Source of the DNA: a virus | IMG/VR virus record: IMGVR_UViG_3300042691_037827 | Span: 1-41,348 of that record | Length of the DNA stretch: 41,348 bases | Reading direction: 5' to 3' (one strand) | In this document: in pieces, positions 1-41,348 of the stretch | How positions within the stretch are numbered: position 1 is the stretch's first letter | Layout: every line of letters begins with the position of its first letter | The notes under the pieces: model-generated | Seen by the model: only the letters and a program-made list of their open reading frames with translations | What the model was told of the DNA's origin: nothing | The model's database searches: none | Position numbers and translations under genes: made by a program

Positions 1-69
1 AGTTGACCGAGCCGTCCAGGCCGTTCGCTTCAAGCCACGCGGCCCCCGTGGGGAGCGTTACGTCCAGAG
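1..69. repeat. Terminal direct repeat, left copy (circular junction)
   Basis: Bases 1-69 are identical to bases 41280-41348. The repeat lies inside an open virion gene that reads through in frame, so it is most simply the overlap produced when a circular or circularly permuted molecule is linearised by assembly, not a biological terminal repeat. Confidence 0.95.
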
Positions 70-367
70 TCACGGTGGACGCGGAGTCCACTGTCCCGGG
101 CGCGATGGACACCACCACGGCCAGGACCTGGGCCCCCGGACTCCGGTAGTAGACGAACGGCACCGAGTAGGCCCCCAGTGCTTCCAACTGGGTGCGCGCG
201 GCCGCCCGGGGTTTCAGATTCAGGGCCAGGATGGACTGGACGTTGTATCCTCCGTTGAAGCTGCATTCCTCCGCCCAACGCAACACATGCGCGCTGGACA
301 CTGGGTTTCCCACTTGAACCCCGGTCAGGGAAAAGTTCGTGGGGACTCGGTTGACTGGGGTGGGCAT
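1..367 (-). CDS. Virion (tail fibre or receptor-binding type) protein, N-terminal part; continues at 41279
   Basis: This is the first 122 codons of a protein of about 380 residues that crosses the window junction and ends at 40504. The ATG at 367 overlaps the stop of the upstream gene as TAATG, which fixes the start. The protein is rich in Ser, Thr, Val and Gly, has no membrane segment, and alternates short hydrophobic strands with turns, as beta-structured tail proteins do. It is last in the tail module, after the hub-like protein and a second minor tail protein and before the lysis genes. That is where receptor-binding or adhesion proteins usually lie. No specific fold is recognised, so the functional call rests on position and composition. 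Confidence 0.8.
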   Translation of the reverse strand, partial: MPTPVNRVPTNFSLTGVQVGNPVSSAHVLRWAEECSFNGGYNVQSILALNLKPRAAARTQLEALGAYSVPFVYYRSPGAQVLAVVVSIAPGTVDSASTVTLDVTLPTGAAWLEANGLDGSVN

Positions 368-1107
368 TAGACAATCTCCCAGGCTTCAACGTGGTACAGG
401 GAGTCCGCCAGGGTCACGTCCGAAGTGGCGGACGCACTGTACCACCCAAGCCAGACATACAAGTCCATCACCCGGGTGGTGGACTCCGCGTCCGCTGCGC
501 TGGCACGGGACACCATGTCCCTATCCATCGGAACAGGGGTAGGAACTTCCAGGGTGATGTCCAGGTCAATCGCCCCGGCCGCCGTGTAGAACGATGACAC
601 AACGTACGCCAGGGGAGTCTGGACACTGGGGGGCGCGGGCCCCTTGGTGACGGCCGCCACGAAGTAGACCCCGCCGGTGCCGCTGGTTCCCCGGGCGGCC
701 GCTCCCATGACTCGGATGCGCCGTGGGGTGAACCCGGGAGGGTCCGCCGACAGGGTCAACGGGACGCCGGACACCGGGCCGATGACCACGGCGTCCCCGT
801 CGGGGGCCACCAACCACGCGATTCTGGCATAGTCCTGGGCCACGTCCGCGGGGTCCGCCGGAGGGGTGGCGTCAATGATGCCCCTGGTTTTGTAGCCGTT
901 CTGGGACGCATCCCAACCCTGGAACGCGCCCGGCCCCATCACGCACCCCAGGAACTTCAGGTTGACCGCGGACAGGTGCGATAGGTTAGAATGCACAATG
1001 TGCGCGGTACCCGCGTCCACCGAGTGGCCGTCAACCCACTCGAAACTGGCGGCCGGAGGGTGTTTGATATACCTGGGGGTGGTGGTGATGCGTTCTCCGG
1101 TGGGCAT
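367..1107 (-). CDS. Minor tail protein (unassigned)
   Basis: The product is 246 residues from the ATG at 1107, chosen because it follows the stop of the hub-like gene (1118) after 10 bases and has an AAAGG-type ribosome site. A longer frame upstream would overlap the coding part of the previous gene. The sequence is soluble and mixed alpha/beta, with many Tyr, Trp and Thr residues in the C-terminal half and no signal peptide. It lies between the large hub-like tail protein and the wrap-around tail protein and shares a TAATG junction with the latter, so the two are probably translated together. A tail-tip or baseplate role follows from context only. Confidence 0.75.
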   Translation of the reverse strand: MPTGERITTTPRYIKHPPAASFEWVDGHSVDAGTAHIVHSNLSHLSAVNLKFLGCVMGPGAFQGWDASQNGYKTRGIIDATPPADPADVAQDYARIAWLVAPDGDAVVIGPVSGVPLTLSADPPGFTPRRIRVMGAAARGTSGTGGVYFVAAVTKGPAPPSVQTPLAYVVSSFYTAAGAIDLDITLEVPTPVPMDRDMVSRASAADAESTTRVMDLYVWLGWYSASATSDVTLADSLYHVEAWEIV

Positions 1108-1117
1108 GGTGGACCTT

Positions 1118-3718
1118 TCAGGGTGCGATACGGTGTGCCGGGGCGGCCGTCCCGTCAATGACGCCAGTGGTTTCGGAAGCGACCCAGGCCCAGTTCCGGG
1201 CCGCCGTGGACGCCCCGGTATAGGTGTCCAACACCACGTCCACCCATCCCCCGCCGGTGATATGACCTTGGAGGGTGGCGGACATGCTGGTGGTGAACAC
1301 CATAATCCAGTTGGTACCATCGAACAGGGTTGAGTCCACGGTCAACACTTCACTGAACGCCGTGGTGGAGTCCCGGAGGATGCACCGGACAACGTCCCCC
1401 GCTGTGAACTTGCTGGACCCCGCATCCGACAACCCCGCGGACACAGACCCCGCGTAGTCTTCAGCGCCCCGGACCGGGGTGGCGTCCAGGCTAATCGTGA
1501 TTGCATCCTCCACCCCGGCGGCCTTCACACAGGGCGCGTACCCGTACGCCCTGCGCTTGAATAGCAGTGTCTGTAGAGTCATGATCCCTGTCTGGATGTC
1601 CAGTCGGCGGCCCAGAACCAGACCGCGGTCCGCCGACAGTCCGCGGCCGCCCAGGCCGTCCGGGGCGTTCCACTCGGTGACCTGGATGGTGTCTCCGATG
1701 TATGCGTCAAACATTCGCGTGAGAGACACCGGGAGGGCCACCACCCCCAGGGGGTCCGCCCAGAGGGACAGGCGGGACAGAAGTTGTCGGTACAGTTCGC
1801 CCGGTTGAAGACTCCGCAGGCGGTCAACCTCCACCCCTTCCATGTCCACCTGGATGTCCCGCCCGACCCCATAGCGACGGGTCGACCGGTCATCCTGAAT
1901 CGTCACAGTCAGAAGCGGGGACTTCAGGGTCACCCTGTTGGCGAAACCTTCCTTCCAGACTTCCCAGGGAGTGATGGGTCCAAGCAAGTCATCACTGGTG
2001 AACGTGGCCGCCGGGGTTGCATCGGCCCGGGGCAGTTGCCAGGGGACCAGGGACAGGCGGCCCGCGCGCACCCCGACAGAACACCCGTTCAACAGACATG
2101 CTTCGCGCAAGAGTTCGCCCGCCGTGCGCGTCCCGTCAATGACCCAGGACCGGGCGGCCTGCGGACCCCGCGTGGTCCAGATAAGCCGTTCGTACGCGGT
2201 CCAGTCCCAGTCCGCATCCATGCCCTGGTCAATCTGGGAAAGCATGCCGTACCGCCACCCATCCGCCCAGTGTTCCACCTGGACGCGAGTGGCCACGGAC
2301 AGGGGCGGGGGGTCCACCAACCACACACTCCCGGGAGGGGCGGCCGGAAGACCCACCTTCCTGGGTTGCAGAACGGTCTTCGCAGTGAAGTACCGGGACG
2401 CGGCAAACGAATTGACCCCGGTAAACAGTACGTTCCAGTCATCGTTCAGAGTGGTTTTCAACACCCTGTCCACTGTGAACGCGCGACCCACCGGGGCCGT
2501 GGGGGTGGGTTGATAGAAGTTATCGAAAGCGGACATGGACCGGATGCCCAGGGTGTTGTCCGTCCCGTCCATGCGGAGGGCGTAAGCCACCTGGGGGCAG
2601 TAGTCCATGGTGAACATGATTCCCCGCCGGTCGCTCCCTCGGTCGATAGGGTCCCCGGAAAGGTTCACGGACGCCAGGGGAGTGGACGGCCCGGGCGGGA
2701 CGCTCATGACGTTTCCCACGGTGACGGTGGACGTGGTGTCAAAGTCAAAGTTGAACACCCCCCGTTGACCGTCCCGCCGGAAGAACCCGCGCGCGCTCCC
2801 CGTGGTAATATTGCTGAAGAACCCGGGGGTGTTCAGAACCACCACGGCCCGGTCCACAAACGACTGGGCCGCCGCGTCGAAGGACACCCACCGGCGGCGG
2901 TCACAGGTCACCCCGGAGTAAGTGGCGTTGCCCACTCGGAAGCCCCCGCCAATGCCCCCGTAACTGCCCCCGGAGAACCCGGTCAGTTCCACCACCCCAC
3001 GGGCGGCCCCCACGGTGGCTTCCTTCAGGGTGTTCCAGAGGGGGTCACAGGGCAGTTCGAAGGATACCCCATCGGACGACAGGTCCGGGGCGGCCCCGGC
3101 CGTCCCTAGCCACACGGGGGACGCGGTCAGGTCTGACAGGACCGCCCAAAGCACGGCCTTTCGACGGGTCGCCCAGGGTAGGGACGTGAACACTTCGGGC
3201 TGGATGCCTTCATCCTCCGCAATCGCATGCCGGACCGCGCGTGTGCCCAGGCGGCCCCGGACGACGGTCAGGTCATTCCCGGACACCGCGGTCACCCGGA
3301 CGCATTCCTGTTCAATCCAGGCGAACGTGTCCGCGGAGAACACGGTCCCGTCCCCCACCGTCCAGGTGGTGGCCGTGGCGGACACGGTGGACGCCAACAG
3401 ACTGGACGGGATGTCCCCCAGGTCCCGGGTGGCGAGGAACGAAAGCAGGTTGTACCCGGCCGCCGGACCGCTATCAATCGGGGCATCGTGTAGCTTGACT
3501 CGGATGGGGTCCACGTCCACGTCCCCGTCCAGGGGGCGCGCGCGTTCCTCAATCTGAATGTCAGGCCAGTGGAGCCACCCATCCGCCACCTGGACGCCGG
3601 TTTCCCCGCCGAACCAGAGGGGGTTGCTGGACGTGGCGGCGGCCACACCTGGGGTGGTGAAGATGTACGGACACCCTCCGAGGGTCATCACCCATCCGAT
3701 GATTCGAGCCGTGGTCAT
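1118..3718 (-). CDS. Tail tip / baseplate hub-like protein
   Basis: The product is a large protein of 866 residues, starting at the ATG at 3718 that overlaps the stop of the previous gene as ATGA. Size and position, two genes after the tape measure, fit the central hub or tail-associated protein of siphoviruses, which closes the tube and contacts the cell. The middle and C-terminal parts resemble hub domains: Trp-rich strands, a segment around residues 600-760 with repeated beta motifs, and a C-terminal region listing polar beta strands. No peptidase or lysozyme motif is evident. The N-terminal quarter contains repeated T/V/G-rich strands. I infer the role from gene order and length; a direct domain match cannot be shown here. 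Confidence 0.75.
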   Translation of the reverse strand: MTTARIIGWVMTLGGCPYIFTTPGVAAATSSNPLWFGGETGVQVADGWLHWPDIQIEERARPLDGDVDVDPIRVKLHDAPIDSGPAAGYNLLSFLATRDLGDIPSSLLASTVSATATTWTVGDGTVFSADTFAWIEQECVRVTAVSGNDLTVVRGRLGTRAVRHAIAEDEGIQPEVFTSLPWATRRKAVLWAVLSDLTASPVWLGTAGAAPDLSSDGVSFELPCDPLWNTLKEATVGAARGVVELTGFSGGSYGGIGGGFRVGNATYSGVTCDRRRWVSFDAAAQSFVDRAVVVLNTPGFFSNITTGSARGFFRRDGQRGVFNFDFDTTSTVTVGNVMSVPPGPSTPLASVNLSGDPIDRGSDRRGIMFTMDYCPQVAYALRMDGTDNTLGIRSMSAFDNFYQPTPTAPVGRAFTVDRVLKTTLNDDWNVLFTGVNSFAASRYFTAKTVLQPRKVGLPAAPPGSVWLVDPPPLSVATRVQVEHWADGWRYGMLSQIDQGMDADWDWTAYERLIWTTRGPQAARSWVIDGTRTAGELLREACLLNGCSVGVRAGRLSLVPWQLPRADATPAATFTSDDLLGPITPWEVWKEGFANRVTLKSPLLTVTIQDDRSTRRYGVGRDIQVDMEGVEVDRLRSLQPGELYRQLLSRLSLWADPLGVVALPVSLTRMFDAYIGDTIQVTEWNAPDGLGGRGLSADRGLVLGRRLDIQTGIMTLQTLLFKRRAYGYAPCVKAAGVEDAITISLDATPVRGAEDYAGSVSAGLSDAGSSKFTAGDVVRCILRDSTTAFSEVLTVDSTLFDGTNWIMVFTTSMSATLQGHITGGGWVDVVLDTYTGASTAARNWAWVASETTGVIDGTAAPAHRIAP

Positions 3719-4620
3719 CGCGTCGCCCCTTTCTGGACCAGGGACAGTTCCACGTCCCGGATGTCGTACCGTGCATCCCAGTTGGGCGCACTGGGCCCAG
3801 TCACCCCACCGGACTGCATGGACGTTGGAGTGGGATAGCACACGTCAAAGGTCAGGTCACTACCCGACCCAGCAATCAACTCTTGCAAGTTGCCGAACGC
3901 CACCGCCCAGGACTGGTCCACCTGAATGTTCAGGGTGTCCAGAACGGACCACGGGGGCGACTGCCCAGGCTCACCCGTGTACGATGACAGATACCGACTG
4001 TCCGGCGGGAACGCCGGGGTGGCCAGCATGGGGTCCGTGGGGTTCGCCACGTTCCAGGCCGCTTTGACGGTCTGGTTCTTCGGATGCAACTGCATGGTGA
4101 CCCGGCGCAACGCCCCCGGGGTGCGGTCCGTCAACCCGTACACGCGGCCGTCCGGCATGGTCTGGGCGGCCACCCGGGGCGGCCGCCGCATCCACCCATC
4201 GTCCCCGCTGAAGTTCAGGGAGAACACGCAATGGGTGGGTTGATAGTCCGCAGTCTGGGACGCCCCGGTGGCCAGGGGGCCGATGGTCCCCGTGAACCCC
4301 AGTAGCGCCTTGACGCTGGACGGAAGGGTCAGCGTCCCGGTGGCGGTCCCGGTGTAGGTGAACCGGACCAGTCCCAGGGCGGTCAGGGCCACGGTCCAGA
4401 CTCCGCCCAGGGCATCTTCCATCACCCGCAACAGGTCGAAGGGCAGTTCCGCGCTACCCACCCCGGTGGCGTAGTTTGCCAGAAAGGTGCGGTAGTAGAA
4501 CGGCCCGGACGTGGCCTGGATGGTGATGGTTCGGCCCGCCCCCAGTTGGTCCGTGGCGGTGGCGGTGGTGGCGGAGTCCAGCGTGAAAGCCTGGGCCACC
4601 ATGAAGTCCAGCGATTCCAT
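3715..4620 (-). CDS. Distal-tail-like minor tail protein
   Basis: The product is 301 residues from the ATG at 4620. It is the first gene after the tape measure, the slot that normally holds the distal tail protein (Dit), whose hexamer joins tube to tip. The N-terminal 130 residues are rich in Thr, Ala and Gly, suggesting beta strands, followed by a more mixed domain. There is no membrane segment and no catalytic motif. It is coupled to the next gene by an ATGA overlap. The Dit-type assignment is inferred from synteny. A general minor tail protein is the safe reading. Confidence 0.7.
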   Translation of the reverse strand: MESLDFMVAQAFTLDSATTATATDQLGAGRTITIQATSGPFYYRTFLANYATGVGSAELPFDLLRVMEDALGGVWTVALTALGLVRFTYTGTATGTLTLPSSVKALLGFTGTIGPLATGASQTADYQPTHCVFSLNFSGDDGWMRRPPRVAAQTMPDGRVYGLTDRTPGALRRVTMQLHPKNQTVKAAWNVANPTDPMLATPAFPPDSRYLSSYTGEPGQSPPWSVLDTLNIQVDQSWAVAFGNLQELIAGSGSDLTFDVCYPTPTSMQSGGVTGPSAPNWDARYDIRDVELSLVQKGATR

Positions 4621-4653
4621 GGGGGCCAGTCTAGTTCCTCCCCCCGCCCCCGT

Positions 4654-7515
4654 CTACCGCCCGACGCGTTGAAGCCCGCGGGGGTAGACGTTCCGAATCC
4701 CGGCCCGGTCCACGGCACGGATCACCGAGTTTTCGACGCCCTCATTCATAAGGGCCCCATCCACCCGGATGTTCAGGGTAAGCCCGCCCCCACCCGTACC
4801 CCCGGCGGACGCGGCCGTGGCGGCCGTTGCGGGGCGGTCCGTGGTCGGGGCGGCGGTGGCACTGGCCGGAGGGGCGGCCGCGGCCACGGCGGCCGCTCCA
4901 AGGCCCGTGGCGACGCCCACGGCACCCCATGCAGCGGCGGCCGCGAAGTTCAGACCGGCGGCCGGATAGTTCTGGCTCGCAAGGTTGCCGATTCCCAGGG
5001 CCACGTTTCGCAGCGCCTCCACGATGGACTGCTTAGAGATAGATTCCAACAGGCTCTGGAGAATGCCGCGCATCGCTTCGCCGAACGATGCCTCACCCTT
5101 CATCACCGCCACCATGGCCGTGGAGAATGCGTCACTGAAGGACGAATACGCCCCGGACGCAATGTTGGAGAACCGTTCCGCCTGGGTGGCCTGAGAGTCC
5201 AGGGCCGCATTGAAGCGGGCCGCGGTCTGTTCCGCGAAGTTCGAACGGCTGTCTTCACGTTCCAGGCCCCTGCGCTGGCCCTCGATAGTCGACAGACGTT
5301 GAAGCAACTGGACCCGGCGCACCAGGGCCGCGTTCCGTTGTTCCTCGGTGCGGGCCGCCGCCACTTCCTGGGTGGCCTGGGACACCAGTTCCCGGTAGCC
5401 CCTTTCCAGTTCGGTCAGTCGCCGGAGGGAGTTCGCGCGCTCCCCCATGGCGGTCCGCTCGGACTCGGTCAGGCGGATTCCCTGGTCCCTCGCTTCCCGG
5501 GCCGCTTGGTACAGGCTTCCCCAGGCTTCGAATTCCTGTTGTACCAGTTCCAGGCGGGCCCGCCCGTTCTCTCGTTCGCGCTCGCCCATGGCCACCAGAG
5601 TCTGTTCATTGGTGGTGAGGGTCTGTTGCACGGTCACAATCTGGGACCGGATGCGCAACTGTTCCGCCAGGGGGAGGTTTGCGTTCAACAGTTGAATCTG
5701 AAGGCCCGTCACCTGGACGCGCTGATAGTCCACCACGGCCCGCAACCGGTCAGCGGTCTGGGAGAACTGGTCCAGTTGGCGCTGGGACTCCGCGGTCAGG
5801 CGGGCCCCCGACCGGGCCGCCGCCAAGGCCGCCTGGGCCTGGGTCGCATCGTTGGCCGCGTCCGCCTGGGTCATGGTGCGCAACTGTTCCCGGCGGTCCC
5901 GTTCTTCCTGAAGGGCCGCCACCAGTGCGTTGCGCGCGGCCGCCACCCTCTGGACACGTTGGTCTTCGGACTCGGTCTGTTCCCGCGCGGTCCGGTTCGC
6001 TTCCTCGCGCAGTCGATTCAACTGGTCTTCGCGGGTCATGATGGAACCGAGCCGTTCGAACCGGACACCCAACAGGGCCAGGGACTGGTTCGCCAACCCA
6101 AGTTCCAACTGCGCGGCCCGGAGTCCGGCCGCGTTGGTCTCGCCAATGCCCACCCCGGCGGTGTCCCGGGGCCCCTGACCGCGGGCCGCCGCCTCCCGCG
6201 CCCTGCGCGCGGCTTCCTCGCGTCGCCGGTTCTCGTCCCGGGAGGCATCCACGGACTGGTCCTGGATGTCCATTCCGAACGATTCCAACAGGCCCCGGCG
6301 CGAGTCCGCATCGGTTGCGTTGACCAACTGCAACGGGCCGTCCGCCCCGGGGCGACCCATCATGCGAGCCGTCACGGCCCAGTCACGGTCCGTCGTTTCG
6401 GGGGCTTGGTCGAACACTTGACGGCCGTCCGCCCCCACCCGGACCACGCGGGACCGGGCCACCATGCGGCCCTGGTCCGTCCGCACTTGGTTGGTGTCCT
6501 GGGTGCGCATGGTGCCCAGTAGCCCCCGGATGCGCGTGGTAAGTGCGTCGCGACTCTCCGCCGACATCTGGTCAGCCCCGGCAAACTGGGGAATCTGGAC
6601 ACCCAGTCTGTTGGCTTCCTGGCGAAGCTCTCGCACGGCCGCTGCATACCCTTCGATGGAACGCAAGCGCCTTTCCTGGGCCGCCTGTTGTTCCGGTCGC
6701 CGGGACTCAGCGTCCACATAGTCCAGAATCTCCCGGGTCAGTCGACCGAACCCATCCGCCGCCCCGGCAAGGAACGATTGCAGCCCGGACCCCTGCGCGA
6801 TCAATGCGGCTACCGCTCCCCCCGCTTCGGTCATGGACCGGCCGAACCGGGTAGTGTCTTCGCCCAGGGAGCGCGCAGGCACGGCCGCGTTTCGTTGTTC
6901 CCGTCCGAGGGTGCGCAGGGCGTTTTCCAGGTTCCCCGCCCGGGTGGACGAATCCCGTACCGCGATGCCAAGTTCGCGCAGGCCGCCTGCGTCCCCGTTG
7001 CGGATGGAGTCCCGGAGTTTGTCAAGGGCTTCCGCCGTGTCGATTCCCAGCACCTGGGCGTGCTCGCGGGTGCCCCGGACCAGGGTCACCAGTTCATCGT
7101 TCGTCACGCGCAGGCCCGACCGGACCAGGGCCTGTTGAACGTTGTATGCCTGGGTGGCCGTCACCACTCCATTGGTGGCCGCCTCCACCTGGGCGGCCAC
7201 CGGCCCCATGGCGGACAGGGCGCGGTTCGACCGGTCCGCCTCGCTCGCCAGTTCCGCGATATGCTGCGCGGCCCCCAGGGCCTTTTCCCCCAGTTCCAGC
7301 GCGTGGTTCGCGGCCCCCAACAGGTTGTTCCCCAGGGCCGCCAGTTGCTTCAACCGGTCGGGCTTGGAGACATCGTCCAGGGCGGCCCCGGCGGGCTTCG
7401 CCTTGGCTTCCACCTTGTCCAGTGCGTTGACGATGCGGGTCAACAGTTCTTCGACCCGGTCCGCCCCGGGGGCCTTCAGGGGAAGTTCTACGGTGGGGGT
7501 GGTGGCGGTGGACAC
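4654..7515 (-). CDS. Tape measure protein
   Basis: The product is 953 residues and sets tail length. At roughly 0.15 nm per residue, the usual ratio, the tail would be about 140 nm. The GTG at 7515 lies 2 bases after the stop of the chaperone extension. Long Glu/Arg/Gln/Ala-rich helical stretches with coiled-coil character fill most of residues 30-780. A hydrophobic Ala/Gly/Val-rich segment follows near residues 840-900, as is typical of tape measure proteins that end up in the cell envelope. The C-terminus has a short Ala/Thr/Pro linker and a compact end. It follows the G/GT chaperone pair, the canonical arrangement. No lytic peptidase or lysozyme domain is visible. Confidence 0.93.
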   Translation of the reverse strand: MSTATTPTVELPLKAPGADRVEELLTRIVNALDKVEAKAKPAGAALDDVSKPDRLKQLAALGNNLLGAANHALELGEKALGAAQHIAELASEADRSNRALSAMGPVAAQVEAATNGVVTATQAYNVQQALVRSGLRVTNDELVTLVRGTREHAQVLGIDTAEALDKLRDSIRNGDAGGLRELGIAVRDSSTRAGNLENALRTLGREQRNAAVPARSLGEDTTRFGRSMTEAGGAVAALIAQGSGLQSFLAGAADGFGRLTREILDYVDAESRRPEQQAAQERRLRSIEGYAAAVRELRQEANRLGVQIPQFAGADQMSAESRDALTTRIRGLLGTMRTQDTNQVRTDQGRMVARSRVVRVGADGRQVFDQAPETTDRDWAVTARMMGRPGADGPLQLVNATDADSRRGLLESFGMDIQDQSVDASRDENRRREEAARRAREAAARGQGPRDTAGVGIGETNAAGLRAAQLELGLANQSLALLGVRFERLGSIMTREDQLNRLREEANRTAREQTESEDQRVQRVAAARNALVAALQEERDRREQLRTMTQADAANDATQAQAALAAARSGARLTAESQRQLDQFSQTADRLRAVVDYQRVQVTGLQIQLLNANLPLAEQLRIRSQIVTVQQTLTTNEQTLVAMGERERENGRARLELVQQEFEAWGSLYQAAREARDQGIRLTESERTAMGERANSLRRLTELERGYRELVSQATQEVAAARTEEQRNAALVRRVQLLQRLSTIEGQRRGLEREDSRSNFAEQTAARFNAALDSQATQAERFSNIASGAYSSFSDAFSTAMVAVMKGEASFGEAMRGILQSLLESISKQSIVEALRNVALGIGNLASQNYPAAGLNFAAAAAWGAVGVATGLGAAAVAAAAPPASATAAPTTDRPATAATAASAGGTGGGGLTLNIRVDGALMNEGVENSVIRAVDRAGIRNVYPRGLQRVGR

Positions 7516-7517
7516 AG

Positions 7518-8030
7518 TCAGCGCTTCGGTGGGCCGGGCGGTGGCGGGGGCGGTGGGGGCGCTGGCCCCCGGGGGTTGTCTCGCATTGCGCGCTCAACTT
7601 CCCACGCTTCACGCATCGCCACGGAATCTTCCAGACAGTCAATCGCATCCACCAGGGCGGCCGGTGGGTGGGGTTCCCGTAGGTGCAACTGCCCTTTCTG
7701 GAACCACCGGCGGAGTCTAACCACGTCCCCCACCCATTCCAGACGTGCATAGTACATGGGGCAAGTCTCCAGGCCCTCCGCCCCGGTCAGGTCCCGGACC
7801 GCGTCCAGCGCTTCCCGGGCCGCGGGGGGAAGCTCTGGGCCCTCCCCCTTCGGAACCTGGGCCCGCCGTGGGCACTTCCACACACTTTGGAACTTCGCAC
7901 CGTCCGCCAACAGTTGGGCCTTGACTCTCCGGTCCCGTGTCGTTTTCGCTCGCTCCAACAGGTCACAGCCGCATGGGGTGTCCGTCATGCAGTCGGTCAG
8001 CCCGACGCAACCGACCCACCCCACGATGAA
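7518..8030 (-). CDS. Tail assembly chaperone, T extension made by -1 frameshift
   Basis: This frame has no convincing start of its own. It enters from the upstream chaperone gene by -1 slippage at C_CCT_TTT (8036-8030), giving a fused product of about 335 residues (165 from the first frame and 170 from this one). An internal ATG at 7988 could also start a shorter protein. The sequence has clustered cysteines early (residues after 7988), a charged helical body and a proline-rich C-terminal tail. In lambda-like phages the G and G-T proteins bind the tape measure and recruit tube subunits. Position between tail tube and tape measure, the overlap of the two frames and the slippery heptamer all agree. 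Confidence 0.88.
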   Translation of the reverse strand, partial: FIVGWVGCVGLTDCMTDTPCGCDLLERAKTTRDRRVKAQLLADGAKFQSVWKCPRRAQVPKGEGPELPPAAREALDAVRDLTGAEGLETCPMYYARLEWVGDVVRLRRWFQKGQLHLREPHPPAALVDAIDCLEDSVAMREAWEVERAMRDNPRGPAPPPPPPPPGPPKR

Positions 8031-8524
8031 AAAGGGCCGCGCTTCCCCCGGGGCAGTCGTGCGAAGTCCAGGGCCACCTGTCCCAGTTCCTGGATTGTCT
8101 CCGCCCCGTACAGGTCCGCCACCGCCTGGGCGAACGTCCCCGGGGCGATGTCGGTTCCGTGCTCCCCGTCCCGCGCGACGAACGCGGCCCCCTTCGGGGC
8201 GCTCTTTTCATCGTACACCACCAACGCGTGCTCGTCCGCCTGGACGGGCCCGTTCGCATCCTCGACACGATGCACGGCCGCCCGGAACGCCAGCAACCGG
8301 CGGGACGCGATGGGGTACACGGCGTCCAGGACATCCGTACAGAACGCGGCCGGAAGGCGCTTGACATCGAAGCGGACCGGTGATGCGCCTTCCTTGAAGG
8401 CCAGCGCATCTTCCTCCCGGGTGGTGACGTACCGACGAAAGTCTGTCTTTTCGTGGTCGATTGCCGGGTCTGGGTCCGTGGGGTTCACGCGAATCACGCG
8501 CAGGGTCTTCAACGGGTTATGCAC
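7997..8524 (-). CDS. Tail assembly chaperone G-like protein
   Basis: The product is 175 residues from a GTG at 8524, in the gap after the tail tube gene. It is soluble, acidic and largely helical, as expected of the G-type chaperone that coats the tape measure before tube assembly. The last codons include GGC CCT TTT, which form a -1 slippery heptamer; most ribosomes would read on to the TGA at 7997 and a minority would shift into the T frame. The stop lies 31 bases after the slip site. Family assignment rests on position, overlap architecture and the slip site rather than on sequence similarity, which is low in these chaperones. Confidence 0.87.
   Translation of the reverse strand: MHNPLKTLRVIRVNPTDPDPAIDHEKTDFRRYVTTREEDALAFKEGASPVRFDVKRLPAAFCTDVLDAVYPIASRRLLAFRAAVHRVEDANGPVQADEHALVVYDEKSAPKGAAFVARDGEHGTDIAPGTFAQAVADLYGAETIQELGQVALDFARLPRGKRGPFSSWGGSVASG
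8030..8036 (-). promoter_or_regulatory. Programmed -1 ribosomal frameshift site
   Basis: On the minus strand the heptamer CCCTTTT is in the X_XXY_YYZ register relative to the first chaperone frame (codons ending C, then CCT, TTT). After slippage the ribosome reads CCC TTT TTC and continues in the second frame. The heptamer is followed by a GC-rich stretch with GTGGGGTGGG, but I did not identify a defined pseudoknot. Confidence 0.85.
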
Positions 8525-8540
8525 AGTGTACCTCAGTTGG

Positions 8541-8557
8541 GGCCGCCCGATGCGGCC
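8541..8557 (-). terminator. Hairpin between tail tube and chaperone genes
   Basis: GGCCGC-CCGAT-GCGGCC forms a perfect 6-bp stem, with a possible outer stem ACAGTG (8524-8529) / CACTGT (8562-8567). There is no T-run, so it may be an attenuator or mRNA 3' end protector that keeps tail tube message more abundant than the downstream chaperone message. Confidence 0.5.
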
Positions 8558-8583
8558 GGGTCACTGTACATCCCCCGGGCCCG

Positions 8584-9840
8584 TCACGCAATCGCGATGC
8601 GGATACCGGCCTGGGCCAGTTGTTCGTTGTCCAGGGTCCCGGTGCATCCCTGGTCCAAGTGCGCTTCCAACTGAATGGTGCACTTGACCATGTTTCCCGC
8701 GCCCTTTGCGAACTTCGGAACGCCCTTCACGATGCACCTGGGAAGGTCGAAGATGATCGCGCGGCGGCCGGTGGCGGTGTCCACGGGAATCACGATGAAG
8801 CACGACAGTTTCGTGAAGTCCGTGAACCATGTGGTGTCCGCGTCGCGGTCCGCCCTGAAGGTCAGTTCCGCGGTGGCCACCGCATCCTGCAACCCTTCGG
8901 TGCGGGCCACGGCTCGCATGCCCTCGGTCCCGCCGGACAGAGTCTCCAGATGCTTGTTTCCCAGGTTGACCTTGACGGACATGGACTCCACCGGGTAGTC
9001 CACTCGGTTGGTGTCCGTCGCATCCTGGAGATAGACCAGGGCGTTGCGGCACACCAACGGGGAGTCCATGGAGTCCGTGGCGTTGGCCGTGGACAGGCTG
9101 AGTGCGGACGGGCCGGTGTACCGGGCGAACGTCAGGGCGAAGTCCCCCGAAGCGAGTTCGCCACGGGACAGTTTGAACTCCACTCCGCCGGTGCCCCCGA
9201 CGAATTCCCATTGGTAGTTGGCATCCTGCGCGTTGGCGATGCGCACCCGGAGTGACTTGGAGTTCGTCCGCGTGGGATACCACGTCGGGGCGTTGACGAT
9301 GACAGCGCCCACGGACGGGGTGGTGGACAGTTCGGGCCACACCGTGACGGCGTCCGTGGACCGGGACGTGATGCGACAGGCCACCAGACCGTCCGCCGGG
9401 TCTTCCACCAGACACAACTGTCCGGCCGGGAATCTCGCTCCCTGGGTGGCCGTGACGCTGAATCCGGTGGCGGATGCGGCGGACGCCACCAGGGACCCGG
9501 CCGCCACGGACTGACCGCCGAAAAGTGCCTCCATGAGCACCCAGAGGGGCGGAGCACTGGCCCCCGTGGGGACCGTGGCCGCCGCCAACAGGACCGTGGA
9601 AGCGGGCTGCAACAGATAGGTGAACTTCAGCGCACCGGACTTGAAGGACTTGACAGGGTCGCGCACGTCAAACGGGCGGACCTTCAGGGTCTTCACGTCC
9701 ACCGTGGTCTGGTTCCGTTCCGGGACCAGGGTTTCCGCCACGGGGAAGGCATTGACATCCGTCCCGCCCGACGCGAACGATGATTCGAGCGCGAAGAAAC
9801 AGCGGGCCAGGGTTTCGATGATATCGACGGGGGTAGCCAT
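8584..9840 (-). CDS. Major tail protein (tail tube)
   Basis: The product is 418 residues from the ATG at 9840. It is long for a siphoviral tube protein, which fits an N-terminal tube domain plus an inserted or appended beta domain (residues about 95-200, rich in Thr, Ser, Val). The C-terminal third contains regular beta strands ending in a segment similar in style to tube proteins, with polar strands and a conserved-looking Lys/Gly/Ala-rich loop. It lies directly before the frameshifted chaperone pair and tape measure, the diagnostic location. A hairpin follows the gene. The gene is near the centre of the tail module and should be among the most highly expressed. Confidence 0.85.
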   Translation of the reverse strand: MATPVDIIETLARCFFALESSFASGGTDVNAFPVAETLVPERNQTTVDVKTLKVRPFDVRDPVKSFKSGALKFTYLLQPASTVLLAAATVPTGASAPPLWVLMEALFGGQSVAAGSLVASAASATGFSVTATQGARFPAGQLCLVEDPADGLVACRITSRSTDAVTVWPELSTTPSVGAVIVNAPTWYPTRTNSKSLRVRIANAQDANYQWEFVGGTGGVEFKLSRGELASGDFALTFARYTGPSALSLSTANATDSMDSPLVCRNALVYLQDATDTNRVDYPVESMSVKVNLGNKHLETLSGGTEGMRAVARTEGLQDAVATAELTFRADRDADTTWFTDFTKLSCFIVIPVDTATGRRAIIFDLPRCIVKGVPKFAKGAGNMVKCTIQLEAHLDQGCTGTLDNEQLAQAGIRIAIA

Positions 9841-9867
9841 GGGGACACTTCGATGGGGGTAGGGTTG

Positions 9868-10371
9868 CTACAGTGGAACCCTGACCTTCAGAACGAAAGG
9901 CACGGCCAATATGCACCGGTCCGTGCCAACTTCAACCCCGCCACCCCCAACTGGTTCCAGGTCAATGACGTGGGGGGACAGGCCGCCCAGGTTCCGCCAG
10001 GACCCCAGGGCCGATTCCAGCGCTTGCCGGTCTTCGTTGGCTCGGTCCTGGATTGCCACCAGGGTCCCCGCCCCCGACTGTTCGCCGGTGCCCTCCGCCG
10101 CATCCCCCGCCCCGGTCAGGACATACCCGACGCGAACTGTCAAGGTGTGCTGGTACAGGCCGAACCCCGCGCCCCGGTCCACCGGGACCAGGGGGGTGCG
10201 CGCGTTCGGGATGTCCACGGACACCGCGCGTTCCAGCGTCCCCAGGTCATGCGTGGCCAGCGTCGCTTCCGACGTGGCCGCAAGGTGGAAGCGCCCCTGG
10301 GCGATGGGGTAATCTCCGATGTACTCTCCCAGGATGATGTCCTGGATGCGGGCCCGGATGTCGGATTGCAT
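9868..10371 (-). CDS. Tail terminator / tail completion-like protein
   Basis: The product is 167 residues from the ATG at 10371. Size and position, just before the tail tube gene, match the tail terminator that caps the tube and joins it to the head. It starts with an amphipathic helix, followed by beta strands and an Ala/Gly-rich loop, and ends in alternating hydrophobic strands, which is compatible with the terminator fold. It follows the previous gene after 3 bases, so translation is likely coupled. The assignment is synteny-based. Confidence 0.65.
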   Translation of the reverse strand: MQSDIRARIQDIILGEYIGDYPIAQGRFHLAATSEATLATHDLGTLERAVSVDIPNARTPLVPVDRGAGFGLYQHTLTVRVGYVLTGAGDAAEGTGEQSGAGTLVAIQDRANEDRQALESALGSWRNLGGLSPHVIDLEPVGGGGVEVGTDRCILAVPFVLKVRVPL

Positions 10372-10374
10372 AGG

Positions 10375-11250
10375 TCACCTTCGAAGGAAGCGGATAGAAT
10401 GAGTGCTCCACCCAGGTTCCCCAGTCTTCGCGTCCCCATCCTGGTCTTCATCCAGGGACAGGGTGGCCATGGCCGCGTCCAGTTCCTGGGAGAACCGAGT
10501 CTCCAAGCGGGCCAGTTGCGCGTCCGCTTCGGTCGTCCCGGCCCCCGGTTCCAGCAACAGAACCAGGGTGAAGTATTCGTGTGGGATCGTCAGGTCCACT
10601 GTGCCCACCACCCCACCCGGGGGGACCTTGGCGGCCACCCTTCGAAGAACCATCGTCCAGGCATCCGCCAGGGTGTCAGGCATCCAGGTTCCCTCTGGGA
10701 TGTACTTCGACGCCAGGGGGTCCCGGCGGCGGACCGATTCGACGGACGCATACGTCACCGGAGAATATCGGGTCACGTCAAACGGGAGGGCCAGGGGGTC
10801 CTGGTCTTCGCCCCCGCTGACCCATTCCCATTCCACCCTGAAGTTGCGGCCCGCCGTGGCGGCCGTGGCGGCCGTGATGGGGAAGGTCACCCGGGTGGAC
10901 GCGAACGTGTCCCCGGTGGCCCTGGCGGTCCGCAGGGGGCGAGCCAGGGACAGGGTGGTGGCCCCGGTAACCTTGGTCACCAGAACGAACTCCCCACCCA
11001 CCGCTTCCGGTCCGCCCAGTAGGTACAGGCGGCCCGCCACCACCCCCGTGGTGGATGCCAGGGTCAGGGTGCGCGAACCCGCGGGGGCGGTGGCGTTGAC
11101 CGTGGTGGACAGTGCCGTGAACCCCGCGGCCCCGGACGACTGGATGACCCCTCCGGTGACGCTCGCCACCGTGAACGTACCGGCCGCATCCGGGACGCGG
11201 GGGGCGTACACCGCCAGTGTCCCGCCCTGGTTCACAGGCACCCATCGCAT
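10375..11250 (-). CDS. Head-tail connector region protein (unassigned)
   Basis: The product is 291 residues from the ATG at 11250, three bases after the previous stop. The N-terminal 125 residues are Thr/Val/Gly-rich and look like one or two beta-sandwich repeats; the C-terminal part (about 130-290) is mixed, with Trp, Tyr and charged helices. The gene lies between capsid and tail completion genes, so a neck, adaptor or decoration role is likely. No family is recognised. The two-part composition suggests a virion domain fused to an adaptor-like domain. Confidence 0.7.
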   Translation of the reverse strand: MRWVPVNQGGTLAVYAPRVPDAAGTFTVASVTGGVIQSSGAAGFTALSTTVNATAPAGSRTLTLASTTGVVAGRLYLLGGPEAVGGEFVLVTKVTGATTLSLARPLRTARATGDTFASTRVTFPITAATAATAGRNFRVEWEWVSGGEDQDPLALPFDVTRYSPVTYASVESVRRRDPLASKYIPEGTWMPDTLADAWTMVLRRVAAKVPPGGVVGTVDLTIPHEYFTLVLLLEPGAGTTEADAQLARLETRFSQELDAAMATLSLDEDQDGDAKTGEPGWSTHSIRFLRR

Positions 11251-11253
11251 GGC

Positions 11254-11994
11254 TTACTCGCTTTCCTTCGGGGCCTTGGTCTTCCCCTTGGCCTTGGCCG
11301 CCGCAATGGCCACCAGTGCGGCTTCCTCCGGGACTTCCTCCACCAACCACTGGCACAGTCCCCGGGCGCGCTGGCCACTGCGGTCAGCGGACCGGAGGGA
11401 GCGGAAGACCACGTCCCCCACGCCGAACCCCCAGGACTGGAGAATCAACACCGCGTCCCGGAGGGGGTACGGGGCGGGGGTACGGGTCACCTCCCTGGTC
11501 ACGAACAAGGTGTGTCCCGCCTTGCCCAGACTCAACCGTCGGTCGCCCCCGAATGCCTTGGCCTGGGACGCCTCCCGGTTCGTGGGAATGTTCCCGCCCA
11601 GGTTGCCCACCTTCGCCACCAGGACCTTACCCACCTTGTCCTTCGGAAGCGGCCGCCCCTGGGGGTCGCGCGACGGGGGGACGGCCGCCCCCTTTTCCAC
11701 TTCGCCCGTGCCGGGGTGTTCGTAGTCCAGGACCGACGGGTCCACCAGTCGAAGGTAGACCATGGGGAGGGACGGGACGGGGGTTCCGTCCGCAGTCGCC
11801 CCGACGGTCAACAGGTTCATCGCGATGAACTTACACCAGTCGTCCGGGCAGTTCAGGACCGCGCGAAGGACGGGCTTCTCTTCATCGGTCAGCCTCTGAA
11901 GTTCGCTCGCCACGTAGGCTTCCTGGTCAGACTCCGGCCGGTTGCCGTACTGTTGCGCGTCCCAGTCCCGGCAAAACTCGATATTCTCCACCAC
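11254..11994 (-). CDS. Structural-module protein of unknown function
   Basis: The product is 246 residues from the GTG at 11994, preceded by a strong GGAGGA ribosome site. The N-terminal half is acidic and helical, with conspicuous Trp and Cys residues near positions 48-54. The C-terminus ends in an Ala/Lys-rich charged tail. It has no signal peptide or membrane segment. It is the first gene after the strong hairpin at 12047-12088, so it may open a separately expressed connector and tail transcript. A neck or connector function is possible, but nothing in the sequence proves it. Confidence 0.72.
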   Translation of the reverse strand: MVENIEFCRDWDAQQYGNRPESDQEAYVASELQRLTDEEKPVLRAVLNCPDDWCKFIAMNLLTVGATADGTPVPSLPMVYLRLVDPSVLDYEHPGTGEVEKGAAVPPSRDPQGRPLPKDKVGKVLVAKVGNLGGNIPTNREASQAKAFGGDRRLSLGKAGHTLFVTREVTRTPAPYPLRDAVLILQSWGFGVGDVVFRSLRSADRSGQRARGLCQWLVEEVPEEAALVAIAAAKAKGKTKAPKESE

Positions 11995-12046
11995 TCTGGT
12001 ATCCTCCGGGCCACCGCCTGAATGGCAGGGGCATTGCCCAAACGAT

Positions 12047-12088
12047 ACGGCCCCTGTCCCAAGGAATCAACCTTGGTACAGGGGCCGT
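12047..12088 (-). terminator. Long hairpin downstream of the capsid genes
   Basis: Two 18-base arms (12047-12064 and 12071-12088) pair at 17 of 18 positions around a 6-base loop, GC-rich at the base. It lies between the capsid-associated gene and the connector/tail genes. A short T-containing stretch follows on the minus strand but not a classic U-tract. It probably reduces read-through from the abundant capsid message. Confidence 0.72.
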
Positions 12089-12113
12089 TCCCAGGTCAGG
12101 GGAGGGGGCCGGG

Positions 12114-12464
12114 TCAGCGTCCCTGAACCCTGAACGTGAAGGTCAGCGCGGACAGGTCCGTGGTGCTCGCCACCTGGGTGGCCGCGGACTTGGCCACGAA
12201 CTTACCGGTGGCGGGGGCACCATCCGCCGCGCGGATGTACGCAAGGTCATAGAGACCCGCGGCCGCCGTCCCCACACCCACCAGGGACGCGGCATGCACG
12301 GCCGTGAACAGGGCACCGGCGGCGGACAGGACCGCACCGGCGGACAGGTCCACCACGGACCCCCCCGTGTCGTACGAACTGGGTCCGGTGGCGGTGACGA
12401 TCGCAGTCTTTTGAAACCCGTTCTGTTCCTGGAACAGAACCGACGTGACGGTAAAGGCGCTCAT
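12114..12464 (-). CDS. Capsid-associated (decoration-type) small protein
   Basis: The product is 116 residues from the ATG at 12464, immediately downstream of the major capsid gene. It is rich in Ala, Thr, Val, Gly and Ser with few charged residues, suggesting a compact beta protein, and lacks signals or membrane segments. Small proteins in this slot often decorate or stabilise the capsid. It shares the capsid transcript, which is closed by the hairpin at 12047-12088. The decoration role is inferred from position and composition. Confidence 0.65.
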   Translation of the reverse strand: MSAFTVTSVLFQEQNGFQKTAIVTATGPSSYDTGGSVVDLSAGAVLSAAGALFTAVHAASLVGVGTAAAGLYDLAYIRAADGAPATGKFVAKSAATQVASTTDLSALTFTFRVQGR

Positions 12465-12552
12465 GGGATGGACTCGGTGGACCCCTCCGCAGGGGAGGGG
12501 GGAACGTTACGAGAGGGAAGCGACGAACGGACCGCCGGGGGCGGGCCCAGGT

Positions 12553-13503
12553 TCACGGGGTGATACCGCGCATGATCCCATGGACGCGGCGGTTGGGCAC
12601 ATGCAGCGCCATGCCCACGCTGACCATGTATTCCTCGTTATCGTTGCGGAGGCCCAGTTGCTTGGTTTCCACGTCGCGAATCATGAGAATCGCCGGGTCA
12701 TCGTTGACCAAGTCCAACCAAAGCAGTTCCGAGTTCGCCATAGTGCGAATCGGGGTGATGGGGATACCGTTGAACCCCATTCCGTTCCGCATCACTCCGA
12801 TGTCGAACGGTTGTCCGCTGACACTGGGAAGCTCACCCCGGTAGATGGAACCGGACCCGGCGGAGGGGCCCTGAATGTTCCCGTAGTTTTTCATCTGGTT
12901 CGTGTTGCCCAGAATGACGGACGGGTCCGCCCCTCTCGCCAGGGCAATCATGTTGCCGTAGAAGTCCTGCATGTCCGCCACGTCCAGGGTTCCGATGGAG
13001 CCCGTTTCCTGGGACGCCCAGAGGGTGATGCTCGCGGGGTCGATACCCGCGTAAACGTCCGCCGCATCGATGATGGACGAGAAGCCCTTGTCCTGGGCGG
13101 AACCACACAACGTGGTCTCGCACAGGTAAAACAGCGCCTTCAGGGCGTCCGCAAGCTCACCCTTCAGCAAGTCTTCGAAGGTCCCGCCCTTCGCAATCTG
13201 GTCGCGAAGGTGGCCCGTAATGGCCGCCACCGCTCGCGCGTACCAGGGCGAAAGCGACGCCTGGGCAAAGGTGCGCTTGCCGGGACTCGCCAGCCCCTGG
13301 TTCTCCACGAACAGTTCCGCGCTGGCGTTGCCGCTGTAGGTCAGATTCCACTTCCGGGGGGACGAACCGGCCCACTGGCGAACCCTCCCCTGGGAGCGCA
13401 TGAAGTCCAGGAAGTCCGTTCGACGGGCGGTCAGGTCCGTGGGTCCGCCTTCCTGGATATTCGGGCGAATGAGAGCGGACGAATCCGAAACGTTCAGAGT
13501 CAT
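12553..13503 (-). CDS. Major capsid protein
   Basis: The product is 316 residues from the ATG at 13503, directly after a coiled-coil scaffold gene. Length and mixed alpha/beta composition fit an HK97-fold coat protein: a flexible N-terminus, a charged helical region (about residues 85-130, the spine-helix zone), a Gly/Asp-rich central part, and a beta-rich C-terminal domain around residues 230-316. No maturation protease gene is recognised nearby, so the N-terminus may not be cleaved. A stable hairpin lies in the 5' leader. Assignment is by synteny (scaffold, capsid, small capsid protein) and size. Confidence 0.85.
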   Translation of the reverse strand: MTLNVSDSSALIRPNIQEGGPTDLTARRTDFLDFMRSQGRVRQWAGSSPRKWNLTYSGNASAELFVENQGLASPGKRTFAQASLSPWYARAVAAITGHLRDQIAKGGTFEDLLKGELADALKALFYLCETTLCGSAQDKGFSSIIDAADVYAGIDPASITLWASQETGSIGTLDVADMQDFYGNMIALARGADPSVILGNTNQMKNYGNIQGPSAGSGSIYRGELPSVSGQPFDIGVMRNGMGFNGIPITPIRTMANSELLWLDLVNDDPAILMIRDVETKQLGLRNDNEEYMVSVGMALHVPNRRVHGIMRGITP

Positions 13504-13520
13504 GTGCGGGTGTTCGATTC

Positions 13521-13549
13521 ACGGCCCGCGCACACTCCGGGCGGGCCGT
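13521..13549 (-). promoter_or_regulatory. Hairpin in the capsid gene leader
   Basis: ACGGCCCGC (13521-13529) pairs with GCGGGCCGT (13541-13549) around an 11-base loop. It lies between the scaffold stop and the capsid start. A similar element lies upstream of the lysis gene at 40443. It may stabilise the capsid message or attenuate transcription. Confidence 0.6.
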
Positions 13550-14151
13550 CAAGTCCCGGCGGGCTTGGTCCCAGCGGGGGCCCCCTGCGCGGCCGGGGCG
13601 GCCGCCTTGGTCGGGGGCGAGAACATGGCATGGGTAAGTTGACGTGTCAGTCGCGTCAATCCCTCGTTCGTGGACAGGTCCGCCGGTTGGCTCTGTTGAA
13701 CCACCTGGGTGGCGGGGGCACCGGACCCACCACCGGGGACCGCCGGGGCGAGAAGATACTTTCCGTCCCCTCCGAAGAACTCGGCCAGGCACACGTCCAC
13801 GTCCCGGGCGGGGTCCGCCTTAGACACCACCTTACCGTTGTGAACGATGAAGTCCGCGGCCCGGAGGGCCACCACATGGTCCGGGTTGAGCGCGCGGGCC
13901 TTGGCCGCCGCGTTCGTGACGGCCGTCCGCACCATGGACCGCTCGCGTTCCGCGTCCGCTTCCTGGGCCTTGCGTCGCAGTTCTTCCGCCTCCCGGACGG
14001 CCTGGGCGGCCTTGGCGTTCGCAATCTGAACTTCCCTCTGGGCGTTCGCCAGGGCCGTGGGGTCGACCCCGGGGGCCGCCCCCGTGGGGGGCGCACCGGC
14101 GGGGGCCGGGGCCTTGGCACGGAACTTGTTACCGAAAACGTGAATGGTCAT
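13549..14151 (-). CDS. Capsid scaffold protein
   Basis: The product is 200 residues from the ATG at 14151. The N-terminus is a Pro/Ala/Gly-rich linker, followed by an Ala/Glu/Arg/Lys-rich segment (about residues 35-85) with heptad character, then a short folded stretch and a Pro/Ala/Gln-rich tail. Scaffolds of HK97-fold capsids commonly have such an extended coiled-coil composition, and the gene directly precedes the major capsid gene. No serine protease motif is seen. The Gly-rich middle suggests flexible linkers. Confidence 0.75.
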   Translation of the reverse strand: MTIHVFGNKFRAKAPAPAGAPPTGAAPGVDPTALANAQREVQIANAKAAQAVREAEELRRKAQEADAERERSMVRTAVTNAAAKARALNPDHVVALRAADFIVHNGKVVSKADPARDVDVCLAEFFGGDGKYLLAPAVPGGGSGAPATQVVQQSQPADLSTNEGLTRLTRQLTHAMFSPPTKAAAPAAQGAPAGTKPAGT

Positions 14152-14188
14152 TGTGGGTCACTCCGTAGGACGATGCGGGTGGTGTGTC

Positions 14189-14497
14189 TCAGGCGGGGGG
14201 CGCTTCCGCCGCGTCACCCTCCGCCTCCATGCCCAGGTCCGCCGCGATGTCCCCGGCGGACATGATCCCTTCATACTTTGTTCCGGCCGCGGACTCGGAC
14301 GCCACGGACGCGTCCCCGTTCTCCCCCACCGCGATGGTGAAGGACTTGAAGCCCGGGTCCATGCCATCCTGGACGGCCCGGGAGAACACCACCGCGATGA
14401 TGTCAGCGGCCGTGTCCGGGTCCATGCTCGGCGCGTTGTTGGCGGGGGCGGGGGCCGCGGACGCGTTGTCCGGGGCGGGGGCGTTGGGGTCAGCCAT
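14189..14497 (-). CDS. Small acidic protein of the head module
   Basis: The product is 102 residues from the ATG at 14497, which has a near-ideal GGAGG site 7 bases upstream; longer frames lack this. It begins with an Ala/Pro/Asn-rich low-complexity stretch of about 25 residues, followed by a compact acidic domain and an Ala/Glu-rich end. No family is recognised. It lies between control region A and the scaffold gene, so it may be an accessory head or assembly protein. Confidence 0.65.
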   Translation of the reverse strand: MADPNAPAPDNASAAPAPANNAPSMDPDTAADIIAVVFSRAVQDGMDPGFKSFTIAVGENGDASVASESAAGTKYEGIMSAGDIAADLGMEAEGDAAEAPPA

Positions 14498-14552
14498 GAT
14501 CGTTCCTCCGATGGGGTGGGCCCGGACTGCCCGGGCAAACTCCGCCCCTACC

Positions 14553-14852
14553 CTAACCCCCCACCACCAGGGGGGCAAGGGCCGCCCTGGCGGACTCGCA
14601 CAAGTCCCGCACCCGCGCGGCCAACCGGTGGGCCTTGCAAGGCAACGCGTACAGGTCCCGCGCGTTCACCGCATGGGCGGGGGCCGCGTCCAGTACCAGC
14701 GTGAACTCCCGGGTGGAATCGGCCGATGACTTGCGCTTGGTCTGGCGCAACGGGTCGAAGACCACGGTGGCCCCCAGGGCCGCGTAGCGAATGAGCGCGG
14801 CCGCATCATCGTGCGTGTGTACCAGACCATCATCCATCATCGTGATTCGCAT
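14553..14852 (-). CDS. First gene downstream of control region A, unknown function
   Basis: The product is 99 residues from the ATG at 14852. Longer frames run into the GTGCAC repeats of the control region and are unlikely. The protein is soluble, with an Arg/Ala-rich C-terminal helix and no recognised motif. It is the first gene of the leftward head and tail operon controlled from 14901-15187. Its leader is the most conserved part of the duplicated region, so its expression probably marks the switch to the structural phase. A regulatory or early structural role is possible. Confidence 0.62.
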   Translation of the reverse strand: MRITMMDDGLVHTHDDAAALIRYAALGATVVFDPLRQTKRKSSADSTREFTLVLDAAPAHAVNARDLYALPCKAHRLAARVRDLCESARAALAPLVVGG

Positions 14853-14900
14853 GGGCCCACCATGAACCGGCGGCCCGACCACGTCAAGCCCGGCCGGGCC

Positions 14901-15187
14901 GTGCACCCCGTGCATACCCGTGCACCCCGGGGGTGCACACACTCTGTCAGCGATTCCCCTGGAGATTCCTTACTGTGCATACCTTGCTCTCTATACTCTA
15001 GAAGAATTCATACAGTACAGTGACCATATATGGTCATGACAACATATGGTCACGGTATGGCAGAATATGGGGGACCAGGGCCCGGGGTATGCACAGTGTG
15101 CACGGCCCGCCAACCCCTGGACACCACTGGAGAACCCCCGTGCACCCCCGCCTTGGCCCCCACTGCACACCCATGCACGGGGTGCAC
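14901..15187 (-). promoter_or_regulatory. Control region A (inverted copy of 22593-22879)
   Basis: Read on the minus strand this 287-bp region aligns without gaps to 22593-22879, with 42 mismatches counted by eye (about 85% identity). It contains six GTGCAC hexamers plus near-matches, a 34-bp nested palindrome at 15020-15053, and a TATAGA box (14990-14995 complement) with no good -35 box. The 100 bases from the box onward match copy B at 96 positions. It heads the leftward structural operon. The intergenic gap 14853-15192 holds nothing else. Confidence 0.85.
15020..15053. repeat. Nested 34-bp palindrome, copy A
   Basis: A perfect 14-bp palindrome GACCATATATGGTC (15022-15035) is followed 16 bp later by a degenerate copy (15038-15051), both flanked by GTGAC/GTCAC arms around a central GTCATGAC. 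The whole element is close to an inverted repeat and could bind a pair of dimers. Confidence 0.85.
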
Positions 15188-15192
15188 ACCCC

Positions 15193-15654
15193 CTACCGAC
15201 GGACCTTAATCCGTGCCTTCATAATCGCTTTCAACAGGTCCCCAGAGTCATAGAACAGGCGGGTGTTGCCACCCTTCCGGGCCTGGGTCGATTCCTTCAG
15301 GGGGGCCAACTTGGACGCGATGTCCCCACCTGAGAATCCGATACGGTTCTGTAGGGTCTTCAGGTACACTTCAGCGGCCGCCTTCCAGGGACCATCCTTG
15401 TCCCCCAGTAGCGCCTTTGGGAGCGCCTTGGCGAACGCGGCCGCCATGTCCCCCAACAGGGAGGGGGTCAGTTGCAAGATGTCGCGGGGGGCCTGGACCT
15501 GCTTTCCCCCCACCTTCCGGCCTGCAACAATCCATTCAATCTTCTGCGTTTCTGTATCGGGAATCTCGATAGTCACCACCGGAACCTTGGTGGCCGTCAT
15601 AAGGCGCTTCAACTGTTGCCGGACGGCGTCCAGACCGCGAACCTCGATACCCAT
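15193..15654 (-). CDS. Neck / virion morphogenesis protein, gp10- or gpG-like
   Basis: The product is 153 residues from the ATG at 15654, three bases after the portal stop. The C-terminal half has the pattern seen in HK97 gp10-like and virion morphogenesis proteins: a LAPLKEST-type segment, a Lys/Gly turn, then LFYDSGDLLKAI, matching the usual wapLs-st...pLidtG-L-si pattern. These proteins form part of the head-tail connector. The location immediately after portal supports the call. Control region A begins just beyond its stop. Confidence 0.75.
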   Translation of the reverse strand: MGIEVRGLDAVRQQLKRLMTATKVPVVTIEIPDTETQKIEWIVAGRKVGGKQVQAPRDILQLTPSLLGDMAAAFAKALPKALLGDKDGPWKAAAEVYLKTLQNRIGFSGGDIASKLAPLKESTQARKGGNTRLFYDSGDLLKAIMKARIKVRR

Positions 15655-15657
15655 GTC

Positions 15658-17256
15658 TTACCCTCCAAACCCCGGCCCGCCAGGGGGCCGTCCAGGGCCC
15701 GCGCCCCCCACCATGCCACTACCGGGCGGCCGGACCCCGGGACCGCCCGGAAGGCCGCCCCCTGTCGCGGGAGGGGCCAACTTCAGACGAATCTCGTCCA
15801 TCATCTTATTCAGTTCTTCATCCGACACGGACAGGGAGGCATTCAGGGCCTGACGAATGGCGGCCATGGCCCCGGCCGGGCCCAGGTCATCCTTCAGCGT
15901 TTGCAGCAACAGAATTGCTCGCGCAAGGTCTTCGCTGGCGTCCGGCAAAACGTACCGCTTCGGATAGTTCAGGGCGTAGGTGGCGGCCCGGCGGAGGATT
16001 GCGGCGGTCAAGTCCAGGCTCTGCCGTTCGTAGGCTTCCAGGTTCCCGGCGAACCTTTTGCATCGGCCCTCGAATCCCCTTGACTTCAACTGAATCGCAA
16101 GCCCGGACTGGGCTTCATTCGTGCCTTCCACGGACACTTCCAGGCCCGCCATGCGGTAGGCGGCCCCCATGAGGAACACCGCATGGTCCCGGAGTTCCCG
16201 GGTTTGCTCGGCGGAGGGTTGCACCCAGGAAGGGACGCCGGTGTCCGAGGGGTACCCCAGGGCGGTGTCCGGCCCCACTTCGACCTTGGTTTCCGGGTCC
16301 AGCGCCCCCGTGGTGGACTTCTGAGGAATGGCCAGGAACGGGAACGCGGTCTTTCGGTGGATGTCCCCCACGTTCGAAAGGGTGTTGTATACCTCTCGCG
16401 CGATGTCACAGGTGTCCGCCACCAGGGACACCCCCAGGGGCCAGCGCGAGGAAGTCACTTCACGGAAGAACGAGAACACCACCGGGACCTTGCCAGGGTG
16501 GGCCAGCGCCCCCCGGCCGGTGACTTCGCCCGCGGCCATGAGCTTGTCACGTTGCGCCAGATACCCGCTGGCAAGGTCCGCCGTGGTGGACATGCGGAAC
16601 CATTCCTTGGTGGTGTACCGGTACAGGTTCACCTGTTGCGTGGACGAATCCGCCATGTCACTGGTGTATGGTTGGTCCACGAAAGCGAACTCCGTAATGT
16701 TCCCCTCCGCATCCACGTCAACCCAGGCAATCGCCGGGGGGTGGACGATGGTGGCTCGGATGCCCACACCCATCGCCTGTTCCTCCGCCCGGTTGGCCGC
16801 GGGGTTCACGGCCGGGGTATCGAACAGGGTAGCGACGAACCCATAGACCGCGGTCCATCGGGCCACTTCCGCCATGTGCACGTCCCAGGTCCGGCCCTGT
16901 CCGTTCAGGTTCTTCATGAACCCTTCCAGGTCACCCAGGTCCCGGGCCGTGGCGGCCGTGGCCGCGTCCGCGTAGGCGTCCACGATGGGTGCTACAATGT
17001 TCAGGTAGGACGCCAGATTGTGGCGGGACTGGAAGGCGGACACGCGCTCCCCCGCGTGGGGCACAAGGTAGGAAGCCACCGTGGCCGCCAGGGTTTCGGT
17101 GATGACATCCGTTTCCCTATTGTGGGTGTACGCGTACACGGACGCCACCCCCATCGTGGGCGAACTCGGACTTCGGTAGTGGGGCCCTCCCCAGTAGGAA
17201 TCCTGGTAGAACGCGAAGCGCCCTCGGTGGGCATCGTAGGTTGCCGGGCTTGACAT
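15658..17256 (-). CDS. Portal protein
   Basis: The product is 532 residues from the ATG at 17256; a longer frame would overlap a plus-strand gene. It forms the dodecameric ring at one capsid vertex through which DNA is packed. Length, an early Tyr/Trp-rich N-terminus, a charged alpha/beta body and a long helical C-terminal part (about residues 400-480) fit the SPP1-type portal class. The last 40 residues are an unusual Gly/Pro-rich tail. It is followed directly by a gp10-like neck protein. A CATACT box 6 bases before the ATG could give a near-leaderless message, but no clear -35 box is present. Confidence 0.85.
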   Translation of the reverse strand: MSSPATYDAHRGRFAFYQDSYWGGPHYRSPSSPTMGVASVYAYTHNRETDVITETLAATVASYLVPHAGERVSAFQSRHNLASYLNIVAPIVDAYADAATAATARDLGDLEGFMKNLNGQGRTWDVHMAEVARWTAVYGFVATLFDTPAVNPAANRAEEQAMGVGIRATIVHPPAIAWVDVDAEGNITEFAFVDQPYTSDMADSSTQQVNLYRYTTKEWFRMSTTADLASGYLAQRDKLMAAGEVTGRGALAHPGKVPVVFSFFREVTSSRWPLGVSLVADTCDIAREVYNTLSNVGDIHRKTAFPFLAIPQKSTTGALDPETKVEVGPDTALGYPSDTGVPSWVQPSAEQTRELRDHAVFLMGAAYRMAGLEVSVEGTNEAQSGLAIQLKSRGFEGRCKRFAGNLEAYERQSLDLTAAILRRAATYALNYPKRYVLPDASEDLARAILLLQTLKDDLGPAGAMAAIRQALNASLSVSDEELNKMMDEIRLKLAPPATGGGLPGGPGVRPPGSGMVGGAGPGRPPGGPGFGG

Positions 17257-17281
17257 GCTCCCAGTATGTGACGGCCGTCCC

Positions 17282-17309
17282 TTGAAAACCACCCCCGACG
17301 TGGTAGGGT
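17282..17309 (+). promoter_or_regulatory. Candidate promoter for plus-strand cargo gene
   Basis: TTGAAA (17282-17287), a 16-bp spacer and TAGGGT (17304-17309) lie 5 bases before the ATG at 17315. The arrangement resembles the near-leaderless promoter at 18844-18872, though the spacer lacks the GTAA...TTAC dyad. Confidence 0.45.
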
Positions 17310-17314
17310 AGGGA

Positions 17315-17677
17315 ATGGCGCTCCCCCTTGCCACGGTCACCCTGGAGATTCCCGCCCCGGACGGCCCGCCCTTCCGATGGACCACGAAACCCCCTACGGA
17401 TGACCTGCCACCGGACGCCGTGGTGTTGGGCCAGGGCATGCTACACGGCGGCCATGCTGCGGTGACCATCGAACGGTGCTGGCCTGGGGTGTCCTACTGG
17501 TCCCTGAAGGTGGTATGGCAGGGGTGGGGGGTGGTGGTACAGGAAACCTTTTCGGTGAGCATCGCAGAGGGGGAACTGGCACGCGGGTTGCGTATGTTGT
17601 TCCAGCGCGTCCGCCAGTTCGGCGGAGTGCCCAGGGCGGACTCCGCGGCCGCTCCCCCCGATGCAACGTCATGGTAG
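17315..17677 (+). CDS. Plus-strand cargo gene within the structural operon, unknown function
   Basis: The product is 120 residues, encoded against the direction of all surrounding virion genes. The 3' end overlaps the convergent lectin-like gene by 9 bases, and no minus-strand gene of comparable quality covers the interval. The protein is Pro/Asp-rich at the start, then Trp/Val-rich with alternating strands (about residues 45-80), and ends in an Arg-rich helix and flexible tail. No domain is recognised. Independent promoter and reversed orientation suggest a moron gene expressed apart from the lytic late genes. Confidence 0.65.
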   Translation: MALPLATVTLEIPAPDGPPFRWTTKPPTDDLPPDAVVLGQGMLHGGHAAVTIERCWPGVSYWSLKVVWQGWGVVVQETFSVSIAEGELARGLRMLFQRVRQFGGVPRADSAAAPPDATSW

Positions 17678-18376
17678 CGCGATGCCCGTGCATCCGCTAA
17701 GGTATCGCATCATGTCGGTCCGCTGGGACAGGGAGTCCGCTCCACTGACGATGATCCAAGCGAAGACCCGGGCCCCCGTCCCCAGGGGGTAGATTGCACC
17801 GGGGGCCACCCCCAGGCGGGGGGAACTGACCCCAGTGGTACCGGTGGACCCGGACACGGCCGCCGTGGCGGGGGTCAGGTACAGGGCCGAATTCGCCCCG
17901 TTGAAGACACCGCACACAATAGAGGGGGCGGTACACGTCCCCGCATTGATTGCGGCCGCTCCCCCGTACAGTTCCCAACCGAACGGGCTACCCCGGATGA
18001 TACACTGAGGGGTCAGCGTGTTATCAAACACGGTCTCATATGTGGCGGCCGCGGAGTCCGCCACCACATACGTGGTGAAGGGTTGGGGGAGCGTCCAGGC
18101 CCCGGCGGGGGCCATGTACTGGCCGCCCCTCGACTGAAGGACGGGCTTGTTTCCATAGGCCGCGTCCGCCGTCACAAGGTCGAATTGCAGCCCGGACGTG
18201 GCCTGGGTGTAGTCCCGGGAGTAGGTGGACTGGTCCGCCCAGTCCGTGACCCGGCCGCCCGACACGGCCGCTTCCAGGTCCGCCTGTAGCCACAACTGTA
18301 CGTCCGTCCCGCGCCCGGCGGGGGTCCAGAGGGGCGCGTACCCGGATGCCCGGGAGTGCGACCGGCCGCGCATCAT
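17669..18376 (-). CDS. LamG / concanavalin-like lectin-fold virion protein
   Basis: The product is 235 residues, starting at tandem ATGs (18376) that overlap the previous stop as ATGA. The order of motifs fits the ConA-like jelly-roll: an early W-L-Q-A-D strand, V-x-D-W-x-D-Q-S turn, a later K-P-V-L strand, then F-T-T-Y-V-V-A-D and a G-W-x-L-Y strand. Such domains bind glycans on capsids, fibres or tails. It lies between large terminase and portal, an unusual place for a carbohydrate-binding protein. The protein has no signal peptide, as expected for a virion component. Confidence 0.75.
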   Translation of the reverse strand: MMRGRSHSRASGYAPLWTPAGRGTDVQLWLQADLEAAVSGGRVTDWADQSTYSRDYTQATSGLQFDLVTADAAYGNKPVLQSRGGQYMAPAGAWTLPQPFTTYVVADSAAATYETVFDNTLTPQCIIRGSPFGWELYGGAAAINAGTCTAPSIVCGVFNGANSALYLTPATAAVSGSTGTTGVSSPRLGVAPGAIYPLGTGARVFAWIIVSGADSLSQRTDMMRYLSGCTGIALP

Positions 18377-18693
18377 GACGGGACCACGCGCTGAAAGTAG
18401 ACCTTGATACCGGCGGCCCTGGCGATGCACTTGACGGTCGCCGAACCCCTGAACGTCGGACTCGCCCCGGGGGCCACCAGGATGCCCGTAGCGGTGGCCG
18501 TGGTGGCGGGGAACGATGGGGTGGTGTTGTCCGTTCTGAGCATCGCTTCGCCCGTGCCCACCACGATGGCTTGCCACACCCCCGCATCCAGAACGATCGT
18601 CTGGACGGCGGCGGATGAACTGAAGTCCAGATACCCCAGGGTGGACGTGGCAGTCAGCGGGAGGAAGGCCGCGTTGGCAAGGTCAGAGTTCAT
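18373..18693 (-). CDS. Small beta-rich protein paired with the lectin-like gene
   Basis: The product is 106 residues from the ATG at 18693. Ala, Thr, Val and Ser dominate and there are few charges, suggesting a single beta domain. It ends by overlapping the lectin-like gene (ATGA), so the two are co-translated and may form one surface structure. Upstream on the minus strand, TTGACG and CATCCT lie 17 bp apart with the ATG 8 bases later, a weak near-leaderless promoter candidate. No family is recognised. Confidence 0.68.
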   Translation of the reverse strand: MNSDLANAAFLPLTATSTLGYLDFSSSAAVQTIVLDAGVWQAIVVGTGEAMLRTDNTTPSFPATTATATGILVAPGASPTFRGSATVKCIARAAGIKVYFQRVVPS

Positions 18694-18736
18694 AGCTTCC
18701 CAGGATGCGGCCGCCCCCTGGGTACGTCAACTAGTA

Positions 18737-18805
18737 CAATGTCACTGTAACTTTACAGTGTCATCGTACCTGTTACGATGTCAGTGTAACTTTGCAGTGG
18801 CACTG
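18737..18805. repeat. Pair of 30-bp dyads upstream of the zinc-protein cargo gene
   Basis: Two copies (18737-18766 and 18776-18805), 39 bp start to start, follow the ideal CGATGTCACTG-TAACTTTC-CAGTGACATCG with a few changes. They lie between the divergent starts of the minus-strand gene (18693) and the plus-strand gene (18879). Operator or insulator roles are possible. Confidence 0.9.
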
Positions 18806-18843
18806 GAAAGCGCTGGCGTCCGTTTCCTGTGTCGCTTTTTCTC

Positions 18844-18872
18844 TTGACCGTAGAGTAAACGTCCCTTACTAT
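18844..18872 (+). promoter_or_regulatory. Promoter with internal 15-bp dyad, near-leaderless
   Basis: TTGACC (18844-18849), 17 bp, TACTAT (18867-18872), then 6 bases to the ATG. The spacer end holds GTAAACGTCCCTTAC (18855-18869), the operator-like dyad shared with promoters at 35413, 36548 and 37163 at the same distance from the -10 box. Confidence 0.85.
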
Positions 18873-18878
18873 TAGGAC

Positions 18879-19223
18879 ATGAACAACGAAACGACGGTCA
18901 CCGCGAAGAACACCAACGGTCATGTATGCATGTTCTGCGCGGCCATGCCGGGCGAACCGTGCCAGAACGCGGCCGGGAAGGTCCTGAAGGTGGTTCACAA
19001 GGAACGCGCCCAGGCGGTGGAGGGGTGGGACAACATGGACAAGCCCGCCCTGGTGATTGCGGACCGTCGCGAGTGGTCGAATAAGCACGCGCAAACCGCA
19101 TGCCAGCGCATCCTGGCGGGGGACCTGGACGGAGCGAAGGTCAGCGCGGGATACGCCAAGGAAGGGGTGGACTACATCGCCCGCATCACGGCGGCCCTGG
19201 CGGCCAAGGGTTACAGCCTCTGA
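18879..19223 (+). CDS. Zinc-binding PGxPC-type phage protein (moron)
   Basis: The product is 114 residues from an ATG only 6 bases after a -10 box. Residues 17-40 carry C17-x2-C20, P-G-x-P-C28 and H40, the pattern of small phage zinc-binding domains of the C-x2-C-x2-x-PGxPC...H-x2-R type. The remainder is a charged helical domain with no known fold. It is transcribed against the surrounding late genes and bracketed by two dyad pairs, so it is an independently regulated cargo gene. The promoter belongs to the same dyad family as the repressor, lipoprotein and parB promoters, so expression in the repressed or early state is likely. Confidence 0.85.
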   Translation: MNNETTVTAKNTNGHVCMFCAAMPGEPCQNAAGKVLKVVHKERAQAVEGWDNMDKPALVIADRREWSNKHAQTACQRILAGDLDGAKVSAGYAKEGVDYIARITAALAAKGYSL

Positions 19224-19293
19224 CCGAGGGGACACGGGGGGGGACTGAACGGCCGCGCAGTCAGGCAACCCCCGTGCCAACCCGCGCGGACTA

Positions 19294-19362
19294 CAGTGAG
19301 CCTGTAACTTTCCAGTGACATCGTAACAGGTTCGATGTCCCTGTAACTTTCCAGTGACATCG
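19294..19362. repeat. Pair of 30-bp dyads downstream of the zinc-protein cargo gene
   Basis: Units at 19294-19323 and 19333-19362 repeat the upstream pair with the same 39-bp period and the same TAACTTT loop orientation. They lie between convergent gene ends (19223 and 19369), so bidirectional termination is an alternative to an operator role. Confidence 0.9.
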
Positions 19363-19368
19363 GAACCG

Positions 19369-20769
19369 CTAGGGATTCGTGGTCCCCATCACGAGGTAAC
19401 GGAGGGCGTCCGCCGGGTCGTCCCCCACCTTGACCGGGTCTTCCAGGACAACCCCGTTGCGGTCCTTTTTCCTGGCGTACGATTCCAGGCACGCGATGGT
19501 ATCCGTACAGGCATCGGAGATATACAGCCCGGGGTGCTGGGTTCCCCCCACCAGGGTGGCCGCATGCCCCCCGTGGGTGAGGCGGGACCGGTAGTCCCGG
19601 GGGGCGAGGATGGTCTGTGTAACGTTCGCCCGTTCAACGGCCCATTCGAACAGGGCGGCCACGCGGCGGATGCCCTCCGCCACGTCATTGTCCGCGGGGT
19701 AGACCACGGTGGCCCGGGCCCGTCGCAGGCCCTTGTGGAGCGCCTCGATTGCCTGGGGTTGGCTCGGATCGCAGAACCACCGGTCAACCTTCCACTTGGC
19801 GGCTAGGGCCTTGCCGATGGTCACCCATCCACCTGGGGTGTCCGTGATGGTCCGTTCCTGGTGGACTTCCTCCGCCAGCACATAGATATTGCCCAGGGCA
19901 TCCTCCCCCGCCACCAGCATGACGCCGGGGTGTGCCCACCCCCAGTCCACCCCCGCGTTCACCCTCCGCCACACACGGCCCACCAGGGAGGCGGCCGGGA
20001 CCACATGGACGGACCGGGAGAACATGCTCCACACCTGTCCCTCCATCGCTCCGAACTCAGCGTCAAGGTATTGCTTCGCCCATGCCTTGGACGCCCCGGG
20101 ACGGTTCCTCAACTTCGGTTCGTAGTCCGGGGGTAGGTACGGATTGTCCTGGGTGCGTGCTCGGATCACCGCGTGGGTGCGGGTGCGCCAATGGTGCACC
20201 GTCCCCGTGCGACCCACCGAGGGGTCCGGGGCCGTACCGAATTCCTCCGCCGTCCAGTGCTTCATGGACTGGGGAGGGCCGGTAAGGATCGTCACGCGCT
20301 GGCGTCCCGGGTATCCACGGCGCAAGCGCCCCTGAAGAACGTTGAATGCCTCCCGGTTCTTCTCGCGGGGGGCTTCATCATACACAAGCCATGCCGCGTT
20401 CACACCTTCATTGGACCAGGGGTTGCTGGTGGAGCGTAGCAGAATCTTACTACTCTCACCTGTAGGTGTTCTCACCACCAGTTCGTCCCCTTTCTTCGGG
20501 TCCCGGTGGAGCGTCCACCAGTCCCGGGGAATCCACTGGCACCACTCGGAGAACCACGCTTGCATAAGCAGGGGGTACGTTGGAGCGGCCACGATGCCCA
20601 CATACCCGGGGTGCGTGATGGTGGCGAGCGAGAATGCCTCCATGACCCCCACCGTGGTCTTCCCGACCCCATACCCCGCGCAGAACCAGCGTTGACTGGC
20701 GGGGTCTTCATGGAATCGCCGCTGGACGGCATGCGGCTTGTAGGTGATGGTGTTGAGGGGCTCGGTCAT
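19369..20769 (-). CDS. terL: Terminase large subunit
   Basis: The product is the 466-residue packaging motor and headful or cos nuclease. ATPase: Walker A GYGVGKTT at residues 32-39, Walker B LVYDEA with D131-E132, and a coupling-type motif near residue 163 (TGPP). Nuclease: acidic residues in AGVDWGW (D275), CDPSQP (D334) and GDDPADALRY (near D454) form the expected RNase H-like triad. Length is normal for the family. It starts with ATG at 20769 overlapping the preceding stop as ATGA. It is the last gene before the dyad-flanked cargo gene. Confidence 0.95.
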   Translation of the reverse strand: MTEPLNTITYKPHAVQRRFHEDPASQRWFCAGYGVGKTTVGVMEAFSLATITHPGYVGIVAAPTYPLLMQAWFSEWCQWIPRDWWTLHRDPKKGDELVVRTPTGESSKILLRSTSNPWSNEGVNAAWLVYDEAPREKNREAFNVLQGRLRRGYPGRQRVTILTGPPQSMKHWTAEEFGTAPDPSVGRTGTVHHWRTRTHAVIRARTQDNPYLPPDYEPKLRNRPGASKAWAKQYLDAEFGAMEGQVWSMFSRSVHVVPAASLVGRVWRRVNAGVDWGWAHPGVMLVAGEDALGNIYVLAEEVHQERTITDTPGGWVTIGKALAAKWKVDRWFCDPSQPQAIEALHKGLRRARATVVYPADNDVAEGIRRVAALFEWAVERANVTQTILAPRDYRSRLTHGGHAATLVGGTQHPGLYISDACTDTIACLESYARKKDRNGVVLEDPVKVGDDPADALRYLVMGTTNP

Positions 20770-21104
20770 CTGGGCAGTATGAACCCCAGGGGGCGCTTGT
20801 AAACCGGGGCGTCCGGGTCCGAGTGTTCATGCTCGGAGTCTTCCCCGTGGTCTGGGTCATCGTATTCCGGGGTAACCGTGTCCACCACGTCCCCGCACAC
20901 GTCCACCATGCCCCCGTCCGTCCCGTCCAGCACGGACAGGGCGTCCCTGGTGACCGCCAGGGATTCGTTCAGGGCCGCAAGTTCTGCGCGCTTGGTCGCG
21001 TTCCCCAGGTCCAGGGCGCGGGCCGCGATGCGGTCCACCAGGGCCGCCATGGCCACAAGCACCTTGCCCCGGGCCACCGCGCGGGCCCTCGGTCGCCGGG
21101 CCAC
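20766..21104 (-). CDS. Small protein between membrane protein and large terminase
   Basis: The product is 112 residues from a GTG at 21104 that overlaps the previous stop as TAGTG; longer frames overlap the real upstream genes. The N-terminus is very Arg-rich, then a long Ala/Leu/Glu helix (about residues 18-60), then a strongly acidic Asp/Glu/His stretch (80-100). It overlaps terL by ATGA. Basic and acidic segments flanking a helix suggest a DNA- or protein-binding packaging accessory, but no family is recognised. Confidence 0.65.
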   Translation of the reverse strand: MARRPRARAVARGKVLVAMAALVDRIAARALDLGNATKRAELAALNESLAVTRDALSVLDGTDGGMVDVCGDVVDTVTPEYDDPDHGEDSEHEHSDPDAPVYKRPLGFILPR

Positions 21105-21367
21105 TAGCCCACCCTCCGGCGAACGTGGTACGCCCACGCAATCACGGCCTTGGCCGCCGTCCAGGCCCCCACTCTCCAGAGCAGACTCCCCGTCGACACG
21201 GCCACCTGGACGGCCGCCAGGGCCGCCATGCGGAACGCGCCCCCCGCCAGGGCGGCGGCCGCGAACAACATGCAGGTCAGCGCAAGCCGTGCGCACGCCA
21301 GGGCAAACGCCCCGTGACGGCTCGTTTCGATGACAGGGGCGAGATAGAAGCGTGCCATGGGATTCAT
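21104..21367 (-). CDS. Small membrane protein in the terminase cluster
   Basis: The product is 87 residues from the ATG at 21367 (ATGA overlap with the preceding gene). Two or three hydrophobic Ala/Leu/Val-rich segments are seen at about residues 20-45 and 48-78, ending in a short Arg-rich tail, consistent with an inner-membrane protein with a positive cytoplasmic end. A holin or pinholin role is possible from topology, but the gene is far from the other lysis genes at 38452-40443, so the function is open. Confidence 0.65.
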   Translation of the reverse strand: MNPMARFYLAPVIETSRHGAFALACARLALTCMLFAAAALAGGAFRMAALAAVQVAVSTGSLLWRVGAWTAAKAVIAWAYHVRRRVG

Positions 21368-21843
21368 CCTTGGTCAGCGTGCGGGGGTTCATCGTCCGCC
21401 CGGGGGGTGGTGAGGATGAACGGTAGCGCAATCGCGGTACCCCGTCCAGCGTTCTGGGCGGCCGCGGACTGGTCCCCCTTGTGATTCCCGTTGACCTTCG
21501 ACAGTTGAACCACGGCGGCCAACAGGTCAGGGATGGAGTGGCCCGGGTCCTGCAATCGCAACTTCAGTGCCACCGTGGCCACCATCTGGGCGTCCAGTGC
21601 ACGTTCGTTCAGGTCTTCGCGCAGTTTCACCAGGGCATCCTGGCACATGGTGCGGAACGCCGGGTCACGGTTACACTCACCTACAATGTTGTAGATGGTC
21701 TTACGGTCCACCCCCCAGATGCGCGATGTCATCACCGCCCCGCTGGTGACGTAGTCCGCCCACACGCGGGCCCGGGTGGGCAGGTCCTGAATCGCCCGGC
21801 GTTCCTTGCGCACCTTCCTGGGCGTGTCGTCCCCGGCGTCCAT
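21364..21843 (-). CDS. terS: Probable terminase small subunit
   Basis: The product is 159 residues from the ATG at 21843 (a GTG at 21855 is an alternative). The N-terminal part has an HTH-like stretch around residues 40-60 (SGAVMTSRIWGVDRKTIYNI) preceded by a charged segment, followed by helices that could mediate ring formation and a flexible C-terminus. This layout fits small terminases, which recognise the packaging site and load the large subunit. It lies two small genes upstream of terL. The assignment is inferred from architecture and position. Confidence 0.65.
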   Translation of the reverse strand: MDAGDDTPRKVRKERRAIQDLPTRARVWADYVTSGAVMTSRIWGVDRKTIYNIVGECNRDPAFRTMCQDALVKLREDLNERALDAQMVATVALKLRLQDPGHSIPDLLAAVVQLSKVNGNHKGDQSAAAQNAGRGTAIALPFILTTPRADDEPPHADQG

Positions 21844-21845
21844 GG

Positions 21846-22163
21846 CTACTTCCACCCCCGCTTGCGACCCATCCTCTGGGCCGCTTCCAGGTCACCCAGG
21901 GACAGGCACACCAGCACGGGCGAACCCGGACCCGGGCAGTAGCGCACGGCTCGCCCACGGGCGAACTGTTCGCGTGCATACCTCTGTTCCAGGCTTTCCA
22001 GGGTCCGCATGTGCGCGGTGATGACCGGAAGGTCGTCCGCACACGTCGGGGTGCCTGGGTTGGAGTGGGGAAAGTCCGCCAGGGTCTCTTCATCCAGGGC
22101 GGGGAGCGGCAACTGGTCCATGGTCGCAACGTACACCCCGGTCATGCCCAGGGCAAGCCTCAC
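21846..22163 (-). CDS. Unknown protein of the packaging cluster
   Basis: The product is 105 residues from the GTG at 22163, which overlaps the upstream stop as GTGA. It is soluble, with an acidic N-terminal part and an Arg/Lys-rich C-terminus. A helical segment lies around residues 50-68. No motif is recognised. Translational coupling on both sides places it in the same operon as the zinc/HTH protein and the probable small terminase. Confidence 0.65.
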   Translation of the reverse strand: MRLALGMTGVYVATMDQLPLPALDEETLADFPHSNPGTPTCADDLPVITAHMRTLESLEQRYAREQFARGRAVRYCPGPGSPVLVCLSLGDLEAAQRMGRKRGWK

Positions 22164-22543
22164 TCAGCACGCAAACTTTGCTGGTTTCGTAGAACCAACA
22201 GGACTTTTTCTAGCGCTTCCGGGCCCTTTGCCCTTGCGTTCACCAGTCGTTTGTGCACGGCCTGTCGCGAGATACCCAGCGCGCACGCAATCGCCGGGAT
22301 GTCAATACCCGCCTCGCGCGTCCAGTGCGGGCCCTTCGCTCCCTTCCTCACCACCCTCCATCCGGGTTGATAGGTAGGATCATGTGGGGGCGGGGTCGGG
22401 TCGACCGCCTTGCAGGCCACGCACACAGGCACATGCACCCCGTGCGAATCCACCACCCGGGACGTAGTGGTCCGGTCGCAGTAGGCACACTTCGCGGTCA
22501 ACATAGCCCGGTGAATCTTCGTAGAGTGGCACTTTGTCTTCAT
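22160..22543 (-). CDS. Zinc-ribbon plus HTH DNA-binding protein
   Basis: The product is 127 residues from the ATG at 22543; a TTG at 22570 is possible but has no support. C19-x2-C22 and C41-x2-C44 form a zinc ribbon or knuckle pair. Residues 82-103 form a recognisable HTH with the A-L-G-I-S-R-Q-A-V-H-K-R turn. It is the first leftward gene next to control region B and diverges from the replication operon. It is a good candidate for the protein that binds the duplicated operators. A TAGACT box ends 8 bases before the ATG, so the message may be nearly leaderless. Confidence 0.8.
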   Translation of the reverse strand: MKTKCHSTKIHRAMLTAKCAYCDRTTTSRVVDSHGVHVPVCVACKAVDPTPPPHDPTYQPGWRVVRKGAKGPHWTREAGIDIPAIACALGISRQAVHKRLVNARAKGPEALEKVLLVLRNQQSLRAE

Positions 22544-22592
22544 CGGAGGGGAGTCTAATGGTTCAGTCAACCCAGGTCAACGGGATTCGACT

Positions 22593-22879
22593 GTGCACCC
22601 CGTGCACGGGTGTGCACCCCTGCGGTTTCCGGGGGTGCACGGGTATTCTCCAGTGATGTCCAACGGTTGGCGGCCCGTGCACCCCGTGCATACCCTGGCC
22701 CCTGGTCCCCCATATTCTTCCGTACTGTGACCATATATCGTCATGACCATATATGGTCACTGTATAGCTGAAAGTTTCTTAGAGTATAGAGAGCAAGGTA
22801 TGCACAGTAAGGAATCTCTAGGGAAAAAGCTGACAGAGTGTGTGCACCCCCGGGGTGCACGGGTATGCACGGGGTGCAC
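22593..22879 (+). promoter_or_regulatory. Control region B (inverted copy of 14901-15187)
   Basis: This is the second copy of the 287-bp region, facing right toward the replication operon. GTGCAC starts at 22593, 22602, 22612, 22635, 22677, 22842, 22855 and 22874, and again at 22949 just before the primase start. A TATAGA box lies at 22785-22790 without a good -35 box; the transcribed leader beyond it is almost identical to copy A. A 19-bp palindrome GTGCACCCC-C-GGGGTGCAC spans 22842-22860. A later TATCGT box (22941-22946) could give a short leader for the primase. The whole gap 22544-22959 is accounted for by these elements. Confidence 0.87.
22727..22760. repeat. Nested 34-bp palindrome, copy B
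   Basis: GACCATATATCGTC (22729-22742) and the perfect GACCATATATGGTC (22745-22758), 16 bp apart, flanked by GTGAC and GTCAC. Apart from one C/C mismatch pair the entire 34 bp reads as an inverted repeat. Candidate operator, ParB site or origin element. Confidence 0.87.
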
Positions 22880-22959
22880 AGTGCGTGTGTTTCATTCGGT
22901 CAACCCCGCCCCTCTGGTGGCGGCCGGGTCCCCCGTGCTGTATCGTGGGTGCACACAAC

Positions 22960-31623: not shown

Positions 31624-31719
31624 GTGTCCCCGGTCGCACAATCCGCCCTGACCCTGACCCTGGCCCTGGCCCTGTTCCTGGCCGCGTTGCTGGTGGCCCT
31701 AGACCCTCCGCCCCCGTGA
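31624..31719 (+). CDS. Micro membrane protein 1 (31 residues)
   Basis: GTG at 31624 encodes MSPVAQSALTL... with one hydrophobic Leu/Ala helix (about residues 8-26) and a Pro-rich end. It is too short for routine annotation but fills the gap between two genes and overlaps the next micro frame as GTGA. Function unknown. Confidence 0.5.
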   Translation: MSPVAQSALTLTLALALFLAALLVALDPPPP

Positions 31720-31841
31720 CGGCCGCCTTGTTCCAGGCGGCCGCCCTGGGGGCGGTCCTGTTTCTGTTCCTGTACACTCTCAACCTGAAAAGAGACCCAA
31801 GTCATGACCTGGATTCAGACCGCGACGCGAGAGAAGTTTGA
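31716..31841 (+). CDS. Micro membrane protein 2 (41 residues)
   Basis: A GTG at 31716 overlaps the previous stop (GTGA). The product has one hydrophobic helix (about residues 8-22, LGAVLFLFLYTL) and a charged Asp/Arg-rich tail. Its last 38 bases overlap the HD gene in another frame. The pair of adjacent single-pass micro proteins may act together. No family is known. Confidence 0.5.
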   Translation: MTAALFQAAALGAVLFLFLYTLNLKRDPSHDLDSDRDAREV

Positions 31842-32478
31842 CCTGTTGCACCCCGACCCGGCGGCCGTGGACCCCCAGGTGGTGGCCCACTCCCTGGCCC
31901 GAATCAACCGGTTCACCGGACACACCCACACGGGACACCCGGACGGTCTGGGGTACACGGTGGCCCAACACTGCGTTCTGGCTTCCCAGGCAATCCGGGA
32001 CTTGGTCCCGGCGGACCTGAAGGGGACTCGGTATGAAGACACCGTGGCCCTGGAAGCCCTGGTCCACGATGCGGCGGAAGCGTATACTGGGGACATGTCC
32101 GCCCCTATGAAGCGTGCCCTTCGCGCGGTGACCCATTCCCCGGCCGGGTGGGGCTCGGACTTCGACCGTATCGAGTTCGAAGTGTGGACGGCGGTGGCCA
32201 AGGCGTTCCGAGTCCCGGTGCATGCGAACCCCCTGGTCAAGTTGGTGGACCTTCGCATGCTGGCCACGGAAGCCCGGACCTTCATGTCCCCCACGCACCC
32301 GGATTGGACCAGTCCGGTGGAGCCGTTCGCCTGGGACATCGCAGAAGTCTGGACCCCCATCCAGGCGGAACGCGCATGGCTCGCAATGTACGATCGTCTG
32401 ACCGGCCGCAAGTGGAGCGTCACCCTGGTGGCCCAGGTCCAGTTGGCCCTTCGATTCGAGGGGGAGGGCGGCCGATGA
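31804..32478 (+). CDS. HD-domain phosphohydrolase, YfbR-like 5'-nucleotidase type
   Basis: The product is 224 residues with a ribosome site AAGAGA. HD-family metal ligands: H56 in YTVAQHC, H88-D89 in ALVHDAAEAYTGD, and a later aspartate in KLVDLRM (about D149). The RFTGHT opening and the AEAY-GD motif are typical of YfbR/YGK1-like enzymes, which remove phosphate from dNMPs. In phages such enzymes adjust dNTP pools or free modified-base precursors. It overlaps the polymerase start by ATGA. Confidence 0.85.
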   Translation: MTWIQTATREKFDLLHPDPAAVDPQVVAHSLARINRFTGHTHTGHPDGLGYTVAQHCVLASQAIRDLVPADLKGTRYEDTVALEALVHDAAEAYTGDMSAPMKRALRAVTHSPAGWGSDFDRIEFEVWTAVAKAFRVPVHANPLVKLVDLRMLATEARTFMSPTHPDWTSPVEPFAWDIAEVWTPIQAERAWLAMYDRLTGRKWSVTLVAQVQLALRFEGEGGR

Positions 32479-34454
32479 CTACCTTGTTCGCGTTCGACCT
32501 GGAAACATACTTGATTGGAGCGTCCGTCACGGCACCCCCCATGGTGTGCCTGACCTATGCCCACTGTGACCCCGCCCAGGTCACCGCGGCGGACGTGGCG
32601 GCCGTGTGCGCCCAGGTCCGGGCCGGGGACATCATCGGACAGGACCTGTTCAAAGGGGCCGTGGGGTGTATCCAGTTCGGTCTTCGGGATGCGGACACCG
32701 GACTGGACATGCTGGAACAGGCCCTGTTGGACGATGATACCACGGTGGTGGGCCACAATGTCCCGTTTGACCTTTGGGTCGCGTCCGAGGAACGCGCAGG
32801 CATCGGGTACCTGACGGTCAAGGCGCTGGACGCGGGCCGCATCCAGGACACCCAAGTCAGGGACCAGATGATTGACATTGCCTTGGGACAGTTCAGGTCC
32901 CGGGAAGTGGAAGACCCGGAGACTGGAGAAGTCAAGTTCGTGTCCGCGGGGTACCACCTGACCGACCTTACGGACCGGCGACTGGGATTCAAACTGGACA
33001 AGGGTGAGGATTCCTGGAGACTCCGATACGCGGAACTGGCCGCCACCCCTGTCCAGGACTGGCCCCTGGACGCCGTCCGGTATGCGGTCCTGGACGCCCT
33101 GTCCACCCTCGCTTGCGTGTTGTCCCAGCGCGAACAGTGGGACCCCATCCCGGACGAGATTCGCCAGACCCGGGCCGCCTGGGCCCTGGCGGCCGTTGCC
33201 GGGCGGGGACTGTGCGTGGACCCCGCGGCGGTCGAACGCTTGAACGGCGTTATCATGTCGGATGTCCTGGCCGCCCGGGAAGTGCTGACCGCCCAGGGGG
33301 TCTACCGCGCGGACGGGACCAAGGATGCGAAGGGCCTTCAGGACCGCGTCCGAACGGCGTTTGAAGCCCGGGGACTCACCCCTCCCCAGACCGCCACGGG
33401 CGAAGTGTCCACGGCTCGCCAGACCCTACTGGACGCCCAGGACCCGGTGTTGAAGACACTGGCGGACGTTGGCGCGAAGGAACGTCTGTTGACCGGGTTC
33501 GTCCCGGTGCTCCGCCGTGGGTATTCATCGCCGGTTGTGTGCCGCTACCACACCCTGGTGGAGACTGGGCGCACGTCATGCGTGGACCCGAACATTCAGC
33601 AGTTGCCCCGGTACCCCGGGGTCAGGGACGCCTTCATCCCCCGCCCCGGGTTCTACTTTTGTAGCGTGGACTACGATTCCCTGGAACTCCACACGTTGGC
33701 CCAGGTGTGCCTGGACATCGTGGGATGGAGCACCATGGCGGACAAGTGGATTGCGGACCCCACCTGGGACCCACACGCGGAGTTCGCGGCGGAGTTCCTG
33801 GGGGTCTCTTACTCGGACTTCAAGGCCCGCCTGAAGTCCCCGGACCCCGCGGTCAAGGCGGACGCGAAGTTGGCTCGCCAGCGGGCCAAGGCGGCCAACT
33901 TCGGTTTCCCGGGCGGCCTGGGGGCGCTGAAGTTCCAAGCGTACGCCAGGACTACCTACCAACTGGACCTGGACCTGTCCGACTGCGCGGCCCTTCAGCG
34001 GGCTTGGAAGCGCAAGTGGCCCGAAGTGGTGGAGTTCCAGGCCTGGGTGTCCGGTCAGTTGGACCCCATGACCGGAACGGCCACCTTCCCTCTGGTCCAG
34101 ACCGGGTTCGTCAGGGGGGATTGCAGGTACACCCAGGGGTGCAACACCGAGTTTCAGGGGTTGGCCGCCGCCGGGGCTAAAGAGGCACTCTGGAGAGTGG
34201 GCCGGGACGGGGCCGCCCACGGGGTGTTCCCGGTGGCGTTCTTGCATGATGAGATTCTGGCGGAAGTACCCATTGCGTCCGCCCACGAAAGCGCGTATTG
34301 GTTGGCGGACACGATGGTGGACGCCATGGCCAGTGTGGTCCCGAACGTCCCCATCACCGCTTCCCCCGCCCTCATGACCCGATGGTACAAGGGGGCGGAA
34401 CCAACACACGATGACCAGGGGAAGTTGGTTCCCTGGCATCCGCCCACAACCTGA
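32475..34454 (+). CDS. Family A DNA polymerase with 3'-5' exonuclease
   Basis: The product is 659 residues from the ATG at 32475. Exonuclease: Exo I FDLET (D8, E10), Exo II GHNVPFDLW (N95, D99), Exo III with Y and D in RYAVLDALS (about 210). Polymerase: motif A SVDYDSLEL (D399), motif B ARQRAKAANFGFPGG, and motif C FLHDEIL (H591, D592, E593). It lacks a 5'-3' exonuclease domain, like many phage replicative PolA proteins. It works with the PrimPol-helicase and the other replication proteins of the operon. Confidence 0.95.
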   Translation: MTTLFAFDLETYLIGASVTAPPMVCLTYAHCDPAQVTAADVAAVCAQVRAGDIIGQDLFKGAVGCIQFGLRDADTGLDMLEQALLDDDTTVVGHNVPFDLWVASEERAGIGYLTVKALDAGRIQDTQVRDQMIDIALGQFRSREVEDPETGEVKFVSAGYHLTDLTDRRLGFKLDKGEDSWRLRYAELAATPVQDWPLDAVRYAVLDALSTLACVLSQREQWDPIPDEIRQTRAAWALAAVAGRGLCVDPAAVERLNGVIMSDVLAAREVLTAQGVYRADGTKDAKGLQDRVRTAFEARGLTPPQTATGEVSTARQTLLDAQDPVLKTLADVGAKERLLTGFVPVLRRGYSSPVVCRYHTLVETGRTSCVDPNIQQLPRYPGVRDAFIPRPGFYFCSVDYDSLELHTLAQVCLDIVGWSTMADKWIADPTWDPHAEFAAEFLGVSYSDFKARLKSPDPAVKADAKLARQRAKAANFGFPGGLGALKFQAYARTTYQLDLDLSDCAALQRAWKRKWPEVVEFQAWVSGQLDPMTGTATFPLVQTGFVRGDCRYTQGCNTEFQGLAAAGAKEALWRVGRDGAAHGVFPVAFLHDEILAEVPIASAHESAYWLADTMVDAMASVVPNVPITASPALMTRWYKGAEPTHDDQGKLVPWHPPTT

Positions 34455-34467
34455 GAGGATACCCACC

Positions 34468-34767
34468 ATGTCAGTCAAGTTCCCCGTCAAACCGAACAAG
34501 CGCACCATCGGCAACCTGGATGACACGGCCAAGGCCCTGTCCGTGTTCCGGGACACCAAGGCCCTGGCGGAAGCTCTGGGGGTCCAGTACCCGGCGGCCG
34601 CTGACCGCCTGAAGGTGCTGAAGGACTCCGGCCGGTACATCGTGGAGGAACAACAGGGGGAGCGCACCGGCAAGCGTGGGGCCCGCCCGACCCTCTACCG
34701 CGTGACCCTCCGGCCGGAGTTCGCGGCCCCCGTCGCCCCCGCCCCCGCCACCCCGGACGCGGGTTGA
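34468..34767 (+). CDS. Winged-helix-like small DNA-binding protein
   Basis: The product is 99 residues from the ATG at 34468, preceded by an AGAGGA site. Residues 32-65 resemble a winged HTH: ALAEALGVQ, then RLKVLKDSG, then a basic turn and LYRVT as the wing. An Ala/Pro tail follows. It lies between polymerase and resolvase genes, so a regulatory or recombination accessory role is possible. Confidence 0.65.
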   Translation: MSVKFPVKPNKRTIGNLDDTAKALSVFRDTKALAEALGVQYPAAADRLKVLKDSGRYIVEEQQGERTGKRGARPTLYRVTLRPEFAAPVAPAPATPDAG

Positions 34768-34769
34768 CC

Positions 34770-35384
34770 ATGGGGCCCGCCCGGTTCGCCACGGGGGATG
34801 TCATCCTGGGGGTAGACCCCGGGGTGGAATCCCTGGGGTGGGGGGCCACCATCGTGGCCCCGGACGGTAAGTTGTATCACAAGGCCCACGGGTGCGAGAC
34901 TACCCAGGCCACCCAGACGATGCCGGACCGGGTGGACGCCCAGGCCCGGGGGTTGGCCGCCCTGGTAGAGCGGTTCCGCCCCTCGGTCATCGCGGTGGAA
35001 GCCTGGGTCCCGTACCGGGGCGGAAGCCGGGGGGCGGGCGAAAACACCATGCGTGTGTGCGGAGTGGTGCGGGCCCTGGGCGTCTTCCACGGCATCCCCG
35101 TTGTTGAGTACACCGCCCAGGCGGTCAAGGGCCTGTTGCTTGGGTCCCGCAACGCTGAGAAGGCGGACGTTCAACGGGCCGTCCAGGCATACTTCGCGCT
35201 GACCAAGCTACCCCGCCCGAACCATGCGGCGGACGCCCTGGCGTGCGCGGTGGCCCACTTCACGGCCCGGGCCCCCTCCGGGGCCGTGGTGTCCAAGTCC
35301 GCCCACCTGAAGTCCGCCACGAAGGGCGGCCGCCCCTGGAAGGGGGCCGCCGTGACCCTGGACGAACTCCGGGCCGCCCGATAG
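34770..35384 (+). CDS. RuvC-like Holliday junction resolvase
   Basis: The product is 204 residues from the ATG at 34770; a TTG at 34764 that overlaps the previous stop is an alternative. RNase H-fold catalytic acids: D16 in GVDPG, E77 in AVEAW, and D155 in NHAADALACA with H152. The middle region TAQAVKG is also typical of RuvC. The enzyme should resolve branched intermediates before packaging. The last 45 residues are a basic, Ala/Lys-rich extension. The gene ends the replication cluster, followed by the first dyad promoter of the maintenance cluster. Confidence 0.9.
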   Translation: MGPARFATGDVILGVDPGVESLGWGATIVAPDGKLYHKAHGCETTQATQTMPDRVDAQARGLAALVERFRPSVIAVEAWVPYRGGSRGAGENTMRVCGVVRALGVFHGIPVVEYTAQAVKGLLLGSRNAEKADVQRAVQAYFALTKLPRPNHAADALACAVAHFTARAPSGAVVSKSAHLKSATKGGRPWKGAAVTLDELRAAR

Positions 35385-35412
35385 CGGACACACAAGTCCG
35401 GTCGATTGTTGC

Positions 35413-35441
35413 TTGACGGGTCCGTAAGTATCCCTTACTCT
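35413..35441 (+). promoter_or_regulatory. Promoter with internal dyad, repressor operon
   Basis: TTGACG (35413-35418), 17 bp, TACTCT (35436-35441), ATG 10 bases later. The spacer holds GTAAGTATCCCTTAC (35424-35438), a perfect GTAAG/CTTAC dyad. It drives the three genes ending with the HTH repressor, which suggests autoregulation. Confidence 0.85.
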
Positions 35442-35451
35442 ACCCGAACCG

Positions 35452-35658
35452 ATGACCGACCGAGCGAACGAACTGGTGGCGGAACTGGAAGCCCTCGCGG
35501 GCCCTGCGAAGTCCGCCGCCCATGCGCGCAAGCGTGCGCGTTTGGCCGCCTATGTGGCGGCCAAGTCCGAAGCCGGGAACCCCCCGCCCCCCGTCCAGGT
35601 CCCCCTGGGGTGGCGTGCGGTTGCATCGGGACTCTGGGACCGCCTGAAAGGAACGTGA
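35452..35658 (+). CDS. Small Ala/Arg-rich helical protein
   Basis: The product is 68 residues from an ATG at 35452, the first codon of a message with a very short leader. One charged Ala/Arg/Lys helix (about residues 5-42) is followed by a Pro-rich hinge and a short hydrophobic-basic end. It is the first gene of the dyad-controlled repressor operon. No family is recognised. Confidence 0.65.
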   Translation: MTDRANELVAELEALAGPAKSAAHARKRARLAAYVAAKSEAGNPPPPVQVPLGWRAVASGLWDRLKGT

Positions 35659-35659
35659 T

Positions 35660-36193
35660 ATGTTGACGAACCGGGAAAAAGCGACGGCCCTCTGGATTGA
35701 CCTGTTGCTGGACAACCGAGTGGCCCATGGGGCCCTGTTGGTCCAATTGTGCCTGGACCTGGGGGTGGTGTGGGACATGGAAGTGGTCCGCCAGGACTTC
35801 CTGGTTTGGGAAGCCCGTGGATGGATCACCAGGGGCGAACGGCGGCCCGTGCCCTTCCAGAAGGACCTGGGGGCCCTTCACCCAGACGGCCCCTGGCATT
35901 ATGACTGGACGGCCCCACCCTTGAATTCCAGGGCAAACCTGGACGTGCGCGCGTTCCTCGGACACAAGGACGTTTGGACGTTCTTGGCCGCGTCCAGGAA
36001 CACCCCGAAGTCCGGCCAGTTCACCGTCCTGGCCGCCCTGATTCACTTCGACCGGACGGCGGGGGACGTACTCCGCCAGATGAACAAGGCGGCCCCGGAA
36101 GACCGGGACGCGGCCATGGTGGACTACCTGTCCAAACGCGCCCTGGAAGACCAAGCCCAGGGCCGGGGCGGCCGGAAGGGTGGTGGCAAGTGA
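35660..36193 (+). CDS. Unknown protein of the repressor operon
   Basis: The product is 177 residues, one base after the previous stop. An N-terminal helical domain with many Leu, Val and Trp residues (LWIDLLL, LLVQLCLDLG) looks like a winged-helix-style core, though no clear motif can be named. The C-terminus is Gly/Arg/Lys-rich. Overlap with the HTH gene as GTGA places it in the same operon. It might act with the repressor in lysogenic control. Confidence 0.65.
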   Translation: MLTNREKATALWIDLLLDNRVAHGALLVQLCLDLGVVWDMEVVRQDFLVWEARGWITRGERRPVPFQKDLGALHPDGPWHYDWTAPPLNSRANLDVRAFLGHKDVWTFLAASRNTPKSGQFTVLAALIHFDRTAGDVLRQMNKAAPEDRDAAMVDYLSKRALEDQAQGRGGRKGGGK

Positions 36194-36516
36194 GCGCGCA
36201 CCCCTTCGCCCAGGCCGGGGCCGCCCTTCGGGACTGGATGACCACCCAGGGCCTGACCCACTCTCAACTGGCCCAATGGGCCGGGGTGTCTCGAGCGGCC
36301 GTCACCATGTGGTGTTCCGGGGCGGCCCGCCCTGGTCCCCCCATCACCCTTGCCCTGGGATGGATAGGGGCGGTCAACGCGGGGGCGTGGCTGACCGACA
36401 AGGAACGCGAAGTGGCCGCAACCTTTCACGAAAAAGCGGCGGAAGTGGGCGTCCGTTGCCCCTGGTCGGGGGCGGACCCTAAGTCCCTGGTGTCCTACAT
36501 CCGCACACAAAAGTGA
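36190..36516 (+). CDS. XRE/Cro-CI type HTH repressor
   Basis: The product is 108 residues from a GTG overlapping the previous stop. HTH at about residues 22-48: L-T-H-S-Q-L-A-Q-W-A-G-V-S-R-A-A-V-T-M-W, the classic CI/Cro layout with the recognition helix S-R-A-A-V-T-M-W. The remainder is a compact helical domain. It lies in an operon whose promoter carries the 15-bp dyad found at all four members of the regulon, so it is the natural candidate to bind that dyad. A Cro-like role is also possible. Confidence 0.85.
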   Translation: MSAHPFAQAGAALRDWMTTQGLTHSQLAQWAGVSRAAVTMWCSGAARPGPPITLALGWIGAVNAGAWLTDKEREVAATFHEKAAEVGVRCPWSGADPKSLVSYIRTQK

Positions 36517-36547
36517 AAGCGGACGCGGGGGACCAGTGAAAAAGTCC

Positions 36548-36576
36548 TGGACAGGGGCGTAAGCATCCCTTACCTT
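36548..36576 (+). promoter_or_regulatory. Promoter with internal dyad, lipoprotein operon
   Basis: TGGACA (36548-36553), 17 bp, TACCTT (36571-36576), GTG start 7 bases later. The dyad GTAAGCATCCCTTAC (36559-36573) is at the same spacing as in the other three promoters. The mRNA is predicted to be leaderless. Confidence 0.82.
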
Positions 36577-36583
36577 CCGGGGT

Positions 36584-36778
36584 GTGAAGAACGCAACGCA
36601 AGTCTGGGCCGCGGAAGTTCTGGAAGTCCTGGCGGACCGTTCCGGGGACATTCGATGGACAAAGGTGTCCCTGGATGACCTGTTGCGCTGGACCCACCCG
36701 GACTACACCGCCCAGGAAGTGGCGGACGAATTCGAAGCCCAGGGTGTTGAGTTGCACCACGTTTCGACCAACCTTTGA
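36584..36778 (+). CDS. Small acidic protein, leaderless start
   Basis: The product is 64 residues from GTG at 36584, 7 bases after the -10 box. The sequence is acidic, with a helical N-terminus and a W-T-x-V-S-L-D-D-L-L-R-W core that could be a small HTH-like or protein-binding helix bundle. It is co-transcribed with the lipoprotein gene. No family is recognised. The start choice follows from the promoter geometry. Confidence 0.6.
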   Translation: MKNATQVWAAEVLEVLADRSGDIRWTKVSLDDLLRWTHPDYTAQEVADEFEAQGVELHHVSTNL

Positions 36779-36792
36779 CCGGAGTCCCCACC

Positions 36793-37122
36793 ATGAACCT
36801 GTCCCCTCTCGCTCGAGTGTTCATCGTCCTGGCCACCGCCGCCGCCGCCCTCGCGGGTTGCGGGGCGTCCGTCGCCCCCCAGGGGGCCACCCAGTGCGTC
36901 CCAGACCCCGTCATGGCGGCCGCCTACTGCGAAGCCCAGGCGGCCCGCATTGGCCGCCTGGGGGCCTGGGACGGGTCGAAGTGCGCGGTGGCCCCGGCCG
37001 GGGGTGGCATCGCGGAAGACGCCCTGGCGTTGGCCCAGTTCCGGGCCCGATGGCCGGACGCGTCCGGTTGCTATCGGGCCCCCGTGGATACCGGGGTGGT
37101 GGACTCGGTCTTCACCCGCTGA
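36793..37122 (+). CDS. Lipoprotein, possible superinfection-exclusion factor
   Basis: The product is 109 residues from the ATG at 36793, with a GGAG site; a TTG at 36775 is only a frame extension. A signal peptide with hydrophobic core (about 9-19) ends in the lipobox L-A-G-C with C23. The mature part has further cysteines (C35, C46, C64, C93) that may form disulfides. Residues 44-87 (AYCEAQAAR...GSKC...FRARW) match residues 156-201 of the lysis-cluster protein at 39583-40443. Expression from a dyad promoter suggests production in the repressed prophage, where exclusion lipoproteins typically act. Confidence 0.8.
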   Translation: MNLSPLARVFIVLATAAAALAGCGASVAPQGATQCVPDPVMAAAYCEAQAARIGRLGAWDGSKCAVAPAGGGIAEDALALAQFRARWPDASGCYRAPVDTGVVDSVFTR

Positions 37123-37162
37123 CCGACTGTCCCACATGTAACCGGCAAAGTTTCGAAAAGTG

Positions 37163-37191
37163 TTGACCGGATAGTAAAGAACCCTTACAAC
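37163..37191 (+). promoter_or_regulatory. Promoter with internal dyad, parB gene
   Basis: TTGACC (37163-37168), 17 bp, TACAAC (37186-37191), with GTAAAGAACCCTTAC (37174-37188). Unlike the others it has a 45-base leader with a GGAG ribosome site before the ATG at 37237. Confidence 0.82.
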
Positions 37192-37236
37192 CCCATCCGC
37201 CGGAACGAACAACCCCCGGCAACCGGAGTACCGACC

Positions 37237-38196
37237 ATGACCACCACGAAGACCGCCCCTGTTCGCGCCCCCAACGGAAAGACCTTTGCGGCCCCGACCC
37301 TGACCGCGTTCGCCATGGACCCGGACGAACTGGTCATCATCGGACTGGACACCCAGGACAAGGCGGGGGAACACCCCCTGTATGACGAACGTATCCACTT
37401 GCCGGTCAATGAAGCCCTGGTCCAGTCCATCATGGCCCACGGCTTCAAGCGCACCCTTCCGGTGCGCAAGGAAGGCACCCAGGCCGTTCTGGTGGACGGC
37501 CGCCAGGGCGTCCGCGCGGCCCGCGAGGCAAACAAGCGGCTTCGCGCGGCCGGACTGGAAACCGTGAGTATTCCGGTGTTGCCGGAACGCGGGTTGCAGG
37601 ATGCCAACGCAATGGGACTCATGATCCTGGCGAACGAACTTCGCACGGACGATGACACCATGACTCGAGCGACCAAGGCGGCCCGCTACCTGGGGACCGG
37701 GAAGACCCCGGAACAGGTGGCCCTGGCGTTCGGCGTGGCAGAGTCCACGGTGTCCATGTGGATGGACCTTTTGGAACTTCACCCGGATGTCCAGGTCATG
37801 GTCAAGGCCGGTCAGTTGGGGGCCAAGGCCGCTTCCAAGTTGGCCAAGTTGGACCGCGCGGGCCAGTTGCGGACCGCCCTGGAACTGGTGGCGGCCGGTC
37901 GGGCCACCACCGAAGGGGCGGCCGCGGCCGTCCGTGCGGCCAAGGCCCAGGCGGCCCCCCAGGGGGCGGAGTCCAGCGAGACGGCCCCGGCCAAGGCGGT
38001 CAAGGCGGCCCCCGCGTTCCCCCGTCCGGCCCTGTCGGACATCCGGGCGGTCCTGAAGGCCGTGGCCAAGGGCAACGGCAACCTCTCGCTGGAAGTGCGG
38101 TTGGCCCTGGCCTGGGTGGCCGGGGAAGGTCCGGCGGCGGACGTGGAAGGGTTGCAGGCCATCCTGGACGCCCTGGTGGGCAAGTCCAATGCGTGA
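37237..38196 (+). CDS. ParB-like partition / nuclease-domain protein
   Basis: The product is 319 residues. The ParB N-terminal domain spans about residues 50-105: a G-F-K-R-T-L-P-V strand and D-G-R-Q-G-V-R-A-A-R-E-A-N, equivalent to the G-x-R-R-x-x-A-A nucleotide motif. A KorB-like HTH follows at about 157-180 (EQVALAFGVAESTVSMW), then a helical linker, an Ala-rich stretch and a C-terminal helical domain. No ParA gene is seen. The protein could segregate a plasmid prophage, silence genes, or bind the palindromes at 15020 and 22727. It is the last major gene of the dyad-controlled cluster. Confidence 0.85.
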   Translation: MTTTKTAPVRAPNGKTFAAPTLTAFAMDPDELVIIGLDTQDKAGEHPLYDERIHLPVNEALVQSIMAHGFKRTLPVRKEGTQAVLVDGRQGVRAAREANKRLRAAGLETVSIPVLPERGLQDANAMGLMILANELRTDDDTMTRATKAARYLGTGKTPEQVALAFGVAESTVSMWMDLLELHPDVQVMVKAGQLGAKAASKLAKLDRAGQLRTALELVAAGRATTEGAAAAVRAAKAQAAPQGAESSETAPAKAVKAAPAFPRPALSDIRAVLKAVAKGNGNLSLEVRLALAWVAGEGPAADVEGLQAILDALVGKSNA

Positions 38197-38434
38197 CCAC
38201 GTCCGGGCCCCTGGCCGCCGTCTGGCGGCGGTCTACCGGTCCGGCCGGGGGCGGCGGAGGGTGGCCGCCCTGGTGGCCCCCGTGGCCCTGTCGGATGCCT
38301 GGGTGACCGTGCTCTGGTATGAGTGCCCCGGACCCGTCACCCGGACTCGAGTGGGCCCGCGGAGGGCCCCGGGCCGGTGGGACGGACGCCCCCGGCCCCA
38401 TCGGTACACCCGCCCGGTCCAGCCGGAGTTATAG
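38189..38434 (+). CDS. Basic small protein at the end of the rightward block
   Basis: The product is 81 residues whose ATG overlaps the parB stop by 8 bases. It is very Arg/Pro-rich with one hydrophobic stretch (about residues 26-43, VAALVAPVALSDAWVTVL) that could be a membrane or buried helix. The gene ends at a hairpin shared with the convergent endolysin gene. Its composition is like a translated non-coding frame, so the coding call is tentative. Confidence 0.45.
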   Translation: MRDHVRAPGRRLAAVYRSGRGRRRVAALVAPVALSDAWVTVLWYECPGPVTRTRVGPRRAPGRWDGRPRPHRYTRPVQPEL

Positions 38435-38451
38435 CGGATTCCCCTATCCGC
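38434..38451. terminator. Bidirectional hairpin between convergent operons
   Basis: GCGGAT-TCCCCT-ATCCGC forms a 6-bp stem exactly between the stop codons of the rightward block (38434) and the leftward lysis genes (38452). No T-run on either side, but the convergent placement supports termination from both sides. Confidence 0.6.
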
Positions 38452-39396
38452 CTACGCGGACTTCCGCCTGAACTTCAGGCCGTTCGTGGACACGGACACC
38501 CCGGCGGCCACCAGGGCCCGGGGACCCACCCACTCCGGTCCGGGGATGCGGCGGTCCATCTGGAAGCGCACGTCCGCACCGGGGCCGGTGTAGCCGTGGG
38601 CGCGAAGGGCCTGGACGAACCGAAGGGCCGCGATGCACTCCGCATCCAGGGCCCGGAAGTGCCAAAGGCACACCGTGTCATGGGCAAGGAACATGCGGAC
38701 GTGGTCCGTCACGGTTCGTTCATACCCCTGAAGACTGGGCTGGACCCGGTCCGCGGGGGTTCCAAGGGCCGGATACTGGGACGGGTCACGGGACCAGTCC
38801 AACATGCGTTGACTCGCCCCGTCTGGGCTTCCCGGGACGTTCGCCCCGTATGCCTGGACGAATCGAGTTTTGCACACCCGGCCGAACTCCGCGGTGGGCG
38901 CGTTCGGGTGCGTCCATGCCTTCCGGCGTTGCCCGTTCAGGGTTCGCCAGATGTACAAGGGGGCCCACCAGGGGGCATCCACCAACCTCTGGTCCGCGGT
39001 TGGGTGGGTTCGCAGGACATCGGCCACCACTCGGTTGGCCCGGTCCTTGTCCGCGCGTTCGTCCCCCCACTTGGATTCCCAGTTCAGCATTCCCGCGGCG
39101 GAGTAGTCCAGGCATCCACGGATGGCCGCGGACACTTTGCCCAGGTCATCGCGCCACCCCTGGTTCCCGTCCATGCCCAGGCCCAGGGTCAACTGCAACC
39201 CCCGTTCGTGAGCGAGGCGGTCCGCCTTGCCCTTGCTCCGGGCCGCCCACGCGGGGGCGTCCAGTCCGTTCTGGGGAATGAGTCCCACGATGCCCAGGGA
39301 TGCCGCATCGTCCGCCACTCGAGCGAACTTGTCCATGTCCGCCGGGGGCGTCCAGACCCAGACATGGACGCCGGGGGCCAGCGCGGGGGCCGTCAC
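38452..39396 (-). CDS. Probable endolysin, TIM-barrel glycoside hydrolase type
   Basis: The product is 314 residues from a GTG overlapping the previous stop (GTGA). Early strands HVWVW, a LGIVGLIPQ strand, LTLGLGMD and AGMLNWES alternate with charged helices, which fits a TIM barrel; the E of NWES and D of LGMDG are catalytic candidates. Later segments include W-W-A-P-L-Y-I-W and V-C-L-W-H-F strands. No signal peptide is present, so a holin or envelope defect is needed for release. It is the last gene of the lysis cluster, next to a convergent terminator. No defined GH family can be named here. Confidence 0.72.
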   Translation of the reverse strand: MTAPALAPGVHVWVWTPPADMDKFARVADDAASLGIVGLIPQNGLDAPAWAARSKGKADRLAHERGLQLTLGLGMDGNQGWRDDLGKVSAAIRGCLDYSAAGMLNWESKWGDERADKDRANRVVADVLRTHPTADQRLVDAPWWAPLYIWRTLNGQRRKAWTHPNAPTAEFGRVCKTRFVQAYGANVPGSPDGASQRMLDWSRDPSQYPALGTPADRVQPSLQGYERTVTDHVRMFLAHDTVCLWHFRALDAECIAALRFVQALRAHGYTGPGADVRFQMDRRIPGPEWVGPRALVAAGVSVSTNGLKFRRKSA

Positions 39397-39578
39397 TGTC
39401 CGCCCCCGTCCAGGATGGTGTCCACGTCCGCGTCCACCTTGGCCACGTCTTCCCCCAGTCTGTGGATTCGTTCCAGGGCCTGTTCCCGGGTGAAGCCCTT
39501 GGCCACCATCTGGGCCACGGCCGCCACCACCTTCACGATGACCTGGACCACGTCCAGGGCCGTCATTGCGTTTCCCAT
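39393..39578 (-). CDS. Small amphipathic helical lysis-region protein
   Basis: The product is 61 residues from the ATG at 39578; an ATG at 39566 is an alternative. One hydrophobic/amphipathic helix (about residues 9-30, VVQVIVKVVAAVAQMVAKGF) is followed by a charged helix with E-R-I-H-R-L-G-E-D-V and a Gly-rich end. It overlaps the endolysin start. A short holin, antiholin or spanin-like partner is plausible from topology and position only. Confidence 0.6.
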   Translation of the reverse strand: MGNAMTALDVVQVIVKVVAAVAQMVAKGFTREQALERIHRLGEDVAKVDADVDTILDGGGQ

Positions 39579-39582
39579 GTGC

Positions 39583-40443
39583 CTACTCGCTTTCGCTCGC
39601 GTCCGCGTCCGGGGCCGCATCGGTCCCGCCGTCCGCCCCCGCGTCACCAGACACGGGGAAGACCGGGGGAATGTTGACGCCGAACCGACCCAGGGCCACG
39701 CCCAGGCGGCCGTAAGACTCTGTCAGGTTCGCCAGGGCCGGGACGAATCTGGACGCCACCGCGTTGTCCGATGCGCGAACGAGTGAGACGGCCACTTCGT
39801 GAGCGTCCACCACCGCATCATGGGCCACCAAGACCGGCCGCCAGTCCGCCCGGACCTGGACCACCGCGGCGCGTTCCTCTGGCGTGGCCGCACGCGCGGG
39901 CCCCTGGGCGACGCATTGGCCGCCCTCCGTCCGATGGCCAGACCGACCGGCCGCCCGAAGTTGAGCCACACAGTACGCGTCCAGGGCCTGTTCCCCTCCG
40001 GCGTTCACCCCGGCCGCCACCGCGTTCAGGGTGCCTCGCGCGTAGTCCAGGGGGCCCAGCGCGGGGTTGCAGCCCGGCACAGTGGCGCTGGCCAGCGCGA
40101 AGCCCAGGACCAGGGCCAGGGCCGCCCCCGGGGGCACCGAGGGGCCACCGCCCGACGCGGACGCCTTGGCGTCCCTCTGGGCTTCCCGCGCCTTCAGAAG
40201 CGCGTCCAGGGCCGCTTCCGCCGCCACCACGGCCGCCGCCTTCAGAGCAGCGTTGTCATCCTCGCCAGGGCGGCCGCGCACCTTGCGAATGGCCGCCTGA
40301 ATGAGCGCCAGAACGAGGGCCGCCAGGGCACCCCAGAGGGGGGCCAGCGCGGGGTTCGCCAGCATGGCCGCCACCCCTCCGCCGGTCGCACCTGCCACGG
40401 TCTGGGCCACCAACTCCGAGGGGATACCGAACTTGAACGTCAT
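39583..40443 (-). CDS. Lysis-region membrane protein with internal lipobox
   Basis: The product is 286 residues from the ATG at 40443; a GTG at 40503 is less likely. Segments: N-terminal hydrophobic helices (about 10-52) resembling a holin hairpin, a charged Ala/Glu/Lys linker (53-100), a second hydrophobic stretch (108-121) ending in T-V-P-G-C125, a lipobox-like site, and a soluble domain. Residues 156-201 match the lipoprotein at 36793-37122 (AYCxAQ, spaced Cys, RADW). The combination suggests a two-part envelope protein, perhaps a holin-like domain fused to an outer-membrane or spanin-like part. An internal GTG before the second segment could make a separate lipoprotein. Confidence 0.65.
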   Translation of the reverse strand: MTFKFGIPSELVAQTVAGATGGGVAAMLANPALAPLWGALAALVLALIQAAIRKVRGRPGEDDNAALKAAAVVAAEAALDALLKAREAQRDAKASASGGGPSVPPGAALALVLGFALASATVPGCNPALGPLDYARGTLNAVAAGVNAGGEQALDAYCVAQLRAAGRSGHRTEGGQCVAQGPARAATPEERAAVVQVRADWRPVLVAHDAVVDAHEVAVSLVRASDNAVASRFVPALANLTESYGRLGVALGRFGVNIPPVFPVSGDAGADGGTDAAPDADASESE

Positions 40444-40463
40444 GGAACGAACTTCGATGAACG

Positions 40464-40484
40464 GGCCGCGCACTCTGGGCGGCC
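40464..40484 (-). promoter_or_regulatory. Hairpin in leader of the lysis gene, related to 13521-13549
   Basis: GGCCGC (40464-40469) pairs with GCGGCC (40479-40484) around GCACTCTGG. The element resembles the capsid leader hairpin in stem, loop and the following ATCGAA. It may terminate tail transcripts or protect the lysis message. Confidence 0.5.
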
Positions 40485-40503
40485 GCCCCTCGGTCGTAAC
40501 CAC

Positions 40504-41348
40504 TCAGGGGTTGGAGTCCACCAGGGTAATGTTCGCAACTTGGAGAACCTGTCCAGACCCCCCCGCCGTGCAATCGAAGTACACCTGGACAAGCCCGCCG
40601 GTCCCGTCCGCAGGCACTGTGATGGACCGGGTTTCCCAGGTCCACACGTTGGACGTGGCGGCCAGGGCGGTGTCCTGGGACGCCAGGGCGGTCCCGCCCA
40701 CACCGGACACATAGGCCCCCAGAATCCCCGCCGTGGCCCCGGACGTTTTGTACCGGACATGCAGGGTGTACGTTTGGTCCGGTGCCCCGGCCCCCACCCC
40801 GTACAGGTTGCGGACCTGGAAGCGGAACCGAGGGTCATGGGCCCCCGTGACGTTGTATTGCCACTCCAACGGCCCGAAGGTCCCGTCACGATGCCAGTGG
40901 GGGTTAGTGGCAGTCGCCCCGTTGTTGCTTGACTCGATTCCCGCAATCTGAATGTGCGGCCGGAACCCAGTCCGGTACTGGTCCATAAGGTAGGCCAATC
41001 GGTTCAGACCCCGGGGCGAACTGGGCCCGCCGTCCACCAACCTGTTGGGAGACAGGGTCCACGCTTGTTCCAGGATGGGTTCCGCCGGGTCCGCCGTGAC
41101 GTTGCTGGACGCCAGGGGGACTTCCAGGATGGTCAATCGAAGGATGCCCTGGGACACCGTACCGATATTCAGCGTCACGTCCAGGGATCCCATGGTGGCG
41201 GTGGACGCCGTCACCCCGGACACGTCAATATACCCTACCACTTCGCCCTGGGCGACGCGGCCGCCGGGCGGGTATCGGAAGTTGACCGAGCCGTCCAGGC
41301 CGTTCGCTTCAAGCCACGCGGCCCCCGTGGGGAGCGTTACGTCCAGAG
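40504..41348 (-). CDS. Virion (tail fibre or receptor-binding type) protein, C-terminal part; starts at 367
   Basis: Read from the start at 367 across the junction, codons continue in frame through 41279 to the TGA at 40504, giving about 380 residues in total. An internal GTG near 41241 is not the real start because the frame is open upstream through the repeat. The C-terminal half has alternating strands, several Trp and Tyr residues (PHWHRDG, WQYNV, WTWE) and a Gly/Ala-rich centre, the style of a beta-sandwich binding domain at the tail tip. The next gene starts beyond a hairpin at 40464-40484. Confidence 0.8.
   Translation of the reverse strand, partial: LDVTLPTGAAWLEANGLDGSVNFRYPPGGRVAQGEVVGYIDVSGVTASTATMGSLDVTLNIGTVSQGILRLTILEVPLASSNVTADPAEPILEQAWTLSPNRLVDGGPSSPRGLNRLAYLMDQYRTGFRPHIQIAGIESSNNGATATNPHWHRDGTFGPLEWQYNVTGAHDPRFRFQVRNLYGVGAGAPDQTYTLHVRYKTSGATAGILGAYVSGVGGTALASQDTALAATSNVWTWETRSITVPADGTGGLVQVYFDCTAGGSGQVLQVANITLVDSNP
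41280..41348. repeat. Terminal direct repeat, right copy
   Basis: Identical to bases 1-69. It marks the assembly overlap that joins the ends of the molecule. Confidence 0.95.

Follow-up and report, generated by a model that had tools for sequence, protein, structure and literature searches.

An uncultured phage represented by IMG/VR record IMGVR_UViG_3300042691_037827 carries two near-copies of a 287-bp intergenic module, facing in opposite directions, one before its replication genes and the other before its capsid and tail genes. We consider that these copies are probably twin promoter modules, activator dependent or repressible, making up one small regulon under one phage DNA-binding protein. 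The window, from whose sequence this reading is drawn, is the whole stretch analyzed, positions 1 to 41,348 of the record, with a GC content of 67%.

The duplicated pair and its gene context

Copy 1, read on the minus strand, matches copy 2 at 245 of 287 positions (85.4%) without gaps, and identity drops to 15 to 45% directly beyond either end of both copies (Table 1), confirming the inverted pair with 42 mismatches described in an earlier note on this DNA and showing how abruptly the similarity is lost. With 42 differences between them, the copies are unlikely to be one sequence duplicated exactly by misassembly. With copy 2 as the BLAST query against the whole record, copy 1 was matched (E = 3e-94) and no third copy was found; the pair is the sole long-range repeat of such size in the genome. 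The mismatches are clustered and nonrandom (longest identical run, p = 0.006). As the same note had observed, the leader from TATAGA onward is the most conserved part, with 4 mismatches over the 95 nt to the module end, and the final 51 nt are identical. A coding explanation for this conservation was rejected, as the mismatches fall 17/15/10 by phase, with no third-position bias, and an open reading frame starting in the leader differs between the copies by amino-acid-changing substitutions.

Each copy is intergenic and directed at the next gene, and the two lie 7.4 kb apart with packaging genes in between. Copy 2 is located in a divergent hub ahead of a primase-led replication operon. Copy 1 occupies most of a 340-bp gap between genes 15193-15654 and 14553-14852 and is internal to the leftward block, where terminase and portal precede it and the scaffold, capsid, and tail genes follow. 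These positions support the idea of a shared control region facing two gene blocks. The further claim that the copies head the replication and structural operons holds for copy 2 but not, as regards the structural operon as a whole, for copy 1, which has portal and terminase upstream on the same strand. The promoter of the divergent, leftward operon beside copy 2 is apparently leaderless, with an ATG 8 nt past its -10 box.

Table 1. Features of the twin modules and of the genes around them
Feature	Position	Strand	Remarks
Copy 1 of twin control module	14901..15187	-	Gapless, 85.4% to copy 2, E 3e-94; flanks unrelated
Copy 2 of twin control module	22593..22879	+	Gapless, 85.4% to copy 1, E 3e-94; flanks unrelated
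Upstream GTGCAC boxes, copy 1	15098..15187	-	15098, 15140, 15182
Upstream GTGCAC/GTGCACCCC boxes, copy 2	22593..22690	+	GTGCAC at 22593, 22602, 22612, 22635, 22677
Tandem 16-bp palindromic operators, copy 1	15021..15052	-	Spacing as in copy 2
Tandem 16-bp palindromic operators, copy 2 (TGACCATATATCGTCA, TGACCATATATGGTCA)	22728..22759	+	Genome-unique
Putative -10 TAGAGT, copy 1	14995..15000	-	Inferred start ~14988; spacing as in copy 2
Putative -10 TAGAGT, copy 2	22780..22785	+	Inferred start ~22792; nearer operator center ~-40.5
Downstream GTGCAC boxes, copy 1	14901..14938	-	14901, 14920, 14933; last 51 nt identical to copy 2
Downstream GTGCAC boxes, copy 2	22842..22879	+	22842, 22855, 22874; terminal inverted partner of left end
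Major capsid protein, SU10-like, weak	12553..13503	-	phrog_9953 E 2e-4; PF17236 E 8e-4, sub-cutoff
Scaffold-like gene	13549..14151	-	Downstream of copy 1; phrog_206 E 1.6e-5
First gene past copy 1, 99 aa, function unassigned	14553..14852	-	ORF list; no family match
Portal	15658-17469	-	Upstream of copy 1, same strand
Terminase	19369-20769	-	Upstream of copy 1, same strand
Candidate regulator, 127 aa, CxxC...CxxC and C-terminal helix-turn-helix (Zn/HTH)	22160..22543	-	First leftward gene beside copy 2
Divergent sigma-70-like promoter, TTGACC-17-TAGACT	22552..22580	-	Leftward operon; consensus scans
Prim-Pol primase with DUF5906, first gene past copy 2	22960..26163	+	PF09250 E 4e-13; PF19263 E 3e-8; PHROG DNA primase
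ParB/Noc-like protein, second candidate operator-binding factor	37237..38196	+	phrog_1033 E 2.7e-30; Spo0J structure 1vz0 E 3.5e-7

Anatomy of the modules

All 12 exact occurrences of GTGCACCCC in the genome lie inside the two copies, with 1.95 expected genome-wide under a first-order model. GTGCAC/GTGCACCCC boxes stand at either end of each copy, and so on both sides of the putative promoter, in mixed rather than head-to-tail order. The terminal inverted arms of copy 2 are 37 nt long (22590-22626 / 22846-22882) and 81% complementary. No other 60-bp stretch in the genome is as AT-rich as those in the cores of the two copies.

Within each copy are two abutting 16-bp palindromes of the TGACCATATATGGTCA type, centered at about -56 and -40 relative to a putative TAGAGT -10 box. 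Sites of this type (up to 4 mismatches) occur four times in the genome, two per copy and nowhere else, and abutting pairs of similar 16-bp palindromes number 0 in 1.32 Mb of distant relatives. The spacing from operators to -10 is identical in both copies, although 10 of the 20 spacer positions differ. Operators and GTGCAC boxes together carry 9 mismatches in 101 positions versus 33 in 186 outside them (p = 0.03), a weak difference, as the motifs were defined post hoc. The TAGAGT box, a short match picked after inspection that fits TAnnnT, is present in both copies with no recognizable -35, a lack that is notable because the phage has recognizable TTGACC-17-TAnnnT promoters elsewhere. It lies just upstream of the TATAGA previously singled out as the box; TATAGA keeps its place as the start of the conserved leader, and TAGAGT is the likelier -10.

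Searches in relatives and collections

Comparison of the module to phages (megablast and distant blastn) and plasmids gave nothing significant, with one chance-level match (E = 0.4), and scanning IMG/VR for exact patterns of the leader, of the operator both alone and in tandem, and of the terminal box block gave no match. A TerL search of IMG/VR returned one relative, at 26%; neither the capsid alone nor the polymerase alone retrieved relatives as a query, and ParB and TerL found none among GTDB genomes. Alignment of the polymerase with MW202816 led to 80 distant relatives at 27 to 41% identity; among the 50 of these that were searched, none had detectable TerL sharing and none had the element. 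No close relatives able to carry the element were found in these searches.

In a base-rate set of 28 distant relatives, most of them whole and two lacking the last 1 to 1.4 kb, none contained a dispersed inverted repeat of at least 150 bp. The nearest lookalike was a 41- to 70-bp inverted pair in relative G033 (L139 1380-1446 / 13759-13827), with one arm at a ParB gene start. This pair was rejected as an analogue, being a hairpin followed by TTT and so closer to a terminator or start-associated sequence.

A proposed shared promoter switch and its alternatives

Because the copies share genome-unique operators and GTGCACCCC boxes, a common DNA-binding factor is plausible, and with near-copies placed before the replication and the capsid/tail genes, control of the two sets by a single switch protein is plausible. 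The single factor envisaged in the earlier note remains plausible, without its RNA-borne form. A phage-encoded dimeric protein would occupy the tandem palindromes, and at the nearer one, at about -40, a class II activator would substitute for the absent -35, with RNA polymerase initiating just past TAGAGT. A second protein, or the same one, may bind the GTGCAC boxes at both ends and so bend or loop the module. Copy 2 would thus start the rightward replication operon and copy 1 act as a booster within the leftward block for the scaffold, capsid, and tail genes, with the divergent operon (Zn/HTH gene, terminase, and portal) presumably driven by its own ordinary promoter. The sequence itself shows how the modules are built, that their motifs recur nowhere else in the genome, that the spacing agrees between the copies, and which genes surround them; that the modules act as promoters, that the protein activates rather than represses, and which protein binds are inferred.

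Candidates for the protein that reads the modules are the Zn/HTH protein and the ParB-like protein. The former is encoded next to copy 2, between the two modules; its HTH matches are weak and all subthreshold (best E = 0.0014), and a low-confidence single-sequence model (pLDDT 60) places HTH-like helices at residues 82 to 126.

It is possible, though unlikely, that the modules are instead replication origins or centromeres, two per phage, with the AT-rich core being unwound. Repeat boxes do lie on either side of the most AT-rich DNA in the genome. As an origin, the GTGCACCCC boxes would be iterons for the adjacent Prim-Pol initiator, and copy 2, immediately before that gene, combines a box array, an initiator gene, and AT-rich DNA, so that its anatomy beside a primase fits an origin too. 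Copy 1 has the boxes and the AT-rich DNA, but no replication gene adjoins it, and it sits within the virion-gene block, remote from replication genes. The mixed box order also argues against iterons, as does cumulative GC skew, which has no extremum at either copy, although skew is a weak indicator in a phage genome. As a centromere, the palindromes would be parS-like, and indeed, at 16 bp, they are as long as known parS and Noc sites, in a phage that encodes a ParB-like protein. However, no ParA was detected among the scanned proteins, several of which had no family match, and two reference phages whose ParB belongs to this family (L170 and L171) have no abutting 16-bp palindrome pair. A combination, in which each module serves as a promoter and also as a replication or partition site bound by ParB or an initiator, without ParA or a lambda-type repressor, strikes us as improbable. 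If it were true, genome copying would be coupled to virion-gene expression through a single kind of nucleoprotein complex that occurs twice per genome.

Somewhat more doubtful is the possibility of lambda-like twin repressor operators, with the palindromes silencing both operons in a lysogen until induction. An outward-facing pair overlapping the -35 region follows the lambda OL/OR pattern and an HTH gene adjoins copy 2, but no integrase or cI-like repressor was recognized among the scanned proteins, and such a repressor would require terminase and portal to be driven from a different promoter.

We regard as very improbable an RNA signal, for antitermination or attenuation, in which the conserved 95-nt transcribed leader works as RNA in both operons. 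This was the RNA-borne antitermination suggested earlier, and it draws on the strong conservation of the leader, whose identical 51-nt end contains a GTGCACCCC/GGGGTGCAC hairpin. Neither leader folds better than its shuffled versions (z = -1.15 and -0.70), the folds of copies 1 and 2 differ, and Rfam gave no match. The same boxes also lie upstream of the putative promoter, where they would not be transcribed, and their presence on both sides points to a DNA site. Least credible of all is a MITE-like unit or a recombination duplicate of no shared function: although the inverted arms of copy 2 coincide with the unit ends, there is no target-site duplication, the flanks differing at both copies, nor a third copy in the genome, nor any match in the phage and plasmid collections searched, and both copies are intergenic, each facing a gene, with clustered mismatches.

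Comparison with known systems

Tailed phages usually time replication and virion gene expression by different switches. In lambda, OL/pL and OR/pR are a pair of homologous operator regions, directed outward and recognized by the same proteins, a precedent overlooked in the earlier statement that standard siphovirus layouts have no such pair. The promoter modules proposed here would likewise be two homologous, opposite-facing regions with adjacent palindromic operators overlapping a putative promoter and one expected reader. Unlike in lambda, the copies are 287 bp long, 85% alike throughout, and separated by 7.4 kb that include packaging genes; they carry GTGCACCCC box arrays, one would serve capsid and tail genes rather than an early operon, and neither a cI-like gene, among the scanned proteins, nor a nut-like signal was found in the phage. 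As paired phage operators are already known, the impact on general knowledge is modest.

N15 has SopA (ParA), four dispersed Sop inverted-repeat sites near late-gene control elements, and a role for this system in late gene expression. The present phage likewise encodes a protein of ParB type and has dispersed inverted repeats close to its putative control regions, a possible protein-site pair, and differs in that no ParA was detected. KorB (PMC11790492) and VirB (PMC10770331) are ParB-fold transcription regulators acting at specific DNA sites, and the ParB-like protein of the present phage would be a candidate regulator of this kind.

Cluster K mycobacteriophages also have repeated intergenic elements near gene starts, the SAS, which are 13 bp, asymmetric, present in many copies, and nearly all in one orientation, and the extended SAS, which contain a 17-bp imperfect inverted repeat (PMC3203893). 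In cluster O mycobacteriophages, as here, genome-peculiar dyad sites occur with leaderless divergent promoters and a ParB-like gene; their 17-bp dyad repeats, more than 30, are scattered mostly off promoters, and a role in transcription was judged unlikely (PMC4351075). Here, there are four sites only, all at two putative promoters, and unlike SAS, extended SAS, or stoperators, two long modules hold all 4 operators and 12 GTGCACCCC boxes with no many-copy dispersal. With a known operator sequence at only two genome positions, the orphan regulator, whether Zn/HTH or ParB-like, has a clear binding-site target. The twin modules thus resemble the paired operators of lambda yet use different parts, and the presence of matched long modules at both gene blocks suggests that replication and virion genes are tied to one switch.

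Duplicated putative control module and its setting

An inverted pair of control regions was proposed in the earlier note, and the proposal is borne out: reverse-complemented copy 1 of the putative 287-bp module aligns without gaps to copy 2, the two differing at 42 of 287 positions, and identity falls to random level at both edges. A BLAST search of the whole record with copy 2 returned copy 1 (E = 3e-94) and no third copy, and the pair is by far the longest inverted repeat of the window. The duplication is real, strong, and functional-looking.

The virus record (41,348 bp, 67% GC) is organized in two large gene blocks. The rightward block, from 22960, encodes a Prim-Pol/DUF5906 primase, Cas4-like exonuclease, helicase, dNMP kinase, DNA polymerase, RuvC, and a ParB-like protein. 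The leftward block, from 22543, begins with a small Zn/HTH protein, three unknowns, and terminase, continues through a virion-structural-like protein, portal, and an unknown to copy 1, and then runs through two unknowns, scaffold, capsid, and further genes round the circle to ~38452. This gene order places copy 2 in the divergent hub between the blocks. The claim that each copy heads its operon holds for copy 2, ahead of the replication block; copy 1 is a putative start internal to the leftward block and does not head all structural genes.

Coordinates and properties of features in the window
Feature	Position	Strand	Remarks
Terminal direct repeat	1-69 and 41280-41348		Exact, 69 bp; suggests a circular assembly, or a circularly permuted genome assembled with overlap
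Copy 1	14901-15187	-
Unknown gene	15193-15654	-
Portal	15658-17469	-
Second inverted pair, control-like repeats	18739-18809 and 19294-19366		67 nt, 79%; two CTGTAACTTTnCAGTG dyads in each arm, 39 bp apart
Zinc-finger ORF (PF24623)	18879-19223	+	Lone plus-strand ORF, bracketed by second pair; apparent leaderless promoter TTGACC-17-TACTAT
Terminase	19369-20769	-
Zn/HTH protein	22160-22543	-	127 aa
Copy 2	22593-22879	+
tRNA gene	30620-30698		Four-base anticodon (tcca) per ARAGORN, anticodon loop apparently of 8 nt; matches Rfam tRNA at 43.9 bits; possibly frameshift reading
ParB-like protein	37237-38196	+
Hairpin GCGGAT-TCCCCT-ATCCGC	38430-38455		Where both blocks converge; possible bidirectional terminator

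Anatomy of the module and differences between its copies

The 9-mer GTGCACCCC has 12 exact sites in the genome, every one inside the copies (seven and five), with about two per genome expected under a first-order random model (maximum 7 in 100 runs). The copies contain 14 GTGCAC sites, against 10 in the remaining 40.8 kb, and these boxes build the inverted arms at each copy's ends. Each copy also holds two abutting 16-bp palindromes, TGACCATATATGGTCA or close to it, a type found nowhere else in the genome at up to 4 mismatches. A TAGAGT hexamer, with no good -35 box ahead of it in either copy, lies at equal distance from the palindromes in both; relative to the inferred start, the palindromes center at ~-40.5 and ~-56.5. 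Two other putative promoters of the region read TTGACC-17-TAnnnT, 6 to 8 nt ahead of ATG, an apparently leaderless arrangement. No 60-bp stretches in the genome are richer in AT than the cores of the two copies.

Differences between the copies fall in three clusters: between the left-end GTGCAC boxes, in the spacer from the palindromes (the putative operators) to TAGAGT (the putative -10 box), where 10 of 20 positions differ, and in one brief section of the leader. The operators differ at 2 of 32 positions and the end block at 0 of 49; the end block's identity could also be maintained by gene conversion between copies. The conserved leader described earlier is confirmed, with 4 differences in 95 nt of the putative transcribed part and the last 51 nt identical. 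Mismatches are fewer at motif positions (9/101 versus 33/186 elsewhere; one-sided p = 0.03), which is only suggestive of better-kept motifs, as these were defined after inspection.

Possible mechanism

The arrangement is best fitted by a dimeric protein that, at the palindromes, would drive or gate the putative promoter. One candidate is the Zn/HTH protein encoded next to copy 2, for which family matches are all subthreshold and the structure model is weak. A second is the phage's ParB/Noc-like protein, whose known relatives recognize 16-bp palindromes.

The main rival to a gated promoter is an iteron replication origin, since boxes and AT-rich DNA adjoining the primase gene are an origin's anatomy too; the skew profile gives it no support. 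One factor shared by both copies, as suggested previously, is plausible, but the accompanying idea of RNA-borne antitermination is unsupported, as the leader folds no better than shuffles and GTGCAC boxes flank the putative promoter on both sides, which argues against a purely RNA signal and for a putative DNA-level architectural or second binding site.

Comparison with other genomes and known systems

Searches of phage records, plasmids, IMG/VR, and GTDB genomes turned up no relative sufficiently close to carry the module. A polymerase profile search reached 80 distant viral contigs; 28 of these, most read whole, held no dispersed inverted repeat of at least 150 bp, making the module, by this comparison, unusual within the clan. 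Nor did 1.32 Mb of distant relatives contain an abutting pair of similar 16-bp palindromes. In L139 (G033), one of the polymerase relatives, there are several start-associated repeats, all short (GTGAATAnTAGTCAGGTAGTCAC ... CACGATGG; 436, 14463, 15941, 16229) and reminiscent of cluster K SAS, along with a shared hairpin, then TTT, close to the start of its ParB gene.

Among ParB/Noc-like relatives, KorB (PMC11790492) and VirB (PMC10770331) act as transcription regulators. For paired control regions, of which the earlier note knew no example in standard siphovirus layouts, lambda OL/OR provides a precedent.

Follow-up and report, generated by a model that had tools for sequence, protein, structure and literature searches.

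In phage phiC31, conserved inverted repeats (CIRs), which are symmetric and lie at several phage promoters, are bound by the c repressor. In the mycobacteriophages L5 and Bxb1, one phage protein recognizes many dispersed operators and stoperators, the consensus of which differs between phages (PMC6550527); the stoperators are asymmetric, mostly not associated with promoters, and block elongation. In the RK2 KorB/KorA system, a ParB-family protein represses scattered promoters from operators (OB) that lie outside the spacer, upstream of the promoters; its best understood mode of silencing depends on KorA (PMC11790492). In autoregulated repressors and control proteins of the XRE family (C.AhdI, SinR, HigA-type), a small HTH protein is paired with a dyad in the promoter of its own gene.

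The locus described herein resembles the CIRs by description, in that symmetric repeats at several promoters would be bound by one repressor, with a different sequence. As in L5/Bxb1, its sites are dispersed in the genome and the consensus differs in different phages. Unlike the stoperators, which are numerous and asymmetric and lie mostly outside promoters, the four sites found here are symmetric and all located in promoters, and no integrase or parA gene was found. In contrast to OB, the dyad lies in the spacer and overlaps the -10 box, and the ParB-like protein of this phage matches KorB in both profile and fold. Like the small XRE regulators, the locus has a small HTH protein and a dyad in its promoter; unlike them, it has three further units with the same site, and the fold match of the HTH protein is weak.

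The DNA analysed (hereafter the window) is a virus record of 41,348 bp with 67% G+C, which is probably a complete genome because it carries a 69-bp direct terminal repeat. The plus strand carries a replication module (primase-polymerase, exonuclease, helicase, dNMP kinase, phosphatase, PolA and RuvC), downstream of which the HTH, lipoprotein and parB units are located. The relevant features are as follows.

12553-13503, minus strand: head protein, a structural gene
15658-17469, minus strand: portal, a structural gene
18844-18872, plus strand: promoter 1 (from sequence), TTGACC-17-TACTAT, dyad GTAAACGTCCCTTAC at 18855-18869
18879-19223, plus strand: zinc-finger protein gene, 114 aa (PF24623 Phage_zn_bind_8, Pfam E 1.6e-5)
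19369-20769, minus strand: TerL, a structural gene
22160-22543, minus strand: zinc-cysteine and HTH protein gene, upstream of the late genes (weak sigma-region-4/HTH match)
35413-35441, plus strand: promoter 2 (from sequence), TTGACG-17-TACTCT, dyad GTAAGTATCCCTTAC at 35424-35438
35452-35658, plus strand: HTH operon gene 1, 68 aa, ATG 10 nt after the -10 box (no family match)
35660-36193, plus strand: HTH operon gene 2, 177 aa (no family match)
36190-36516, plus strand: XRE-like HTH protein, 108 aa (PF13560 HTH_31, E 2.8e-7)
36548-36576, plus strand: promoter 3 (from sequence), TGGACA-17-TACCTT, dyad GTAAGCATCCCTTAC at 36559-36573
36584-36778, plus strand: protein of 64 aa, function unknown, GTG start 7 nt downstream of the -10 box
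36793-37122, plus strand: putative lipoprotein, 109 aa, LAGC lipobox (signal and lipobox from sequence; LPAM_1 match weak and below cut-off)
37163-37191, plus strand: promoter 4 (from sequence), TTGACC-17-TACAAC with a weak -10 box, dyad GTAAAGAACCCTTAC at 37174-37188
37237-38196, plus strand: ParB-like protein, 319 aa (phrog_1033, E 2.7e-30)

The dyad GTAA(A/G)N3CCCTTAC (GTAARNNNCCCTTAC) had exactly four exact matches in the 41,348-bp genome, all on the plus strand, while its reversed control pattern had none and no further GTAA-N5..9-TTAC was present in the whole genome besides these four sites. In 300 order-2 Markov simulations, an exact dyad never arose. When simulated promoters were clustered by at least 9 of 17 spacer bases in common, a cluster of four was never reached in the 300 simulations (the maximum was three, once), and at 11 of 17 bases the biggest cluster was two, also once. 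With up to three mismatches, 31 sites were observed against 27.4 expected by chance, and thus the exact sites have no halo of weaker ones. The distance between the dyad and the TTGAC-type -35 box is identical in all four cases, so that the same symmetric site recurs at several phage promoters in a fixed geometry. Full 5-bp arms (GTAAG-N5-CTTAC) were found only at 35424 and 36559, and the other two sites, at 18855 and 37174, have 4-bp arms (GTAA...TTAC).

These results bear out the observation of an earlier note on this DNA that four promoters share a 15-bp dyad with GTAA 12 bases before the -10 box. The dyad had been placed inside the spacer, which holds for spacer positions 6-17 but not for its last three bases, which are the first three (TAC) of the -10 box. 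Likewise, the layout of a -35 box, a 17-bp spacer and a TAnnnn box was recovered at all four promoters, with the qualification that the fourth -10 box (TACAAC) is a poor match. The half-site centres are 10 bp apart, i.e., one helical turn, and since the -10 box is overlapped and the promoters are otherwise sigma-70-like, the arrangement is that of a repressor and its operator. A dimer bound to the dyad would thus cover the spacer together with the upstream portion of the -10 box and would block the host RNA polymerase.

The constant distance from both hexamers, always on the same strand, could also mean that the conserved sequence is a promoter element read by a modified RNA polymerase or an activator, its symmetry being incidental. 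However, a resemblance to the sigma-70 consensus is already present in the hexamers and the 17-bp spacer, and in a second phage (see below) a different palindrome, displaced by about 5 bp, takes the place of the element, which makes this explanation very improbable. Activation of the MerR type was rejected, as MerR-activated promoters have spacers of 19-20 bp as against 17 bp here.

A fifth convincing promoter, at 22580 on the minus strand (TTGACC-17-TAGACT), drives the 22160-22543 gene without a leader and lacks the dyad, which suggests that promoters of this phage can do without the dyad. That gene's own dyad-free promoter and the weak sigma-region-4/HTH match of its product are compatible with a reader of the dyad other than the regulators encoded near the sites, such as this zinc/HTH protein or a host regulator. 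The gene is, however, 13 kb away from the site cluster, and a scan of 84,980 species in the genome collection, which required the promoter geometry, gave only 22 single, chance-level matches, none repeated within a contig, which argues against a host regulon; we therefore consider such a reader quite unlikely. Near this promoter, two head-to-tail 16-bp near-palindromes TGACCATATATSGTCA occupy 22728-22759 in the A+T-rich stretch that separates the late operon from the primase gene, and repeated GTGCACCCCGTGCA elements, possible replication-origin iterons or operators, extend over 22590-22880 across the same intergenic region.

The distances from the -10 box to the start codon at promoters 1-4 were 6, 10, 7 and 45 nt. 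Accordingly, a leader is probably absent from two or three of the four mRNAs, including that of the zinc-finger gene (ATG 6 nt after the -10 box), which lies on the strand opposite to the surrounding late genes, and probably that of the 64-aa gene, while parB carries a leader of 45 nt. In Actinobacteria and Deinococcus-Thermus, leaderless genes are marked by a TANNNT box some 12 bp ahead of the start (PMC3160421). The layout fits hosts like these. Two near-palindromes, CACTGTAACTTTACAGTG and CAGTGTAACTTTGCAGTG, were also seen 39 bp apart at 18737-18805, between the plus-strand zinc gene and a divergent late ORF starting at 18693, and are possibly a second operator type.

A parallel case was found in phage L033/G022 (G022), a 25,320-bp fragment that has only the replication/ParB module in common with the window phage (33% identity for PolA, 30% for ParB). 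It carries seven copies of the dyad AGYGYCATGRCACT or a close variant, six of which occupy spacer positions 1-14 of TTGAC-N17-TANNNT promoters while the seventh stands alone, and this spacer is common to all six promoter-like sequences of the contig. Five of the six promoters precede leaderless genes with the ATG exactly 6 nt after the -10 box; parB follows the sixth, its ATG 18 nt after the -10 box. The targets include an HTH_17 protein, and a small HTH_23/Fis-like protein is encoded one gene downstream of one dyad promoter. In IMG/VR this dyad was found in G022 itself only. The dyad-in-promoter architecture recurs, its specificity altered, in two phages that are only distantly related. Because the dyad differs while the promoter frame is constant, a repressor with its own specificity is favoured over a promoter element, and a changed repressor specificity would account for the difference between the two phages.

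Among 33 other PolA- or ParB-bearing records screened for TTGAC-N18-TANNNT, no obvious set of at least three promoters with a common dyad was found, and the ParB promoters of Stenotrophomonas and Klebsiella phages showed no matching dyad. Other promoter repeats were noted: at L015:108-1650, six tandem cassettes have near-identical promoters (TTGACAACCCCCCGAGCGGTCT-TATATT/TAAGTT) followed by ATGAAGAC; L013 has a looser promoter set; and L058 has two leaderless promoters (G036:11054- and 15970+) with a common spacer like AGTGAACTAAGTGCACT, which may represent a third instance of the architecture.

As to the protein that binds the dyad, the HTH gene has sites on either side, three of the four falling within 1.8 kb around it, and the gene itself is inside an operon behind a dyad promoter. 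The 108-aa product has an HTH_31/HTH_3 domain; its single-sequence model was poor (pLDDT 61), with small XRE proteins as fold neighbours at weak E-values. Because of the clustering of sites around its gene, this protein is plausibly the likeliest binder. Against this candidate, no homologue of it was found, its model is poor, and the 25,320-bp G022 fragment gave no HTH_31 match, though it has other small HTH genes. Our main reading, to which we assign a probability of about 0.52, is that a single dimeric DNA-binding protein of the phage uses the dyad as its operator. This protein, most likely the XRE-like product of 36190-36516, would co-repress parB, the zinc-finger gene and the HTH and lipoprotein operons, in that case including its own operon.

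The ParB-like protein, which has a ParB fold with a DNA-binding domain and resembles Spo0J and Noc, and to a lesser degree KorB, in profile and fold comparisons, could instead be the binder, either as a ParA-less, KorB/Noc-like operator-binding regulator of its own gene and the three other units, or with the dyads serving as parS-like loading sites. The best argument for it is that parB is in both regulons: homologous parB genes are themselves under a dyad in both phages with a promoter-dyad cluster. ParB is also the only regulator seen in common between the window phage and G022, and no ParA was found in the genome. Against this, eight other phage records with the same ParB family had no recurrent promoter dyad, so that a dyad accompanied ParB in the window and G022 only; KorB operators are placed 4-10 bp or more ahead of promoters rather than in the spacer (PMC11790492); and the dyad, which spans 15 bp around an odd centre in the window, spans 14 bp in G022, unlike one conserved parS. 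We thus regard ParB as an unlikely binder, and doubt somewhat more that a ParA-less ParB-family phage protein is a spacer-binding transcription repressor whose circuit arose in two or more phage lineages, with dyad specificities that differ between them.

No close DNA relatives were present in the phage collection, and ParB, PolA and HTH as single queries returned no relatives. The dyad-plus-promoter pattern was found in five IMG/VR contigs, with one match each and the same sequence in four of the five. Three IMG/VR contigs have the structural module in common with the window (TerL 49-55%), and 16 more records have a TerL at about 50%; the identity was 49-57% for the TerL relatives L095-L097 and L181-L196. 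The scan of related phages for the dyad that had been proposed came out negative for these TerL relatives as far as they were searchable, many being fragments, and neither the HTH protein nor ParB was found in those searched.

The description of the four units as prophage-maintenance functions was not supported by this analysis. Searches with PF00589, PF00239 and PF13614 across the 41,348 bp found no integrase, resolvase or ParA in this probably complete genome, leaving ParB alone, and the closest structural relatives lack the HTH protein, ParB and the dyad where searchable. Two TerL peptide patterns found no prophage of the window lineage in genomes. Lysogeny probably exists in the lineage, since one of the TerL relatives carries a tyrosine integrase (G003:C1:32319-32783), a gene that the window phage lacks. 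As for the one autoregulated repressor regulon suggested by the earlier note, a shared operator of the repressor type is upheld by the exact, unique and symmetric sites and the parallel in G022; the regulon itself is likely, and autoregulation and the HTH protein as the regulator are plausible.

The system is of a known kind, that of a phage repressor with dispersed promoter operators, and provides a predicted compact regulon, made up of one regulator with its operator and four targets, for an uncultured phage lineage in which no control circuit has been characterised. The pair of phages with the same layout and a different dyad makes operator specificity and the role of an orphan phage ParB directly testable.
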